64,000 nt of DNA from the NCBI GenBank assembly GCA_900317745.1, contig ONHW01000002.1, positions 124,001 through 188,000 of the forward strand, given 5' to 3'. The DNA comes from an uncultured Bacteroidales bacterium (lineage in GTDB: Bacteria; Bacteroidota; Bacteroidia; Bacteroidales; Paludibacteraceae). Positions 1 to 64,000 of this stretch are shown here, in pieces. The translations under genes were made by a program, and so were the position numbers. The notes beneath the pieces were generated by a model. The model was not told the origin of the DNA, did not search any database, and saw nothing but the letters and a program-made list of their open reading frames with translations. Every line of letters starts with the position of its first letter. Position 1 is the stretch's first letter.

Positions 1-1135
1 CAATCATTTTTCGCCGTTCGGCAATCTGCAGTTGCAGTTGTTCGTCCTGTTGCTGATGCAGGGAAACATGCTCCTGCGCCTGTTGCTTCTGCTGAGCAAT
101 GTGTGCTATGGTGCGTTTGTGTTCGCGGCGAATCATCTGCCACCACGCAATGAGTGCCACTATGATACACAGTACGCCGGCGAGCAGAAGGTTCCACTGC
201 CATGATCTGCCGTTGATGTCTTGCCTGATCAGTTCTACTGCTCGGGTGAGGTCGCCTTGTTTGTCTGCAATGCGGTTGAGCACTCGGGCGCGTTCAGCCG
301 CTGCGTTACGGACATCTGCGAGGTTGGCCGTGCTGTCTTGCTGGGTGAGGATATACAGGGCGTTGGCTCGCATGAACGGGTGTCTGCTCCGCTCCAGCAC
401 CTTGCGTGCATAACAGGTGGCAGAATCAAACTGTCCGGATAGAGAGAAACACTGTGCTTTGATCATCATAACGGACGGTTCTCCGCCATTGCAGCGGTTG
501 GCGTAGTGCAGTCCCAGCTTGTAGTTGTCGGCACGCATGAACGCTTCGGCGTAGGTCTCGTTGCACATATCAGCCAAGGCGGGGTAGGAATCGAGCGGTG
601 CCAACAGGGTTTGTACTCCGGTTGTGTCGCCTTGCTCCGCCAGCGCGTATGCCATGTTTGTGACGGCAATATGGTAGCGCAGTGTGTCGCCGGCGTTGAA
701 GAACGCTTCGGCCGAACACTCGTACAGCGAGTACGAAAGCGGGTAATCGCCCTGCCAACGGCAGATGAGTGCGAGGTTGCTGTAGGTGCGTCCAAGCAAC
801 TCATGGTTGCCGGTGAGTGAACGCCGTGCGCGCAGCAGGTATTGTGCGGCATCCGTATATTGCTCGTTGATACGCAGCAAGCGTCCGTAGTAGAAACACG
901 CCTTGGCGTAATCCTCCGGGATAAACATCTGCCACGGTGCAAGTGCATCTACAGCCTGCGCTATACCGGAAGAGTCGGAGTACACGTTGTCCGCAGCCAG
1001 CAGACTGTCAGCCAGAGCGACAGTCTGCTGCGCCTCGCGAACAGGTGTGCATGAGATCATGCAGAATCCGAACGCGCAGAATACAATAGTAATCTGCGAA
1101 TAGAGGCGGGTAACTATGTTCGGTGCTGCGGTCAA
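1..1135 (-). CDS. TPR-containing membrane lipoprotein, sensor-like (3' end outside window)
   Basis: The frame is open from a TGA at 1156-1154 to the window edge, about 378 visible residues. The only early starts are TTG at 1135 and ATG at 1060. The TTG gives a hydrophobic leader ending in the lipobox-like FCMISC-T, so I prefer it; the ATG would remove the leader. The middle is helical and TPR-like (for example QYTDAAQYLLRARRSL and LGRTYSNLALICRWQGDY). A membrane helix follows (WNLLLAGVLCIIVALIAWW, about residues 311-334), then a Gln/His-rich coiled coil that runs off the window. This architecture is common in Bacteroidetes TPR regulators that end in a kinase or LuxR/HTH domain, but that part is not visible. 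It lies 18 nt after the Dabb gene and is probably its operon partner. Function unknown. Confidence 0.6.
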   Translation of the reverse strand, partial: MTAAPNIVTRLYSQITIVFCAFGFCMISCTPVREAQQTVALADSLLAADNVYSDSSGIAQAVDALAPWQMFIPEDYAKACFYYGRLLRINEQYTDAAQYLLRARRSLTGNHELLGRTYSNLALICRWQGDYPLSYSLYECSAEAFFNAGDTLRYHIAVTNMAYALAEQGDTTGVQTLLAPLDSYPALADMCNETYAEAFMRADNYKLGLHYANRCNGGEPSVMMIKAQCFSLSGQFDSATCYARKVLERSRHPFMRANALYILTQQDSTANLADVRNAAAERARVLNRIADKQGDLTRAVELIRQDINGRSWQWNLLLAGVLCIIVALIAWWQMIRREHKRTIAHIAQQKQQAQEHVSLHQQQDEQLQLQIAERRKMI

Positions 1136-1153
1136 AACGATATATTTGTGGCG

Positions 1154-1459
1154 TCAGAACTCATAATCCACTGCGGCACGTGCAGTGCGGCACTTGGCGA
1201 TATAGGCTGCTACCTTCAGGTGCTCGGGGTGGTTCTGGTAGGTATCGACGTCCGCCCAGGTGTCGAACTCGCACTCGAGGCAGATGTCGTAGTCGGTTTT
1301 TGTGGCGTTGGGGATATTGATACCGACCTTTTCCGAACGCAGCACAGGCACTTTCTCAAGCAGGGAGAGCAGTCCCTGCTTGATTATCTGTGCGTTTTCG
1401 AGTTTGGTTTTTCCTTCAGCCATATCGGCGAGGCGGAAGAATACAACGTGCTTTACCAT
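1154..1459 (-). CDS. Dabb-family (stress-responsive alpha/beta barrel) protein
   Basis: A 101-residue protein with the features of the Dabb family: start MVKHVVFFRLAD, a middle region LRSEKVGINIPNATKTDYDICLE, and the C-terminal YQNHPEHLKVAAYI signature. Dabb proteins are small dimeric ferredoxin-like barrels; their roles vary and are often unknown. The frame is open further upstream, but the ATG at 1459 overlaps the stop of the upstream M13 peptidase by 7 nt and starts exactly at the family N-terminus, so translation is probably coupled. There is no signal peptide, so it should be cytoplasmic, unlike the lipoproteins on both sides. Confidence 0.85.
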   Translation of the reverse strand: MVKHVVFFRLADMAEGKTKLENAQIIKQGLLSLLEKVPVLRSEKVGINIPNATKTDYDICLECEFDTWADVDTYQNHPEHLKVAAYIAKCRTARAAVDYEF

Positions 1460-3468
1460 ATATGTACGCGGTTTTCGGGTGCGACGTATAGAGGGCTCTC
1501 CTCGGTAACGTTCCATGCCTCGTACCAGGCGGCGATGTGCGGCAGTGCTCCGTTGACACGCCAGCGGCCGAGGGAGTGCGGGTCAGACTTCGTGCGGTTG
1601 AGGATCTCCTCGGGACGGATGTTTCCTGCCCATACATTGGCATACGCGAGGAAGAACCGTTGCTCGGGCGTGAAGCCGTCCACCGTGCCGAGACGTTCGG
1701 CTTCGGGTTTGGAAGCCTCGTTGTTCTTGAACGCCTGGAAGGATATCTGCAGTCCGCCGTGGTCGGCAATGTTCTCACCGAGTGTGAAAGCACCGTTGGC
1801 GTGTACGCCGGGAGCAACCTCTATGCCGTTGAAGTAGTTCTCCATAACTTTGGTGCGTGCGTCGAACTTGGCTTTATCTTCTTCGGTCCACCAATTGAGC
1901 ATATTGCCGTCCTTATCGAAGAGACAGCCCTGGTCGTCGAAGCCGTGAGTCATTTCGTGACCGATCACTACACCGATAGCACCGTAGTTGAACGCGTCGT
2001 CTGCACTCATGTCGAAGAACGGGTACTGGAGAATACCTGCAGGGAAGCAGATCTCGTTGCTGGAGGGGTTGTAGTAGGCATTGACGGTTTGAGGTGTCAT
2101 GTACCATTTTTTCTTGTCCACAGGTTTACCGAGGAACGAGAGCGAGTATGCCTGCTCGAACTTGGCGGCACGCTGCAGGTTGGCATAATAGGTGTCCGTG
2201 GCGTCGATGTTCAGGTCGGTATAGTCGCGCCACTCGTCGGGGTAACCGATCTTGATGGTTATGGCGTTCAGCTTCTCGGTAGCCTTGGCTTTCGTCTCAT
2301 CGCTCATCCAATCGAGCGCCTGAATACGTTGCCCGAGCGATGTTTGCAGGTTGTGGACGAGATTGAGCATACGCTGCTTGTTCTCCTCGGGGAAATACTT
2401 CTTGACATACATCTGTCCGACAGCCTCGCCGAGTGTGCCGTTAACGATACCCACGCCACGTTTCCACAGCGGTGAGGGCTCTTCGCGGCCGGAGAGCACC
2501 TTGCCGTAGAAGTTGAAAGACTCCATGTAGATCTCGTCGGTCAGATAGGAAGCAGCGCCGTCCAGCACCTGCCATGTGAAGAGGGTCTTGATGTCTTCAA
2601 GGGGTTCTTCGGCAAGGAGTTTGCCAACCTCCTGAAGGTGAGCAATCTGACCGATGTTTACGCTATCGAGCTGTACGCCGAGTGCGGCGAAGAACTCCGC
2701 CCAGTTGATCTGCGGTACAAGTGCCTGCAGGTCGGCGACAGACATCTTGTTGTAGTTGGCAACAGGGTCACGCAGTTCAACATTGTTCTTGGCGGCTTGA
2801 GCCAGACGCGTCTCGAGACGCAGCACTGTTTGTGCAGCTTTGTCTGCTTCAGGCTGACCGAAGAGGTTGAACATGTTCGTAATGTACTGCACGTACTTGG
2901 CGCGGATATCCAGCGTGTGCTCGTCCTGGTCGATGTAATACTCCTTCTCGCCCAGCGCGAAGCCCGCCTGGTACTCGTTCATGATGTTCATGCTGGAGTT
3001 GAGTGCGTCAGCATCGACGTACATGGCAAAGAGTCCGTACTCCATGGCCGCGCCGAGGAGTTTGGAAAACTCGTCACGCGACCGGATAGCCTGAATCTCT
3101 GCAAGGGTGTTCTGCACGGGTGTTATACCTTCCTGATTACGTCGTGCGGTGTCGAGGCACTGGTTGTAGATGTCGCCGATCTTCTGCTCGACCGAGCCCT
3201 GCTTGTGCTGCTTGGCGGCTATGTCCTGAATGAGTCCGTTGACCTGCTCGAGGTTGTTCAGAGCCAGTTTGTCGAACGAGCCGAAGCGCGAATACTCGGG
3301 TGTCAAGGGGTTAGCAGCCATCCATCCGCCGCAAGCGTACTGGTAGAAATCGTTCTGCGGCACGGCGGTGGTGTCGAGGTTACTCAAGGGGATACCGGTT
3401 GTTTGCTTCTGACCGGTGCAAGCTGTCATTACTGCTGCCATGGCAATAATAGGAATTAGTTTTTTCAT
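1453..3468 (-). CDS. pepO: M13 family zinc metallopeptidase (neprilysin/PepO-like), lipoprotein
   Basis: A 671-residue secreted endopeptidase. The N-terminus MKKLIPIIAMAAVMTAC is a lipoprotein signal with the lipid-accepting Cys at 17. The N-terminal M13 domain contains the family phrases DFYQYACGGWM and YSRFGSFDKL. The catalytic domain has the zinc motif HEMTH (about residue 504) within GHEMTHGFDDQG, followed by ENIADHGGL, which supplies the third zinc ligand and the ExxxD motif. It ends in RVHIW, typical of the family. Expected to cleave oligopeptides in the periplasm or at the cell surface. Length is normal and all key residues are present. It has its own promoter (3526-3533) and leads the operon with the Dabb gene. 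Confidence 0.95.
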   Translation of the reverse strand: MKKLIPIIAMAAVMTACTGQKQTTGIPLSNLDTTAVPQNDFYQYACGGWMAANPLTPEYSRFGSFDKLALNNLEQVNGLIQDIAAKQHKQGSVEQKIGDIYNQCLDTARRNQEGITPVQNTLAEIQAIRSRDEFSKLLGAAMEYGLFAMYVDADALNSSMNIMNEYQAGFALGEKEYYIDQDEHTLDIRAKYVQYITNMFNLFGQPEADKAAQTVLRLETRLAQAAKNNVELRDPVANYNKMSVADLQALVPQINWAEFFAALGVQLDSVNIGQIAHLQEVGKLLAEEPLEDIKTLFTWQVLDGAASYLTDEIYMESFNFYGKVLSGREEPSPLWKRGVGIVNGTLGEAVGQMYVKKYFPEENKQRMLNLVHNLQTSLGQRIQALDWMSDETKAKATEKLNAITIKIGYPDEWRDYTDLNIDATDTYYANLQRAAKFEQAYSLSFLGKPVDKKKWYMTPQTVNAYYNPSSNEICFPAGILQYPFFDMSADDAFNYGAIGVVIGHEMTHGFDDQGCLFDKDGNMLNWWTEEDKAKFDARTKVMENYFNGIEVAPGVHANGAFTLGENIADHGGLQISFQAFKNNEASKPEAERLGTVDGFTPEQRFFLAYANVWAGNIRPEEILNRTKSDPHSLGRWRVNGALPHIAAWYEAWNVTEESPLYVAPENRVHIW

Positions 3469-3525
3469 ATATGTTGTTTGTTTTGTATTTTGTGCTTTTG
3501 ACTGTTGCTATTATGCAAAAGCACG

Positions 3526-3533
3526 CAAAGATA
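3526..3533 (-). promoter_or_regulatory. Promoter of the M13 peptidase operon
   Basis: On the minus strand this is TATCTTTG, the Bacteroidetes -7 box, with TTTG exactly 20 nt upstream. It lies about 58 nt before the pepO ATG. Confidence 0.8.
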
Positions 3534-3638
3534 CAAAAAAATAACGGTATTTGCAAATCGTGGCGGTGCTTTTTTCTCAAAATCACAGATTTTGTGAATA
3601 CTTTTTTCTCTAAACTTGCAAATGTGTATTATTTTTTG

Positions 3639-3646
3639 TACCTTTG
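3639..3646 (+). promoter_or_regulatory. Promoter of the rlmI-like gene
   Basis: TACCTTTG matches TAnnTTTG, with TTG at 3616-3618 (20-nt gap). The leader to the ATG at 3734 is about 85 nt and contains reiterated gacgaaag / acaaat words. Confidence 0.75.
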
Positions 3647-3733
3647 TGCTGTAGATTAGTCAAAAGACGAAAGACCGCGACGCTCAAAGACGAAAGCCGG
3701 GTTACAAATTACAAATCACAAAATACAAATTTT

Positions 3734-4984
3734 ATGACCATAATCACTCTCAAGCCTCATAAGGAGGAATCTGTTCTCCGCTTTCATCCGTGGGTGTTCA
3801 GCGGTGCTATAGCACGTGTTACGTTGGATGCCGACCATCGTTCGCCGGTGCCTGACGAGGGCGAGTTGGTTTGCGTGGTGGGTGCCAACGGTCAGGTGCT
3901 GGGGGTAGGTCACTGGCAGGTAGGCTCGATAGCCGTTCGTCTGCTGGCGTTCGGTGTGGACAGTCTGCCCGAGCACTTCTGGCTGGAGCGTATAGCCGCT
4001 GCGTATGCCATGCGCCGGAGTATAGGTCTGATCAGCGAGGACAACAATACCTACCGTCTCGTTCACGGCGAGGGCGACCGGCTGCCCGGACTGATAGTGG
4101 ATATCTACGGCGAGACCGCCGTTGTTCAGGCGCACTCGGTAGGGATACACCTGTGCCGCAAGGATATAGCCGAGGCTATTGTAGCAACGGTGAAAGAAGT
4201 GAAGGGAGTGTACTACAAGTCAGATGATACACTGCCGTACAAGGCACCTGTAGAAGGAGAAAAGACCGGTTGGCTGGTTGGCGGCGATCAGCAGCCGGCA
4301 GAGTACTGGGCAAAGGAGAACGGCCTGGAGGTTCGCATCGATTGGCTGAACGGGCAGAAGACAGGGTTCTTTATCGACCAGCGCGAGAACCGCGCCCTGG
4401 TGGAGCGTTACGCCCGAGGCAAGGATGTGCTGAACATGTTCTGCTACACGGGCGGATTCTCGCTGTACGCACTGCGTGGCGGGGCGCGCACGGTGCACTC
4501 GGTGGACGTGAGTCAGAAAGCCATCGACCTGGTTAACGCCAATGTGGCGCGGAACTTCCCGGGTTGTACGAACCACAAAGCCGTGACAGCCGACGCGTTC
4601 GACTACCTGAGTGCTGTGACAAACGGGAAAATCGTAAATGACCAAATCGTAAATGACCAAATCGTAAATGGCTTTGACCTGATCATCCTCGACCCGCCGG
4701 CGTTCGCCAAGCACCGCGATGCAGTGAAGAACGCCTTGCGCGGCTATCAGCGGATCAACGCCAAGGCGATAGAGATGATTCGTCCGGGAGGCATACTGTT
4801 CACGTTCAGTTGCTCGCAGGCGGTGGACAAAGAGGCGTTCCGCCTGGCGGTGTTCAGTGCTGCGGCGCAGACCGGCAGACATGTGCGTATCCTGCACCAG
4901 CTGCACCAGCCGCAGGATCACCCGATCAACATCTACCACCCCGAGGGCGAGTACCTGAAAGGCCTGGTGCTCTATGTGGAATAA
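3734..4984 (+). CDS. rlmI: 23S rRNA (cytosine-C5) methyltransferase, RlmI family
   Basis: A 416-residue class I SAM-dependent methyltransferase of the RlmI/RlmK type. The N-terminal PUA-like domain has the family start (HPWVFSGAI). The Rossmann part has motif I FCYTGGFSLYALRGGA (about 236), motif IV LDPPAF (about 319) and the catalytic Cys in FSCSQ (360). In E. coli RlmI methylates C1962 of 23S rRNA; that specificity is inferred here. The frame runs 30 codons further upstream, but the upstream part is repeat-like, and the ATG at 3734 matches the family start. Residues 300-312 are an unusual insert, IVNDQ repeated, encoded by a tandem 15-mer just before motif IV. The gene is monocistronic and ends at a hairpin shared with the convergent sirtuin gene. 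Confidence 0.9.
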   Translation: MTIITLKPHKEESVLRFHPWVFSGAIARVTLDADHRSPVPDEGELVCVVGANGQVLGVGHWQVGSIAVRLLAFGVDSLPEHFWLERIAAAYAMRRSIGLISEDNNTYRLVHGEGDRLPGLIVDIYGETAVVQAHSVGIHLCRKDIAEAIVATVKEVKGVYYKSDDTLPYKAPVEGEKTGWLVGGDQQPAEYWAKENGLEVRIDWLNGQKTGFFIDQRENRALVERYARGKDVLNMFCYTGGFSLYALRGGARTVHSVDVSQKAIDLVNANVARNFPGCTNHKAVTADAFDYLSAVTNGKIVNDQIVNDQIVNGFDLIILDPPAFAKHRDAVKNALRGYQRINAKAIEMIRPGGILFTFSCSQAVDKEAFRLAVFSAAAQTGRHVRILHQLHQPQDHPINIYHPEGEYLKGLVLYVE

Positions 4985-4986
4985 AG

Positions 4987-5012
4987 AAGGCAGCCAAACT
5001 TGGCTGCCTTTC
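4987..5012. terminator. Bidirectional terminator between rlmI and the sirtuin gene
   Basis: A perfect stem AAGGCAGCCAA / TTGGCTGCCTT followed by a short T-rich tract. It sits between two convergent stop codons and belongs to the CAGCCAA/TTGGCTG palindrome family seen elsewhere in the window. Confidence 0.8.
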
Positions 5013-5711
5013 TTATGCGTATCGGCTGATGAGTTGCTCAACTACTTTCGGCACGCCGGTAGTGGCAGGTTCGCGTATGAGTTGTACGCGTGAGGCGTAC
5101 GCGCCTAACTGCGGGTCGCCGGGATCTACCATGATAATCTGTGCGTACTCGGGCGCGTAGTGCAGCAGCGAGGCGGCAGGATAGACGTTCAGCGAGGTGC
5201 CTACCACCACCAGTATATCCGCTGTGGCGGCAATGTTACACGCCTCGGTGAAGTAGGGTACACCTTCGCCGAAGAACACGATGTACGGCCTGAGCAGACT
5301 GCCGTTGGGGTGACGGTCGCCGTAGTGCTGCTCCCAGCCCTCGATAGGCACCGTAGCCAGTTCGTCGTTCTCGGCACGCAGTTTGCGAATCTCGCCGTGC
5401 AGATGGACTACGTCTTTTGCTCCGGCGCGCTCGTGCAGGTCGTCGATGTTCTGGGTGATGATCTTCGTGCCGGGTATAGCCTGCTGCAGCCGGGCTATGG
5501 CTTCGTGGGCGGCGTTGGGTCGGGCGTTGAGTACATCGCGGCGGCGTGCGTTGTAAAAGTCCACACACAACTGCGGATTTCTGAGCCACGCCTCGTGCGT
5601 GCACACGTCCTCGATGCGGTACTTCTCCCACAATCCGTCGGAGTCGCGGAACGTACCCAGACCGCTCTCTGCCGATACACCGGCACCTGTGAATACAACA
5701 ATCTTCTTCAT
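5013..5711 (-). CDS. cobB: NAD-dependent protein deacylase (class III sirtuin, CobB-like)
   Basis: A 232-residue sirtuin. It has the NAD-binding GAGVSAESG (about 9-17), TQNIDDLHERAG, the catalytic His in HLHGE and the adenine-side GTSLNVYPAA. FYNARRR contains the Tyr-x-x-Arg pair that marks class III sirtuins, which remove succinyl and other acidic acyl groups as well as acetyl. The four zinc-binding cysteines of E. coli CobB are absent: the segment after HLHGE has no Cys. This suggests a zinc-free small domain. It removes acyl marks from lysines in the cytoplasm, producing nicotinamide and O-acyl-ADP-ribose. It is followed downstream by the shared terminator and preceded by the PNPase terminator. 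Confidence 0.9.
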   Translation of the reverse strand: MKKIVVFTGAGVSAESGLGTFRDSDGLWEKYRIEDVCTHEAWLRNPQLCVDFYNARRRDVLNARPNAAHEAIARLQQAIPGTKIITQNIDDLHERAGAKDVVHLHGEIRKLRAENDELATVPIEGWEQHYGDRHPNGSLLRPYIVFFGEGVPYFTEACNIAATADILVVVGTSLNVYPAASLLHYAPEYAQIIMVDPGDPQLGAYASRVQLIREPATTGVPKVVEQLISRYA

Positions 5712-5726
5712 GGTTCTATCAATTTA

Positions 5727-5769
5727 TTAACCGCCTTGCTCCGGCGCGTGCCGAAAGCAAAGCGGTTAA
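5727..5769 (-). terminator. Probable terminator of pnp
   Basis: A long imperfect inverted repeat, TTAACCGC..TTGCT..CGGC / GCCG..AGCAA..GCGGTTAA, lies between the pnp stop and the sirtuin start. There is only a weak T-run, so it may act as a 3'-stabilising hairpin rather than an efficient terminator. Confidence 0.6.
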
Positions 5770-5783
5770 GTTAGTTGGTTCGA

Positions 5784-8087
5784 TTAGTGACGTCTATCGA
5801 GGCGTGCTCCATCGCTGTTGCTGAACCTGCTGGCGGGTTCGCCGTTGTGCTCGGGACGAGGTCCGCGACGTTCCGGACGAGGGCCACGGTCGCTGCGTTC
5901 GCCACGCGGTGCGCGTGCAGGACGCTCGGGCTCAACGTAGTCGGCAGGTTTATCCTTCAGCGCCTTGGCGCTCAGGCGGAACTTGCCGGTCTTGGGATCG
6001 ATCTCCAGCAGTTTGATCATGATCTTGTCTCCCTCCTGGATACCTGTCTCCTCCATGGTCTCGTAGCGCTTCCAATCGATCTCGCTGATGTGCAGCAGAC
6101 CTTCCTTACCCGGCATAAACTCCACGAAGCAACCGTACGGCATGAGGCTCTTGACGGTAGCCTCATAAACCTCGCCAACCTCGGGCAGAGCCACGATAGC
6201 TTTGATCTTGGCTATAGCGGCGTCCATCGACTCTTTGTTGTTCGATGCCACCTCTACCTTACCACCGCGCTCGTCCTCGTCGATGCTGACTACGGCACCG
6301 GTCTCAGCTTGGATGCCTTGTATGATCTTTCCGCCCGGGCCAATAACGGCACCGATCAGGTCTTTCGGGATATAGAAGCTTGTGATACGCGGAGCATGCG
6401 GCTTGATGTCGGCACGCGGTGCGGGCATTGTCTCCAGTATCTTATCAAGAATGTACATACGCGCCTGGTGTGCCTGCGCGAGAGCGTTCTCCAGGATCTC
6501 GTAGCTCAGTCCGTCGACCTTGATATCCATCTGGCAGGCTGTCAGACCGTCGCGTGTACCGGTGGTCTTGAAGTCCATATCACCCAGGTGATCCTCGTCG
6601 CCGAGAATGTCACTCAGGATAGCGTAGTTCGTACCTTTGTTCTCGGAGATCAGACCCATAGCAATACCGCTGACAGGTTTCTTGATAGGTACGCCTGCGT
6701 CCATCAGCGCCAGTGTGCCGGCACATACGGTAGCCATCGAGCTTGAGCCGTTCGACTCCAGGATATCCGAAACGACGCGTACGCTGTACGGGAAATCCTC
6801 GGGAATCATGTTCTTCAGTGCGCGGCAAGCGAGGTTGCCGTGACCTATCTCGCGACGTCCAACGCCGCGTTGTGCTTTGGCTTCGCCGGTAGCAAACGGC
6901 GGGAAGTTATAGTGGAGCAGGAAGCGGTCGGAGCCCTGGATGAGAGCTTCGTCGATGATCTTCTCGTCACGCTTCGTACCGAGGGTGACGGTCGAGAGTG
7001 ATTGTGTCTCGCCGCGGGTGAAGATCGATGATCCGTGAGGTCCGGGCAGCGGGCTAACCTCGCACCAGATCGGGCGGATCTCTGTTGTTGTACGTCCGTC
7101 CAGACGCTTGCCTTCGTCGAGCACGGCGCGACGCATAGCTTCCTTCTCTACATCGTGGTAGTAGCGGTCAACCATAGCGGCTACCTCGTCCACCTCTATG
7201 CCGAGAGCCTCGGCACGCTGAGCCATATACTCGGCTTTCTCGGTCTTGAAGTCTTCGCAGATCTGCGAGAACATTGCCTCGCGGTGGTGTTTGTCGGTGT
7301 CAGCGCTGGTAGCCTGTGCGTATGCGCGGGCATAACTGAAGTCGTGCACTGCCTGCTTCAGCTCGTCGTCGTTCACCTCGTGGCAGTACTCGCGTTTAAC
7401 CTCCTTGCCATACTCTTTCATCATCTCGATCTGTGCCTGGCACTGGGGCTTGATAGCCTCGTGAGCGGCGCGGATAGCGTCCAGCATAACCGATTCGGGC
7501 ACCTCTTTCATCTCGCCCTCAACCATCATAATGTTGTCCAGCGTAGCGGCAACCATCAGTTCGAGGTCGGCGCGCTCGCACTGCTCGAAGGTCGGGTTGA
7601 TAACAAACTCTCCGTCAACGCGGGCTACACGTACCTCGGATATCGGTCCCTCAAACGGTATATCCGAGCAAGCCAGTGCTGCTGAGGCAGCCAGACCGGC
7701 TATCGACTCAGGCATATCTATACCGTCAGCCGAATACATCGTAACGTTGACAAACGTGTCTGCGTGGTAGTTAGCGGGGAAGAGCGGACGGAGCGCACGG
7801 TCAATGAGGCGTGCAATCAGGATCTCGTAGTCCGAAGCTTTGCCTTCGCGGCGGGTAAAGCCTCCGGGAAAACGTCCTGCGGAGGCGAACTTCTCTTTGT
7901 ACTCAACCGTCAGCGGCATAAAGTCTGTGCCCGGCATAGCGTCCTTGGCGGAGCATACTGTGGCAAGGATCATGGTGTTGCCCAGTGTTGCCATCACGGC
8001 TCCGTCTGCCTGCTTGGCGAGCTTGCCGGTCTCAAGGGTGATAACTCGACCATCAGGCAGAGTAATCTCTTTTCTTACAATATTCAT
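5784..8087 (-). CDS. pnp: Polyribonucleotide nucleotidyltransferase (PNPase)
   Basis: A 767-residue phosphorolytic 3'-5' exoribonuclease, part of the RNA degradation machinery. It has two RNase PH domains with the helical domain between them ([14 protein letters not shown] in the first; [12 protein letters not shown] and the conserved [10 protein letters not shown] in the second). A KH domain ([22 protein letters not shown]) and an S1 domain ([32 protein letters not shown]) follow. The C-terminal tail, about 65 residues, is Arg/Gly/Pro-rich, typical of RNA-binding tails in Bacteroidetes RNA proteins. The frame is open 11 codons further upstream, but the ATG at 8087 gives the conserved [14 protein letters not shown] start. 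Confidence 0.96.
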
Positions 8088-8221
8088 TATCTTAATCTGT
8101 TTAGGAGCGTTGCTGCTCACTCTGCCGCACTTGCGTACGGAGAACCTGAGGCACTCCTGAAGTTAGTGCGTCGGCGGGGGTGCTGACGCGTGTTAGTAAT
8201 TATTTGGACCCAAAAGTCGTA

Positions 8222-8229
8222 CAAAATTA
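8222..8229 (-). promoter_or_regulatory. Promoter of pnp
   Basis: Minus-strand TAATTTTG with TTTG 19 nt upstream. The leader to the ATG at 8087 is about 135 nt, long enough for the autoregulation known for PNPase mRNAs in other bacteria (inference only). Confidence 0.7.
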
Positions 8230-8302
8230 CAAAAAAAAATAGAAAAAACAAAATATTCTGCATATTTTTGGCAAATTATTTGCTTTTTTGAAAATAAAGT
8301 TG

Positions 8303-8310
8303 TACTTTTG
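8303..8310 (+). promoter_or_regulatory. Promoter of the OmpA-family operon
   Basis: TACTTTTG with TTTG at 8279-8282 (20-nt gap). It is only about 5 nt from the ATG at 8315, so the transcript is nearly leaderless. Confidence 0.75.
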
Positions 8311-8314
8311 CCCC

Positions 8315-10216
8315 ATGAAACGCTATTACTCCATAATCCTTGTATCTATCCTTCTGTATCCGGCGGGGCTGTTCGGTCAGAAAGATTTGCAATCTTTACC
8401 CGAACTGCGCAAGTTCGGTCAGCAGGGGTGGAAGATCCAGCACGCCCACTACAGTTTTGACAGCCTGACAATCTATTTCTCGGCACTTGAGCCGGGTAAG
8501 TCGGATTACGACCTGTACGTCACGCGTTCCCGTGCCGGCATGTGGAACGTGCCTGAGCGGATGTGTGACTCTATCAACACGTCTGCCGACGAGTTGTGGC
8601 CGTCCGTCGCGTCCGACGAGCACCGCCTGTACTTCGTACGTCGCACCGTGGATCCCAAACTGCTCAAGTCCGGGCACTCTGCCCAGGCGCTGACCGACCG
8701 CCTCTATACCAGCGACAATATCCGCGGCGAGTGGCAGCAGGCTGAACCCTCGATGGTTGCCTCCAGCCATGACCTGTCGCCGCTTGTGCTGCCCGACAAC
8801 CAGACGGTGATCTATGCCCGGCAGGAGGTGGAGAAGAAACGCCGCTACTACGCCCTGTTCCACACCCGCTATCTCGGCTACGGTGTATGGACACTGCCCG
8901 TGCGGCTCGACTCGCTCGAGCGGCGCTCGCTGTACGGACCGTACATGCGCCAGCTCGGCGACACCGTTCTGCAGGTGACGGAGATGCAGGAGCAGGAGCG
9001 CGAGAAGAAACAGTTCGACACGATCTATATCAACCGCCAGGTTACCCTGCCGCGCTCCATGCGCTGCGCACCGTACGGCGTGCTGACCGGTGTTGTCACC
9101 GACGAGAACACCGGGCGAGCCATTGAGGCGAACATCCGCCTCTACGACGCCATAACCGCCAACCTGCTCGACGAAGCGCTCACCGATGCCACCACCGGAC
9201 GGTTCCGCGTCGCGCTGCAGCCCTACCGCAAGTACAACATCGACATCACAGCACCCGACTGTAGCCACTACTACCTGAGCATCGACTGTACGAATCCCGA
9301 CTCGCTCACCAACCGCCATGTGCTCGTGCAGATAGCACGTAACCTGAGCATACGCGTCAATACCTACGATGCCGAACTCTATACGCCCGAACCGCCCGAA
9401 CGCGAAGTGATCCGCAACGAGAATACCGGCAAGACCCTGCGCGTACACACCAAGCGCGAGGAACTCGGACGCGTGTACGACCTGCCTATCGGCGAGACCT
9501 ACGCCCTGACGCTCTACCGCCGCGGGTACATCGATACAACGCTGCTGATCAATACGCGACGTGACGTGAGGTTCTCGACCACCGAGTTCGACGTGCCGCT
9601 CAACCCCGTGAAAAAACCGCTGGAGCTCCGGCTCGACAATATCCTCGACAGCACGATCACCGAGGGAACGATACGCCTGCGTAACCGCAACAAACATGAG
9701 ATCATCGATATGCCCTACAACCCGCCCACCACAACTATCATGCTGCGCCAGGAGGACGAGTACGAGATGGTTATACAGAGTCCGGGGCACTTCTTCTTCG
9801 ATACGATCGTCAGTATCCCCGATGGTTACGACCGCCAGCTGTGCGATGTGTCGCTCAAGCCTATTCAGAAAGATATGGTGGTGCAACTCAAGAATATCCA
9901 GTTTGAGAACAACTCCTACGTGCTCACTCCGTCCTCGCACGCCGAGCTCGACAAGGTCGTGCTGCTCATGGAGGCTAACCCCGAACTGAAGATCGAGCTC
10001 TCTGCCCACACCGACGACATAGGCTCCGATGCCTACAACGACCAGCTCTCCTCACGACGCGGAGAGGCTACGATGGAGTATATCGTGCGCAAGGGTATCG
10101 CCCGCTCGCGGCTGACCAGCATAGGCTACGGCAAACGCCGCCCGCTCGTGCCTAACGACAGCGACGAGAACCGCGCTATCAACCGCCGTGTGGAATTCAA
10201 AGTAACCGACTTTTAG
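8315..10216 (+). CDS. OmpA-family protein with beta-propeller and carboxypeptidase-regulatory-like domain
   Basis: A 633-residue envelope protein. The signal peptide is MKRYYSIILVSILLYPAGLFGQ. Residues about 40-230 look like a PD40/TolB-type propeller (SLTIYFSALEPGKSDYDLYVT, DELWPSVASDEHRLYFV, SPLVLPDNQTVIYA). Residues about 250-340 form a carboxypeptidase-regulatory-like beta-sandwich (GVVTDENTGRAIEANIRLYD). The last 110 residues are an OmpA peptidoglycan-binding domain (HTDDIGSDAYNDQLSSRRG and NRAINRRVEFKV). The order propeller-CRD-OmpA matches PorE of the type IX secretion system apart from the missing N-terminal TPR; whether it acts there is inference. The ATG at 8315 was chosen because it begins the signal peptide. 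The next gene follows after 43 nt. Confidence 0.85.
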   Translation: MKRYYSIILVSILLYPAGLFGQKDLQSLPELRKFGQQGWKIQHAHYSFDSLTIYFSALEPGKSDYDLYVTRSRAGMWNVPERMCDSINTSADELWPSVASDEHRLYFVRRTVDPKLLKSGHSAQALTDRLYTSDNIRGEWQQAEPSMVASSHDLSPLVLPDNQTVIYARQEVEKKRRYYALFHTRYLGYGVWTLPVRLDSLERRSLYGPYMRQLGDTVLQVTEMQEQEREKKQFDTIYINRQVTLPRSMRCAPYGVLTGVVTDENTGRAIEANIRLYDAITANLLDEALTDATTGRFRVALQPYRKYNIDITAPDCSHYYLSIDCTNPDSLTNRHVLVQIARNLSIRVNTYDAELYTPEPPEREVIRNENTGKTLRVHTKREELGRVYDLPIGETYALTLYRRGYIDTTLLINTRRDVRFSTTEFDVPLNPVKKPLELRLDNILDSTITEGTIRLRNRNKHEIIDMPYNPPTTTIMLRQEDEYEMVIQSPGHFFFDTIVSIPDGYDRQLCDVSLKPIQKDMVVQLKNIQFENNSYVLTPSSHAELDKVVLLMEANPELKIELSAHTDDIGSDAYNDQLSSRRGEATMEYIVRKGIARSRLTSIGYGKRRPLVPNDSDENRAINRRVEFKVTDF

Positions 10217-10259
10217 ATAATAGACCGCAGCCGCGTTTGGCTGCTCAATCACGAATAGT

Positions 10260-11582
10260 ATGAAACGACATATACTGCTTATCTGCGCCATAGTTGCCGG
10301 TCTGTGCGTTCAGGCGCAGAGCAACGAGCGCTACGAGGATCTGATCAACCGCACCGAGTCGCTGCCGGCGTACCAGGCGATGTATAACCTGCTCGCCTAC
10401 CAGCGTCTGCACCCCGAGCACGCTGCCGTCTATTACCGTCTGGGCGAGGCGGCATATACGCTGCTGCCTGCCAAGGATGCGCTGCACGACTACGGCGAGC
10501 GTGCCGAACTGCTGTACAAAGCAAGGCTGTTCTACGGCAACTGCCTGCACTTCATGGGCGGCAAGCTGCCGCGTGGCGAGGCGTTCCCGACCGTCACACC
10601 TGCCGGCAAAAGGCTCGAATATACCGATGTCGAGACTTACCTGCGCGCACGGCTCGATACCCTCAGCCGCTGGCGTGCCGAGACCGACACCCTGCACGAC
10701 CGCTTCTATAGGATGGTTGACCGCTACGAGGCGTGCAGGCAACTGTTCATGCAGTTCATGGAGAAGTATCCGTCCGAGAAACTTGCGCACCTCTGCTTCA
10801 CGTCCGACGACCGAGACGCACTGCAGCAGCTCGGCGCACTCAATGCCGAGTTCGAGCAGCAGAGGCAACTGTTCATCCAGGCACTGACCGCCTCGCCCGT
10901 GCCGCACTATGCACCGCAGTTCCGATTCGTGCCGATCACTGCCTACCGGCTCGACGGACTGACCTCCTCCGACTTCCTCGCCAACGATATACCGCTCTGG
11001 GATTACAAGAACTGGACCGACGCGTTCATCTATGTGCAGCAGCACACCTACCTCGCATTCATGCGCGAGCTCGTGCAGGAGTTCCGCACGCTCGATCATG
11101 GTGCCGAACGTTTCCGTCAGGGGCTGTCGGTGCAGCTCGAGCCCGACAAACGTCTGCCTAACCGCATCGAGCGTTACGACTACAAGTCACCCGTTGCCAC
11201 GTTCATCCGTCTGCAGCAACTCGTTGCCGCTACCGTCTTGCAGGCGCAGGACAGCCTCACCACTGCCGAGCAGATCACCGACTCCGACCTCTCACTGCGT
11301 ATCACGGCTAATGTCGAGGCGCAGCGGCGGCTCGCCGAGGCGCAGACCTACCTGCGTACACTGCAGCGCACCGCCGACGAGAGCACGGAACGGAAGTTCG
11401 CGTTCTTCCTGCGCGAGACAGGCTTATATACCGTCCGGCAGATGCTCACGTATGCCGAGCAGGCGGTTAACTTCCAACTCGAACTCACACATCAGATCGA
11501 CGAGCAGCTGCAGGATTATGCCAACCTCTATCCCAAGCAGTTTGAGGATGTAGATATCTCCGACGACCAACCTGCCGAATAA
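10260..11582 (+). CDS. Secreted protein of unknown function, partner of the OmpA-family gene
   Basis: A 440-residue protein with a clear signal peptide (MKRHILLICAIVAGLCVQAQ). I do not recognise the family. It is mostly helical, with one TPR-like stretch near the N-terminus (HAAVYYRLGEAAYTLLPAKDAL), two Gln/Glu-rich helices (QQLGALNAEFEQQRQLFIQAL; NVEAQRRLAEAQTYLRTLQ) and an acidic end (DVDISDDQPAE). There are no cysteine pairs or catalytic motifs that I can name. It follows the OmpA-family gene by 43 nt in the same direction and is probably co-transcribed, suggesting a periplasmic partner of that peptidoglycan-bound protein. Confidence 0.7.
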   Translation: MKRHILLICAIVAGLCVQAQSNERYEDLINRTESLPAYQAMYNLLAYQRLHPEHAAVYYRLGEAAYTLLPAKDALHDYGERAELLYKARLFYGNCLHFMGGKLPRGEAFPTVTPAGKRLEYTDVETYLRARLDTLSRWRAETDTLHDRFYRMVDRYEACRQLFMQFMEKYPSEKLAHLCFTSDDRDALQQLGALNAEFEQQRQLFIQALTASPVPHYAPQFRFVPITAYRLDGLTSSDFLANDIPLWDYKNWTDAFIYVQQHTYLAFMRELVQEFRTLDHGAERFRQGLSVQLEPDKRLPNRIERYDYKSPVATFIRLQQLVAATVLQAQDSLTTAEQITDSDLSLRITANVEAQRRLAEAQTYLRTLQRTADESTERKFAFFLRETGLYTVRQMLTYAEQAVNFQLELTHQIDEQLQDYANLYPKQFEDVDISDDQPAE

Positions 11583-11655
11583 TCTGAATCCTGAATTCTG
11601 AATACTGAACACTGAATTCTGAATACTGAATGCTGAACACTGAATACTGCGTTTT
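11583..11655. repeat. Tandem imperfect tgaatactgaacac words
   Basis: After the stop codon the spacer repeats ctgaat(t/a)ctgaatactgaacac units about six times. It is not coding, and frames through it carry stops. It is one of several spacers here built from a reiterated short word. Confidence 0.8.
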
Positions 11656-11742
11656 GCATGCTTGATTTGTCAAAATACTGATTTTTGTACCGCAAACTAC
11701 GCCTGCAACCGCGCATAATTTGCATATTTGCTAAATTTGTCG

Positions 11743-11750
11743 TACTTTTG
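11743..11750 (+). promoter_or_regulatory. Promoter of tRNA-Phe
   Basis: TACTTTTG with TTTG at 11719-11722 (20-nt gap), about 54 nt before the tRNA 5' end. Confidence 0.7.
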
Positions 11751-11803
11751 CATCCGCTTTTCGTCGCAGCGCGATATCCGATAGCGCGATTTGCCGAACG
11801 CGA

Positions 11804-11876
11804 GGTGCCATAGCTCAGTTGGTAGAGCAAAGGACTGAAAATCCTTGTGTCACTGGTTCGATTCCCGTTGGCACCA
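11804..11876 (+). tRNA. tRNA-Phe (GAA)
   Basis: A 73-nt cloverleaf. The acceptor stem is GGTGCCA/TGGCACC with discriminator A. The D arm is GCTCAGTTGGTAGAGC. The anticodon stem AAGGA/TCCTT has loop CTGAAAA, giving anticodon GAA. The T arm has loop TTCGATT. CCA is not encoded. One T-stem pair is a T-C mismatch (ACTGG against CCCGT). The gene has its own promoter and is followed by a strong terminator. Confidence 0.95.
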
Positions 11877-11877
11877 C

Positions 11878-11907
11878 AAAAAGAGACTCGCAAGAGCCTC
11901 TTTTTTT
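11878..11907 (+). terminator. Terminator of tRNA-Phe
   Basis: The hairpin AAGAGaCTC-gcaa-GAGcCTCTT is followed by seven T residues directly after the tRNA. Confidence 0.85.
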
Positions 11908-12240
11908 GTGCGTGTGCAAGTAGTGGAACACTCCCTGATTTCTTATGCTTTTACGCTACGGCTGTAATCCGGATGGACAATTTGGCACAAAAGTGGACAA
12001 TTTGGCACAACGGGCAGCCAAGTTGACAGAACACAAACACGCAATCAGGCATTTTGCCACCACGGCACAGATCTTGCACCACGTATAGTGAACACGTTCA
12101 ACAACGTGAGCCTGCCAGGCAAGCATAACACCTACTGCAACAGGTTACGCAACAACGCGAAATGTTTAACCTCGGGGTCGATACCGTAACACGGCAACAC
12201 AACCGCAACAGTACAGCCCCATAATTTAGGAGAAAAGATT
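11908..12240. other. Non-coding stretch upstream of hsp20 with a 17-bp direct repeat
   Basis: I see no convincing gene here. TGGACAATTTGGCACAA occurs at 11974-11990 and again at 11994-12010, a 20-bp period. There is no TAnnTTTG box before hsp20, so its promoter is of a different type or not recognisable. A purine-rich GGAG lies 8-12 nt before the hsp20 ATG, an unusually good Shine-Dalgarno site for this phylum. Confidence 0.6.
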
Positions 12241-12669
12241 ATGACACCTGCAATGTATCGTAGAAACGGATGGTTCCCGACAGTTTTTGACGAGTTCTTT
12301 AACAACGACCTGATGAACAGCATTAGCACCACAGCACCTGCTGTTAACGTCAAGGAAAACAACCACGCGTATATCGTTGAACTCGCTGCGCCGGGCGTAA
12401 AGAAAGAGTACTGCCGCGTACACGTGGATGATGAGCACAACCTCTGCGTGGCTATCGAGAACAAGTTCGAGCACAAGGAGGAAGACAAGAATTCCCACTA
12501 CCTGCGCCGCGAGTTCTCCTACACGAACTTCGAACAGCGTTACACCCTGCCCGAGGATGTTGATGAGGAGCATATCAACGCCAAGGTTGAGGATGGTATC
12601 CTGACAGTCGAACTGCCCAAACTGCAGAAAGTTCAAGGCAAGACAACTCGGCAGATTGATATCCAATGA
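12241..12669 (+). CDS. Small heat-shock protein (Hsp20/alpha-crystallin family)
   Basis: A 142-residue ATP-independent holdase chaperone. The short N-terminal arm (PTVFDEFFNNDLMN) matches bacterial Hsp20 proteins. The alpha-crystallin domain begins at APAVNVKENNHAYIVELAAPGVKKE (about 33) and ends with the family signature VEDGILTVELPK. A basic tail, RQIDIQ, follows. It binds partly unfolded proteins in the cytoplasm. It is monocistronic, with a good ribosome-binding site and a perfect hairpin terminator after the stop. Without a standard -7 box, its expression is probably stress-controlled (inference). Confidence 0.93.
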   Translation: MTPAMYRRNGWFPTVFDEFFNNDLMNSISTTAPAVNVKENNHAYIVELAAPGVKKEYCRVHVDDEHNLCVAIENKFEHKEEDKNSHYLRREFSYTNFEQRYTLPEDVDEEHINAKVEDGILTVELPKLQKVQGKTTRQIDIQ

Positions 12670-12716
12670 TAGTTTAGCGTTGAGCGTTTAGTGTTGAGCG
12701 TTTAACGTTGAGGCAG
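12670..12716. repeat. Reiterated gttgagcgttta word
   Basis: Three to four imperfect copies of the 12-mer gttgagcgttta (one as gttgaggcag) lie between the hsp20 stop and its terminator. Non-coding. Confidence 0.7.
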
Positions 12717-12753
12717 AAAAAATGGTGTGCCGGTTATGACACACCATTTTTTT
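12717..12753 (+). terminator. Terminator of hsp20
   Basis: A perfect stem AAAAAATGGTGTG / CACACCATTTTTTT with a 10-nt loop. It can work in both orientations. Confidence 0.9.
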
Positions 12754-12772
12754 GTTGTCCCGTGCAGACAAA

Positions 12773-12842
12773 CTTTCGACTATCGACTATCGACTATCGA
12801 CTTTCGACTTTCGACTTTCGACTTTCGACTTTCGACTTTCGA
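12773..12842. repeat. Heptamer microsatellite (CTATCGA)3 then (CTTTCGA)n
   Basis: About ten uninterrupted 7-bp units. Read on either strand this heptamer has no stop codon in any frame, so it can pass through reading frames. On the minus strand it extends the reading frame of the adjacent phosphatase remnant as SRKSKVE repeats. Confidence 0.95.
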
Positions 12843-13011
12843 CCAGGGCTTGGCGGATCTTCGGCACAAGGTCGGTGTTATCCATCCAGCCGGTGAACTG
12901 CTCGGCACCCGGACCGATAGCAAAAACCGGCACGGCAGCACCCGTATGACCGTAGTTCGTCCAGCCGAGTTTAGCCTTGTAGTTCAGTATGCAGATCCTT
13001 GTACATCGTGC
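12843..13011 (-). pseudogene. Remnant of an alkaline phosphatase 3' end
   Basis: Bases 12872-12990 are identical to 18633-18751 in the intact alkaline phosphatase gene except at one position (118/119), and 12992-13011 match again after a 14-bp deletion. The encoded fragment (LNYKAKLGWTNYGHTGAAVP, then VFAIGPGAEQFTGWMDNT) is the C-terminal end of that enzyme. Its last residues differ (DLVPKIRQAL rather than EIAPKIMKAV) and run into the heptamer repeat. It has no start, lacks about 90% of the gene and is frameshifted by the deletion. It lies on the far side of the galactan-utilisation genes from the intact copy and in the same orientation. Confidence 0.9.
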
Positions 13012-14270
13012 AGGCGTATGGCATCCAATATAGGTAGTGCTTTGCCTTCGTAATCGAACCATGTGGTGTTACCTACATCGTTGTTGCCGTCCTCGACCCA
13101 TCCGATAGGCAGCCATTGGCCGTCGTGCTTCTGCTCTACGAGAATTGGATCCCAATATAAGTACCCGAGTATATGTTCGTCGGCATCAATCACGCTGTGC
13201 ATCTGCTCAATGAACCTGCGCTGTCCTTCGGGTGTTGCCTCGTTGTAACTGCCGTTGAGGTGTAGCTGCCCCTCATAATCGCCGCCGTAGCGTTCTGCCG
13301 GACGGTACTGAGTCCACGCATAACCTATTTCCATGATTAGCACGGGTTTGTGAAAGGCTTCCCAAATCTGTTTTGCCCATTCGCCCATCGTGGCAGGTGT
13401 ATCATCCTCGGCTTTCTGTTCGTGCGCCCAATAGGGGTAATACGAACCAGCAATCACATCGAAGTCTGCCGGATTAATCATCGGCAGTAGCCACTTGTAC
13501 GCCTGCATGTTCTGCGCATGTGCGCCATTCAGATGGATAGCGATCTGCGCTTCGGGCGCAACCTCGCGTATGGCTTTGGCTGCGCTGCCGAACAATCGGC
13601 GCATACCTGCCTCGTTGCTGTAATGACCACCGTAGGGAACAGCTGTCTCGGGGTGATACACATCGCCGTCCATGTACGTGTAGCCGAACAAGATTCCTCC
13701 GTTCGACTCGTTGCCTATCGACACAATCTCGGGCAACGTGTTCTGCGCCTGCATCAGCTGCATAAAGCTGCTCACAAAAGCATACACGCTGTCCGCAAGC
13801 ACCTCGTTGTCGGTTATATGCGCCCAGTTGGCAGGAATGAGTTGCAGTCCGGCATGCGACCAGAAGTCGCTCAAGTGAAACGTCAGACAGATCTGCATTC
13901 CGTGTGCTTTGGCACGGCGTGCAAGACTAAGTATATCCTCCTGCCCTTGATAGCCGCCTGCAGGGCGACCGGCCTCAGGTGATATAACGGTGCGGAAGCG
14001 GTACATATCGTTGCCTTCACGATACTCCACCGGCGTGCCGGGGTTATTGTACAGCCGCAGTCGCACACAATTCACACCTTGTGACTGAAGCAGATCCAGT
14101 ACATCGGGATAGACTGTGCCTTGCGCATCGGCAAACTGCACTCCGCTGTTTTCCAGATAGGTGAGCGAACTGATATCTCCTCCGCGCAGAAACTCGCGGG
14201 CAGGAGTCTTCTTCTGCGTGCATGAGGTACACACGAGCAAGATAGATAAGAAGAAATAGATATGTTTCAT
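12984..14270 (-). CDS. Arabinogalactan endo-beta-1,4-galactanase (GH53), lipoprotein
   Basis: A 428-residue glycoside hydrolase of family 53. The lipoprotein signal is MKHIYFFLSILLVCTSC. The TIM barrel begins FLRGGDISSLTYLE, with DLLQSQGVNCVRLRLYNNP following. The acid/base Glu is in SIGNESNGG (about 188) and the nucleophile Glu in LIMEIGYAW (about 314). It cleaves beta-1,4-galactan side chains of pectin at the cell surface. The ATG at 14270 is preferred because it starts the signal peptide. The final residues HDVQGSAY and the stop codon come from the adjacent phosphatase remnant read out of frame, so the native 3' end has been replaced. It is the last gene of the susC-susD-GH53 unit. Confidence 0.93.
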   Translation of the reverse strand: MKHIYFFLSILLVCTSCTQKKTPAREFLRGGDISSLTYLENSGVQFADAQGTVYPDVLDLLQSQGVNCVRLRLYNNPGTPVEYREGNDMYRFRTVISPEAGRPAGGYQGQEDILSLARRAKAHGMQICLTFHLSDFWSHAGLQLIPANWAHITDNEVLADSVYAFVSSFMQLMQAQNTLPEIVSIGNESNGGILFGYTYMDGDVYHPETAVPYGGHYSNEAGMRRLFGSAAKAIREVAPEAQIAIHLNGAHAQNMQAYKWLLPMINPADFDVIAGSYYPYWAHEQKAEDDTPATMGEWAKQIWEAFHKPVLIMEIGYAWTQYRPAERYGGDYEGQLHLNGSYNEATPEGQRRFIEQMHSVIDADEHILGYLYWDPILVEQKHDGQWLPIGWVEDGNNDVGNTTWFDYEGKALPILDAIRLHDVQGSAY

Positions 14271-14307
14271 GGCTGATAGCATTTGCTAATAGTCAATAGT
14301 CAATTCG

Positions 14308-15846
14308 TTAGGGCGTATACCCTTCGTTCTGTTTCCATTGCGGATGCATGGTTATCAGCTCGGCGGGTATAGGGAAGACGGTCGTACATCCCTTCCATTT
14401 GCCGAAGCGGATCATATCATTTCGGTGCCAACCTTCCCACATCAGTTCGCGCCATCGCTCGTGATAAATGTCCTCCAGCGTAGGTGCAACTGTCAGCAGT
14501 TTGCTGCTCACGCGGTCGCGAACTTGGTTAAGCGGTTCGCTGCCGTCGCGCCCGAGGCGTGTGAGCGCCTCTGCAGCCATCAGCAGCACATCGGCGTAGC
14601 GGAAGAGCACGATATCGTTTGTTCCTATTGTGGCATCCAGAATGCCGTTAGGATCATGCTCATACTTATGCAGTCGTGCACCGGCGTTCTTCTCGTAGGG
14701 CGAACCTGTCAGGTCAGGTGCAATCTTGTCGGCGTGATACACCAGCGGCGTCACGCCGTCCTCAGCATAGACGACACCGTCATTGGCGTACACAGTGTCG
14801 TAATAGAAGTACAGATCGAATCGCAGATCCTGCTCCTCGGTGCCATAGCCGAACACCTGCAAGGTCTGCAACGTGGCGGAAGCTCCGTTCTCACCGCCTA
14901 TACCCAAGGCTGCTGCGTGGTTGTAGTGCGCAGAGCGATGGAAGTAATTGTAGCGCGCTGAGTAGATCCCTACTTCTCGGGGTATTGTGAAGATGTTCTC
15001 TACCGACTGCTCGTTGTTCAGGCAGAAGTTACTGAATAATGCCGGTTCGAGAGTATAGCTCGTACTCAACCTGTCGGCGCACACTAATACTGAATCGTAC
15101 AATGCGGTATTCACTTCGCCGGTATAGACGGGGTGATTGATGTATAACTTCATCAGCACGAACTGTGCCACATAATACGTCATGCGCCCGTAATACTCGT
15201 TTTCGGGAATTTGTGATTTCTCTCTGCTCAATAGTGGCATCGTTTGCTGTAGCTCGTCAACGGCATACTGCCACACCTCTTTTCGTTCGGCCAGAGTCAG
15301 GCTGTCGGAGGGTATACCCGAGCGCGTGACGATAGGTACTCGCCCGTACATATCTACCAGATAGAAGTAGTACATCGCCTTCAGTGCGCGCAGTTCGGCC
15401 CGCAGTTCGTTAAGTTCCTCCGGATCGGCGTCAGGCAGCTGATAGCGGTCGATACGATCTATGCCGTGCACGCACAGCATAACGACTTTGAACAGGTAAT
15501 CCCATGTGTCGCGTATCGAACTGTCATCTGCCGTCCACGTATGTTCGCGCAGGCTGTGCCAGTAACCACCATCGTACCAGTCGCCGCCACGCGTGGGGAT
15601 GATCTGCTCATCTGTGGTCAGTGAGTTCAAGTCATATACGCCGCGACCTGTGCCTTGTAGTCCCTGCGAATCGCTGTTTCCGCCTATATAATGATAGACG
15701 GACAGCACAGCATTCTGTCTGAGTGCACTCATCGAACCGAACGCCTCTTGCTCAGTCAGTGCTGAACTTGGGTCTTCCTCGATAAACGAGCAACCCACAA
15801 GCACCGCTGCTGCAATTATTAGTATGTACTGATGTATGTTTCTCAT
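14308..15846 (-). CDS. SusD-family surface glycan-binding lipoprotein
   Basis: A 512-residue RagB/SusD-type protein. The lipoprotein signal is MRNIHQYILIIAAAVLVGC, followed by the typical SFIEEDPSSALTEQEAFGS. Internal SusD features include ELRALKAMYYFYLVDMYGRVPIV, and the C-terminal region has NDIVLFRYADVLLMAAEAL and YHERWRELMWEGWHRNDMIRFG. It captures oligosaccharides and hands them to the SusC channel in the outer membrane. The frame is open 16 codons upstream, but the ATG at 15846 starts the signal peptide. It follows susC by 51 nt. With GH53 next to it, the likely ligand is beta-1,4-galactan. Confidence 0.93.
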   Translation of the reverse strand: MRNIHQYILIIAAAVLVGCSFIEEDPSSALTEQEAFGSMSALRQNAVLSVYHYIGGNSDSQGLQGTGRGVYDLNSLTTDEQIIPTRGGDWYDGGYWHSLREHTWTADDSSIRDTWDYLFKVVMLCVHGIDRIDRYQLPDADPEELNELRAELRALKAMYYFYLVDMYGRVPIVTRSGIPSDSLTLAERKEVWQYAVDELQQTMPLLSREKSQIPENEYYGRMTYYVAQFVLMKLYINHPVYTGEVNTALYDSVLVCADRLSTSYTLEPALFSNFCLNNEQSVENIFTIPREVGIYSARYNYFHRSAHYNHAAALGIGGENGASATLQTLQVFGYGTEEQDLRFDLYFYYDTVYANDGVVYAEDGVTPLVYHADKIAPDLTGSPYEKNAGARLHKYEHDPNGILDATIGTNDIVLFRYADVLLMAAEALTRLGRDGSEPLNQVRDRVSSKLLTVAPTLEDIYHERWRELMWEGWHRNDMIRFGKWKGCTTVFPIPAELITMHPQWKQNEGYTP

Positions 15847-15897
15847 TGCTTTTGAACGAATTGATTGCGCAGTCAGGCGCACCCGACCTTTCACCTT

Positions 15898-18576
15898 TCA
15901 GAATCCCACCGACACACCTAAGGTATAACTGTGCGTGAGCGGGTACGTGCGTTTGTCGTCAATACCTATGGTGGAGTTGATGTTTGTGCTGTTGATCATC
16001 GGGGTAAGACCGCTATAGCCGCTGATGGTGGCTACGTCGTTCATCGTGAGCACCAGCCGCAGTGATTCCACCACTTTGTTCACCGGCAACGGTATATTGT
16101 ACCCGAGTGTGATATAATCGATGTTCAGGAAATCACCGTTCTCTAGCCAGTAGTCGGTTACTTTCTGGTCGTAGATGTTCGCCTCGGGGGCTTTGGCGAG
16201 CACATTGTAGTACGGTAGTGAGCCGAGGTTCATGTATGCCAGACTTGTGCCGTTGAATACCTTGTGCCCGAAAGCTCCGTTCAGCTGAATGGACAGATCC
16301 CAATGCTTGTACCTGAGGCTGATGTTCGACCCCAACAGGAACTTCGGCGTAGCCTGCCCGGCGGTGTACCACTCACCGGCTCGGTAGGTGTAGCCGTCTT
16401 CTCGGTTCCCGCTCATGCCCATGAATTTAGGCAGGTAGAACGTTGCCAACGGCTCGCCTACGATCTGCCACACTATATCATTGTCGCCACCATGCGAACC
16501 TGCTCCGCTCAGCGAGGCGATAGGCTGGTAGTCGGCGGCATACAGATATTCGTCACCTCGGTAGCCGCTGAGCGACAACAGACGGTTATGTTGCCAGGTG
16601 AGGTTGGCGTTGATGGTCAGTTTCCAGTCACGCATGTTGACTATTGTTCCGCCTACCGACCACTCGACACCTTGGTTACGCATGCTGCCGAGGTTAGCTA
16701 CCAATACTGGGTACGTGTACGGCGGAGTAGATACTTGATACGGATATAACATATCTGTCACCAGCGTGTGGTAGTACCCGAGGCTCGTCACCAACCTTCC
16801 GCCGAACAGGCTCATATCTACGCCCACGTTCACTGTGCTGCTCACTTCCCATTTCAGATCCGGGTTGGTGTTACGCAGTGATGCGTAGGTTACAACCGAT
16901 TTGCCGGCGATGTTTGTCACGCCGTTAGGCTCATACAGGTTCATCGTCAGGTAACTGTCGATACCTGACTGGTTGCCTGACAGGCCATAGCCTGCTGTCA
17001 GACGCAGGTCATCAAGTGTGGGATTGTCGCTCAGCCACGGCTCGTTGGAAATCACCCAGGTGGCGGAAATGGAGGGAAAGACGCCCCACTTGTTGTTCTT
17101 GCCGAACTTACTGCTGCCATCCGTTCGCACCGAGGCGTTGAGCGAGTAGCGGCCGAGTAGGGTATAACCAATCTTTCCCATGAACGAGAGCATGTTTGCC
17201 TTTGTCTGGTAGGAGTCTGTACCCTCCCACGGCCGTAATGCCCCGCCTGACAGTCTGTCTTCCAACAGGATAGCTGACGATGCCTGATCAGTTGTTACGT
17301 AGTAGCCTGCACGCATGTCGGACTGCAACTCGGTTAATGCCGTGGCAGATAGGTCGTGAATACCATATTTGCGGTTGAACACCAATGCCATATTGGCGAG
17401 TATGGCGTGCTGCTTGTCGGTGCTACGATAAGCCGTGCCGCCGTTCTCGGTAGGCAGACTCTGCGCTTCGTCGTAGAGGTGGAACGTGTAGGCGGCGAAC
17501 AGCTTGAGGTGCAGCGGCTCCATCAGCTTGAAATCCATGTTGATGTTCGTGCTGATGTGTGCGTTCTCGGGTGTCACGCGGTTCGTCAACCATGTCTTCG
17601 GGTTAGCGATCTGTGAGGCGGCAGGATAGCCGGAGTAATTGCCCGTATCGTCGGCTTCGGTGGGAAAGGTAGGATTGAAGCAAGCGGCGCTGTAGAACAG
17701 TTTCTGCTCGTTGAACAGTTGTTGCTCACGCTTGTACGAACCGAACATGCCGAAGTTGATTGTCAGCACATCGTCAAACATCCGCTGCGTCAGATGGAGG
17801 TTCGACATGAACGTCTGTGCGCCAAGGTTTCCCACCACCTGTTGATCGTCTATATAGCCTATACCTGCGCGATAAGCCGTTTTCTCCGAACCGCCTGAGA
17901 ATGCCAAGTGGTGATGATGCGACACGGCTGTACGGCTGATGGCGCGCTGCCAGTTGGTGGTACATCCCATATCGATGATGGGCAGATGATGTGCTGCGGC
18001 AAAACGCCGATAGCCGTCAGCCGACAACATGTCGAGCGTCTTATATACTGCCCCCACGGCTAACGAACCGTTGTAATGTATATGCAGATCGCCCTGCTTG
18101 CCTTTGGTGGTGGTTATCTCTATCACGCCTGACGCACCGCGAGAACCATATAACGAGGTCTCGCTGGCGTCCTTCATGATTCGAAAACTCTCGATGTCAG
18201 TCGGATAGACGGCTTCCAGCAGACTCATATCACCCAGCACACCATCGACGATGATCAACGGGTCGTTGTCGCCTGCCAGCGATGTCGTACCGCGTAGTCG
18301 CACCGCACTCATCGCGTTCTGAGCATTGCGCTCGACCGTCAGACCTGCCACCCTGCCGCGGATAGCATCAATCGCGTTTGACGACTGATCACGGTTGTTC
18401 ATGTCTGTCTTGCTGAGTGTAGTGCCGTACGAGGGCTTGTTGGCTACATCTGTACTATCCGGCTGTGTAGCAGAGGCCTCATAAATATCATGCAATGGGG
18501 CGCTTCCATACGTCGCACCGGACAGTAGAATCGCTACCACTGCACCACATACCTTTGATATACGTAACCTACACAT
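15898..18576 (-). CDS. SusC-family TonB-dependent outer-membrane transporter
   Basis: An 892-residue TonB-dependent receptor. The leader is MCRLRISKVCGAVVAILLSG. The plug domain has DAIRGRVAGLTVERN, AVRLRGTTSLAGDNDPLIIVDG and IMKDASETSLYGSRGASGVI. The 22-strand barrel follows and ends in an aromatic YTLGVSVGF. Shorter than typical SusC proteins (about 1000), it has no N-terminal carboxypeptidase-regulatory-like domain and no obvious TonB-box extension. The ATG at 18576 is preferred over a GTG at 18600 that would begin inside repeat-like sequence. It starts 13 nt after the alkaline phosphatase stop, so it may be read through from that gene. Confidence 0.93.
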   Translation of the reverse strand: MCRLRISKVCGAVVAILLSGATYGSAPLHDIYEASATQPDSTDVANKPSYGTTLSKTDMNNRDQSSNAIDAIRGRVAGLTVERNAQNAMSAVRLRGTTSLAGDNDPLIIVDGVLGDMSLLEAVYPTDIESFRIMKDASETSLYGSRGASGVIEITTTKGKQGDLHIHYNGSLAVGAVYKTLDMLSADGYRRFAAAHHLPIIDMGCTTNWQRAISRTAVSHHHHLAFSGGSEKTAYRAGIGYIDDQQVVGNLGAQTFMSNLHLTQRMFDDVLTINFGMFGSYKREQQLFNEQKLFYSAACFNPTFPTEADDTGNYSGYPAASQIANPKTWLTNRVTPENAHISTNINMDFKLMEPLHLKLFAAYTFHLYDEAQSLPTENGGTAYRSTDKQHAILANMALVFNRKYGIHDLSATALTELQSDMRAGYYVTTDQASSAILLEDRLSGGALRPWEGTDSYQTKANMLSFMGKIGYTLLGRYSLNASVRTDGSSKFGKNNKWGVFPSISATWVISNEPWLSDNPTLDDLRLTAGYGLSGNQSGIDSYLTMNLYEPNGVTNIAGKSVVTYASLRNTNPDLKWEVSSTVNVGVDMSLFGGRLVTSLGYYHTLVTDMLYPYQVSTPPYTYPVLVANLGSMRNQGVEWSVGGTIVNMRDWKLTINANLTWQHNRLLSLSGYRGDEYLYAADYQPIASLSGAGSHGGDNDIVWQIVGEPLATFYLPKFMGMSGNREDGYTYRAGEWYTAGQATPKFLLGSNISLRYKHWDLSIQLNGAFGHKVFNGTSLAYMNLGSLPYYNVLAKAPEANIYDQKVTDYWLENGDFLNIDYITLGYNIPLPVNKVVESLRLVLTMNDVATISGYSGLTPMINSTNINSTIGIDDKRTYPLTHSYTLGVSVGF

Positions 18577-18589
18577 CCCCTTTCGCTTT

Positions 18590-19987
18590 TCACTTTTCAC
18601 CTTCCACGGCTTTCATTATTTTCGGCGCAATCTCGGTGTTATCCATCCAGCCTGTGAACTGCTCGGCACCCGGACCGATAGCAAAAACCGGCACGGCAGC
18701 ACCCGTATGACCGTAGTTCGTCCAGCCGAGTTTAGCCTTGTAGTTCAGTATGTTGCAGAGTTTGTTCAGATCCTTGTACATCGTGCGGAACGAACGTTGG
18801 CTCTTGCTCTTCATCGCCTGCTTGAACGCATCCTTCAGCATACGATCCTCCTTGTCGCTGATCTCCACCTCGCCGTAGAAATCCAGTTGCCGCTCGAGTA
18901 TGGCTTGTATGTCCTGCCACTTCGGGCGCGGCTGACCTTTCTTGAACAGCGCATTGATCTGATCGGACAACACCCACGACGAGCAGTGCTGGTGGCGCAG
19001 GATCTGCAGATTGAGCGTATAATCACTGTTGCCGAGCGCCAAGCCGCCGGTCTCATGGTCGGCTGTAACGACCACCAGGGTCTCCTCCGGGTGCTGACGG
19101 TAGAAATCCATCACGGCACCTACCGCCTGATCGAAATCGAGCATCTCCAGTATATCCGCCGCTCCGTCTCTGCCATGACCGGCATAATCCAACATTCCAC
19201 CCTCGATCATCAGGAAGAACCGCTCATGGTGCTGCTGCAGATAATCGATAGCGAACGGCGTGAGCGCCTTCAGGTGCAGATCCTCCGGACGACCGTCGAT
19301 CATGTACGGGAAGTTACCGCTGCTCTTCTTGCGGCGGTCGATAGCGTCGTTCTCCTGCATGAGGATCAGTTTCTTTGCCTCGCGCTTGAGTTGCGCATCT
19401 TTCAGTCCGCGTGCGAGCGTGTAGCCGTTCTCCTCCGCCAGGTCGTACACGTTCGGTCCGGTCTGTCCCTCAGGCGGCACAGGGCGGTGCAGACCCGCTC
19501 CGCCGAAGAAGTCGAAATCCGTGCGCACGAGCTGCTTGCCGACCTCGTAGTAACTGTCACGGTTCTTGACGTTCGCATAGAACGCCGCAGGCGTGGCGTG
19601 GTCGATAGCCACAGTGGTCAGCAGTCCTACACCCCAGCCCTGTGCCTTCAACTGCTCGGCAATACTCACGAGCGTGTCGCCTTCGGCACTCAGACCCAGC
19701 GTGCCGTTGTTCGTCTTAACACCCGTTGCCAGCGCCGTGCCCGCAGCCGAAGAGTCGGTGATACCGTTGGAGACACTGTGAGTGGCTACCGTGCCTGTAT
19801 AAGGCAGACCGGTGATATGCAGCGGCCGACGACCGATAACACTGTCCAACTCCGCCAGGTACATCTCCGCTGCCAGAATCTCGTTCTGACCCATTCCGTC
19901 ACCGATAAGGTAAAACACGTACTTGATCTCCGAATGAACACTCAAACTGGCGAAAACACACGCCAATACATACAAAAATCGCTTCAT
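18590..19987 (-). CDS. Alkaline phosphatase (PhoA family)
   Basis: A 465-residue secreted phosphomonoesterase. The signal peptide is MKRFLYVLACVFASLSVHSE. The metal site begins at YVFYLIGDGMGQNE. The catalytic serine lies in ITDSSAAGTALATG (about 77). Further metal ligands are in TTVAIDHATPAAF, MIEGGMLDYAGHGRD and VVTADHETGG, and the C-terminal LNYKAKLGWTNYGHTGAAVP supplies the last His. It releases phosphate in the periplasm using two zinc ions and magnesium. It has its own promoter (20005-20012). A fragment of the same 3' end lies 5.8 kb downstream (12872-13011). The frame is open 16 codons upstream of the chosen ATG, which starts the signal peptide. Confidence 0.93.
   Translation of the reverse strand: MKRFLYVLACVFASLSVHSEIKYVFYLIGDGMGQNEILAAEMYLAELDSVIGRRPLHITGLPYTGTVATHSVSNGITDSSAAGTALATGVKTNNGTLGLSAEGDTLVSIAEQLKAQGWGVGLLTTVAIDHATPAAFYANVKNRDSYYEVGKQLVRTDFDFFGGAGLHRPVPPEGQTGPNVYDLAEENGYTLARGLKDAQLKREAKKLILMQENDAIDRRKKSSGNFPYMIDGRPEDLHLKALTPFAIDYLQQHHERFFLMIEGGMLDYAGHGRDGAADILEMLDFDQAVGAVMDFYRQHPEETLVVVTADHETGGLALGNSDYTLNLQILRHQHCSSWVLSDQINALFKKGQPRPKWQDIQAILERQLDFYGEVEISDKEDRMLKDAFKQAMKSKSQRSFRTMYKDLNKLCNILNYKAKLGWTNYGHTGAAVPVFAIGPGAEQFTGWMDNTEIAPKIMKAVEGEK
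18633..18786 (-). repeat. Intact copy of the direct repeat flanking the galactan locus
   Basis: This part of the alkaline phosphatase 3' end is duplicated at 12872-13011 in the same orientation: 118 of 119 bases match, then a 14-bp gap, then 20 identical bases. The two copies bracket susC, susD and the galactanase. Confidence 0.95.
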
Positions 19988-20004
19988 ACAAACAAAATTT
20001 GCTG

Positions 20005-20012
20005 CAAAGATA
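20005..20012 (-). promoter_or_regulatory. Promoter of alkaline phosphatase (and probably the galactan genes)
   Basis: Minus-strand TATCTTTG with TTTG exactly 20 nt upstream, about 18 nt before the ATG at 19987. No separate -7 box was seen in front of susC. Confidence 0.75.
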
Positions 20013-20044
20013 CAATTTTTTTTGCAAATATGCAAAATTTTCCG

Positions 20045-20052
20045 TAACTTTG
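20045..20052 (+). promoter_or_regulatory. Promoter of polA
   Basis: TAACTTTG with TTTG at 20021-20024 (20-nt gap). It is divergent from the alkaline phosphatase promoter. The heptamer TTTCGAC is repeated in the leader at 20073-20101. Confidence 0.8.
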
Positions 20053-20072
20053 TAAACTATTTTGAAAATTTA

Positions 20073-20101
20073 ATCGACTTTCGACTTTCGACTTTCGACT
20101 A
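20073..20101. repeat. Heptamer TTTCGAC repeat in the polA leader
   Basis: Four units of the same heptamer as at 12773-12842, directly upstream of the polA ATG. Confidence 0.9.
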
Positions 20102-20114
20102 GATACTATAAATT

Positions 20115-22682
20115 ATGAAACTCCTGCTAATAGATGCATACGCAATGATCTACCGTGCGTACTACGCTTTTATCCGTACGCCGCGTATCAACTCCAAGGG
20201 CGAGAACACGTCCGCTATCTTCGGTTTTGTGGTTACGCTGGACGACCTCCTGCGGAAGATCAACCCCACGCATATCGCCGTGGCGTTTGACCCTCACGGT
20301 CCGACGTTCCGCCACGAGGCGTACCCGCCCTACAAGGCGCAGCGTGAAGAGACACCCGAGGATATACGCCGTGCTGTGCCGGTGATCAAACAACTGCTCG
20401 ACGCCATGCGTATCGTGCGGCTCGAGTGTGCGGGCTTTGAGGCGGATGATGTGATAGGCACGGTGGCACAACAGGCTGAACAGCAGGGGTTTGAGGTGCT
20501 GATGGCTACGCCGGATAAGGATTATGGTCAACTCGTAACCGATCACGTGAACATGTACCGCCCGCGGCACACGGGAGGGTTTGAGCAGATGGGACCGAAA
20601 GAGGTGTGCGAGAAGTACGGCCTGAGCAACCAGCGGCAGGTGATCGACCTGCTGGCACTCATGGGCGATGCATCGGACAACGTGCCCGGCTGCAAAGGCG
20701 TGGGCGAAAAGACTGCTGTCAGTCTGCTGCAGCAGTTCGGCTCAATCGACAACATGCTCGCCCACACTGACCAGATCAAAGGTGCGCTGCGCACGAAGGT
20801 TGAGACCCAGCGCGAGCAGATAGAGTTCTCACGTTTCCTGGTCACCATCCGCACGGACGCACCGGTGGCGTTCAACCCCGCAGAACTGATCGTCCGCCAA
20901 CCTGACAAACAGCAACTCGCGGACCTGTACCGCGAACTGGAGTTTAATTCCATGCTCCGCAAAATAGGGGCTGATAGCCAAGAGTCGAAAGTCGAAAGTC
21001 AAGAGTCGAAAGTCGAAAGTCAAAAGTCGAAAGCAAAGAGTCAGCCGTCAGCCGCACCGAGCAAACCTGTAACTGCGCAACTTGACCTGTTTGCCGAACT
21101 CGAACAACCGTCTGCATCGGTTGATACAAGTGTAATTACTCCTCTCCCCTCCGGGGCCCCCGCGACCAACGGAAGTGGGGTGAACTTGAGGGAGAGGCCG
21201 GGAGAGGGTCCTTCTGACATCTCCTCCCGCCTCTGCGCCTACCTGCTCAACCCCGAGCAGGCGTACAACCCCAACCAACCGCCGCAGTGGGACAAACTCA
21301 AAGCCGATCCGGCACTGTGGAACTTGTACAACGAGGTCGAACTGCCGCTGGTGGAGGTGCTGCGCGATATGGAGCGGGCAGGCGTGCGTTTTGACGTGAA
21401 CATACTCAAGCAGGCCGAACAGCAACTCTCCGCCGAACTCATTGACCTCGAGCAGAAGATCATTGCCGAACTTAACACAATGATTGTCAAACATAGCGAA
21501 GCTAATCACTCTCTCCCCTCCGGGGTCCCCGCGACCAACGGAAGTGGGGTGGTTCTTGAGAGGGGAGCTGGAGGGGTGTCGGGAGACGGGGAGAGGCTTA
21601 TAAATATCAACTCCCCCAAGCAGATCGGCGATATTCTGTTCGGGCAGTTGCAACTCGACCCCAAGGCGAAGAAAGGCCGCAACGGCAACTACTCGACCTC
21701 CGAAGAGGTGCTGCGCGCACTCAAACCCGTAGCACCCGTATGCGGAGACATACTCGACTACCGCGAACTCAAGAAACTGATCTCCACCTATATCACCACC
21801 TTGCCCTCGTACATCAACCCCGCCACAGGCAAGATTCATACCACGTACAACCAGACCGTGACCGCCACCGGGCGACTCTCGTCTTCTAACCCGAACATGC
21901 AGAACCTGCCTATCCGTTCGGAGCGCGGACAACTGATCCGCCGCGCGGTGATTGCCGACCCGGGCTGCAAGATACTGAGTGCCGATTACTCGCAGATCGA
22001 ACTGCGGCTCATGGCACACTTCTCGCAGGACGAACATCTGCTGTACGCTTTCCGCAACGGGCAGGATATACACGCTGCCACGGCGGCAAAGATCTTCAAG
22101 GTGCCTATCAATGAGGTCAGCAAAGAGCAGCGCCGTGCCGCCAAGACGGCTAACTTCGGTATCCTGTACGGCATATCCGCTTTCGGTCTGGCGCAGCAAC
22201 TCGACTGTTCGCGCTCCGAAGCCAAACAACTGATTGACGACTATTTTGCCGCGTTCCCGAAGATCCGCTCGTTCATCGAGGCGCAGAAGGAGTTTGCACG
22301 CGAACACCTGTATGTCGAAACGCTGTTCGGACGCAAACGTTACCTGCCGGATATCGTTTCGCACAACGCTACCGTCCGCGCTTTTGCCGAACGGAACGCC
22401 GTGAACGCACCCGTGCAAGGCACTGCCGCCGATATAATCAAGATTGCCATGGTGGCTATCCACCGCGACCTGCAGGCGCTCAACAACGAATCCGCCAAAA
22501 TTGGCGGATCGCAAGCGCAAATGATCATGCAGGTACACGACGAACTGAACTTCAACGTGCCGGTAGCCATGGTTGATCAGGTGCGGAAGATCGTGGTGGA
22601 CAACATGCAGAACGCCGTGCATCTGTCCGTGCCGCTCATCGCCGAGTGCGGCGTGGGGGACAACTGGCTTGAAGCGCATTAG
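20115..22682 (+). CDS. polA: DNA polymerase I lacking a 3'-5' proofreading domain
   Basis: An 855-residue family A polymerase used in Okazaki-fragment and repair synthesis. Residues 1-285 form the 5' nuclease (FEADDVIGT, GDASDNVPGCKGVGEKTA). The polymerase domain starts near LYNEVELPLVEVLRDMERAG and has motif A DYSQIELR (about 624), motif B RRAAKTANFGILYG (about 674) and motif C QVHDEL (about 806). The proofreading domain normally between them is missing: no DxE, NxxxD or YxxxD motifs, only the tail AYLLNPEQAYN (about 375). It is replaced by a linker made of GTCGAAA-type repeats (288-312) and a palindromic-element peptide (342-367). A second palindromic insert lies at 465-495, just before NINSPKQIG, and a short palindrome at 792-799. 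The conserved polymerase residues suggest it is still active. Confidence 0.95.
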   Translation: MKLLLIDAYAMIYRAYYAFIRTPRINSKGENTSAIFGFVVTLDDLLRKINPTHIAVAFDPHGPTFRHEAYPPYKAQREETPEDIRRAVPVIKQLLDAMRIVRLECAGFEADDVIGTVAQQAEQQGFEVLMATPDKDYGQLVTDHVNMYRPRHTGGFEQMGPKEVCEKYGLSNQRQVIDLLALMGDASDNVPGCKGVGEKTAVSLLQQFGSIDNMLAHTDQIKGALRTKVETQREQIEFSRFLVTIRTDAPVAFNPAELIVRQPDKQQLADLYRELEFNSMLRKIGADSQESKVESQESKVESQKSKAKSQPSAAPSKPVTAQLDLFAELEQPSASVDTSVITPLPSGAPATNGSGVNLRERPGEGPSDISSRLCAYLLNPEQAYNPNQPPQWDKLKADPALWNLYNEVELPLVEVLRDMERAGVRFDVNILKQAEQQLSAELIDLEQKIIAELNTMIVKHSEANHSLPSGVPATNGSGVVLERGAGGVSGDGERLININSPKQIGDILFGQLQLDPKAKKGRNGNYSTSEEVLRALKPVAPVCGDILDYRELKKLISTYITTLPSYINPATGKIHTTYNQTVTATGRLSSSNPNMQNLPIRSERGQLIRRAVIADPGCKILSADYSQIELRLMAHFSQDEHLLYAFRNGQDIHAATAAKIFKVPINEVSKEQRRAAKTANFGILYGISAFGLAQQLDCSRSEAKQLIDDYFAAFPKIRSFIEAQKEFAREHLYVETLFGRKRYLPDIVSHNATVRAFAERNAVNAPVQGTAADIIKIAMVAIHRDLQALNNESAKIGGSQAQMIMQVHDELNFNVPVAMVDQVRKIVVDNMQNAVHLSVPLIAECGVGDNWLEAH
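20976..21048 (+). repeat. In-frame GTCGAAA/GTCAAAA repeat inside polA
   Basis: About ten 7-bp units are read as SKVESQ repeats (residues about 288-312) at the junction where the proofreading domain should begin. Confidence 0.9.
21139..21214 (+). repeat. Palindromic coding element, copy A (polA)
   Basis: A GC-rich element with the core CCGCGACCAACGGAAGTGGG flanked by pyrimidine (cctctcccctcc) and purine (gggagagg) arms that can pair. It is read in frame as PSGAPATNGSGVNLRE. It shares its core with 21508-21600 and 23064-23145. Confidence 0.85.
21508..21600 (+). repeat. Palindromic coding element, copy B (polA)
   Basis: It has the same core and reading frame as copy A, read as PSGVPATNGSGVVLERG. 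The arms are ctctcccctcc and gagaggggag. It interrupts polA just before the conserved NINSPKQ segment. Confidence 0.85.
22489..22510. repeat. Short palindrome AATCCGCCAA/TTGGCGGATC inside polA
   Basis: An inverted repeat read as NESAKIGGS between the palm motifs, just upstream of MIMQVHDEL. It resembles the ATCAGCCAA/TTGGCTGAT spacer palindromes and lengthens a loop that is short in other PolA proteins (from memory). Confidence 0.7.
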
Positions 22683-22714
22683 CAGACCGCTGCGCTGACA
22701 GACCGCTGCGCTGA
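22683..22714. repeat. Two tandem copies of CAGACCGCTGCGCTGA
   Basis: A perfect 16-bp tandem repeat directly after the polA stop. The same word returns in the imelysin/di-haem spacer at 31244-31330. Confidence 0.9.
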
Positions 22715-22749
22715 TAGAAGATAGATTATAGAATAAAGATTAATTAAAT

Positions 22750-24171
22750 ATGCAATATACAAACGCCGTTTTGGTCGGCATTATAACGCCGCAACAACCC
22801 GAGGAGCGAACCAACGAATATCTGGACGAACTTGCGTTCCTCGCCGACACCAACCATATCCAACCTGTCAAACGCTTCGTGCAACGCCTGGAGTACCCCA
22901 ACTCCACGACCTACGTAGGTGAAGGCAAGTTGCAGGAGATACGCGACTATATCATAAATCAGCATGCTACATGCAGCAAGCAGGAGGAGGCACCTATTGA
23001 GTTGGTGATCTTCGATGACGAACTCTCACCACGCCAGATACGCAATATCGAAAAGGCACTGAATACTCCCCTCCCTATCGGGGCCCCCGCGACCAACGGA
23101 AGTGGGGTGAACTTGAGGGAGGGGCAGGGAGTGGGTCTTCGCGTCATGGACCGCACGATACTTATCCTGGAGATCTTCTTGCAGCGCGCGCAGACCTCTT
23201 ACGCCAAGACGCAAGTTGAAATGGCGCACTTGCAATATATGTTGCCGCGCCTGACGCGAATGTGGTCGCACCTCGACCGTCAGCGTGGCGGCGGCGGAAC
23301 GAACCGCGGTACAGGTGAGACGCAGATCGAGGCGGACAAACGTATAATCAACAACCGTATAGCCCTGCTGCGCGAGGATCTCAAGCGCATTGACAAACAG
23401 ATGGCTACGCAGCGCCAGAACAGAGGAAAAATGGTGCGCGTGGCACTCGTCGGATATACGAACGTAGGCAAATCAACATTGATGAACCTACTGAGTAAGT
23501 CGGACGTGTTTGCCGAGAACAAACTGTTCGCTACACTCGATACAACCGTACGCAAAGTGACGATTGACAATCTGCCGTTCTTGCTGTCCGACACGGTAGG
23601 GTTTATCCGCAAACTGCCGCATAACCTCGTTGAGTCGTTCAAGTCAACGCTGGATGAGGTGCGCGAGGCGGACCTGCTCATTCATGTGGTGGATATATCT
23701 CATGCGAACTTCGAAGAGCAGTATGAGGTGGTGGAGCAGACAATCAACGAACTGCTGCAGAAGGACCATCGCGTAGAGGAATCTGACCCGTGGAACGACA
23801 ACAAACCGAATGCCGGCGAGCGCAAGTACAGGGCGAAAGATAAAAAACAAACAGTAATCAACCGTCCGGAGGAGATCGTGGTGTTCAACAAGATTGACGC
23901 GTTCACCTACACTCCGCAGGAGGAGGATGACCTGCTGCCGCCTACGCGCGAAAATATATCTCTCGAAGAACTGCAGCACACCTGGATGGCCAAACTTGGC
24001 GAAACGAGCAAGGCTGTGTTTATCAGCGCACGCAACAAGACGAACATCGACGAACTCCGTGAGATCCTGTACGAACGCGTCAAGGCTATTCATATCAAGC
24101 GCTACCCGTACAACGACTTCCTGTTTCAGCGCTATGACAATCTGGAGGAGAATAAGATTTCTGATTTCTGA
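22750..24171 (+). CDS. hflX: Ribosome-associated GTPase HflX
   Basis: A 473-residue GTPase that splits stalled ribosomes in other bacteria. The N-terminal domain has YVGEGKLQEI and the family phrase FDDELSPRQIRNIEKAL. The helical linker has DRTILILEIFLQRAQTSYAK and GGGGTNRGTGETQIE. The G domain shows GYTNVGKST (about 235), DTVGF (about 281) and NKID (about 380). Residues 106-132 are an insert (LPIGAPATNGSGVNLREGQG) that interrupts a normally continuous segment between EKALN and MDRT; it is copy C of the palindromic element found twice in polA. The last codons (KISDF) and the stop arise from a gatttct repeat. It follows polA by 67 nt, perhaps in one operon. Confidence 0.93.
   Translation: MQYTNAVLVGIITPQQPEERTNEYLDELAFLADTNHIQPVKRFVQRLEYPNSTTYVGEGKLQEIRDYIINQHATCSKQEEAPIELVIFDDELSPRQIRNIEKALNTPLPIGAPATNGSGVNLREGQGVGLRVMDRTILILEIFLQRAQTSYAKTQVEMAHLQYMLPRLTRMWSHLDRQRGGGGTNRGTGETQIEADKRIINNRIALLREDLKRIDKQMATQRQNRGKMVRVALVGYTNVGKSTLMNLLSKSDVFAENKLFATLDTTVRKVTIDNLPFLLSDTVGFIRKLPHNLVESFKSTLDEVREADLLIHVVDISHANFEEQYEVVEQTINELLQKDHRVEESDPWNDNKPNAGERKYRAKDKKQTVINRPEEIVVFNKIDAFTYTPQEEDDLLPPTRENISLEELQHTWMAKLGETSKAVFISARNKTNIDELREILYERVKAIHIKRYPYNDFLFQRYDNLEENKISDF
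23064..23145 (+). repeat. Palindromic coding element, copy C (hflX)
   Basis: It has the same 20-base core as copies A and B, in the same frame. The arms differ from those of copy A (actcccctccc against gggaggggcagggagt) yet still pair with each other, which fits a structured element. Confidence 0.85.
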
Positions 24172-24189
24172 TTTCTGATTTCAGTTTTT

Positions 24190-24753
24190 TCAGTCGCAGA
24201 GCGAGAACAGATCTTCCCGCGGGTTGACGAGCATGACAGGCACGAGGGCACGTTGAATGACGTGCCTTTCTTGTGGTCCGAACAGCAGGTCGTCCAGCCC
24301 GTATTCGCGGCTGGCGGTGAGCAGGATCAGGTCGGCTACAAAATCCCGCTGGCGTTCAGCCGCCTCGCGGTTAACCTTGCTGCTGTCTTTCTTGGCTTGA
24401 ATGATCTCGTAACTGATAGGTATGCCGGTTTTTTCGCTCACCGCCTTGATATGCGTAACCATCTTCCCGACATTAATCCGTGCGCGGCTGCCGTAATCAT
24501 TGGCTTGCAGCAGGATGATATGTGCGCCGGTCTTGCGCGCCAGGTAGGTGCAAATCTCTGCTTTGTAAATCTCTTCCTCAAGTCGGCTGACAGGCACAAC
24601 GATTCGCCTGAGTGCTGTCACCTCGCGCATGGCAGGCGTGATCACCACGTACGGCGTACGCAACTCGCGGCACTCGTCCAGCACGTGCTGAACGGCGCGC
24701 GCACTGCTGTCGCACGTCTTTAGGATTATATCTTCGTTATTTTCCCAGATCAT
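24190..24753 (-). CDS. Universal stress protein family, short form
   Basis: A 187-residue UspA-like protein. The recognisable Usp half begins at LRRIVVPVSRLEEEIYKAEICTYLA. The end ASREYGLDDLLFGPQERHVI and VPVMLVNPREDLFSLCD is the Usp ATP-site/C-terminal region as seen in Bacteroidales Usp proteins. The first 40 residues (MIWENNEDIILKTCDSSARA) look like the end of another domain. The Bacteroidales relatives I remember are longer, with two Usp halves, so this copy may have lost its N-terminus. The sequence directly upstream is the repeat array of the GxxExxY locus, whose edge supplies GGAGGA as ribosome-binding site. It could be a functional short protein or a 5'-truncated gene. Confidence 0.75.
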   Translation of the reverse strand: MIWENNEDIILKTCDSSARAVQHVLDECRELRTPYVVITPAMREVTALRRIVVPVSRLEEEIYKAEICTYLARKTGAHIILLQANDYGSRARINVGKMVTHIKAVSEKTGIPISYEIIQAKKDSSKVNREAAERQRDFVADLILLTASREYGLDDLLFGPQERHVIQRALVPVMLVNPREDLFSLCD

Positions 24754-24761
24754 GATTTTAT

Positions 24762-24980
24762 CCTCCCACGGATTAGACGGATTGAACGGATGAGTTTTGA
24801 GATTTTTATTTTACGGATGATATTTTTATTCTCCCACGGATTATACGGATATAACGGATGAGTTTTGAATATTTTATATTTACGGATGGTATAAATTCAT
24901 TGTATCCGTTAGATCCGTTCAATCTGTGGGCGTATCTAATTCATCATATCTGTTTAATCCGTGCCATCTGTGGGCACATT
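24762..24980. repeat. Left repeat array of the GxxExxY locus
   Basis: It contains a 124-bp repeat (24821-24944) matching 25394-25517 with 9 substitutions and no gaps. Within it, cccacggattatacggatataacggat and the complementary-type atccgttagatccgttcaatctgtggg form the arms of a long hairpin. Partial copies lie at 24762-24820 and 24945-24977. It is AT-richer than the surrounding genes. Confidence 0.9.
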
Positions 24981-24983
24981 CTA

Positions 24984-25379
24984 CTATAAGAGAATTTCAG
25001 GGCTATTCGAATTAATACGGCGATGGATAGCACTTTGAATGTTATCCGTGTTGAAATTCACCAATAACCCTACTTTGTTGCCACTTAACCGTAGATAGGT
25101 ATCAATTTGCATAAAATGTACGGGAGCCAATTCGCTAACGGATTTTAATTCGACAATAACTTCGTCTTCTACCAATATGTCAAGTCTTAATCGTGTAGGT
25201 AGTTCTACTCCATCGTACCATATAGGTACATCCAGTTGACTCTCAACCGATAGTCCGTCTTTAGTAAGTTGATAGCATAGGGCTTGTTCATACACAGATT
25301 CAAGTAATCCGGGGCCTAGTTGATTATACACTTTGTATATGCATCCTATTACTTTATATGTTATGTCGTTTATGTTCAT
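24984..25379 (-). CDS. GxxExxY protein (PD-(D/E)XK nuclease-like superfamily)
   Basis: A 131-residue protein. The family signature GPGLLESVYE contains G24-LL-E27-SV-Y30. The nuclease-fold core RLDILVEDEVIVELKS gives D67 and E77-L-K79, the PD-(D/E)XK metal-binding triad, followed by HFMQIDTYLRLSG and VGLLVNF. There is no signal peptide or partner gene. The biological role of GxxExxY proteins is not established. Its codon usage is clearly AT-richer than that of its neighbours, and it is bracketed by 124-bp direct repeats (24821-24944, 25394-25517), which suggests it arrived or moves as a unit of about 0.6-0.8 kb. The ATG at 25379 gives the normal family start (MNINDITYKVIGCIYKV). Confidence 0.88.
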   Translation of the reverse strand: MNINDITYKVIGCIYKVYNQLGPGLLESVYEQALCYQLTKDGLSVESQLDVPIWYDGVELPTRLRLDILVEDEVIVELKSVSELAPVHFMQIDTYLRLSGNKVGLLVNFNTDNIQSAIHRRINSNSPEILL

Positions 25380-25393
25380 TTTTCTAAGGATTG

Positions 25394-25596
25394 TATTTTT
25401 ATTCTCCCACGGATTAGACGGATTGAACGGATGAGCTGTGAATATTTTATATTTACAGATGGTATAAATTCATTATATCCGTTAGATCCGTTCGATCTGT
25501 GGGCGCATCTAATTCATTATATCCGTTAGATCCGTGCTATCCGTGGGCGTATATGTCTCACCGCATCTGTTTGATCCGTGCTATCCGTGGGCGTAT
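25394..25596. repeat. Right repeat array of the GxxExxY locus
   Basis: The 124-bp repeat 25394-25517 corresponds to 24821-24944. Two more partial units follow at 25518-25596 (atccgttagatccgtgctat and atctgtttgatccgtgctat, each ending in ccgtgggcg). The array runs up to the engB stop codon. Confidence 0.9.
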
Positions 25597-26208
25597 TTAT
25601 CCCTTCACTTGTTCGTTGATCTGTTCAATGTAGTCGGTCAGTTCGTCGCAGCCCAAGCCTGATTCGGCTGAGGTGACGAACAGCGGCGGCAGTTCTTCCC
25701 AGAACTCGAGCAGTTGCTGCTTGTACGCATCAATGTTTGCAGCGAGTCGCTCCTTGCCCAGTTTGTCGGCTTTGGTGAACACGATGGCAAACGGTATATT
25801 GTTCTCGCCGAGCCAGTTCATGAAGTCTCGGTCGATAGTCTGCATCGGCAGTCTTGAGTCGATGAGCACGAACAGCGAGCATAGTTGTTCGCGCAGCAGG
25901 CAGTAGCGCTCGATCATCTTTCTGAGTGCCTCGCGTTGCGCCTTGCCGGCTTGTGCGAAACCGTAACCGGGCAGATCCACGAGTGCCCACGCATCGGGCG
26001 CACCGGCGTTGACCGTGAAGTGGTTGATCAGCAGTGTCTTGCCGGGTTTCTGACTCGTTTTGGCGAGTTTGGGTTGGCGCGTGAGTTTGTTGATCAGACT
26101 CGATTTGCCTACGTTACTCCTGCCTATGAAGGCGTACTCGGGCATAGTGGTCTGCGGCGAGCGAAGCACGTCGGTGGAAGAGATGGTGAATTGTGCAGTA
26201 CGGATCAT
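25597..26208 (-). CDS. engB: Ribosome biogenesis GTP-binding protein EngB (YihA/YsxC)
   Basis: A 203-residue GTPase needed for large-subunit assembly. It has G1 GRSNVGKSS (about 29-37), the G2-region [10 protein letters not shown]3 [13 protein letters not shown]4 TKADK and G5 TSAESGLG. Length and motifs are normal. It follows mltG after 44 nt with a 20-bp palindrome (26228-26247) between them. The stop codon lies at the edge of the GxxExxY repeat array, which has taken the place of an ordinary 3' spacer. Confidence 0.96.
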
Positions 26209-26227
26209 AGCAAAAAGGGTGAGGGAG

Positions 26228-26247
26228 ATCAGCCAAGATTGGCTGAT
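26228..26247. repeat. 20-bp palindrome ATCAGCCAAGATTGGCTGAT
   Basis: A member of the recurring CAGCCAA/TTGGCTG palindrome family, between mltG and engB. There is no T-run, so it is not clearly a terminator. Confidence 0.85.
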
Positions 26248-26252
26248 AGTTG

Positions 26253-27302
26253 TTACTTGCGTATCTTGCGTTTGTTCAGTTCGCGCTGGTAGAGCCGCGC
26301 TGTGGCGGCGTGCTTGGTGTACGACTCGCTGAACACATGCGTGCCGGAGAAGTCCGGGTTAGCGCACATGTACAGGTACTTGCTCTTTGTAGCGTGCAGC
26401 GTGGAGTCAATGACTTGTGCCGGCGTGACGCGAATCGGTCCCGGTGGCAGTCCGGGGTTGATATACGTGTTGTAGGGCGACGGGTAGTTCGTCATTGCCT
26501 TCGTGACGCGCCGTGCGCTGAACTTGCGTGTGGCAAACACGGCAGTCGGGCACGCCTGCATGTGCATGCCTATGCGCAGACGGTTGAGGTACAATCCGGC
26601 TATGACAGGGTACTCGCGCGGGTTAGTCGTCTCCGAGGCAACGATACTCGCCAGCGTATAAACCTGCTGCGGCGTGAGTCCCAAGGCTTCGGCTTCCGCG
26701 CGCCGGCGTTCGTTCCAGAACCGGCGATAGTCGCGGTACATGCGTTCGAACAGTTGCTCGGCGGTCATGGTCCAATAGACCTCGTAGGTGTCGGGCATAA
26801 ACAGGCACCGGGCTGTCTCGGTGTTCATGTCGTAACGGCTCAGGAACGTGTTATCCTGCAGCAGCGCGATTATACTGGCGGAGTCCGTCAGCAGTTGTGC
26901 TGCCAGTTTGCCGGCGAGGTGCTCGTTGGTGCGAATGCCGTAGTTGAAGCGCATCTTGACAGGTGTCTGCTCGCCTTGCCTGAGCCGCATGAACAGTGTG
27001 CGGTTGCCCATCTCGGCAGGAAAGAGATAGTAGCCGGGTTTGGGTTCGCGTATCTGCGAGTGCTGCAGGTCTTTGCGGAAAGCGTGCCGTGAACGTATGT
27101 TGTAGTCGTTGCGAACGCGGGCAAGAATGCTGTCGAGCGGCGTGTCGGGATAGACGTAGTAGCCGTGCTGCTCACCATCGATGCTCACGAGGTTACTGCG
27201 GCGGTAGTGATAGCGCCGTGCACCGCTGTAGATACCCGCGCTGAGCAGCACGAGCAGCACTATACTCGCGCCTATGAGTATTTGTTTGCGTGTGATAGTC
27301 AT
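26253..27302 (-). CDS. mltG: Endolytic transglycosylase MltG (YceG-like)
   Basis: A 349-residue inner-membrane enzyme that cuts nascent peptidoglycan strands and limits their length. It has an N-terminal membrane helix ([21 protein letters not shown]) and a LysM-like region. The YceG catalytic domain includes [15 protein letters not shown], the catalytic Glu in LASIVASET, and [16 protein letters not shown] with [21 protein letters not shown]. Its own promoter is at 27369-27376, and it leads the operon with engB. Confidence 0.95.
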
Positions 27303-27368
27303 TGTTGTTGAACGCTGATAGCCGATCGCTCACTGCTGATCGCTGACAGCCTTTTTCAGTTTTCGCTA

Positions 27369-27376
27369 CAAAGATA
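27369..27376 (-). promoter_or_regulatory. Promoter of mltG-engB
   Basis: Minus-strand TATCTTTG with TTTG exactly 20 nt upstream. The leader contains the reiterated word gctgatagc/gctgatcgc. Confidence 0.8.
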
Positions 27377-27416
27377 CAAAAAAAAACTGAATAATGCAAA
27401 TAATTCACCAAAAAAA

Positions 27417-28289
27417 CTACTCGAGTGCGTTCAGGTCCACAAGTTTGTTGACTATGGCGTAGATAGTGAGTCCGGCAGAGGAGTGGATGTTCAGTTTGTG
27501 TGTTATATGTTTGCGGTGCGAAATAACGGTGTGCATGGATATGTGCAGCACGTCGGCAATCTCTTTGTTGCTCAGTCCTTTTACGATCTGAATGAGTACG
27601 TCCCGTTCGCGTTCGCTCAGTTCCTCTGTTTCCGGCGTGTTCTTTTGCTTGCTGTTCGGATGTCTGTGGTTGGTGAGTGCGGGATAAAGAATGTCGTCCT
27701 CAATGGCGCAGTGGTCGGCAAAATCGTGCTCGGTGTGCCACAGTTCGCTCATGACGCTGATGAGCGTATAGGTCACGTTGCTTCCGCCGGCATTAGGGTC
27801 GGTAGGGTAATACTTGATAATGAGGTTCTTGATCTCGGTTAGTTTGTCGGTTATGCGCTGGTCGTCGTGCTCGTGTTCGTCGTAACGGCCTTGGTTCTCG
27901 TGCTCGATGTGGGTGCGAATCTCCTCGACAAACTCGTCGTAACAACGCAGGATCAGTCCGGGAATACGTGTAGTAGGGTCAGCGGGAATAATGGCTTCGA
28001 TAAGCGAGCGGCGCAGCCTCGGCAGGCGGAAATCAAGGAAGTACGTGTGCGCGTTCAGCAGGTAGCGTTGCAGGGTTGGAATATCAATGTCTGCGGGCAG
28101 TGCGCGCTGCTTGAAAACTTTGTAGTTGACAACAGCGAGAAAAGTGGGCGTGTGCACACCGTGTGCTTCGCAAACCTGTGCGATGGTCTGTTCGCCTACG
28201 CCCATCTCAAGCCCGAAACGACTGATGATCTGTATCGCATCTTCCTCGTGCGACATAAGATCGCATATTTTATCTAATGATTTGTACAT
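27417..28289 (-). CDS. Hemerythrin-like (RIC/YtfE-type) regulator with LuxR HTH
   Basis: A 290-residue protein. The N-terminus (LDKICDLMSHEEDAIQIISRFGLEMGVGEQTIAQVC) resembles the helical cap of iron-cluster repair proteins. The middle carries His/Glu motifs of a hemerythrin-like di-iron four-helix bundle (THIEHENQGRYDEHEH; ELWHTEHDFADHCAIEDDILYPAL). The C-terminus is a LuxR-type DNA-binding domain (LSERERDVLIQIVKGLSNKE, then IADVLHISMHTVISHRKHI). The frame is open about 90 codons upstream, but that part crosses the promoter, so the ATG at 28289 is used. It is expected to sense oxygen, NO or iron through the di-iron site (inference). It is divergent from the porin-imelysin-di-haem operon, with a perfect palindrome in between. 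Confidence 0.85.
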   Translation of the reverse strand: MYKSLDKICDLMSHEEDAIQIISRFGLEMGVGEQTIAQVCEAHGVHTPTFLAVVNYKVFKQRALPADIDIPTLQRYLLNAHTYFLDFRLPRLRRSLIEAIIPADPTTRIPGLILRCYDEFVEEIRTHIEHENQGRYDEHEHDDQRITDKLTEIKNLIIKYYPTDPNAGGSNVTYTLISVMSELWHTEHDFADHCAIEDDILYPALTNHRHPNSKQKNTPETEELSERERDVLIQIVKGLSNKEIADVLHISMHTVISHRKHITHKLNIHSSAGLTIYAIVNKLVDLNALE

Positions 28290-28346
28290 GGTAGAATTTT
28301 GTTTGCCGGTATGCCTCAAAAGGCATATTTGTCCCTTTTTGCGGTG

Positions 28347-28354
28347 CAAAGTTA
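28347..28354 (-). promoter_or_regulatory. Promoter of the hemerythrin-LuxR regulator
   Basis: Minus-strand TAACTTTG with TTG (28377-28375) 20 nt upstream. The operator-like palindrome lies 14 nt beyond that box. Confidence 0.75.
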
Positions 28355-28390
28355 CAAAAAAAATGTCATTTATGCAAGCGTTAACCGCAA

Positions 28391-28410
28391 AATCCCAATA
28401 AATTGGGATT
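28391..28410. promoter_or_regulatory. Perfect palindrome, candidate operator
   Basis: AATCCCAATAAATTGGGATT: two 9-bp arms around AA. Its right arm overlaps the TTG -33 box (28409-28411) of the porin promoter, a position typical of a repressor site. It sits between two divergent promoters. The regulator bound is unknown; the adjacent hemerythrin-LuxR protein is the obvious candidate. Confidence 0.65.
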
Positions 28411-28431
28411 GCGTAAACGGGGAAAATTTCG

Positions 28432-28439
28432 TAACTTTG
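28432..28439 (+). promoter_or_regulatory. Promoter of the porin-imelysin-di-haem-ccsA operon
   Basis: TAACTTTG with TTG at 28409-28411 (20-nt gap), about 43 nt before the porin ATG. Confidence 0.8.
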
Positions 28440-28482
28440 TACTACAAATAAAATGAAGATTGAAAGGTTAAATTTGAACGAT

Positions 28483-29943
28483 ATGAATAAGCAAAAAGTT
28501 GTTATAATACTGCTGATTACGTGTGCATTAGGTGTGCATGCGGATGATTCGATCAAGGTGAGCGCGTCTGACCTGAAGGCGCTGATAGAGCGCGTTGAGC
28601 GTTTGGAACGAAAAGACAGCCTATCCCAAGAAATGGGGACGAGAGTAGAGCCCCAAGAGTCAAGAGTTGAAAGTCAAAAGCCGAAAGCGGAGAGGCGGGG
28701 AAAGTTCACGATAGGCGGTTACGGCGAGGTGACAGCCAAACACTGTTTCTACTCGAACAACTACCTGCGTTACGGCAAGAACCCCGAGAAGTACGCGGGT
28801 GACCATTACGGCGAGTTCGACCTGCCGCACGTGGTGATCAACATGGGCTACGACTTCGGTTACGGATGGAGCATGGGCACGGAGATAGAGTTTGAGCACG
28901 GCGGCACGGAAAGCGCCATTGAGATAGAGGAAGAAGAAGGTGGTGAGTACGAGGGCGAGATTGAACGCGGCGGCGAAGTGGCGCTGGAGCAGTTCTGGTT
29001 GCAGAAGAAGTTCAACCGCTACGCTATTTTGCGCGCAGGCATGCAGGTTATACCCGTAGGCGGACTGAACGCGCACCACGAGTCAACCGAATACTTCGGC
29101 GTGTATAGGAACGAGGGCGAGTTCACCATTATCCCGAGTACGTGGCACGAGGTGGCGTTGACGATCATGGGATCGTCGCCGAAAGGCTGGCACTACCAGG
29201 TTATGTTCCTGCCGGGTTTGGACAGTGACCGTTTCAACCGCAAGAACTGGGTTAAACCCGGTGCGGGCAGTCCGTACGAGTTTAAGTTAGCGAACGTTTT
29301 TGCTGCAGCAGCACGCGTCGACTACACAGGTGTTAAGGGGTTACGCCTGTCGTTGAGCGGCTACTGCGGCAATTCGTTCCGTAACACGCTGAGCAAGAGC
29401 AACAGCGAGCTGGATGCAAGTACGTACAAGGACGTGAAAGGCACGGTAAGTATCGGTTCGTTTGATTTTGCGTACAAGGATTACGGCTTGATCATCCGCG
29501 GCAGTGCGACCTACGGTCATTTGAGCGATGCAGCGGCTATCACGCAGTACAACATTGCTATGCGCAAAGGCAGTGTGAGCAGCAAGCAGTGGGTAGCCAG
29601 CGACGCGTTGGCAGCAGGTGTGGAAATAGGTTACGACTTTCTGTCGCTGAGCAACAACGCGAAGGTGAACCGCCACAAGCTGTATCTGTTCGGGCGTTAC
29701 GACTATTACGACTCCATGTTCCGCTACGACAACAAACCGACGGATATGTACTCCTGGTGCGGCAGACACCGTGCTGCAGTAGGAATCAACTACTTCCCGA
29801 TCAAGCAGGTAGGCGTGAAGGCGGAGTTCTCGTACGGGATTCTTAAACAAGGTACGCGCGCGGACGGTACGCGCGGGAAGATCTACAACGACGAGCCTCA
29901 GATAGCCGTTGGAGTGGTGTATGCCGGGTTCTTTCAGTTGTAA
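28483..29943 (+). CDS. Outer-membrane porin-like beta-barrel protein
   Basis: A 486-residue protein with signal peptide MNKQKVVIILLITCALGVHA, a short coiled-coil stretch (DLKALIERVERLERKD) and a barrel of alternating aromatic strands (FTIGGYGEVTAKHCFYSNNY) ending in the outer-membrane terminus VGVVYAGFFQL. It resembles phosphate-selective or iron-associated porins placed beside imelysin genes in Bacteroidetes; the substrate is unknown. Another ATG 10 codons upstream (28453) is possible, but Met-11 starts the signal peptide. Residues about 57-69 (EPQESRVESQKPK) derive from the GTCAAAA/GTCGAAA heptamer family, placed in the linker between coiled coil and barrel. Confidence 0.8.
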   Translation: MNKQKVVIILLITCALGVHADDSIKVSASDLKALIERVERLERKDSLSQEMGTRVEPQESRVESQKPKAERRGKFTIGGYGEVTAKHCFYSNNYLRYGKNPEKYAGDHYGEFDLPHVVINMGYDFGYGWSMGTEIEFEHGGTESAIEIEEEEGGEYEGEIERGGEVALEQFWLQKKFNRYAILRAGMQVIPVGGLNAHHESTEYFGVYRNEGEFTIIPSTWHEVALTIMGSSPKGWHYQVMFLPGLDSDRFNRKNWVKPGAGSPYEFKLANVFAAAARVDYTGVKGLRLSLSGYCGNSFRNTLSKSNSELDASTYKDVKGTVSIGSFDFAYKDYGLIIRGSATYGHLSDAAAITQYNIAMRKGSVSSKQWVASDALAAGVEIGYDFLSLSNNAKVNRHKLYLFGRYDYYDSMFRYDNKPTDMYSWCGRHRAAVGINYFPIKQVGVKAEFSYGILKQGTRADGTRGKIYNDEPQIAVGVVYAGFFQL

Positions 29944-29976
29944 GACAATAGGTCGAGAGTAGGTGGAGAGTAGGGT

Positions 29977-30022
29977 AAGAACCAAAGAAGAACTAAAGAA
30001 GAACTAAAGAAGAACTAAAGAA
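29977..30022. repeat. Tandem 12-mer gaagaactaaa
   Basis: About four copies of aaagaagaact in the porin-imelysin spacer, preceded by agtaggtggagagtaggg words. Non-coding. Confidence 0.8.
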
Positions 30023-30058
30023 AACCCCATAAAAATATATATAAACTTTACAAATAAT

Positions 30059-31243
30059 ATGAAAAAGATTTTGAAATTGGCACTATGTGCCGCATGCGTC
30101 GTAGGAATGGTCGCATGCAACGGAGAACAAAAGACCGATGTTAAATCGGACAAAGAGGCCGCATTGCAGCGCGCAATGAAGCCTTATGTTGAGAACACGG
30201 TGATTGCTACGTATAGCAAGATGGCGGACGAAGGGTTGGTGCTGCTGGACAAATGTGAGCAGATCCTGAAAGCGAATGAGGCAGGCACGGATTACAGCAC
30301 CCTGATGGCGGAAGCCGGTACAGCGTGGCGCGCTATGCGTAAGTATTGGGAGCAGAGCGAGGCGTTCTTGTACGGTCCTGCAGCCGCTCACAACATTGAC
30401 CCGCACATCGACAGCTGGCCCTTGGACTTCAACGCGATGAACTCTCTGCTGAACGATGCATCGAAGATGGCTGAGCTGGAGGAAGAAGGCGGAGCGTACG
30501 TCGGCGACAAGTTAGGTTACGCGCTGAAAGGTTTCCACGCAGCAGAATATCTGCTGTTTGAGACCGTTGAGCAAGAAGGTCGCGCTGTAGGAACAGGCAA
30601 GACGCACGCCGCTAACCTGACGCACGCCGAGGCTGTTTATCTGCTCGGAATTGTCGAGGACCTCGCACAACAGGCTATTCTGCTTGAGGACTGCTGGTCG
30701 GGCGGCAAGATTAACGAGCGGAAAGAAGGCGTGATCACCGATGGCGAAGGTGAGTCGATGAGTTACGGCGAGAATTATGGCGACTATCTGGTAAACGCCG
30801 GTCAGCCCGGCAGCTTGTACAAGACCTATCAAGAGGCTGCTGAGGAAATCATTGCCGGTTGCGTAGATATAGCCGGTGAGGTAGCCGAGCTGAAGATGGG
30901 TAATCCGTATCTGAGCAACACTCCTGACCAGCGTGACTATATTGAGAGCCCCTACAGCTGCACCTCGACCACTGATTTTGCCGACAATATCCGTTCGATT
31001 AAGAACGCCTACGAAGGTGCTCAAGCCGGTGACTACTCGATCTCGAACTACGTGTACAGCCAAGACAATGAGCTGGACGGTAAGGTTCGCAAAGCGATTG
31101 AGGAGTCGATAGCTGCCATTGAGGCTATTCAGGACTTTGAGAACAAAGCCAAGGGCGATACGCAAGTAAAAGCCGCTATGGACAAAGTTCAGGAGCTGGA
31201 AGAGCTGTTGGACAACGAAGTCCTGGCATTACTGGCAAAATAG
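30059..31243 (+). CDS. Imelysin-family (M75/EfeO-like) periplasmic lipoprotein
   Basis: A 394-residue protein. The lipoprotein signal is MKKILKLALCAACVVGMVAC. The imelysin fold is two four-helix bundles; the signature GxHxxE is present as GFHAAEYLLFE (about 158). Further family phrases are WRAMRKYWEQSEAFLYGP, DPHIDSWPLD and LVNAGQPGSLYKTYQEAAEE. Imelysins are iron-regulated and thought to bind iron or haem; despite the peptidase name (M75) most are not known to be proteases. It lies between the porin and the di-haem protein, in one operon, supporting an iron or haem role at the periplasmic face. Confidence 0.9.
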   Translation: MKKILKLALCAACVVGMVACNGEQKTDVKSDKEAALQRAMKPYVENTVIATYSKMADEGLVLLDKCEQILKANEAGTDYSTLMAEAGTAWRAMRKYWEQSEAFLYGPAAAHNIDPHIDSWPLDFNAMNSLLNDASKMAELEEEGGAYVGDKLGYALKGFHAAEYLLFETVEQEGRAVGTGKTHAANLTHAEAVYLLGIVEDLAQQAILLEDCWSGGKINERKEGVITDGEGESMSYGENYGDYLVNAGQPGSLYKTYQEAAEEIIAGCVDIAGEVAELKMGNPYLSNTPDQRDYIESPYSCTSTTDFADNIRSIKNAYEGAQAGDYSISNYVYSQDNELDGKVRKAIEESIAAIEAIQDFENKAKGDTQVKAAMDKVQELEELLDNEVLALLAK

Positions 31244-31340
31244 TAGACCGCTTGCGCTGACAGAAGAGAGACCGGCTTCGCCTGACAGACCGCTGCGCTG
31301 AGAGAAGAGAGACCGGCTTAGCCTGAAAGATAAAAGATTA
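31244..31340. repeat. Spacer of agaccgctgcgctga words
   Basis: Alternating imperfect units agaccgcttgcgctgacag and agaccggcttcgcctgacag in the imelysin/di-haem spacer, related to the tandem repeat at 22683-22714. Some units can pair with each other (gcgctga/ccggctta), but no clear terminator is seen, in line with operon read-through. Confidence 0.75.
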
Positions 31341-31353
31341 AAATGATACAGTT

Positions 31354-32997
31354 ATGAAAAAACAACTATTCTTAATTGCTGTTGCGGCCGTGGCATTGAC
31401 AGGCTGCAAGCAGCCACAGCCGGAACCTGAACCGGTAAGCGATTTGCCCGAATGGTACTACACGGGCGGTCAGTTAGGTACGACAACGAACACCTCATCG
31501 ATGGCGTTCCGTCAGCCAACGCCTGCCACCGACGAAAGTGGTATGGGAGTAGCGTTTGCGCAAGGCGACAATATAGCAGAGAAAGATTTTGTGACGAACG
31601 CGTCGGGTCGCCAGCATGGTCTGGGGCCGGTATATGTTCGCGCCAGTTGCCAGCACTGCCACCCGAACTACAGCCACGGTGCATCCGTACCCGAAGGTGT
31701 GTATAATGCAAAGGATCAGGGCAACGGTACACTGCTGGTAGTGATTAATCCTGCGACCCAAGCATACGTGCCCTGGCTGGCCGGTATGCCGCAGCTGTTC
31801 GGTGCAGAGCCTTTCAAGGCTCCGCTGAATCCGGATCTGATCAACGTAACGTGGAAAGTAGCTACCGACGAGCACGGTAACAAGTTTGCCGATGGCGAGA
31901 CGTACGAGTTGCGTTATCCGGAAGTAACTATGCCGAAAGAGGCTGTATATGTGTATAACCAAGGCTATCGCGATCCGGACGGTTTGCTGGAAAGCGAGGG
32001 CTATGAGATCAAGCTTGAGAACACGATCGGCGTATATGGTACCGGTCTGCTGGACGCTATCACCGATGCGGACATCATTGCGCAATACGCGAAAGAGGAA
32101 GCAGACGGCAAGTTGAAGAACGGCTTGAACCCCGCCTTCTATGCCGGCGGGTTCCAGACGAGCGGTTACTACAAGAACGATCAGCAGTGGGGTCCCAAGC
32201 GCTTTACATACGCGCTGACCCGCGGTCCTCTGCAGGATGCCGCCGGTGCAAACGCCATCTGGAACATCACGAACGTAACACGTAGTGACCGTAGGTACCA
32301 CTACCTCGACCTGAACGGTACAATCTATGCCGAGTATGCAGCAAAGGATCCTGAGGTTCAGGCAGGGTTTACGGAGTATGTCGAGAAGATCGATCCTAAC
32401 CATGAGCATGCCGAGTGGTTCACGGATGATATGGCGGCTAATATCCGCGAGTTCCTGCTGAGCAAGAACCTGCCGGCCGAGATGAGCGACGACGAGTTCA
32501 CGCAAGTGATGGTTTGGCACCGTGGGTTGGCTGTACCTGCAGCGCGTAACGTGACAGACAGTGCCGTGCTTCGCGGCAAAGAGTTGTTCACGCAGATCGG
32601 TTGCGACTACTGCCACCGTCCGACCTGGACAACGGGTGCTGACGAGGTGCGTGATCCGAACGGCTTCTTCAAAGCCGGTGACGGCAAGTTGCCGCGTTAC
32701 CCGAACCAGAAGATCTGGCCTTACACCGATATGGTACAACATAAGCTGTGCATGGTGAACGATATCCGCACCGGTTGGTGCCGTACGACACCGTTGTGGG
32801 GTCGTGGCTTGCACAAGAAAGCTACCGGTGATGCTTACGAGGCACGACTTCACGACACGCGTGCGCGCAACGTGATTGAGGCTATCATGTGGCACGGATA
32901 TAGCACGGAGAGCGACGCCTACTGGCCTACGCAACAGTTCTACAAGTTGCCGAAAGAAGATCGCGATGCTATAGTGGAATTTATCAACGCCATCTAA
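31354..32997 (+). CDS. Di-haem oxidoreductase-family (DHOR) lipoprotein
   Basis: A 547-residue c-type cytochrome. The lipoprotein signal is MKKQLFLIAVAAVALTGC. Two haem-binding sites are seen: CQHCH (about 99) in RASCQHCHPNYSHG, and CDYCH (about 417) in IGCDYCHRPTWTTG. The family phrases LRYPEVTMP, FTYALTRGPLQD, RTTPLWGRGLHKK and RNVIEAIMWHG match the DHOR (formerly thiol oxidoreductase) group commonly found with imelysins. It probably passes electrons in the periplasm or on the outer membrane, possibly changing the redox state of iron for uptake (inference). The next gene, needed to attach c-type haem, follows after 1 nt. Confidence 0.92.
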   Translation: MKKQLFLIAVAAVALTGCKQPQPEPEPVSDLPEWYYTGGQLGTTTNTSSMAFRQPTPATDESGMGVAFAQGDNIAEKDFVTNASGRQHGLGPVYVRASCQHCHPNYSHGASVPEGVYNAKDQGNGTLLVVINPATQAYVPWLAGMPQLFGAEPFKAPLNPDLINVTWKVATDEHGNKFADGETYELRYPEVTMPKEAVYVYNQGYRDPDGLLESEGYEIKLENTIGVYGTGLLDAITDADIIAQYAKEEADGKLKNGLNPAFYAGGFQTSGYYKNDQQWGPKRFTYALTRGPLQDAAGANAIWNITNVTRSDRRYHYLDLNGTIYAEYAAKDPEVQAGFTEYVEKIDPNHEHAEWFTDDMAANIREFLLSKNLPAEMSDDEFTQVMVWHRGLAVPAARNVTDSAVLRGKELFTQIGCDYCHRPTWTTGADEVRDPNGFFKAGDGKLPRYPNQKIWPYTDMVQHKLCMVNDIRTGWCRTTPLWGRGLHKKATGDAYEARLHDTRARNVIEAIMWHGYSTESDAYWPTQQFYKLPKEDRDAIVEFINAI

Positions 32998-32998
32998 T

Positions 32999-34027
32999 AT
33001 GGATCTACTTCGTCCGTTCAGGATGCGTCGCGCATTCTTTACAGGCTTGCTTCACATCGCCCTGGTGACAATCGTCGCCGGGGCGTTGGTGACGCACTTC
33101 TTCGGCGAACAAGGCGAGATACATCTGCGTAGCGACAAAGCCGTATCGCTGAGTACGAAGTACAAGACGGTGAGTTTGTTTCTGTGGGACTTTCAGATCA
33201 TCAGTGACGCAGAGAACAACCCCGTTGACTTTGTTAGCGAGTTGCGCATGATCGACCGCAGCGAGCAGCCGGTGGTGATAGCTGAAGGTACGGTTAGGAT
33301 GAACAAGCCGCTGAAGTATCATGGCTACCGGTTCTGTCAGTCGGATTATGACAGTGACGGTCAGGGTGTCGTGCTGTCGTACAACTATGACCCGTGGGGC
33401 ATAGGCATAACGTACACGGGGTATGCCCTGTTGCTGGTTTCGATGATCGGGTTCTTCTTCCAGCGTAACACCTACTTCCGTAGCCTTCTGCGCAAGCAAC
33501 ACACGTGGCTGATGGTCGGGCTGGGAGTGTTTGTCCTTGTCATGGCTGTAGTTATGACCAAAGTGGTGACACCCAAACCGCCGTTGCAACCCGTGCTGCA
33601 AACGCCGCTGTTAGGAATACATGTGTCGGTGATCATGCTGGCGTACACGTTGTTTGCCGTAATGATGGTGAACGGGATAATAGGTCTGTGTATGCCCGCT
33701 CGCCGTGAGGGGCTGATGCAACTGTCACAAGTGCTGCTCTATCCGGCACTGTTCTGCCTGACGGCAGGCATATTCATCGGCGCCGTGTGGGCGAACATGT
33801 CGTGGGGAAGATACTGGGGTTGGGATCCGAAAGAGACATGGGCGTTGATAACAATGCTCGTGTATGCCCTACTGGTCCATTGGCCGGTGATCAGTCGAAA
33901 GCTAAAAGTCGAAAGTCAAAAGCAGGCGATATATTATCATATCTGCACGATTGTGGCTTTCCTGTTTGTGCTATTCACTTATTTTGGTGTGAATCGTCTG
34001 CTGGGCGGTTTGCACAGTTATGCTTGA
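32999..34027 (+). CDS. ccsA: Cytochrome c assembly protein, ResB-like plus CcsA (system II)
   Basis: A 342-residue membrane protein. The N-terminal part (RRAFFTGLLHIALVTIVAGAL, then a periplasmic beta-rich region with KPLKYHGYRFCQSDYDSDG) is ResB-like. The C-terminal part is CcsA, with the haem-handling tryptophan motif WANMSWGRYWGWDPKETWAL (about 264-283). It delivers haem for covalent attachment to CxxCH proteins; the di-haem protein 1 nt upstream is the evident client. It is shorter than the fused CcsBA of other phyla, as usual in Bacteroidales. Residues about 300-310 (SRKLKVESQKQ) derive from the GTCGAAA repeat inserted in a loop between helices. The 3' end overlaps the convergent NadR-like gene by 53 nt. 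Confidence 0.88.
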   Translation: MDLLRPFRMRRAFFTGLLHIALVTIVAGALVTHFFGEQGEIHLRSDKAVSLSTKYKTVSLFLWDFQIISDAENNPVDFVSELRMIDRSEQPVVIAEGTVRMNKPLKYHGYRFCQSDYDSDGQGVVLSYNYDPWGIGITYTGYALLLVSMIGFFFQRNTYFRSLLRKQHTWLMVGLGVFVLVMAVVMTKVVTPKPPLQPVLQTPLLGIHVSVIMLAYTLFAVMMVNGIIGLCMPARREGLMQLSQVLLYPALFCLTAGIFIGAVWANMSWGRYWGWDPKETWALITMLVYALLVHWPVISRKLKVESQKQAIYYHICTIVAFLFVLFTYFGVNRLLGGLHSYA

Positions 34028-34523
34028 ACGATTCGATAGCCTGCGCTGCTGCCTGCGTGCGGGCTGAACCCTGACCGGAAACAAGTACGTACGGTCGGTG
34101 GGTGAGTTTAACTTCCTCAATATACCAATTGAGGAAGTATTCTCTTTTATCCAGATTCTCGCGTACGGGATCGGGTTCGGCGCAGATGTCGGGCGTGAGG
34201 ATAAGATACATATCCATAGGGTAGTCCCTGAGCGCGCGAAGCATAGCCTCAGGCGTGCTGCCGTACTTGTGCTCGTACCAGACTTTCATGATAATCAGTT
34301 CGGTATCGAACAGCACCACAGGCTCGCTGTAGCAGGTGCCGACCTGTTCAATAAGATGTCCGGCTATAGCGTCCAGATCAGCACGCGTGTAGGGTCTGCC
34401 GAGGGCCTCCACGTACTCGCGCGCGTACTCCTTAATCCACTTGTAGCCGTATAGCTCTGACAGCTCTTGGCACAAGGTGCTCTTGCCTGTGCTTTCGGGA
34501 CCTATGATGCCGACTCTGATCAT
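33975..34523 (-). CDS. NadR-like AAA ATPase/ribosylnicotinamide kinase
   Basis: A 182-residue P-loop kinase with Walker A GPESTGKST (about 8-16), KEYAREYVEALGRPYTRADL and the Walker B-like VVLFDTELIIMKVWYEH. It resembles the C-terminal kinase domain of NadR, which phosphorylates nicotinamide riboside for NAD salvage; the adenylyltransferase domain is absent. Substrate specificity is inferred only. The last about 17 residues (KHNCANRPADDSHQNK) are encoded antisense to the ccsA 3' end, so the C-terminus may be a recent extension. It lies downstream of sprA with a palindrome in the spacer. Confidence 0.8.
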   Translation of the reverse strand: MIRVGIIGPESTGKSTLCQELSELYGYKWIKEYAREYVEALGRPYTRADLDAIAGHLIEQVGTCYSEPVVLFDTELIIMKVWYEHKYGSTPEAMLRALRDYPMDMYLILTPDICAEPDPVRENLDKREYFLNWYIEEVKLTHRPYVLVSGQGSARTQAAAQAIESFKHNCANRPADDSHQNK

Positions 34524-34530
34524 AACTTAT

Positions 34531-34550
34531 ATCAGCCAAGTTTGGCTGAT
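34531..34550. repeat. 20-bp palindrome ATCAGCCAAGTTTGGCTGAT
   Basis: In the 30-nt spacer between sprA (stop at 34554) and the NadR-like gene. It belongs to the recurring palindrome family and could attenuate read-through. Confidence 0.85.
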
Positions 34551-34553
34551 AGA

Positions 34554-37500
34554 TTAACGGGTGAGCATGAGCTTGATGTTGAAGCCCACGTTGTCGGTGC
34601 TGATCGGGTAGGAGGTTGAGATCAGCGGTGTGGTGCCCTGGTGGTCGTAGTAGAACTGGATATTGATCTTCTGCGACAGCACATAGTCGGCACTGATCTT
34701 CACGCCGAACACACGGTTGCCTGCACTCGCCTGAGTTATACCTTCCTCTACCTTGCGCAGCAAGGTCTTGATATCCTTGTAGCTGACGTCAACATTCAGC
34801 TTGAGGTCGTTGCTCACTTTCTTCTCCGAACGAGGCGTCTTGGTGATGAAACTCAGGTTCTTGATCGTGTAGCCGCCACCGATAACGAACTCGTTGGTGT
34901 GACCCTCCATCAGCTGGATAGATGTCACATTCAGCGTCAGGTTACGCTGCTTGCGGTACTCGGCTTTCACGCTCAGCGAGTTCTTCATCGCGAGGTTGAC
35001 ACCGATGAGCGGCGAGAACGACTCGGTGAGTGATACGCTGCTTATGTCGTAGGCTGCGGAGGGCACAGGTACCTCGGTCTGTACGTCACGCGTGAAGCCG
35101 AGTGTCTTGTCGTTGCCTGCCGCACCTACCCAGGTCGAGTAACTCGAGTACGAACCGATAGCGTACTTACACGTATACGCGTGTGTGAGTGTCACGGAGC
35201 GGAAGTTGTCACGCATCCACGGCAGTTTGCCCAATCCGTCGTAGGTCACACTCCAGTTAGGCAGTATCTGCCAGAACTTCAGGAACGGATTGCGGTCCAT
35301 TCGGTTAATGTCCCGACCTGTGTATGCAGCGAGGAACGATGGCACAAGCACGTCTGCCGAGTTGCGGCTGACCATGCCGTTGTTGCGGTTGTAACGCTGT
35401 CCGCCGAACACTGTCCCGCGCAGGAAGCCTGCGTCAGGGTAGGTGATGTTGTCGTACTCTGCCTGAACGCGCCGCTGCATGATGTCGCGGTTGGCTACGA
35501 ACCGGTTGTAAATCTCGTTGGCGAAATTGTCGTCCTGCGTGCCTACGCGGGCGAACGCCGTACCTATAGCCACCTGCGTGATATTGAACGAGCCGGACAG
35601 GTGCTCCTGTATGTCCTCGTAACTGTAGATGATCGAGTTCGATTGCGCCATGTATCGCTTGCCGTTGAGTTGGATCTTCAGTCCCGGCAGCGGTTCGAGG
35701 GTGACCTTGATATCCAGATCGGTCGTCTTCGATTGCGTAGCAGGCTGCACAACCATCGTGTCACCGCTCAGCCATCCTTCGCGCTTGGCTTTCTCTACAA
35801 AGTCGTCACCGAAGAAGCCGAACGCAAAATCGTAGCCCGGCGCATACAGGTTACCCATCTTTCGCTGCCCCATGAATCCTGCCTGCGGAGCGAAGCCCGG
35901 TACGGTGATCGAGGTGTTGTCGCGATAGGTGACTTGCACGCGGCGGATGAGTGTGCCCACGTAGGCGAACATGTCGCCTGCCACCTGCGCCGGTGTGCGC
36001 TGGTTGGGGTCTTTCGAACTCATCTTCAGGGTGATAGGTCCGCTCACGGGCGAGGTGATCGTAGCCTTGTTGTTGCCGTCGGTGCTCATCTTCACCTTCA
36101 CCTTGTGCCCGAGGCTGTCCGTAGCCTCTATCTCCACCAACTCCGAGCCTAATCGGTGTGTGATGGATTTCGGCTCGCCGGCGGTCAGGGTGACAGTCTC
36201 GTTATACGTCTTGGGCTTGAACGCTTTCTGTCGTTGGCGTCCGGTGTAGCGCTGGGTCATTGACTTCCAGTACTTCGATTTGTTGTACAGCGTCTCGAAG
36301 TTCAGCGTTCCGTCCACCTGCCACGAGCGCTGACCGGTGATCGTGTTGCCCAGGTTGTTCTGCTGCGAGGTTGTGGCAGTACGCGCCCAGTTGTATGTGC
36401 CGTTGTACGAGGCGTTGGCGGTGATGAAGTCCAGACCCGGAATCTTGTTGATCGGTACGTTCCATGTAGCCGTGAACACCTGTTGGTAGGTGTACGGTGT
36501 ACCGCCTTTGGCAAGGCTGCGCTGGATAGTATCTTTCCACGCCTCGTAGTGGTCGTTCGTAAAGCCGTAGTCGCGGATGATCTCCGGCGTGTAGTAACCT
36601 TCGTCCACCGTGGAGTTCATTGCCGTCTGGAACGAGAACTTCAGGTTCCTGCTCAGGTCGTACTTGAAGTCGAAGTTCCTGCTCCACGTAAAGTCCTTGC
36701 TGAAGGTTATGTCCATCTTGTTGAGCGTGGCGTCGGTATTGAAGTCGCGCATCTTCATTTGCGAGAAGTTACGCTGCATAGCGGTGTTGAACGACCATGA
36801 CTGCGGCAGGTAGTACAGGTTGAACTCCTTGATGATCTTCACCTTGTCCACACCTTTCATCTTGCTGAACGGCTCCCACGGCTGCGGGTTGAACGAGTAG
36901 GCGTAGTTGAATTGTCCGCGCTCTTCGATGGTCTGGTTTCGTTCCATCTCGGGCGTGTGCTCGTTCTGCTTGTTGTACGACGCCGAGATGCTGAAGTTAG
37001 CCGGGTCGTAGAACATATCTTTCTTCTTCGAGTGAATGTTCACCTTCATGTTCGTCACGCTGAACGACGTGCTCTCCACCACGGTGTTGCTCATCAGTTT
37101 GACAGAGTCGCGTTCTTGCTTGGTCTCGTACTGCTCGAGGTTGTCGCGCAGTTTGATATCCGTATCCAGCGGGTCGTACTCGGGCGAGATTGTCTGGTTG
37201 GTGTACGCCACGTATAGCGGGATTTGCAGTTTGGCTTGCTCCGGGAATAGTCGTCCTGCCTCCAGTGCGGCGCTGACCTGCAACTGGTAGTTGTTGTCCA
37301 TGTTCCGCTGCAGCACGTTGCTCTCTATGCCGCCGTAGCCTGCTGTCTCCAATCGCCCGGCTACGTTCACCTGCGCAATGTCGCTGATACCGAGCGAGGC
37401 ATTAGCCATCGCTGCCACGCCGCCTTGCTCGTTGAACTCGCTCATTCTCAGCTCGTTCACCCACACCTCGGCACAACGCTCCTCATGGCTGTTGGCGTTA

Positions 37501-40500
37501 CGTACACCGATCATGATACACTCCACGCTCTCCAGTGTCGGGTTACCGAGGATCGTTATTCGGTTCTGCGGCTTGCCGGACGCTTCATCGTACATGACGT
37601 AAGGAATAGTGTTGCCTACGTCGGATGTGCCGGCGCGCTTCGCTTTGTTGCGTGCCAACTTGGCATCGGTCAGCACAGTGAACGGGAAGTCGAACATGTT
37701 CTCCGCCGGCCAAACTTTGTAACGGTCAGCCTCGCTGCTGTTGTTATAACTGCCTGCAGGAGTGAGTACCAGCGGAATCTCGTACTCGTAGTAGTTGTTC
37801 TTCAGGTCCGTACCCAGACGGATAAAACACGTCAGGTCGCCGTCTTTCAGATCAGCGTCCTCAGCCTCCAGTTTCTCCGCATGAACGAACATCTGCAGGT
37901 GCTTGTAGTTACGCATGTCGTAGGCGGTGTTCTTATATACGGCACGTGCGTCGCCGAACGGCAGGTTGTGCACGCGCAGTACCATAGCCTGTTCGTTCTG
38001 TGCAATCAGCTGTGCCTGACCCGGGTCGGTCTGACGGCTGATACCCGGCGGCAGAATATAGTTCACCGGCGAACGGTTACCGTTCTCCTCGATGTTCACG
38101 TTCTGCACGTCCAACAGTGCTGTACCGGTCGGCGAGTTGTCGTTGTAGTTCTTCGTGCGCTCGTTGCGGTACAGGCCTTGGTTGTAGTTTCGCCACTCGC
38201 CGCGAACCAGATCCAGACTACCGAAGCGCAGGTGCATCTCTTTCTCACTGCCTGTGAGATACAGACGCGCGAAACGTATCGACTTGAAGTTACGGATCGT
38301 ACCCACGCGCTTCGTGTCGTTGCTCTTCAATGGAATCTTGAACTGATACCATGTCACCGCCTCTGTCTTGCCGTTGCGTAGCGTGACGTTAGTGGTCAGT
38401 TTCTCCACAATGTACTGCAATCCGACCTGCATATCCGCCTCGCGCAGACTGACATGGTACTCAAAGAACTTCTCGTACTCGTTCAGCGTGTTGTCGTTGT
38501 TGATATCCTCTATATCCGGCTGCAGGGTCGAAGCTGTGCCGTAACCGTCGGTGCTGCGGTCGGTCTCCGGCGAGTTGCCCTCCGTGCCGTTGTAATGCTT
38601 GTAGCGATCTATGATACTTACCTGATTACGGTCATAGTCGCTGCCGCGGTAGTAGTGGTAGTTGTCGCCTGCAGGGTCGTTGGCGGGTGAGAACTCATCA
38701 GTCAGCCAGCGCTGCCATACATCAGTGGTCACTTTCTTGCTGAGTGCCTCGCGATAGTCGGCATACGGACGCATGCCGTTGTACTCGAACGTAAGCTCGT
38801 CCTGCGTGCTCAATCCGTCCAAACCGACGTCTTGCTTGTCGCGTGCACCTGCCTCGTTGCTGAATGCCACTACCGTACTTGTTGTGCGGCTCACGCGACC
38901 CCAGATCGTCTTTTCCGTGTCGTCGATATCGTTCGTCGGCAAGCCGTGCTCAAACGACTTCTTGCCGTCCTTCAGTATATCCTCGCTTATGTCGCCTAAG
39001 TTGATGTACAGGTCGCCCTCGTAACCTTCGGGGTTGGTCAGTTTGGGGTCGAGCAGCCAGAAAGAGATATACTCGATGTTCGCTTTCTCAAAGTCCGTGT
39101 TATCCAGCCGGCGCATGATACCTGCCCAGCGCTGCTTGGGATTGGTGAGCTTGCCGTCAGAGCCTATCTCGCTGGCACAGATGTTGTACGGTCCGCGCTC
39201 GTCGGGGTAGAAACTCAGGTTCAGCGTGGCAATCTTCGGATCTTCGTTGGCAAGCGTCTCGCGGTTAGGGAACAACTCTTGCTCATATACGATACGCGTA
39301 CGCATGTCGCTCAGTGCATCTACGTCATCTTTGATATGCTGCGGCGTGTTGCTCTGCGGATAACCGAAGATCGGATCCGGCGTGTACCACGACAGCCAGG
39401 CTCTGTTCTTGCCGTACTCGATACTGTTGTTGTAGTTGTATTCCGGGAACTTCTCGTCGTTACGCGGAGTAGAGGCTATACGCCAGTAACTCGGGTAGTG
39501 GATATCGATCTCGGTCATTGTCTGCTCAAAGTCGTCGATATACGCTGTTCCTACCTTGCCCACGTCACTTGTGTGACCGGGTATAAGGTGTGCAAACTCA
39601 GCGTTGATAGCAAACGTCGAAGGCTGTGTAGCGGTTATCCACGGTATCTTGTCAATGGCGTTCGTCAGCCATTGCAGTTCGGTTTTCCACGCGCCGTTAA
39701 CGCCCCAGATAGTGTTTGCCAATGGCTCGCTGCCCGAGTTCACCTTCGTGGTCAACGGACGCTCACGCAGGTGCATGATCGTTCCGCCTATCATCAGGTC
39801 TTTGGTGAACGCATACTCGGCGTGCAACCCGAACAGACTCTTCCTCTGCATCGAGAACGTGGACTGATTCTCCAACTTCACATCCACCTTTGTGCCGCTC
39901 TCAATGATACTTTGGTTAAGGATGGTCACCGTTCCCATCGTATAATCGACCGTATAATCGACGTTCTCGACCAGTGTCGCACCGCCGGCGGTCACGGTCA
40001 CACTTCCGCGAGGAACGTTCATCGCGTTCAGACGTATCTCGCTGCCGCTGGAGCCTTTGAACTTACCCACAAGTTTGAACTTGTTCTTCTCGGTCATCTC
40101 CTGGGCGTTCACCAGCGTCGAGTCGTACAACTCTTGGAACGTATATTTGGCTGCAATAGCGTCATCGCCTATCGCCTGACGCAGGTAGTCGCCGAACGGC
40201 TCCAGTACAGGGAAGATGATTCGACCGCTACCCGATAATGCCGTGTAGCCTTCTATATAGTCGAACTTGCCGTCTGGCGATGGCTTGTTGCGGCTGTCCA
40301 GACGGTCGAGGTTCATTACTCTGAGCAACTGTTTGCCTTTGATCACACTCTCCGGCAGGTACTGCAGCTCGGTGCCCACCGAGTCGTTGCGGTACATGAC
40401 GTACAACTCAAACTTCTCGCTCGTCATGCTCGTCGCGCCTAAGGAATACACGTTCTTCATCATCAGGTCCCACGTGCCGCGACCTTTGTGTTTCGGAGCG

Positions 40501-42161
40501 TTGTTGCTGCCTTTCAGCATCTTCAATATCAGTGCCGGAGCTTTTTGACCGGTCAGCGTGCTGTCCGCGCCAACTTTGTCCGTCGAGAACTCACCTACCT
40601 GATAAACCTTGCCGCCGTACGTATATTCGTATGCCACAGCCAACACCTCGTCCTGGTTCAGACCGCTCTTCAGCGATATATATCCCAACGCGCCGTTCAG
40701 CGTATATTCCGAACTGCTGAGCAACCGCGCCGATTCCAACTTCTCATAATCCTCGCCCGGCACTAAGTTGCTGAAGTTCGCCTGAATCACGGATGTCATT
40801 TGTTGTATATCGCGCACGTCGCCCACGCTGAGAACGGCGTCGTACTCGTCGTTCGCTTTGTTCGACGGAACAGGCATATTCAGACTTGTCCATTGCGGCG
40901 TGCCGCCTGTGCCCAGACTGATATGCTTCGAGTCGTTCTCGCCCAGGTCACTCAGCGCCAATATGTTTCGCGCCTGGTCGTATGCACCTCGTTTGTTCGT
41001 TATCCACACCTCTATTCGGTTGATTGTCACGCCGCTCGCTACGTAGGGCAACGTCTGCATGGCGGTCTCGTAGTTGTCGCGGAAGAAGTAACTAAGGAAG
41101 AAGTGCCGGTTCTCGTCGTAACTGTCAATGTTTACCTCATACTTCGTCATCTGTGCTCCGCCTTCGCTGCTCACACTCTGGCTCTGCGAGTTCTGTTGTG
41201 ACACCAGTGCCTGCACTTTCAACTTGCCGAACTGCAATCCTACCTTCACGCCGAACAACGCCTGCGTGCCGCGGATAAGACTGCTGTTCAGATCCATCGT
41301 AACGTTACCGCCTTCTATCGATTGGATAATATCGTCCTCCTTGCCTTTGTACGCAAGTTTCAGGTTCTGCTGGTCAAAACTGAACGACGCCTCGGTGTTG
41401 TAGTTCAGGTTGAAGTTCAACTTGTCGCCTACCTTGCCGTTGATCGACGCTTGTATCTTCTCGTCAAAGTCGAAGATGTTGTTGTTGCGCGAACGCTCTG
41501 TCAGCGACGGATTGTCGATGTACTGGTGCTTGAAGCCGAACAGCAACTCCGCACTTCCTTGCATCTTCAGTTGCACACCGCCCGGACCGAACACTTTGTC
41601 TGCCGGTCCGATGTTGAACTTCATATCCGTGATATCGAACTTCCGCTCGTTGCTGTGCTCAACCTCGCTGATCTTCTGCTTCCAGTAGCGGTTCATCTGC
41701 TCGCGTTCGCTGTAACTCAAGTACTCCTCCTGGTTGAGCAGATACGGCGTGGCTATATCTACATCGCCGATCTTCGTGTGAATGATGTAATACCCGTTAT
41801 CCGGATTGTACTCTACTGTGGTCGTCTGCGTGTCTTCAAACTGCATCGTTCCGCGTATAGCCGAATCCTGTTCGGCTGTAGGTACAGTCGGATCAATAGC
41901 CGCATCCGTCGTCGTGGCTGCGGTGGTACTGGCCTTGTCTGCCTCGCCTGACTTGTCGGTTTTCCCGCTGTCATTTGTTTTTCCCGCGTCGCCTGACTTG
42001 TCGTTGTTACGCGGCGGACGACGGTCACGTGTCGTGGTCGTTGTTGTGGACTTGTTCTTCGAACTCGACGGAGCAAGCCAGTCAGGCAACTGCGCCCAAC
42101 CGGCCTGACTCACCAGCAATGCCAGCGAGATCAATAGTATGTATAGGGATTTATTTCTCAA
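34554..42161 (-). CDS. sprA: Type IX secretion outer-membrane translocon SprA (Sov)
   Basis: A 2535-residue protein, the length expected for SprA, which forms the 36-strand barrel through which type IX cargo crosses the outer membrane. The signal peptide is MRNKSLYILLISLALLVSQAG. A Thr/Lys/Asp-rich low-complexity region follows (about 35-95; repeats of DKSGDAGKTNDSGK). Recognisable segments include KMQGSAELLFGFKHQYIDNP, GGNVTMDLNSSLIRGTQALFG and VGTAYIDDFEQTMTEIDI (plug/early barrel), and SRNLKFSFQTAMNSTVDEGY and the final strand VGFNIKLMLTR. It is intact, without frameshift. ruvA lies directly upstream in the same direction, an arrangement I recall as common in Bacteroidetes. No -7 box was seen in the 81-nt spacer. 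Confidence 0.96.
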   Translation of the reverse strand: MRNKSLYILLISLALLVSQAGWAQLPDWLAPSSSKNKSTTTTTTRDRRPPRNNDKSGDAGKTNDSGKTDKSGEADKASTTAATTTDAAIDPTVPTAEQDSAIRGTMQFEDTQTTTVEYNPDNGYYIIHTKIGDVDIATPYLLNQEEYLSYSEREQMNRYWKQKISEVEHSNERKFDITDMKFNIGPADKVFGPGGVQLKMQGSAELLFGFKHQYIDNPSLTERSRNNNIFDFDEKIQASINGKVGDKLNFNLNYNTEASFSFDQQNLKLAYKGKEDDIIQSIEGGNVTMDLNSSLIRGTQALFGVKVGLQFGKLKVQALVSQQNSQSQSVSSEGGAQMTKYEVNIDSYDENRHFFLSYFFRDNYETAMQTLPYVASGVTINRIEVWITNKRGAYDQARNILALSDLGENDSKHISLGTGGTPQWTSLNMPVPSNKANDEYDAVLSVGDVRDIQQMTSVIQANFSNLVPGEDYEKLESARLLSSSEYTLNGALGYISLKSGLNQDEVLAVAYEYTYGGKVYQVGEFSTDKVGADSTLTGQKAPALILKMLKGSNNAPKHKGRGTWDLMMKNVYSLGATSMTSEKFELYVMYRNDSVGTELQYLPESVIKGKQLLRVMNLDRLDSRNKPSPDGKFDYIEGYTALSGSGRIIFPVLEPFGDYLRQAIGDDAIAAKYTFQELYDSTLVNAQEMTEKNKFKLVGKFKGSSGSEIRLNAMNVPRGSVTVTAGGATLVENVDYTVDYTMGTVTILNQSIIESGTKVDVKLENQSTFSMQRKSLFGLHAEYAFTKDLMIGGTIMHLRERPLTTKVNSGSEPLANTIWGVNGAWKTELQWLTNAIDKIPWITATQPSTFAINAEFAHLIPGHTSDVGKVGTAYIDDFEQTMTEIDIHYPSYWRIASTPRNDEKFPEYNYNNSIEYGKNRAWLSWYTPDPIFGYPQSNTPQHIKDDVDALSDMRTRIVYEQELFPNRETLANEDPKIATLNLSFYPDERGPYNICASEIGSDGKLTNPKQRWAGIMRRLDNTDFEKANIEYISFWLLDPKLTNPEGYEGDLYINLGDISEDILKDGKKSFEHGLPTNDIDDTEKTIWGRVSRTTSTVVAFSNEAGARDKQDVGLDGLSTQDELTFEYNGMRPYADYREALSKKVTTDVWQRWLTDEFSPANDPAGDNYHYYRGSDYDRNQVSIIDRYKHYNGTEGNSPETDRSTDGYGTASTLQPDIEDINNDNTLNEYEKFFEYHVSLREADMQVGLQYIVEKLTTNVTLRNGKTEAVTWYQFKIPLKSNDTKRVGTIRNFKSIRFARLYLTGSEKEMHLRFGSLDLVRGEWRNYNQGLYRNERTKNYNDNSPTGTALLDVQNVNIEENGNRSPVNYILPPGISRQTDPGQAQLIAQNEQAMVLRVHNLPFGDARAVYKNTAYDMRNYKHLQMFVHAEKLEAEDADLKDGDLTCFIRLGTDLKNNYYEYEIPLVLTPAGSYNNSSEADRYKVWPAENMFDFPFTVLTDAKLARNKAKRAGTSDVGNTIPYVMYDEASGKPQNRITILGNPTLESVECIMIGVRNANSHEERCAEVWVNELRMSEFNEQGGVAAMANASLGISDIAQVNVAGRLETAGYGGIESNVLQRNMDNNYQLQVSAALEAGRLFPEQAKLQIPLYVAYTNQTISPEYDPLDTDIKLRDNLEQYETKQERDSVKLMSNTVVESTSFSVTNMKVNIHSKKKDMFYDPANFSISASYNKQNEHTPEMERNQTIEERGQFNYAYSFNPQPWEPFSKMKGVDKVKIIKEFNLYYLPQSWSFNTAMQRNFSQMKMRDFNTDATLNKMDITFSKDFTWSRNFDFKYDLSRNLKFSFQTAMNSTVDEGYYTPEIIRDYGFTNDHYEAWKDTIQRSLAKGGTPYTYQQVFTATWNVPINKIPGLDFITANASYNGTYNWARTATTSQQNNLGNTITGQRSWQVDGTLNFETLYNKSKYWKSMTQRYTGRQRQKAFKPKTYNETVTLTAGEPKSITHRLGSELVEIEATDSLGHKVKVKMSTDGNNKATITSPVSGPITLKMSSKDPNQRTPAQVAGDMFAYVGTLIRRVQVTYRDNTSITVPGFAPQAGFMGQRKMGNLYAPGYDFAFGFFGDDFVEKAKREGWLSGDTMVVQPATQSKTTDLDIKVTLEPLPGLKIQLNGKRYMAQSNSIIYSYEDIQEHLSGSFNITQVAIGTAFARVGTQDDNFANEIYNRFVANRDIMQRRVQAEYDNITYPDAGFLRGTVFGGQRYNRNNGMVSRNSADVLVPSFLAAYTGRDINRMDRNPFLKFWQILPNWSVTYDGLGKLPWMRDNFRSVTLTHAYTCKYAIGSYSSYSTWVGAAGNDKTLGFTRDVQTEVPVPSAAYDISSVSLTESFSPLIGVNLAMKNSLSVKAEYRKQRNLTLNVTSIQLMEGHTNEFVIGGGYTIKNLSFITKTPRSEKKVSNDLKLNVDVSYKDIKTLLRKVEEGITQASAGNRVFGVKISADYVLSQKINIQFYYDHQGTTPLISTSYPISTDNVGFNIKLMLTR

Positions 42162-42223
42162 TTATCAGTCTTCTTTCGTTCGTTTCAGGGCTATCTTGTA
42201 GCCCGTTTCCAAGGCTCCCATGC

Positions 42224-42243
42224 ATCAGCCATATTTGGCTGAT
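42224..42243. repeat. 20-bp palindrome ATCAGCCATATTTGGCTGAT
   Basis: Between ruvA and sprA, touching the ruvA stop codon. A second small hairpin (gggctatcttgtagccc, 42188-42204) follows in the same spacer. Confidence 0.85.
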
Positions 42244-42872
42244 CATAGTAGTTTCAGTGCTTGTCTGATCACCGCCTCAACCGTCGCTTGCGGGTTCTGC
42301 GTCAAGATCTTATCTACCGCCTTGCTGCTTGCTGCGGCTGCAAATCCGAGCATTGTGAGTGCGCTTACGGCCTCGGTCTTTACTTCCGAGTCCGCGGCTA
42401 CGGGCTCTTCGTCAAACAGGTTAGTCGGAGTGTCTGCACCTAAATCTACCTTCAGCACTTTGTCCTTCAGGTCAACAATCACGCGCTGTGCGGTCTTCGG
42501 ACCAAAGCCTTTGATCGAACTCAACGCTTTCACGTTACCCGTCGCTATGATCTGACGTATATCTGCTGCCGAGTATGCCGACATAACCAGCCGTGCCGTG
42601 TTCCCGCCTATGCCGCTCACGGTCATAAGCATCTCAAACAACTGACGCTCGCCTTTTGTCGGAAATCCGTACAACTCGTGTGTATCTTCGCGAATGATCT
42701 CCGTGCAATACAACCTGCACGCCTGTCCCGCAGCTGTGGCGGTTCGTTCCTTGCCCGACAACTGCGTGAAAGTGGTGAGCGCAATATTGATTGCATAGCC
42801 TACGCCTGCCGCTTCGATGACAGCCAGTGTGGGACTGAGCTCTGATAACTCTCCTTGGATGTATTCAATCAT
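42243..42872 (-). CDS. ruvA: Holliday junction branch-migration protein RuvA
   Basis: A 209-residue protein that binds four-way junctions and loads RuvB. The N-terminal OB domain starts MIEYIQGELSELSPTLAVIE. The helix-hairpin-helix pair is TVSGIGGNTARLVMSAYSAADI and SIKGFGPKTAQRVIVDLKDK. The C-terminal RuvB-contact domain is ALTMLGFAAAASSKAVDKIL. The frame continues 25 codons upstream without homology; the ATG at 42872 is the family start. It has a long leader (about 120 nt) from the promoter at 42992-42999. Confidence 0.95.
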   Translation of the reverse strand: MIEYIQGELSELSPTLAVIEAAGVGYAINIALTTFTQLSGKERTATAAGQACRLYCTEIIREDTHELYGFPTKGERQLFEMLMTVSGIGGNTARLVMSAYSAADIRQIIATGNVKALSSIKGFGPKTAQRVIVDLKDKVLKVDLGADTPTNLFDEEPVAADSEVKTEAVSALTMLGFAAAASSKAVDKILTQNPQATVEAVIRQALKLL

Positions 42873-42991
42873 TTCTGTTTTGTTTCGTATCAATTGATTC
42901 GCAATCTCGCCCGCACAATCGTGCCTATATCTCATACAAGCGTGCATACATTATAGGTTGCGTGTTGGCATGCGTGCGCACAAAAAGCCTA

Positions 42992-42999
42992 CAAAGTTA
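42992..42999 (-). promoter_or_regulatory. Promoter of ruvA (and possibly sprA)
   Basis: Minus-strand TAACTTTG with TTTG exactly 20 nt upstream. The initial transcribed sequence taggctttttgtgcg is shared with the trigger-factor promoter. Confidence 0.8.
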
Positions 43000-43140
43000 C
43001 AAAAACTTTTCCGTATTTGCAAATTTTGGCATTACTTTTTCCCGTATATCTGTTATTTTGTCCACTCGTGTAATCAATTTGCCGCTATATCTTCTCTCTC
43101 CTTTGTCTCCATCCCTCTCACCTATTCCCGCCCATCCGTC

Positions 43141-43266
43141 TCACCCGTTCCGCTCACCCGTTCCGCTCATCCGTTCCGCTTATCCGTTCCGTTCGATCGT
43201 TCCGTTTTCGACCCATTCCCGCCCCATTTCCGCCCCATTTCCGCCCCGTTTCCACTCCGTTTTCGA
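43141..43266. repeat. Two adjacent tandem arrays (13-mer, then 11-mer)
   Basis: TCACCCGTTCCGC-type 13-mers fill 43141-43205 (five units). CCCATTTCCGC-type 11-mers fill 43212-43266 (five units). Both are strongly pyrimidine-biased on the + strand. Confidence 0.9.
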
Positions 43267-43529
43267 TACCATATCGAACCCTTACCGTAATATAACCGCA
43301 ACATACCCGTATGATACCCGTAGGATAACTGCCTTATTTTCAATTTTGTAAACATATACTATATATACGTAGTATATATACTTTTTGTCCTTTTTTTTGA
43401 AAAAATCCGACAAAAGAATGTCTTTGAAAAAATGTTCCAAAACTTTCGATTTGATTGCCGAATATTATGATTTTCGGAATAAAAAATATGTTTTACAGCA
43501 TTTAATTTGTAAAATCGAATAATTTTTTG

Positions 43530-43537
43530 TATCTTTG
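43530..43537 (+). promoter_or_regulatory. Promoter of the M6 protease / giant protein operon
   Basis: TATCTTTG with TTTG at 43506-43509 (20-nt gap). The start taggctttttgt matches the ruvA and tig leaders. The leader is 151 nt. Confidence 0.8.
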
Positions 43538-43688
43538 TAGGCTTTTTGTTATTATTGTTCGCACGCGCACGCTTACCGAAAACGAACTCTGCAAGTTCTT
43601 GCATGGCTTGTGGTGGCGCACAACTTCCGGCTGACACAATGGCAAAAGGTAAGGACAGAAGAAAAATAATCACAATCTTTACAATACA

Positions 43689-46600
43689 ATGAAAAACAAA
43701 TATCCCCGTTTTTTATCGGTGCTTTGTGCGCTGATGATCGCCACAGGTGCTTCCTGGGCTGTGCCCGCTTATCGCGGTTGGCAGACCCGCACGCAGCCAG
43801 ATGGCACAACCATCACTATCCGTCAGGTCGGTGATGAGTTCTATCACTATTGGGAGACCGAAGACGGCAAGGTCGCCGCCGAGCAACCCGACGGCACATT
43901 CGTCGTTAATGATGAACAGCACCCGACAGATGCTCAGTTCAGAGCGTTGCGTAAAGCTTCGAATATGTACAAATCTCGGCCTCGCCGGGCTATTGGCGAA
44001 CGAAATTTTGCGCCGAAAGGACTGGTGATACTGGTGCAGTTTGCCAATGTGAGTTTCAAGTCGGCGAACAATGCCACCGCTTTTGATAGCATGCTTAACC
44101 AAGAGGGCTATAGCTATGGTGGTGCTACAGGCTCGGCGGTAGATTACTTCAAGGCGCAGTCCAATGGCCAGTATGTGCCGGCATTTGACGTGTTCGGACC
44201 TGTGACTTTGCCCAATAACCTTGTGTATTACGGTGAGCAGGGAACGATAAACGGCAGTCAGGAGAACGATATGTACATGGCTGATTTTGTGATAGATGCA
44301 GTAAAGGCTGCAGATGCCGCTGGTTGTGACTTTAGCAAGTATGACAGTGACAATGACGGCTATGTGGATATCGTATATTTCTTCTACGCAGGCAAAGGTC
44401 AGGCTGCAGGCGGAACATCGGAAACAATCTGGCCGCACAACTGGGAGCTGGCGAGTGCGCTTTATTACGGTCAAACACATGGTAATTCGGGATATTCGTA
44501 CGGCAACTTGCCGCGTTTGGATAATAAGCGGATAAACAACTATGTGTGCTCGGCGGAGTTGAAGAGCGATGGTTCACGTTCTGGTATAGGAACGCTGTGT
44601 CATGAGTTCAGCCACGTGTTAGGTCTGCCTGATTACTACGATACTGATTACGGCACCAACGATGACAATGGTGTGACTCCGGGCACATGGTCGTTGATGG
44701 ATCAAGGTAGTTATAACAACGACGAAATGACCCCGCCGAACTATAGCATATACGACAAATATTTCATGGGCTGGGCTACGCCGAAGCTCCTTGCCAAAGA
44801 TGCCAAGGCGAACGTTACGATGACAACCGGTTACGATGACGCATATCAGATAACCGGCAGTACATCGCTCTTGCCTTATACCAACACGGGGACAATCTAC
44901 TATATTGAGAACCGCCAAAAGACAGGTTGGGATGCCGGTCTGCCCGGGTCGGGTATGCTGGTGTGGCAGGTAAAATATAACTCGACAGCCTGGAGCAACA
45001 ACAAGCCGAACAACACCGCCGGTAATCCGCGTTGCACAATTGTTCCGGCTGACGGCAAGACGAAGAACTACGGTTATGCAAGTGACTTGTTCCCAACAAG
45101 TAGTGTTAAATCCTATACGCCGGTTACAGGCTGTGCGCTTACGGAGATCACCAAATCTTCCGGAAACATTACCTTCAAGTACAATGGTGGTGTGAGCGGA
45201 CACGACGTGGTTATAAATGCTACAGGCTGTACCGTTACGCCGAGTGCCACTACCGTGGAGAATGGCACGGGATTGACTGCTACCATCACTCCTACTGATG
45301 CTACATACGACTACACGAGCCTGACCGTCCAGTTAGGCAGCACAACGCTGACCAGCGGAACACACTACACCTTAAGTGCTGACAAGAAGACGCTGACAAT
45401 CAAGGGAACAGCCATCACCGGCGATGCCTCAAACAGTATAACCATCACCGTGGTTTGGACGAAGAATCGCTACAGCTACGCTATGTTAGGCGAGAACTGT
45501 ACCGAAGAACTTGAGGGCACAGTGACTAAGAACGCTGCATTAAGCCTCACAATCGCTCCTGCCTCCGGATTTACATTGGCAGATGCTGTTTGTTGGGACG
45601 TTGAGATGGGCGGTACGACACTGACCTACGGTACTGGCTTTACGTACAACAGCAGCACCAATACATTCTCTATAGCCTCTGTAACCGGTGATGTGTCTAT
45701 CCTCGCGTATGGCGGCCGTTCGGTAACATGGCAAGCCAACGGCGCAGCATTTGCCACCACCATTGGCCTGAACAACAAGATTGCTCTACCCGCTACCAGT
45801 CCTGATGATTGCACAGGCGGTAAGAAGTTTGTTGGCTGGTGTGCAAACAGTAGTTACGAACATGCTACTGTAGCCCCCATGTTTGCCAAAGCAGGTGACA
45901 CCTATTCGGTGGGCACATACTATGCCGTCTATGCCACGGCTACCGGTGGCGGAGCGTCCTCGTGGGATCTGGTCACAGATGCCTCAAGTCTGCGCAGCGG
46001 TGATATATTGGTGATTGCCAGCAATACACAAGGCAAGACTGCCGGAGATATTTCCTCACAAGTAATGACGGAGGTTGAATCTACGTTCAGCAGCGATAAA
46101 TCTTCCATCACCTCCTTGGGCTCGGGAACGATTGAACTTACGCTGGGTGGCACCGCAGGCGCGTGGACGCTGACTTCATCCAACGGCGTGCTGGGCGCAA
46201 CGGCTGTGAAGAAACTGGCTTGGGATAGCGGAACGCAAACATGGAGCATCAGTATTTCCGGCAGTGACGCTACAATCCAGAACGGAACGGACACCTACGG
46301 ACGATTCCTGCACAACACAGGTTCTGCGCGTTTCACTACATATTCTTCTGCTACAAGTGCTGCAATGCTTCTGCCGCAGTTGTATCGCAAGTCGGCAGGC
46401 GTGACGTACAGCGATTATACAACAACCTGTGTTGTTTGTGCGCTGACAAGTATCTCGCTGAACACCGATGCTGTACAGAAGTCATTTACTACAGATGATA
46501 CTTTCAACTCTACGGGGTTGGTTGTCTCGGCTAATTACAGCAACTGCTCGTCGCGTACCGTAACACCCGCGACTATCTCTACACCGGACATGACTGCTGC

Positions 46601-46916
46601 CGGCAACAAAACCGTTACCGTTACCTATACGGAGAACGAGGTGACAAAGACTGCAACGTACCAGATCACCGTTACTGCTGTGGTCAAACATACTGTAACT
46701 TGGAAAACCTGCGGCGGTACGACATTCAAAACCGAGCAGGTGGTAGATGGCGATCCGCTTGTGCTGCCTTCACCTGCACCCGGCGCGAACACCGAGGGTA
46801 AGGCGTTCTTCGGCTGGACGACCGAGGAACACTATACCGGTGCGGAGGCGCCGACGCTGATTACAGCTGGCGGCGCAGTAAATGCCGATGCTACATATTA
46901 CGCAATCTATCATTAA
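43689..46916 (+). CDS. M6-family secreted metalloprotease with InlB-type repeats
   Basis: A 1075-residue protein with signal peptide MKNKYPRFLSVLCALMIATGASWA. An N-terminal propeptide-like region (GWQTRTQPDGTTITIRQVGD) is followed by the M6 catalytic domain with FAPKGLVILVQF, zinc motif HEFSH (305-309) in CHEFSHVLGLPDYYD and the downstream WSLMDQGSY. Beta-sandwich modules come next, including GHDVVINATGCTVTPS and a SGDILVIASNTQG module that recurs in the giant downstream protein. There are two InlB B-type repeats (FVGWCANSSYEHATVAPMF; FFGWTTEEHYTG), the second forming the C-terminus (ATYYAIYH). No standard type IX C-terminal domain is visible. It leads an operon with the giant gene (27-nt gap). 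Confidence 0.9.
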   Translation: MKNKYPRFLSVLCALMIATGASWAVPAYRGWQTRTQPDGTTITIRQVGDEFYHYWETEDGKVAAEQPDGTFVVNDEQHPTDAQFRALRKASNMYKSRPRRAIGERNFAPKGLVILVQFANVSFKSANNATAFDSMLNQEGYSYGGATGSAVDYFKAQSNGQYVPAFDVFGPVTLPNNLVYYGEQGTINGSQENDMYMADFVIDAVKAADAAGCDFSKYDSDNDGYVDIVYFFYAGKGQAAGGTSETIWPHNWELASALYYGQTHGNSGYSYGNLPRLDNKRINNYVCSAELKSDGSRSGIGTLCHEFSHVLGLPDYYDTDYGTNDDNGVTPGTWSLMDQGSYNNDEMTPPNYSIYDKYFMGWATPKLLAKDAKANVTMTTGYDDAYQITGSTSLLPYTNTGTIYYIENRQKTGWDAGLPGSGMLVWQVKYNSTAWSNNKPNNTAGNPRCTIVPADGKTKNYGYASDLFPTSSVKSYTPVTGCALTEITKSSGNITFKYNGGVSGHDVVINATGCTVTPSATTVENGTGLTATITPTDATYDYTSLTVQLGSTTLTSGTHYTLSADKKTLTIKGTAITGDASNSITITVVWTKNRYSYAMLGENCTEELEGTVTKNAALSLTIAPASGFTLADAVCWDVEMGGTTLTYGTGFTYNSSTNTFSIASVTGDVSILAYGGRSVTWQANGAAFATTIGLNNKIALPATSPDDCTGGKKFVGWCANSSYEHATVAPMFAKAGDTYSVGTYYAVYATATGGGASSWDLVTDASSLRSGDILVIASNTQGKTAGDISSQVMTEVESTFSSDKSSITSLGSGTIELTLGGTAGAWTLTSSNGVLGATAVKKLAWDSGTQTWSISISGSDATIQNGTDTYGRFLHNTGSARFTTYSSATSAAMLLPQLYRKSAGVTYSDYTTTCVVCALTSISLNTDAVQKSFTTDDTFNSTGLVVSANYSNCSSRTVTPATISTPDMTAAGNKTVTVTYTENEVTKTATYQITVTAVVKHTVTWKTCGGTTFKTEQVVDGDPLVLPSPAPGANTEGKAFFGWTTEEHYTGAEAPTLITAGGAVNADATYYAIYH

Positions 46917-46943
46917 GTCTAATTCGGATACAACACAATTCTT

Positions 46944-49900
46944 ATGAAGACTACCAAATATATACTCACCCTCGTGCTCGCCTTCTGGAGTGCAATGGGG
47001 AATCTATACGCTGTAGAGAAATCGTATTACAATTCGATTGACGGCAAGAGTGGTACAGCTCTCCGTGAGGCATTGACCACGTTAACCTACACCAAGCACA
47101 CAACGGATGTGGGCTACAACTGGACGTTTGACGGCATAGACATCGTGAACGGAGAAGTGCTGGATATATACTCAACTTGCACGTGGACTGCTTCTCAGCA
47201 GGGTAAGAACTATACAGACATCTGTGACAGTTATAACCGCGAGCATTTAGTGCCGCAGAGCGTGTTTGAAGAGAAAACTCCCCAACGGAGCGATCGCCAT
47301 CACTTGTTTCTGGCTGATGGAAAGGTGAATCAGATTCGTTCATCGTACCCGTTTGGCGAGACAGATGCTACGAATGGATTCAGTGGCTTGAGCAATGCAA
47401 ACAAGGCTCTTGGGCAATTCGGCGTTGCCGCCAGCGGTTATACAGGCAATGTGTATGAGCCCGCAGACGAGTATAAGGGCGATATAGCTCGCGCGGTACT
47501 ATATATGGTAATCCGCTACGCCACAAGCGACGTGTGCAAAACGTACGGCGGCAGTGCGAACGCTTACCCCGTTACCACTTGGTCGAATGCGATGTTCAGT
47601 AGCAGCCTGAGCACAAACTACGGCTTGTCTGATAAGACGAAGGCTGTCTTCCTGGATTGGCATCGTAATGACCCTGTTTCCGCCAAAGAGGTGGCGCGCA
47701 ACAATGGCGTGGAAGCAAAGCAAGGTAATCGTAACCCGTTCATCGATCTTCCTGACTTGGTGGAATACCTCTGGGGAAACCATGCCGGAGAGACGGTTAA
47801 TTTAAGCGGTCTCACTATTGCAACCGGTGGTGGATCTGTTCCTACCCCGTATGAATTGACGCTGAACCGCCACGGCGTGACTCAGACGCTTACCTGCACA
47901 GGCACCTATACCTTGCCTACAGCATCAACGGAAGAAGACGCTTGCGACGGCTGGGAGTTCAAAGGCTGGACTACCAGTAGCGACTACAACAGCACTACTG
48001 CACCGACCTACACAACAAGTGTTTCGTCTGCTGCTACACTATACGCGGTGTACGGTAACACTACTTCATCTGCTCCGATTCGAAGAAGCCCCGCTGCGGT
48101 AGGTACAACACTTTGGGCAGAAACATGGACAGGAGCCACAACTGCTAAATCAGGCAGTAATAGTGCAACACCAAGTGCAAACTATGGTAAAGGCACAACT
48201 GTCTACAATAGTGGTTCGGTTACATACACCCAATCAGCGAATACAGTGTATGTAAGAAATGAAAATACTGGTGGTGGAACCGCACCTGAATTGTTGCTAA
48301 GTAGCGGTAAAACATGGACGATAAGTAATATTCCAACTGGTGAAGCTACAGAACTGACACTTACATACAGTTCTAATAACACCAAATCAAGTGTGACATG
48401 CTCAACTACTGGCGCATCAATTACCGGATCATCAAAAAGTTACACAATAACAACAGGTGGGGCCTCTACAATCACACTTGAATTTGGTTGTTCAGGTAAC
48501 ACTCGTATTGATAATGTTAGTTTGACTGTCAAAACAGCTGGCACGGGCGGTGGCGGTGGCAGCACCACAACCTACAAGACCTCACCGGATTGTGGTACAT
48601 TACGTACAATCACATTGAGCAGTGACGGCGTTGTGACTGGTGGTGATTTTCTAGCGAATGTGTCATCTGCATACCCGGGCGCAACCATTACACTGACAGA
48701 TGATCCCGATCCGGGTTATGAGTTTGGCAGTTGGACAGTGACAAAACAAGGCGGTGGAACGGTGACTGTAACAAACAACCAGTTCACCATGCCCGACGCG
48801 AATGTTACTGTTTCGGCTACGTTCAATGCTCTTACTCGTTATAACATCCGCTTCTTCAACAACGGCAGCCAAATTGGCAGCACGCAATCGGTATATGTCG
48901 GCGGTACGCCGAATATTCCTGCCGATCCTGAGGGATGCGACGATTATACGTTTGTTGGCTGGTACACTTCATCGCTTGCAACCAATAACACCACAAGTCA
49001 TACATGGGTAACCGACTTTACCGTCAGTGCCGCACAGGATTACTATGCCGTATTTGCCCACACCGAAGGTGGCGGAGGAAGCAGTACTCCTGTAAAAGCA
49101 ACATCTATTACCATAGGAGATGAGGTGATCTTAGTATATGAAAATGGTGATACCAAAAAAGAGTTGTCAGGATTCTCATCTACTTCAACCGTGTATGGAA
49201 CTGTTGCAGATTACACTACAACTCCGGCAGGAACTTACGCATTCCAAGTGGTAGCAGGCTCTTCCACCGGCACTTATGCGCTTAAGCATGGCTCAGTCTA
49301 TGCGTATTGGTCAAGCGGTAATAGTTTGTCATCCTCTGGAACGCTAAATGCCAATTCTTCGTGGAGTATTTCTTTCAATAATGGAAATGCGATTATTGCC
49401 AATGCCAACACCTCAAGCAGAGTTATTTACTACAATACTGGATCTCCGCGTTTCGCATGCTATACAAGCGCTCAAGGGGCTGTTCAACTATATAAGATGG
49501 GTGCAGGTGGCGGCACAACCTACTACACTTCAACAACAAGTTGCGCATCGGCTTGTACGACTTTGGCAACGCCTGTAGTAACAGCTACACCGGGCAACGG
49601 GCAGATAACCCTGACATGGCCGGCAGTTGCGGATGCAGATCATTATACCGTAACAATCAGTAGCGGAGCAGGCTACACAACAGAGTGTGGTAGTGCTGCA
49701 AGTATAAGCGAGGTAACCGGCACGACTACAAAGACCTGTGTCATTTCCGGCTTGACAAACGGTTTGGAGTACACGACCACAGTTGTAGCCAACGCAACGA
49801 GTGCCACTTGTGACAGCGAGGCGGACACCGATACCGCAACTCCGCAAGATTGTACGCCGTGGGCTGATCCGACTCTGAGTTGGAACAACTATAGCCTGAA

Positions 49901-52900
49901 TACAACAACAGCCACGACTGCTACGTTGACAGTGACCGGTACAACGCACGGCACATTGTCGTTTGAGTCAAGCAACACCGATGTGCTGACCGTGAATAAT
50001 GACAACGGTGCAGTGACTGCAGTCGGTGCCGGCGAAGCGACCGTGACAGCGCACTGGACAGCAGCCGGTGGCTATTGCGAGAAGACAATGACCTCGTCCA
50101 CCTTCGAGGTAGCAGGCCCGCTGACCATCAGCTTCAATGCCAACGGCGGTTCAGGAACGATGACTGCTCAGACTGTGACCTACAAAGTGTCAACGGCAAT
50201 CAAGGACAATGCCTTCGAACGTGAGGGTTACACCTTCATCGGCTGGGCAACCACTGCCGATGGCGAAAAGACCTATGACGACAAGCAGAGCGTAGCGTTC
50301 ACCAACTCGCTGACCTTGTATGCTGTATGGCAACTCAATAGCCATAATGTCTCGTTCAGTTCACCTACAGGCGCAACCGTAACGGTTAATAATCAGTCAA
50401 GCAGCCCGCAAAGTGTTGCGTACGGCTCGACGGTAACAGTGCGCATTACGCCGGCTGAGCACTACACGATTACATCTGTAGCAGTAAGCGGCGCAAGTGG
50501 TAATGTGGATTTGACCGGTACAGGCGAAACACGCACGTTTGCTATGCCTGACGAGAATGTGACTGTGACTGTCTCGATGGAAGCCGAGAGCCAATATACC
50601 GCAACGTTCTATAATGGTACAGCATCGTTTGCAACCGTCAACGGCTACGTGGACGATGATATCAACGCTCCGGCAGGCACACCTGCATCGTGTGACGATG
50701 ATGAGTTTACCTTCATCGGTTGGGTAGCCGCCGCGCAGACGGAAGAGACAACCTCTATGCCTTCAGTGCTTACCTTCCCGCAAACGATGCCAACGGGCGA
50801 TGTTTCGTACTACGCCTTGTTCCGCCGTAGCGAAGGTGGTGGTGGCGGTGAAGCCAGTGTTACCTTCAATACAGCGGCAAGCGATGGTAACACCGCATAC
50901 ACCGATGATTCGGGTATCAAGGCAAACCTCGTGGCAAGCAGTAGCGGTATAGCTTCGTTTGAAGGAGATAGGTTGTATGTCGGCACGAGCGGAGTCAAGT
51001 TAGGCTCGTCTAACAATGTCGGTTATATAACTTTGACACTTTCTTCTGCCATCACAACCGACAAAATTACCGTGATTGCCAGCAAATACGGCACGGATAC
51101 CGGTGACTTGGAGATAGAGGTGAACGGCTCAACGGCGTTCGGCGAAGCTAAGTCACCTGAAGATGGTACATTGGAGTTCACCGGTGATGAGACAGAGATA
51201 AGCAGCCTGACTATCTCCACAACCTCCAAGCGCGCGTACATCGCATCTGTCAGCCTGGGCGGTGGCGGAACAAGTTATTATACTACAGCACCGGCGTGCA
51301 TTCCTTGCGAAAATCAAGTTACGCTAACCAAAGGTGCTGAAAGTAATGGTACGTTCACGCTTGACAAAGCCAACGGTACGTACGACAACTGCAAGAAGAA
51401 CTTCAGCGTAACAGTTTCGGGTATTACTCCTGCAACGGACTATTATTGTACAGGCGTAACGGCAACGGGTAATAGTATGTATGTTGCAGTGAATGGTCCT
51501 GACGGCAGTGGTAACTATACCGTAGCGTATGCCAAGGGGCATAGTATAACCTCAACTATTACAGCCAACTTTGCTCCTATCCCGACATACACGGTGACTT
51601 GGAGCATTGATGGCGATGAGTCACGAACCGAACAGTATAAGGAAGGCGATCCCATCGACTTCTCGCATGATCCGGGCGATTGCTCATCCGGCAAGAAGTT
51701 CATGGGCTGGAGTGCAGTCGAGGTCGACGAACAGGACGAAGCCCCTGCATACGTCACCTCGGCTACGATGGCGACAAGCCCGATAACCTACTACGCTGTA
51801 TTCGCAGAGGAAACCACCGGTAGTGGAGGAAGTTCCACTTTTGATGGCTCAACTCCCGGCTCATACAAAATATATGCTCAGGTCGGAGATACCAAATACT
51901 ACGCTACAGGTACGGGAAGCAAAATCAGTTCTACCACCAATGCGGCTGAGGCAACTGAATATACATTTGAGTCAGTTACTGGTGGTTTGGCTATAAAAAC
52001 CGGTGATACGTATATAACTTATAGCAGTAGCACCAATTTGGGAACAAACGCCTCCGCCTACGCATGGACATTTGCAAGCGGCACCAAAGGAACATGGCGA
52101 GTTAATTCCGAAACAACCGGTCGCGCTTGGATATTCCGTGCCGGTTCAACATATCAATTTGGTGGATACTCAACGAGCAATGTGACAGCCGGTGGTACCG
52201 AATACTATGACTTGGAAATCGAGGGTAATGCCGGTTCTTCAACCACCTACAGCGGCTACACGACCTCTTGCGAGGTGCCGACTAACGTAACAGTCACGTT
52301 CAATGCCAATGGCGGTACGGGTACGATGACCAACCAAACAATCTCGTACAACACACCAACTTTGTTGAAACCAAACGAATTTACTCGCGAAGGATATGTC
52401 TTCCAAGGTTGGGCAACTACAGCCGATGGCAGCGTAGCGTATGACGATGAAGGTTTGGTTACATTCAAACGCCGCACAACAATCCTATATGCTGTATGGG
52501 CATTGAATAGTTATACCATCACATTGGTTCAGCCCAGTGGCGGTACGGTAAATACCTCGCCTGCTGCAACAGCCGAATATGGAGAGATTGTAACAGTAGT
52601 GGTTACTCCGGACAGCCATCACACCTTCGGTTCAATAACCGTTACGAAGAATAGTGGTGGTTCTGTATCCTTGTCGGGCAGCGGAGTTACACAAACGTTC
52701 ACTATGCCAGCTGACAATGTGACGGTAACCGCTTCACTGAACGTTATTCCTACCTACACGGTAACTTGGAGTGCCGATGGTGATGAAACGAATCAAGCGC
52801 AATACATCGAGGGCGAGTCTATCGTCTTCCCTGCCACGGCAGACGGCTGCGAAGGTAAGACCTTTGTAGGCTGGAGTGCTACGCAGTTTGCCGAGACCGA

Positions 52901-55900
52901 TGATGCACCTGCACTCGTCACCTCAGCCGTGATGGGTACAAGCAACCTGATCTACTACGCTGTGTATGCCGATGCAAGTAGCGGCGGTGGCTCTACTACC
53001 GAGACCTACGGATTTGAAGATGTAGACAATGCTACGAACTGGACGATTGAAGGACCAGTAAAAGACGCTGGCGCGGCTGCAACAGGCTCGTACGCAGGCA
53101 AGATAAATACGAACAACACGTACATTACGTTCAACAACAAGGTTAAAGTTACTAATTTCTCCTTCAAGTTGGCCAGAACTTCTACGAACAGCAACTACAA
53201 TGTTTACGTAGAAACATCTACTGACAATTCTGTATGGACTGCTGTAGAAACATATCCGATGAGTGATTTCGCTAACGGATCATTTACTGCCAAGAGCAAA
53301 GATTTCGATGGAGTAACAGACCTGTACGTTCGTTTCCACTGTTATAACACGACTGCCGTTCGTTATGTTGATGATATTTCTATCACGTACGGTGGTGGCG
53401 TAAGTTACAGCGGCTACACAACCTCTTGCGGTGCAAGCATCAGTGCAAGAAACGGACAGTGGATCACCAGTGCTAACGGGCAGAACGTTAAGGCTGTACT
53501 CCGCGTATCAGCCAAGAACTTTGGCGAAGCAACAACCCTGTCGGCAAGTTCAAGCAATAGCAATTTTGCTGTTTCGCTTGCCGAAACGGCTGTTCCTGCT
53601 ACCGCTGCGGGACTGACCACTGACCTTACCATAGAATATACGCCTGTGAGCGCGGGCGCGACGGAAAGTGCAACGATCACTCTGACGGCAGGTGCCGTGA
53701 ACAAAACAATCACGGTCAACGGTCGCTCGTTGCCAGATCGGTTCCTTATCTTGACGAAGAAAGCCTCTACCTGGTACGCTTTGCCGGCTAACATGACAAG
53801 CGGTAGCAAGCAATACGAGGGAGTGGTTGTCACTCCGAATAACAACACGACGCCGACTGCTGTTAGTGTATCACCGTCCACATTGGTATATAGCCTGAAG
53901 TCTGTGGCAGATGCACGCTATGCAAGTGCAGGCCAGAGTGTACGTCTCATAGGTAACAATGATCTTTGCTTATGGGGTGAAGTGGCAGCTGATGAGACGG
54001 GTATCCAGAATAGTGCCAAGTTATCTGACGCCAATGGCGCTAATACCGATTGGCTGCTCACAACAACCGATGGTGTACACTACCAAATAGCCAATCCGAA
54101 CCATGCAGACTTTGCTTCTGGACGTCAGTTATCCTTCGGCCTGAATTTCGGCCAGTATGAGCAGGAAACGGAACTGTATTTCGTATCTACCGGCTGTAAC
54201 AGTCAGCCGCAGAATGTACACGTCAGTGCGCGGCGCGGTGATGCTACCTTCTCATGGGTAAGCAATGCGGCAGAGATGCACATTGACGTATATTCCGATG
54301 AAAGCATGACTGCACTTGTCAAATCGGCTACGGCTACCGCTGTTCCGTATTACATGGACGGCCTGACGCAAGAGACAGACTACTGGTATCGCCTCACGCC
54401 GGACGAAGATACCGATTGCGCCGTAACAGGAACATTCCACACCTCCGGTCCGACAATCGATGTCGTGGAGTGGAGAGAAGATACGGTAGTCATTCTGGTA
54501 GATAAGCCCGAAGACATGCACCCGAAGATTGTGATTGCCGGTCAAGAGGAGCATGGTATAGGTACAGGTGTGACCGCTACCGAGCTGTTCTTCTCAAAGT
54601 ATTTCGAGGGTGCCGGAAATATGAAACTAATATCAATATACAACGGTACAACCCGGGATATATCGCTGACCAATTATAAGATATTTAAGTATAATTTCAA
54701 CTCAAGTAATCAACATAATAATACAGATAATGATAACGAATATCCGTTGGCAGGTCTCGGTACAATCCGGGCAGGGCAGGAGATTATCTTCTTCACGCGA
54801 CCATTAGTTTCGGAAACATCATTGAGTGCATGCTCATCTTCTTTCCTTGGTGAGATGGCAGAAAAATCCGGTGCCGATGAAAACCCGAGATGGATTGAGT
54901 GTGATGGTAGCAAATCGTACAATGGAACAACATTCAAGAAGTTTGACTTCTCAGGCAATGACCCGTTGTATTTGTACAAGGGCTCGGACCTCATTGACAT
55001 CATCGGTGCTGATGAAACGGCTCCGGGATCGGACTCCAAGAACTGTCGCAATGAACCTGCATGGGCAGGAACAATTCAGAATATGGACTACAGGAAGTCA
55101 CCAAGCGACACAACGTTTAATGCGTTCTACGAAGCATCATCCGTTAATCCTGCCACGACAGCCGACTCAATAGCATTGCTGAATGCTTTCGGTATCAACC
55201 TGAGTGATTCCATCATCAATGCAACCACAGCCCGCTGTGTGCTCTTCCGCTATAGGATGGTTACATCCGGTGAGAATGCGGTTGCGAACAACAGCGCTGA
55301 TTTCGCTTCGTTCACTCCTGATGAATGGCGCGGACGTTCGGTATGTGTGGCTACTTCTACATATCCAACAGCAGGCGTAAGTGACGACAGCCCGTCAACG
55401 TGTAACTCCTATCAGGACCTGGGTACGTTCAACTACAGCGAATATTACATGGATTGGAAGACCATTGGTGACGATAGTGACTTGTCTAATTATGTAATAG
55501 GTGGCGTAGAGACTGGTACTGAGAACTTGTATGAGTTGCCGATTGCCAATCTGGCACAGTACTCTTGCTTGAATCTGCAATTCCTCTTGTTAGATGCAGA
55601 TGACAACACCGAGTTGTCAAGTGTGAATGCTCAAGTGCCTATCCTCGTGAAAGGCTCACATGCCACCAACGATCCCATCTTCAATGAGATAATGAAGACC
55701 GATGGCGGAGTGCCACTATACGACGAAAGTATTGACCGCTGCAAGACGTGCGAGGTACTTTTGCTTAACGGAGCAACATTAACCAAAGCTTCCGATGCTG
55801 CTACTCACGATGTGGCACGGTTCAAAGATATAACATTGTATCCCGGCAGTAAGTTGATCGTGCCGAGTGAAACGAACTTCACAGTCAACACTCTGACGTG

Positions 55901-57860
55901 TCGCGTGGAAGGTGATGATGTGCCTCTGACCGAGTTGACAGGCAATCTGATGAATGAGTCGAAGCAATTGGTTGTAACACGAAGAATAACCAACGATAGG
56001 TACTACTTCTTCTCACTCCCGTACGATTGCCGTATGGCAGATATCCGTCTGGCTAACGGAGCACCTGCTACCAACGGTGTTAATTTCCGCCTGCTGGAGT
56101 ATGATGCAGATGCACGTGCCGAAGAAGGAAGCCATTCTGGTGTCCCGGGCCATTGGAAGTTGGCTACAGGCGACCGGTTGATAGCAGGTAAGGGCTATGC
56201 TTTGGCAGTCAACTCCAAGAAACCGAAGGAGATCGTCTTCCCGATGACTATCCCGAGCAAGAACCTCACCTACGAGGAGCACACGAAGGTAACGAACACG
56301 GTGGACATCAACGAGTATGTGGGTGCAGCACGTAAAACTAACTACAACTGGAACCTCATTGCTCACCCGTATATCACAAAGTTCGAAGTAGTGAGCGGTG
56401 CAGAGAACGTTGAGGCGTACTGGGAGAGCCCGAGCCGTGAGAACAGGGATTGGGTTGACGACTGGCAGACATGGGAAGACCCGACACAACCAACGGATAC
56501 TACGCACACTCAAAACCCGGACAGCACCGAAACGCATATCGGCGATATCTTAGAGAGTGGAACGGTTGACAATGGTTTAGTTTGGGTTCTGTACGCAAAC
56601 GCTACAATGGAACTGACAGGCGGTGGACAGATGGTTGACTTCTCAAGTCTGGAAGCTGTGCCTTGGGCTCAACACCGTCAGTTTATAAAGGACCTCAAGA
56701 TCGGTGGTGATGTGCAGAAGATCGGCAAATATGCTTTTAGTCAATGCACGAATCTGGTGACAGTCACAATAGCTGCTCCGGTAACGAATCTTGCTTCGTA
56801 TGCTTTCGCCGGTTGCACTCAATTGAGAAGCTTCCGAATCGAATCGACGCAGTATATTAGCGCGACTACTACAACCTTTGATGGCGTAAGCACTTTGTCA
56901 GTATATGTACCGCAGTCCATGTATGACCAGTATCTTCAAAATTCGCCATGGAATAAGATGGCTCTCTCGGCGTTTGACGGCAGTTCGACTACCGGCGGTG
57001 ATGGCTCTAATACCAACCCGACTCCGCGCAGAGCAGTGGAACACCCTGACGGCTGGACGGAGAGCCCTGGAGGTATATACGTTACCAGACCGACCGTAAC
57101 GGACGGCAAGGTAACCTACGAGCAGCTTTGGATCAATGCGGTAACGGATATACCTCCGTTCACGGCAATGTTCATCCAGGGTGACGGTCGCGGCGAGATG
57201 ACCTTCAATATGTATCCCGCATCGCCGGCGCCTAAGCGCAGTGCGCGTGCAAGCCGCTATGAGACAAAGGATCATACCGTATTTGTGGGTGTCAGCCTCC
57301 ACAGTGCCAACGGCATGAGCGACCTGACGAGTCTGCGTCTGCGTCCTGACTTCGGCGAACATTACAAGTTCGGACAGGATCTGCTCAAGTTCACGGTATT
57401 CAATACCTCGCGTCCGCAGTTGTACATCAAGACGCCTGATGACCAGCTCGCCTTCCGTGCTGTCAGCGACAGCCTGGCTGAACACTCATGGATACCTGTG
57501 GGCGTCTATTGCCGCGATGCAGGCGAGTACACCTTCAGCCTGTACGACAAGTATGTGCTGGATGAGATTGAGGCGGTTTATCTGCACGATAATGTCACCG
57601 GCATAACGACCAACCTGCTGTACGGCAATTACACGATTGAGACTACTAAGCAACTGTACACCAACACGCGCTTCACGCTCAATGTAATCCTGCGCCGCAA
57701 GGTGGAGGTGGATACGCCTACGATGATCGACCACACCGAAGATCCGAACGCTCCGCGTAAGTTCTTCCGTGACGGTGTGATGTACATCATGCGTGACGGA
57801 AAGATCTATGACCTGACGGGTAAGCCTGCCGAGTTGGATAAACTGTTGTTGAATCGTTAA
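46944..57860 (+). CDS. Giant multidomain surface protein: endonuclease I plus InlB-type repeats
   Basis: 3638 residues, 17% of the window. After the signal peptide (MKTTKYILTLVLAFWSAMGNLYA) comes an endonuclease I domain (about 30-285) with NREHLVPQSVF (98), DRHHLFLADGKVNQIR and NPFIDLPDLVEYLWG. Seven InlB B-type repeats follow, near residues 336, 668, 1095, 1256, 1586, 1820 and 1974 (for example FIGWATTADGEKTY). An Fn3-like domain lies at 872-966 (PVVTATPGNGQITLTWPAV), a lamin-tail-like domain near 2550-2750 and a BspA-like leucine-rich segment near 3250-3335 (IGKYAFSQCTNLVTVTI). Modules often end in a Y-T-T-S-C motif (YSGYTTSC). The C-terminus DGVMYIMRDGKIYDLTGK resembles short tails of Bacteroidales surface proteins. 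It is probably exported and surface-bound; a nuclease role is inferred from the first domain. Confidence 0.88.
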   Translation: MKTTKYILTLVLAFWSAMGNLYAVEKSYYNSIDGKSGTALREALTTLTYTKHTTDVGYNWTFDGIDIVNGEVLDIYSTCTWTASQQGKNYTDICDSYNREHLVPQSVFEEKTPQRSDRHHLFLADGKVNQIRSSYPFGETDATNGFSGLSNANKALGQFGVAASGYTGNVYEPADEYKGDIARAVLYMVIRYATSDVCKTYGGSANAYPVTTWSNAMFSSSLSTNYGLSDKTKAVFLDWHRNDPVSAKEVARNNGVEAKQGNRNPFIDLPDLVEYLWGNHAGETVNLSGLTIATGGGSVPTPYELTLNRHGVTQTLTCTGTYTLPTASTEEDACDGWEFKGWTTSSDYNSTTAPTYTTSVSSAATLYAVYGNTTSSAPIRRSPAAVGTTLWAETWTGATTAKSGSNSATPSANYGKGTTVYNSGSVTYTQSANTVYVRNENTGGGTAPELLLSSGKTWTISNIPTGEATELTLTYSSNNTKSSVTCSTTGASITGSSKSYTITTGGASTITLEFGCSGNTRIDNVSLTVKTAGTGGGGGSTTTYKTSPDCGTLRTITLSSDGVVTGGDFLANVSSAYPGATITLTDDPDPGYEFGSWTVTKQGGGTVTVTNNQFTMPDANVTVSATFNALTRYNIRFFNNGSQIGSTQSVYVGGTPNIPADPEGCDDYTFVGWYTSSLATNNTTSHTWVTDFTVSAAQDYYAVFAHTEGGGGSSTPVKATSITIGDEVILVYENGDTKKELSGFSSTSTVYGTVADYTTTPAGTYAFQVVAGSSTGTYALKHGSVYAYWSSGNSLSSSGTLNANSSWSISFNNGNAIIANANTSSRVIYYNTGSPRFACYTSAQGAVQLYKMGAGGGTTYYTSTTSCASACTTLATPVVTATPGNGQITLTWPAVADADHYTVTISSGAGYTTECGSAASISEVTGTTTKTCVISGLTNGLEYTTTVVANATSATCDSEADTDTATPQDCTPWADPTLSWNNYSLNTTTATTATLTVTGTTHGTLSFESSNTDVLTVNNDNGAVTAVGAGEATVTAHWTAAGGYCEKTMTSSTFEVAGPLTISFNANGGSGTMTAQTVTYKVSTAIKDNAFEREGYTFIGWATTADGEKTYDDKQSVAFTNSLTLYAVWQLNSHNVSFSSPTGATVTVNNQSSSPQSVAYGSTVTVRITPAEHYTITSVAVSGASGNVDLTGTGETRTFAMPDENVTVTVSMEAESQYTATFYNGTASFATVNGYVDDDINAPAGTPASCDDDEFTFIGWVAAAQTEETTSMPSVLTFPQTMPTGDVSYYALFRRSEGGGGGEASVTFNTAASDGNTAYTDDSGIKANLVASSSGIASFEGDRLYVGTSGVKLGSSNNVGYITLTLSSAITTDKITVIASKYGTDTGDLEIEVNGSTAFGEAKSPEDGTLEFTGDETEISSLTISTTSKRAYIASVSLGGGGTSYYTTAPACIPCENQVTLTKGAESNGTFTLDKANGTYDNCKKNFSVTVSGITPATDYYCTGVTATGNSMYVAVNGPDGSGNYTVAYAKGHSITSTITANFAPIPTYTVTWSIDGDESRTEQYKEGDPIDFSHDPGDCSSGKKFMGWSAVEVDEQDEAPAYVTSATMATSPITYYAVFAEETTGSGGSSTFDGSTPGSYKIYAQVGDTKYYATGTGSKISSTTNAAEATEYTFESVTGGLAIKTGDTYITYSSSTNLGTNASAYAWTFASGTKGTWRVNSETTGRAWIFRAGSTYQFGGYSTSNVTAGGTEYYDLEIEGNAGSSTTYSGYTTSCEVPTNVTVTFNANGGTGTMTNQTISYNTPTLLKPNEFTREGYVFQGWATTADGSVAYDDEGLVTFKRRTTILYAVWALNSYTITLVQPSGGTVNTSPAATAEYGEIVTVVVTPDSHHTFGSITVTKNSGGSVSLSGSGVTQTFTMPADNVTVTASLNVIPTYTVTWSADGDETNQAQYIEGESIVFPATADGCEGKTFVGWSATQFAETDDAPALVTSAVMGTSNLIYYAVYADASSGGGSTTETYGFEDVDNATNWTIEGPVKDAGAAATGSYAGKINTNNTYITFNNKVKVTNFSFKLARTSTNSNYNVYVETSTDNSVWTAVETYPMSDFANGSFTAKSKDFDGVTDLYVRFHCYNTTAVRYVDDISITYGGGVSYSGYTTSCGASISARNGQWITSANGQNVKAVLRVSAKNFGEATTLSASSSNSNFAVSLAETAVPATAAGLTTDLTIEYTPVSAGATESATITLTAGAVNKTITVNGRSLPDRFLILTKKASTWYALPANMTSGSKQYEGVVVTPNNNTTPTAVSVSPSTLVYSLKSVADARYASAGQSVRLIGNNDLCLWGEVAADETGIQNSAKLSDANGANTDWLLTTTDGVHYQIANPNHADFASGRQLSFGLNFGQYEQETELYFVSTGCNSQPQNVHVSARRGDATFSWVSNAAEMHIDVYSDESMTALVKSATATAVPYYMDGLTQETDYWYRLTPDEDTDCAVTGTFHTSGPTIDVVEWREDTVVILVDKPEDMHPKIVIAGQEEHGIGTGVTATELFFSKYFEGAGNMKLISIYNGTTRDISLTNYKIFKYNFNSSNQHNNTDNDNEYPLAGLGTIRAGQEIIFFTRPLVSETSLSACSSSFLGEMAEKSGADENPRWIECDGSKSYNGTTFKKFDFSGNDPLYLYKGSDLIDIIGADETAPGSDSKNCRNEPAWAGTIQNMDYRKSPSDTTFNAFYEASSVNPATTADSIALLNAFGINLSDSIINATTARCVLFRYRMVTSGENAVANNSADFASFTPDEWRGRSVCVATSTYPTAGVSDDSPSTCNSYQDLGTFNYSEYYMDWKTIGDDSDLSNYVIGGVETGTENLYELPIANLAQYSCLNLQFLLLDADDNTELSSVNAQVPILVKGSHATNDPIFNEIMKTDGGVPLYDESIDRCKTCEVLLLNGATLTKASDAATHDVARFKDITLYPGSKLIVPSETNFTVNTLTCRVEGDDVPLTELTGNLMNESKQLVVTRRITNDRYYFFSLPYDCRMADIRLANGAPATNGVNFRLLEYDADARAEEGSHSGVPGHWKLATGDRLIAGKGYALAVNSKKPKEIVFPMTIPSKNLTYEEHTKVTNTVDINEYVGAARKTNYNWNLIAHPYITKFEVVSGAENVEAYWESPSRENRDWVDDWQTWEDPTQPTDTTHTQNPDSTETHIGDILESGTVDNGLVWVLYANATMELTGGGQMVDFSSLEAVPWAQHRQFIKDLKIGGDVQKIGKYAFSQCTNLVTVTIAAPVTNLASYAFAGCTQLRSFRIESTQYISATTTTFDGVSTLSVYVPQSMYDQYLQNSPWNKMALSAFDGSSTTGGDGSNTNPTPRRAVEHPDGWTESPGGIYVTRPTVTDGKVTYEQLWINAVTDIPPFTAMFIQGDGRGEMTFNMYPASPAPKRSARASRYETKDHTVFVGVSLHSANGMSDLTSLRLRPDFGEHYKFGQDLLKFTVFNTSRPQLYIKTPDDQLAFRAVSDSLAEHSWIPVGVYCRDAGEYTFSLYDKYVLDEIEAVYLHDNVTGITTNLLYGNYTIETTKQLYTNTRFTLNVILRRKVEVDTPTMIDHTEDPNAPRKFFRDGVMYIMRDGKIYDLTGKPAELDKLLLNR

Positions 57861-57879
57861 TTGGAAAGGAACAATCACC

Positions 57880-58602
57880 ATGGAATCGATTCAGCAACCG
57901 ATCTCACAACGCAAGAGAAATTGGATCATCGCAGCCGCACTCGCAATTGGCTGTACATGGGGAATGATGGTGTTCTACTCCATCGTAGATCGCAATCAGA
58001 ATGATCTGACAGTAGGCCCGAAGGGAAGTTATGCTCCGCAGACGCCTGCTCCGGCAGCGATAGGCAGTTCGTCGTTCTATCAGGCACCGCGCTACAACGC
58101 GCCGACGCACAGACGGGTTATCACTCACCAGCCCTCGGCGTTCGGTTATACGCCTGCGCCGAATGCTGCGATGGGCAGCACCTCGTCGGGCACGGCGATG
58201 CGTGTCCATCAAACCAGTAGTGCTACCCTTCAGTCTTATGGCGGTGGCGGTAGTGGCGGCGGAGGTACAGCTTCGTTCAGCAAACGCAATAGTGCAGGCA
58301 ACGGAGGGGGCGTTAGTTATACCGCTTTGGCGTACACCGGCGCGATATATATTCCCACCCCGCACAATGCCGTAACCGCAGTCGGAGCGAGTGAGGTGGA
58401 GAACGTAGCCGCCCGTAAGATGGGTGCCCCCAAGCGGATAAAGATGGGGGGCGGCGAAGGCGAGTGGCCTGATGAACCCGAGGATCCTGCCCCGGACCCC
58501 GAACCGCCTGTGCCTGTCGGCGACATCCCTATAGCACTGATGGTTATCCTTGCCGCAGCCTACGCTTTGCGCGTAGTGCTGCACCGCAAGGCTGACGCAT
58601 AG
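57880..58602 (+). CDS. Small membrane protein with Gly-rich linker, unknown function
   Basis: A 240-residue protein starting 19 nt after the giant gene, so probably in its operon. I do not recognise it. Residues 14-33 form a membrane helix (WIIAAALAIGCTWGMMVFYS). A long disordered Pro/Ser/Gly-rich region follows, including GGGGSGGGG and an acidic Pro-rich stretch (EDPAPDPEPPVP). It ends with PVGD, a hydrophobic helix (IPIALMVILAAAYALRVVL) and a basic tail (HRKADA). That three-part end resembles C-terminal sorting or anchoring signals, but no sorting enzyme is seen nearby. It may help display the preceding surface proteins (inference). Confidence 0.7.
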   Translation: MESIQQPISQRKRNWIIAAALAIGCTWGMMVFYSIVDRNQNDLTVGPKGSYAPQTPAPAAIGSSSFYQAPRYNAPTHRRVITHQPSAFGYTPAPNAAMGSTSSGTAMRVHQTSSATLQSYGGGGSGGGGTASFSKRNSAGNGGGVSYTALAYTGAIYIPTPHNAVTAVGASEVENVAARKMGAPKRIKMGGGEGEWPDEPEDPAPDPEPPVPVGDIPIALMVILAAAYALRVVLHRKADA

Positions 58603-58735
58603 GCTACCCTACCAAATCGGGAAACGCAGGAATCTCCGGCTTCTTAAGATTCCCGTAAATGCACCATAGCTGACAAAAAAATGCACAATATACGAAAAAT
58701 ATGCAGAATTATTTGCAAATATCAAAAATTTTTCG

Positions 58736-58743
58736 TAACTTTG
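58736..58743 (+). promoter_or_regulatory. Promoter of the iron-sulfur subunit gene
   Basis: TAACTTTG with TTTG at 58712-58715 (20-nt gap), about 95 nt before the ATG. A small hairpin (ggaatct/agattcc, 58629-58653) lies upstream and may end the preceding operon. Confidence 0.8.
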
Positions 58744-58837
58744 CAGCACTTTCGACGAACTGCGCCTTTGATGTCACTATGTAGGGCTCAAAACACGCAC
58801 TTGTCGTAACATCAAGCCAATAAACATTTACCATATA

Positions 58838-59593
58838 ATGGACAGCTACATCAACATCAAGGTCCGCGTTTGGCGTCAAGCCGGACCAAAAGCCAAAGGG
58901 TACTTTGAGACCTACGAACTCAAACACATCTTCCAGGGTGCGTCGTTCCTTGAGATGATGGATATTCTGAACGAGCAACTCATCAGCGAGCACAAGGATC
59001 CCGTTGCCTTCGACCACGATTGCCGCGAGGGTATATGCGGTATGTGCTCGATGTACGTCAACGGTCATCCTCACGGTCCCGACAGTGCTATCACCACTTG
59101 CCAGCTCCACATGCGTAAGTTCAACGATGGTGATACCATCACCGTTGAGCCGTGGCGCAGTCACGCGTTCCCTGTAATCAAAGACCTGATGGTTGACCGC
59201 AAGGCGTATGACAAGATCATGGCTGCCGGAGGATTCATCTCGGTTAACACCGGCGGTGTGCCTGACGCCAATGCTATACCTATCCCCAAGCCTGCTGCTG
59301 ACGAAGCGATGGACGCTGCCAGCTGTATCGGTTGCGGTGCATGTGCTGCGGCTTGCAAGAACGGCTCGGCTATGCTGTTTGTTGCAGCCAAGGTCAGCCA
59401 GCTCGCTCTACTCCCGCAAGGTAAGATCGAGGCGAAGGCTCGCGCCAAAGCTATGGTGGCTAAGATGGATGAACTGGGCTTCGGTAACTGTACGAACACC
59501 GGCGCTTGCGCTGCCGAGTGCCCGAAGCAGGTCAGCCTGGCTAACATCGCTCGACTCAACCGCGAGTTCCTCTGCGCGAAGTTCAGCGACTAA
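58838..59593 (+). CDS. frdB: Succinate dehydrogenase/fumarate reductase iron-sulfur subunit
   Basis: A 251-residue electron-transfer subunit of complex II. The [2Fe-2S] ligands are CREGICGMC (62-70) with C88. The [4Fe-4S] and [3Fe-4S] ligands are in [11 protein letters not shown] (from 163) and [14 protein letters not shown] (from 218). It carries electrons between the flavoprotein and the quinone-binding membrane subunit. In Bacteroidetes the gene usually follows frdC and frdA; here it has its own promoter, and neither partner gene lies within the window on either side. Sequence and length look fully functional, so the partners are presumably elsewhere in the genome. Confidence 0.93.
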
Positions 59594-59613
59594 TCAGCCA
59601 ACCGTTGTGATAA

Positions 59614-59633
59614 ATCAGCCAAACTTGGCTGAT
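59614..59633. terminator. 20-bp palindrome ATCAGCCAAACTTGGCTGAT between frdB and aroB
   Basis: A perfect palindrome between convergent stop codons. It has the same sequence as the palindrome inside aroB (60634-60652, last bases differ). It probably acts as a bidirectional terminator here, although T-runs are poor. Confidence 0.7.
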
Positions 59634-59661
59634 ATTATACGAAGAAAAATACCTGTGCCGC

Positions 59662-60771
59662 TTATAGCGAGCACAGGTATTCTGTTGCTTCCCGGAGTTG
59701 TTCTGTAGTGACTTTCTGCCCGACAACGGGCTTGCCTACATCCTTAAGCAAGGAGCAAACGATTGTGCCTTGCTCTTTGTTCTTCTTGTCATGCAGCATG
59801 AGTTGCACCAGGTTATCAAAGTCGCTGCAAGTGATGGGCGCAGCACCGTAGTTCTCCAGCATAAACCGGCTGAGTGTACGTACCACCTCTGCCGGCAAAC
59901 CGCAGATCAGGTGCGACAGGTAGGTCTCTGCCACCATGCCGTACATCACGCAATAGCCGTGTGGCTTAGCCGATTTCTGATTTCTGATTTCTGCTTTCGA
60001 CTTTTGACTTTCGACTTCCGACTTACGTAGTAGCAACGCTTCGATGGCGTGACCTATGGTGTGACCGTAGTTCAGTATCTGGCGCAGACCCTTATCGTGA
60101 GGGTCTTGTTCTACTATCGATTGCTTGAAGGCTACCGACTGCCTGATCAGCTCGCCGAAAGCAGGTGTGGCTGTCTGGCGCAGGTCGTACTCTAACAGTT
60201 CGTCCAGCTGCTTGCGCCCTTGCAGTATGGCGTGCTTGATCATCTCGGCATAGCCGGACAACAGTTGTTCGGCAGGCAGTGTAGCCAACAGTTCGGGGCG
60301 GATAATCGTTTCTACCGGTTCGGCGAACACGCCTATAGCGTTCTTCAATGACGCTATACCGCTCGCCGCTGATTGCGGCGTGTAATCAATGCCTGTCTTG
60401 CCGCCCGTGCCGGCATCTACCATCGCCAGCAGGGTAGTGGGGATATTCATATAATGTATCCCGCGCATGTAGGTGGAGGCTGCAAAACCTCCCATGTCGC
60501 ATATCACTCCGCCGCCTATATTGATGAGCAAACTGTTGCGCGTAGCGCCCTGCTCGAACAGAAAATCCCAGATACGTTGCACAGAACTGAGGTTCTTGTA
60601 CTCCTCACCGGCAGGCAGGATCAATGTCGGCGTATCAGCCAAACTTGGCTGGTACATGCTAAAAACAACGGGCAGGCAGCACTTGGCTACCTGCTCGTCG
60701 GTCAGCACGAACACTCCGTCATATCGGTGCATAAGCATCGTAAGATTGTCGAGTGTATTGTGTGCAGTCAT
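59662..60771 (-). CDS. aroB: 3-dehydroquinate synthase with repeat-derived inserts
   Basis: A 369-residue second enzyme of the shikimate pathway (DAHP to 3-dehydroquinate, NAD- and metal-dependent). Family phrases are LILPAGEEYKNLSSVQRIWD, INIGGGVICDMGGFAASTYMRG, PTTLLAMVDAGTGGKTGID, SGYAEMIKHAIL and LNYGHTIGHAIEA; the metal-binding residues lie in the last two and in KPHGYCVMYGM. Between HAIEALLL and KPHGYC there is an extra stretch (RKSEVESQKSKAEIRNQKSA) encoded by the GTCGAAA and AAATCAG repeat families. A second repeat, the CAGCCAA palindrome, is read as YQPSLADTP near residue 40. Both lie in surface-loop positions, and the catalytic motifs are intact, so the enzyme should work. Confidence 0.94.
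   Translation of the reverse strand: MTAHNTLDNLTMLMHRYDGVFVLTDEQVAKCCLPVVFSMYQPSLADTPTLILPAGEEYKNLSSVQRIWDFLFEQGATRNSLLINIGGGVICDMGGFAASTYMRGIHYMNIPTTLLAMVDAGTGGKTGIDYTPQSAASGIASLKNAIGVFAEPVETIIRPELLATLPAEQLLSGYAEMIKHAILQGRKQLDELLEYDLRQTATPAFGELIRQSVAFKQSIVEQDPHDKGLRQILNYGHTIGHAIEALLLRKSEVESQKSKAEIRNQKSAKPHGYCVMYGMVAETYLSHLICGLPAEVVRTLSRFMLENYGAAPITCSDFDNLVQLMLHDKKNKEQGTIVCSLLKDVGKPVVGQKVTTEQLREATEYLCSL
59970..60024. repeat. Repeat insert inside aroB
   Basis: Tandem gatttct and ctttcga/cttttga heptamers, read in frame on the minus strand as about 18 residues between two conserved AroB motifs. Confidence 0.85.
60634..60652. repeat. CAGCCAA/TTGGCTG palindrome inside aroB
   Basis: ATCAGCCAAACTTGGCTGGT, 18 of 20 positions palindromic, read in frame as part of YQPSLADTP. 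The same sequence stands in the spacer downstream of the gene. Confidence 0.85.
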
Positions 60772-60779
60772 AATTTAGC

Positions 60780-60848
60780 TTTTGTCTTTCGACTTTTGAC
60801 TTTTGTCTTTCGACTTTTGACTATTGTCTTTCGACTTTCTACTATTGT
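60780..60848. repeat. Heptamer array between tig and aroB
   Basis: About ten imperfect units of ctttcga/cttttga/ctattgt fill the whole spacer between trigger factor and aroB. Confidence 0.9.
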
Positions 60849-60853
60849 CTCAT

Positions 60854-62197
60854 TTACCCATTCTCGCGCATCATTTTTCCGAAATCCTCATAGGAGATAG
60901 CTTTCTCCTCAATCTTGGCAACGGTGCGCAGATGGTCGTAGATCTTGTTCTCTGCCACGCGCTCTACGATACCGCGGAATTGGTTCTCGTCCTTCAGAAT
61001 ATTCTCGGCAAACGAGTTGAGGTACTGCTCCTCTACATGCATCATGCCGTATTGCATAAACTGCATGCGTGCCACCTCGCGTGCGTAGGCGTTGACATCC
61101 TCTTTCTCCACCTTGATGCCGTACTCCTTCATCAGTTGGTCCTTGGCAAGTTGCCAGCGCAACTGCTTGATCATCTCAGGGAAGTCGCGATCCAGATCCT
61201 CGGGTTTCATGTCTTTGTTTGTAGCAGCTACCCAGCGTTTGAGGAAAGCTTCCGGCAGTGCAAACTCACCGGCTTTCTTCAGGATAGCTGCCTTGGCGTC
61301 GAGTCCGAACTTGTACTTGGCGTCCTCAGCCATGTTGCCCTCAATCTCTGCTTTCACGCGTGCGCGGAACTCCTTCTCGTCCTTCGGCGCGTCGGCGGCA
61401 TATACCTTGGCAAATAGTTCGCCGTCGATGGCGGCAGCCTTGTGGCGCGTGATGGAGGTGAGGGTGAGGGTGAAGTCGCTGTTCAGGTCCTTGATTTCGT
61501 CTTTCTTCAGGTCAAGCAGCGAGGCAACCTCTGTCTCGTTCTGGAAAGCCTTCATCGGATTGAAGGTGATCACGTCGTTAACCTTGGCACCCTTGAAGAG
61601 CTTGGCTTGCTTCTTGTCAGCCATGTACTGCGGGTTGAGGATAGCGTTCTCCTTTACAATACCGCCTTCCTTCTGCTCGGTCAGCGTGCCGCGCAGAACG
61701 TCACCGTCCTGTACCTCATCGGCATCTACATACTCACCGAAGCGCTCGGCGTACGAGTTAACCTGGTTATCCACCATCTTGTCGTCAACGGTGATAGTGT
61801 ATGCTGTCAGTTTGTTCTTGCCGGTCAGTTTGGCATCGAACTCCTCCGGTACAGCGATGTCGAAGGCGAAGGTGAACTCGGTATCGTTGTCCAGATCCAT
61901 CGATGGCGTGAGCTCATCGTTGGGCAGCGGGTCACCGAGGATGTGGAACTTCTGCTCCTCAATGTACTTGTTGAGTTCTTCGGCAATCTTGTTGTTCAGC
62001 ACGTCAGCCAGGACGCTCTTGCCGTACATCTTTTTGATCAGTCCTGCGGGCACCATACCTTTGCGGAAGCCCGGTATGTCAGCCTTCTGACGGATCTGAC
62101 GGATCTGCTTGGTTACTGCCTCCTCGTAATCGGCGGGCGTGAGTGTCAGCGTGATTACCGAGGTGAGGTCTTTGAATTCTGAATGATTGATTTGCAT
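60854..62197 (-). CDS. tig: Trigger factor (ribosome-associated chaperone)
   Basis: A 447-residue nascent-chain chaperone. The N-terminal ribosome-binding domain contains the signature GFRKGMVP (about 44). The middle domain corresponds to the FKBP-like prolyl isomerase but is divergent, as in other Bacteroidetes: the usual isomerase motif is not evident. The helical C-terminal cradle runs from about residue 260 (DEKEFRARVKAEIEGNM) to the end (YEDFGKMMRENG). It protects newly made proteins at the ribosome exit. Its own promoter has a 94-nt leader, and aroB follows after an 82-nt heptamer array. Confidence 0.94.
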   Translation of the reverse strand: MQINHSEFKDLTSVITLTLTPADYEEAVTKQIRQIRQKADIPGFRKGMVPAGLIKKMYGKSVLADVLNNKIAEELNKYIEEQKFHILGDPLPNDELTPSMDLDNDTEFTFAFDIAVPEEFDAKLTGKNKLTAYTITVDDKMVDNQVNSYAERFGEYVDADEVQDGDVLRGTLTEQKEGGIVKENAILNPQYMADKKQAKLFKGAKVNDVITFNPMKAFQNETEVASLLDLKKDEIKDLNSDFTLTLTSITRHKAAAIDGELFAKVYAADAPKDEKEFRARVKAEIEGNMAEDAKYKFGLDAKAAILKKAGEFALPEAFLKRWVAATNKDMKPEDLDRDFPEMIKQLRWQLAKDQLMKEYGIKVEKEDVNAYAREVARMQFMQYGMMHVEEQYLNSFAENILKDENQFRGIVERVAENKIYDHLRTVAKIEEKAISYEDFGKMMRENG

Positions 62198-62291
62198 AAC
62201 TATTGTATTGTTTTATATTTGTCGCAGTTAATACCTGTTGGCGTGTTGCTTTCGCGATAGGGCGTGTCACCTACGACGCACAAAAAGCCTA

Positions 62292-62299
62292 CAAAGATA
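62292..62299 (-). promoter_or_regulatory. Promoter of tig
   Basis: Minus-strand TATCTTTG with TTTG exactly 20 nt upstream. The transcript starts with taggctttttgtgcg, as for ruvA. Confidence 0.8.
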
Positions 62300-62538
62300 G
62301 TAAAAGTTTTTGATAAATGCAAATTTTTTGCCCTTAATTATGCTAAATGTACAATGCGGTTGTGATTTTTGATAACAACTACTTGCATTATTCCGTATAT
62401 GTATCAGGCGTATGCGCCGGCGTGTACGCAAGTATTCGAAAGGTTTCGAAAGACCGGCGTGTGCAATGTTTGTATTTCAAAGTGTAAGAAATTTGTGTGT
62501 TTTTATGTCTAAAAGTTGTAATTTTGCTTAATTTTATG

Positions 62539-62546
62539 TAATTTTG
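62539..62546 (+). promoter_or_regulatory. Promoter of the outer-membrane barrel gene
   Basis: TAATTTTG with TTG at 62516-62518 (20-nt gap). A second TAATTTTG at 62519-62526 lacks a well-placed upstream box and is less likely. Confidence 0.65.
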
Positions 62547-62653
62547 CAGGCGATTTTGCCCTTTGTGAAAATGGAGGACCTAAGCGATATACTATAGATT
62601 TGGGCAAAATTTGTTAAAAACCGAAAACAGATATTATGCAGTAAAACCTTTTG

Positions 62654-63574
62654 ATGTTTCGAATGAATGTTTCGCAGACAAATAGAATGTTGCTGGTAGG
62701 CATATCTTTGCTTGTCGCCTTGTGTGCGTATCCGGCTCGCCGGCACTCGTCGCGTTATTCGTCGCGTAGTGCAATGCATCATTATATTCGTGTCTCGGCT
62801 GATTTTTCATACGCGCGTGAGTTTGCCAACGGTGGCATTGCTATAGATGCAGCCGATGCAATGACGTATAATGCAGCCCGGAGTATTGTGGGCAGCGGCA
62901 TGACGGAGAAAGGACTATCCGGTAACGGCTTTGCTCCCGGGATAGGTGTCGGATATCGGCTGGTGTACAATCATTTCCTGTTCGATGTAGACTTGGGTGC
63001 CGAGTACCGACAGGCTTGGTTGCGACTTACTGCTTTGACTCAAGTGCACGAACCGGCGAAAGATGAACAGGGCTATGATTATGCGGGACATCATACTTGG
63101 ACGGAACGCCGGTGCATGATAAAACATGCAGGTATTAGTTTGCCGGTTATGCTCGGCGGTGAATGGGATAAGTTCTATTTCTTGGCAGGCATAAAGCTGA
63201 ATGCGGATATTTGGGGTCGAAGCAGTGAGTGGGGCAATTATTCGCTGGAGGCGGATTATGACCGCTATATGAACTCGTTTGTTGACATGCCTAACCACGG
63301 CTATGTGAGCAACGAACCTTACGCCGACGAACCTGTCGTACTGCCGTCTGCGGTACAGTTGAGAGCATGTGCGGAGATAGGCTACTGTGTCTATGGCGCG
63401 GATAATGGTCGCTACCGCAAGCAGAGATCGACCAAGGTGTATGTAAGTGCGTTTGGTGAGTACAGCGTGTTGGGTACAGCGGATACGTATATGCCGTTGC
63501 TGATAGGTGCTCGCGTTACCGCGCTCATACCCCTTCCTCAGAAGACGAAATGTACTACTTGTGTTAAGGACTAA
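62654..63574 (+). CDS. Predicted outer-membrane beta-barrel protein
   Basis: A 306-residue protein. It starts MFRMNVSQTNRMLLVGISLLVALCAYPA, a signal-peptide-like segment; Met-4 (62663) is an equally possible start. It then has a basic linker (RRHSSRYSSRSA) and alternating hydrophobic strands typical of small barrels (FAPGIGVGYRLVYNHFLFDVD; ISLPVMLGGEWDKFYFLAG). I do not recognise a specific family. It ends KCTTCVKD, a Cys pair after the last strand rather than an aromatic terminus, which is unusual. Its stop codon overlaps the start of the next gene (TAATG), so the two are translationally coupled. Confidence 0.75.
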   Translation: MFRMNVSQTNRMLLVGISLLVALCAYPARRHSSRYSSRSAMHHYIRVSADFSYAREFANGGIAIDAADAMTYNAARSIVGSGMTEKGLSGNGFAPGIGVGYRLVYNHFLFDVDLGAEYRQAWLRLTALTQVHEPAKDEQGYDYAGHHTWTERRCMIKHAGISLPVMLGGEWDKFYFLAGIKLNADIWGRSSEWGNYSLEADYDRYMNSFVDMPNHGYVSNEPYADEPVVLPSAVQLRACAEIGYCVYGADNGRYRKQRSTKVYVSAFGEYSVLGTADTYMPLLIGARVTALIPLPQKTKCTTCVKD

Positions 63575-64000
63575 TGAAACAACGATTATACATACTCATG
63601 CTGTTAGCAGTCAGCTGTTGGCTGTCAGTTATGCGTGCATACGGCGCCGCCATTACGATGGCTGATCTGCCGTACTTGTGCGATTTTGAGAACGAAGCAG
63701 AGAATCAGAACTGGGTGCTTAACCCCTCGGTGAACACCATCACGACGGATAACCGTTGGGTTATTGGCAGTGCTGTCGCTTATACCGGCGACAATTCGAT
63801 GTATGTGTCGCAAGACGGAGGTCTAAGCAACACCTATGCTTCAACGAACAACGTGCTTCTCGCTTATCGTGACATCACACTTGAGGCTGGCGACTATGAT
63901 ATAGCTTACGATTGGATGGGCTTGGGTAACAAGACCAAAGGTTACCTGAAAATCGTGTATGCCAATCGTCCGAATAGCGGATTGAAGTGTCTGGGTAACA
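63574..64000 (+). CDS. Secreted protein with choice-of-anchor-J-like domain (partial, 3' end outside window)
   Basis: The ATG overlaps the preceding stop (TAATG), and 142 codons are visible. The signal peptide is MKQRLYILMLLAVSCWLSVMRAYGA. Then LPYLCDFENEAENQNWVLNP and NRWVIGSAVAYTGDNSMYVS, followed by LLAYRDITLEAGDYDIAYDW, match the start of the choice-of-anchor J / cleaved-adhesin type of beta-sandwich that is frequent in secreted Bacteroidetes proteins. The rest is cut off by the window end, so any sorting domain is unseen. It is probably anchored through or exported beside the barrel protein encoded just upstream (inference). Confidence 0.8.
   Translation, partial: MKQRLYILMLLAVSCWLSVMRAYGAAITMADLPYLCDFENEAENQNWVLNPSVNTITTDNRWVIGSAVAYTGDNSMYVSQDGGLSNTYASTNNVLLAYRDITLEAGDYDIAYDWMGLGNKTKGYLKIVYANRPNSGLKCLGN

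Follow-up and report, generated by a model that had tools for sequence, protein, structure and literature searches.

Two-layer palindromic repeats inserted in frame in the polA and hflX genes of a Bacteroidales bacterium and at further sites in its genome

Composite palindromes in polA and hflX

The window, a 64-kb stretch of DNA from an uncultured Bacteroidales bacterium (Paludibacteraceae), contains polA, encoding DNA polymerase I, and hflX, encoding a GTPase, and both genes carry insertions of repeated DNA (Table 1). When up to two mismatches were allowed, the core GACCAACGGAAGTGGG was matched three times in the window, at 21164, 21533 and 23091; all three matches are exact and on the forward strand, and none of 100 shuffled sequences attained this count. 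The elements around these cores span 76-78 nt, two of them in polA and one in hflX, and share a common strand and frame, in which they encode the peptide (A/V)PATNGSGV. A palindromic element lying three times in frame on one strand of these genes, as originally predicted from the letters of the window, is thus confirmed. The limits predicted for the copies were near the refined ones, apart from the right end of copy 2, which had been placed at 21600, beyond the element.

Each window copy consists of two separable dispersed repeats, repeat B being located within the loop of repeat A, an arrangement designated here A(B). The original prediction rightly took the three copies for a repeat and overlooked this composite nature. 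Layer A is a REP-like palindrome of approximately 40 nt with the consensus CTCCCTTCCCTTYAGGGAGGGGCNGGGGGTAGGCTT (19 copies aligned), which also has a sister form of 42 nt with the loop TATGA. Layer B is a hairpin of approximately 36 nt, GGGGTCCCCGC..GYGGGGTG, located in the loop of A, and its variant cores include CCCCACAAATAACATGCAGTGGGG and CCCCGCAAGCAACGCGCAGCGGGG.

Table 1. Coordinates of the composite repeats, their inner hairpins and the host genes in the window
Feature	Position	Strand	Location and remarks
polA, DNA polymerase I, host gene	20115..22682	+	855 aa
Heptamer array (AGTCGAA)	20979..21042	+	polA, in-frame peptide SQESKVESQ
Composite A(B), copy 1	21137..21212	+	polA, linker joining the 5'-nuclease and polymerase domains (site polA1); peptide ITPLPSGAPATNGSGVNLRERPGEGP
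Inner hairpin B, copy 1	21152..21187	+	From alignment and B pattern; junctions approximate
Composite A(B), copy 2	21505..21582	+	polA, directly ahead of the conserved NINSPKQ segment (site polA2); peptide NHSLPSGVPATNGSGVVLERGAGGVSG
Inner hairpin B, copy 2	21521..21557	+	From B pattern and alignment; junctions approximate
hflX, GTPase HflX, host gene	22750..24171	+	473 aa
Composite A(B), copy 3	23064..23139	+	hflX, interval between GTP-bdg_N and GTP-bdg_M; peptide NTPLPIGAPATNGSGVNLREGQGVGL
Inner hairpin B, copy 3	23079..23114	+	36 nt, equal to the length gap relative to the simple A at the hflX site of G040

The heptamer array belongs to a repeat class distinct from A and B and is found within the same polA linker as copy 1. 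Among known RNA families, the gathering score was attained in the 64-kb window by one tRNA only.

At the protein level, none of the 19 PolA and 19 HflX proteins of the genus that were aligned contains the PATNGSGV insert, one of the PolA proteins being too short to reach the second site. PolA residues 450-495 fall between the blocks aligned to residues 417-474 and 482-830 of Taq polymerase, in a gap corresponding to seven Taq residues, and the Taq alignments leave the polA1 linker uncovered. Likewise, two HflX chains of solved structures, aligned residue by residue, have nothing equivalent to HflX residues 106-127. The polA2 and hflX inserts therefore lie between aligned blocks of solved structures, in accordance with the prediction that conserved proteins are extended at loop positions. 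In AlphaFold models (21 and 22 sequences, mean pLDDT 62 and 73) the inserts are predicted as coil with pLDDT below 50 (HflX 113-126; PolA 288-366 and 468-492). Other repeat-like peptides occur in proteins of the genus: PSPEGRSGGVSS in one HflX, TSPQPSLHEREG together with VSSLEGRQGGVS in another, PSLEGREGVGV in one PolA and NPSPVTG repeats in another. Their presence in the same or other linkers suggests that these linkers acquire repeats repeatedly.

Dispersal of the two layers and states at orthologous sites

The genome to which the window belongs (hereafter, the own genome) is a draft of 2.6 Mb in 38 contigs, and the genomes of its relatives are likewise drafts. The composite core is found seven times in the whole draft (up to two mismatches) and its reversed pattern, used as a control, is not found. 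A model built from these seven composites (R1) returned 49 own-genome matches at E <=1, comprising the seven full copies at E <1e-16 and weaker matches, mostly of 38-51 nt, in which both ends of the model are matched and the middle is absent. In 12 other genomes of the genus the same model gave 18 weaker matches across 5 genomes (best E 0.012), and a short pattern for the simple form, with 11 matches in the own genome, is present in 6 of 30 congeners.

A model of repeat A (R2) was used on the own genome and on three related metagenome-assembled genomes (MAGs): G039, an uncultured Bacteroidales MAG with 92-93% DNA identity to the own genome over polA-hflX; G040, which is UBA1180; and G041, a Paludibacteraceae MAG from goat reticulum. 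It matched at least 59 times in the own genome (with 150 of 454 candidates scored) and at least 25, 11 and 8 times in G039, G040 and G041, respectively. Removal of two composites, seven opposite-strand duplicates and one weak match (C9:5422, E 0.51) leaves at least 49 copies of A devoid of B in the own genome; one of these 49 is a truncated match (C15:43595), and in two the A loop is occupied by another hairpin, CCCCCTCGGGG. The pattern of the B hairpin gave 15 own-genome matches, corresponding to six of the seven composites and nine copies without A arms, and 8, 7 and 16 matches in G039, G040 and G041, the reversed control giving none in all four genomes. In the own genome, then, A and B are each found separately from the other.

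A scan of the named genome collection for the core gave 10 matches. Five of them fall in three Bacteroidales MAGs, G040, G039 and G041: four (L078, L079, L082 and L083), in two of these MAGs, are accompanied by arms, and one (L087), in the third, is a core without arms. The remaining five, in a Verrucomicrobium, two Streptomyces, an actinomycete and UBP9, have no arms and look like chance occurrences, and the 10 core matches in a viral collection are equally armless. A slightly degenerate core (up to two mismatches) was found in none of 12 other genomes of the genus and none of eight of the order. Judged by title, the literature yielded no account that we recognised of this element or of intragenic palindromes in Bacteroidales.

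The 5' pyrimidine arm of every window copy pairs with the near part of its 3' purine arm in an exact Watson-Crick stem of 8-9 bp; the arm sequences are unlike between copies, yet pairing is kept within each of them, as had been anticipated. Among 10 non-orthologous copies (the orthologous copies G039polA1 and G039OMP were excluded), exact stems averaged 8.4 bp with the copy's own arms versus 7.18 bp with swapped arms, 9 of 20,000 permutations being as good, or 134 of 20,000 when the test was restricted to six distinct arm types. Nine of these copies have exact arm stems of 8-10 bp, and that of G041, with an extra base in its arm, has 5 bp. An energy-based test allowing G-U pairs, in which two of the 10 rows were mis-sliced, gave no difference between own and swapped arms (a result as good was reached in 6,819 of 20,000 permutations), and RNA folds of single copies are of ordinary stability (z -0.4 to -1.1); for these two reasons the evidence from the arms is moderate. 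With G-U pairing permitted, every pyrimidine arm can pair with every purine arm.

The orthologous sites of the relatives display A alone, A(B), B-like and empty states. At the hflX site, where the own genome harbors A(B), G040 has A alone (R2 match, E 0.002), and the encoded loop reads TPSPM-REGQGKGL in G040 versus TPLPI[GAPATNGSGVNL]REGQGVGL in the own protein, the additional 36 nt corresponding to 12 residues. In G039 and G041 this site is occupied by a divergent sequence that is 39 nt shorter than the own one and has no R2 match among those listed; we read it as a decayed A. At polA1, the own genome and G039 carry A(B), G041 a simple A (R2 match) and G040 a B-like core without A arms. At polA2, the own A(B) corresponds to a simple A in G039 (R2 match), to an A with a variant B core in G040 and to neither layer in G041. 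A further B-like core, SGVPASNTQRGA, is located in a different hflX loop of G040. Relative to G039, G040 and G041, the own genome differs in length by 39, 36 and 39 nt at hflX, by 60, 18 and 72 nt at polA2 and by -6, 12 and 3 nt at polA1, all of which are multiples of three. At a second locus, the own composite in an HU-like gene and the A in a RimO-like gene are absent from all three relatives, G039 having heptamer repeats at the latter site; the B in a UvrA-like gene is absent from G040 and G041, and the G039 contig leaves that site uncovered.

Host genes, frames and interpretation

The seven own composites comprise three in the PATNGSGV frame (polA1, polA2 and hflX), one in a different sense frame, within a gene for a MATE transporter (peptide TPLPGSPRPAEVGWF), one antisense, in the HU-like gene (peptide HPTTVGRGDPGG), and two that are intergenic, for one of which (L005) an N-terminal extension is an alternative reading. 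The neighbors of composite L001 we take to be OMP and dnaG. In the relatives, a composite of G039 lies in the third sense frame (RGPRDQRKWGE) of a 171-aa ORF, and one of G040 lies in the PATNGSGV frame of an ORF with an SGGKDS motif, presumably TtcA-like; a variant-core composite of G040 (L141) is located in a further ORF, in a frame reading GVPASNAQRGV. We regard these three ORFs as putative genes. The G041 copy L215 is covered by no ORF of at least 150 aa.

Copies of A lie inside ORFs with Pfam domains in 17 of the 49 listed cases, 10 in sense and 7 in antisense orientation. The hosts are PrmC-like, MATE, FemAB, PDDEXK, RimO-like, LRR, DUF4886, RlmN, ABC ATPase, RmlD, Mur ligase/alanine racemase, DsbD, ArgS, TonB-plug, DNA ligase, S9 peptidase and MBOAT genes; names that go beyond those of the Pfam families are our own presumptive assignments. 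Some of these 17 copies lie outside the domain proper, close to one end. For the other 32 copies the ORF filter failed (at least 150 codons, with at least 25 before the copy and 15 after it), the ORF was unscanned or no Pfam match was obtained. The Pfam scan covered 28 of 43 distinct non-window ORFs and the two window proteins; the 15 ORFs outside it are mostly alternative frames of covered copies, the copies L178, L190 and L199 being unscanned. Four of the nine armless B copies were taken through the ORF step and five were inspected only; of the four put through the ORF and Pfam steps, three sit in DUF1015, M20-peptidase and UvrA-like genes.

Based on these observations, we consider it probable that A(B) is a two-layer passenger palindrome, retained where the reading frame survives and the loop tolerates it. 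Within genes, copies are found in both orientations and in more than one frame, and those that survive keep the frame and occupy exposed linkers; the encoded peptide is therefore best regarded as a passenger, probably a neutral one. The states found at orthologous sites probably reflect an entry of B into a resident A, rather than replacement of A by A(B) through conversion or an origin of A through loss of B. A more specific proposal, which we put forward tentatively and would sooner doubt than adopt, is that B is a minimal element targeting the loop of another hairpin repeat, so that genes grow stepwise from empty to A to A(B). Because B measures 36 nt, its entry into a tolerated A would add 12 residues to the protein without a frameshift, and the two A copies holding CCCCCTCGGGG would make the A loop a general landing site. 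If B does target this loop, genes would lengthen by stacked frame-neutral steps whose intermediates are visible in relatives.

As to the mover of A, a Y1_Tnp search of the own genome gave a match under the cut-off, and its protein, used as a query, identified four homologous own genes. Among the four RAYT-like proteins that they encode, one matches the NCBIfam family REP_Tyr_transpos (E 5e-7, under the family cut-off) and three have an HUH-type motif; relatives of these proteins are found in 21 of 31 genomes of the genus, the own included. The flanks of the four genes (about 1.7 to 5 kb) contain no A or B motif except two copies of A, approximately 3 kb from one gene. A RAYT-type HUH transposase may have moved A, and that the genome's own RAYT-like proteins do so is a guess that we regard as rather doubtful.

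The original prediction attributed the persistence of the element, seen as one of the Rickettsia type, to a single shared frame (APATNGSGV) that is open and yields a tolerated peptide. The three window copies, the polA1 copy of G039 and the G040 ORF with the SGGKDS motif all follow that frame, and one sense frame of the polA1/hflX type does carry a TGA, as had been noted. The composites in the MATE gene, the HU-like gene and the 171-aa ORF of G039, however, use other frames or the opposite strand, all seven own composites have four or five of the six frames open, and A copies are found on both strands, which makes this explanation unlikely. We attribute the frame common to the three copies mostly to the small sample that the window offers. 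The PATNGSGV frame accounts for three of the five own in-gene composites, and for five of eight when distinct sites of the relatives, one having a variant core, are included, a lean that leaves room for a weak frame preference. Copies in all frames and mostly between genes had been named as findings that would speak against the prediction: other frames, the other strand and intergenic positions were indeed found, but five of the seven own composites still lie in genes.

Even less probable is a functional nucleic-acid element under selection, such as an attenuator, an RNase site or a site for gyrase, IHF or DNA polymerase I, whose position in genes would be incidental. The arms that differ between copies and still pair within them would suit such an element, and DNA polymerase I, gyrase and IHF are known to bind REPs elsewhere (PMC1525189, as far as the portion consulted goes); against it, arms and cores are altered or absent at orthologous sites of close relatives, and the repeats occupy many unrelated genes on both strands. 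The reading that relatives lost an ancestral segment of PolA and HflX is ruled out, in keeping with the original prediction: the insert is absent from the genus alignments (19 PolA and 19 HflX) and, at the polA2 and hflX sites, from the solved structures that were aligned, and the element is dispersed elsewhere in the genome. An assembly or binning artefact, which a draft in 38 contigs might invite, is just as implausible, given that the polA1 composite and the composite beside the OMP-like gene occupy the same places in another MAG and that the host reading frames remain open.

Relation to known palindromic repeats

Known cases of palindromic repeats in protein genes come from Rickettsia and certain REP-rich genomes. 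In the present Bacteroidales lineage they occupy many conserved genes, in two nested layers and with intermediates in sister genomes, which offers a testable system for the way in which functional enzymes gain peptide from hairpin repeats. Annotation of this group calls for caution, since linkers of its conserved proteins may consist of repeat DNA.

The Rickettsia palindromic elements (RPEs) are found in frame in conserved protein genes and are held to be neutral or slightly harmful; the part of that source consulted gives them as Rickettsia-specific and 105-146 bp long, and lists inverted repeats of 12 bp (PMC2229807). The predicted likeness holds in two respects: A(B) lies in frame in conserved genes, with A in 17 of 49 cases in ORFs with Pfam domains, and its inverted-repeat ends form a stem, the arms here (8-10 bp in 9 of 10 copies) being shorter than the 12 bp listed for RPEs (PMC2229807). 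In contrast to RPEs, the composite measures 76-78 nt, with A of 40-42 nt and B of 36 nt, and its relatives are found in Bacteroidales MAGs.

Intragenic REPs have also been reported, many in genes of DNA synthesis and repair, including that of DNA polymerase I (PMC3733652, portion consulted). Like GTAG REPs, A is short, palindromic, dispersed and present in many copies (at least 49), with GTAG or GTGG at one end. Canonical REPs, according to the portion of PMC6006769 consulted, carry GT(A/G)G at the 5' foot of the hairpin, whereas A has GTAGG 3' of the hairpin (GTGGG in the sister form); a further difference is that none of the four own RAYT-like genes is flanked by A or B within the 1.7 to 5 kb retrieved around them, apart from the two A copies about 3 kb from one gene. 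For GTAG repeats, the phyla named in the portion of PMC3733652 consulted are other than Bacteroidetes, and some RAYT subclasses are described as occurring mostly in Bacteroidetes (PMC6006769, likewise in part). CGTC-tagged REPs are short palindromes, also intragenic, with Bacteroidetes among their hosts (PMC3733652, same portion), but the consensus of A, like that of A(B), is devoid of a CGTC end.

Nesting itself has precedents, namely GTAG-15 of A. variabilis and CGTC-1 of H. neapolitanus (PMC3733652, same portion), and insertion sequences targeting REPs have been reported (PMC1525189, in the portion consulted). As in those cases, one repeat lies within another palindromic repeat; in those two genomes, however, the portion of PMC3733652 consulted describes the target palindrome as never found alone, whereas here each layer is also found separately and the composite lies in frame within genes. 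A(B) thus resembles both intragenic REPs and RPEs and fits neither definition fully.

Hairpins in the loop of A and genes with several copies

In two copies of A, a REP-like palindrome of about 40 nt, the loop carries a hairpin other than B, CCCCCTCGGGG, at the position that B, a hairpin of about 36 nt, occupies in the A(B) composites. These copies are listed below, together with the genes that hold more than one copy and the repeats of the window.

Coordinates of repeat features (C, contig of the draft genome; L, locus)
Feature	Locus	Position	Remark
A with CCCCCTCGGGG hairpin	L199	C19:85076-85132	
A with CCCCCTCGGGG hairpin	L197	C23:39225-39280	
PDDEXK protein	L180	C4:13163	two A-like peptides, tandem
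MATE gene	L007	C34:58603 and 58978	both A(B) and A
CAGACCGCTGCGCTGACAGAAG repeat		window 22683-22718 and 31245-31330	one array between polA and hflX
Longer repeat pair		window 12815-12991 / 18580-18752	
Longer repeat pair		window 24756-24975 / 25379-25592	
Heptamer array		window 12772-12843	
Heptamer array		window 20074-20100	
Heptamer array		window 20979-21042	in frame within polA
Heptamer array		window 24156-24182	
Heptamer array		window 59972-60024	
Heptamer array		window 60779-60850	

Other repeats and PolA

The heptamer arrays are built of the units AGTCGAA, ACTTTCG and GATTTCT, and scattered matches to the array of polA were found in a related Bacteroidales MAG, G039. The repeats in the two longer pairs are about 170-220 bp long, with identities of 72-89%. 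Sequence similar to the CAGACCGCTGCGCTGACAGAAG repeat adjoins several B copies without A arms. In PolA (window positions 20115-22682), the Pfam matches at E up to 1e-4 comprise the 5'-nuclease and polymerase domains, with no 3'-5' exonuclease domain among them. Across the 31 genomes of the genus, PolA open frames measure 771 to 907 aa in 29 and are truncated in the remaining two.

RAYT-like proteins

Four RAYT-like proteins, tentative candidates for mobilising A, are encoded in the same genome (L219:2176-3276, L231, L232 and L233), the last of which (C33) harbors tandem peptide repeats of its own, LDITDAEHRTRMKK and KLWEDGNNDR.
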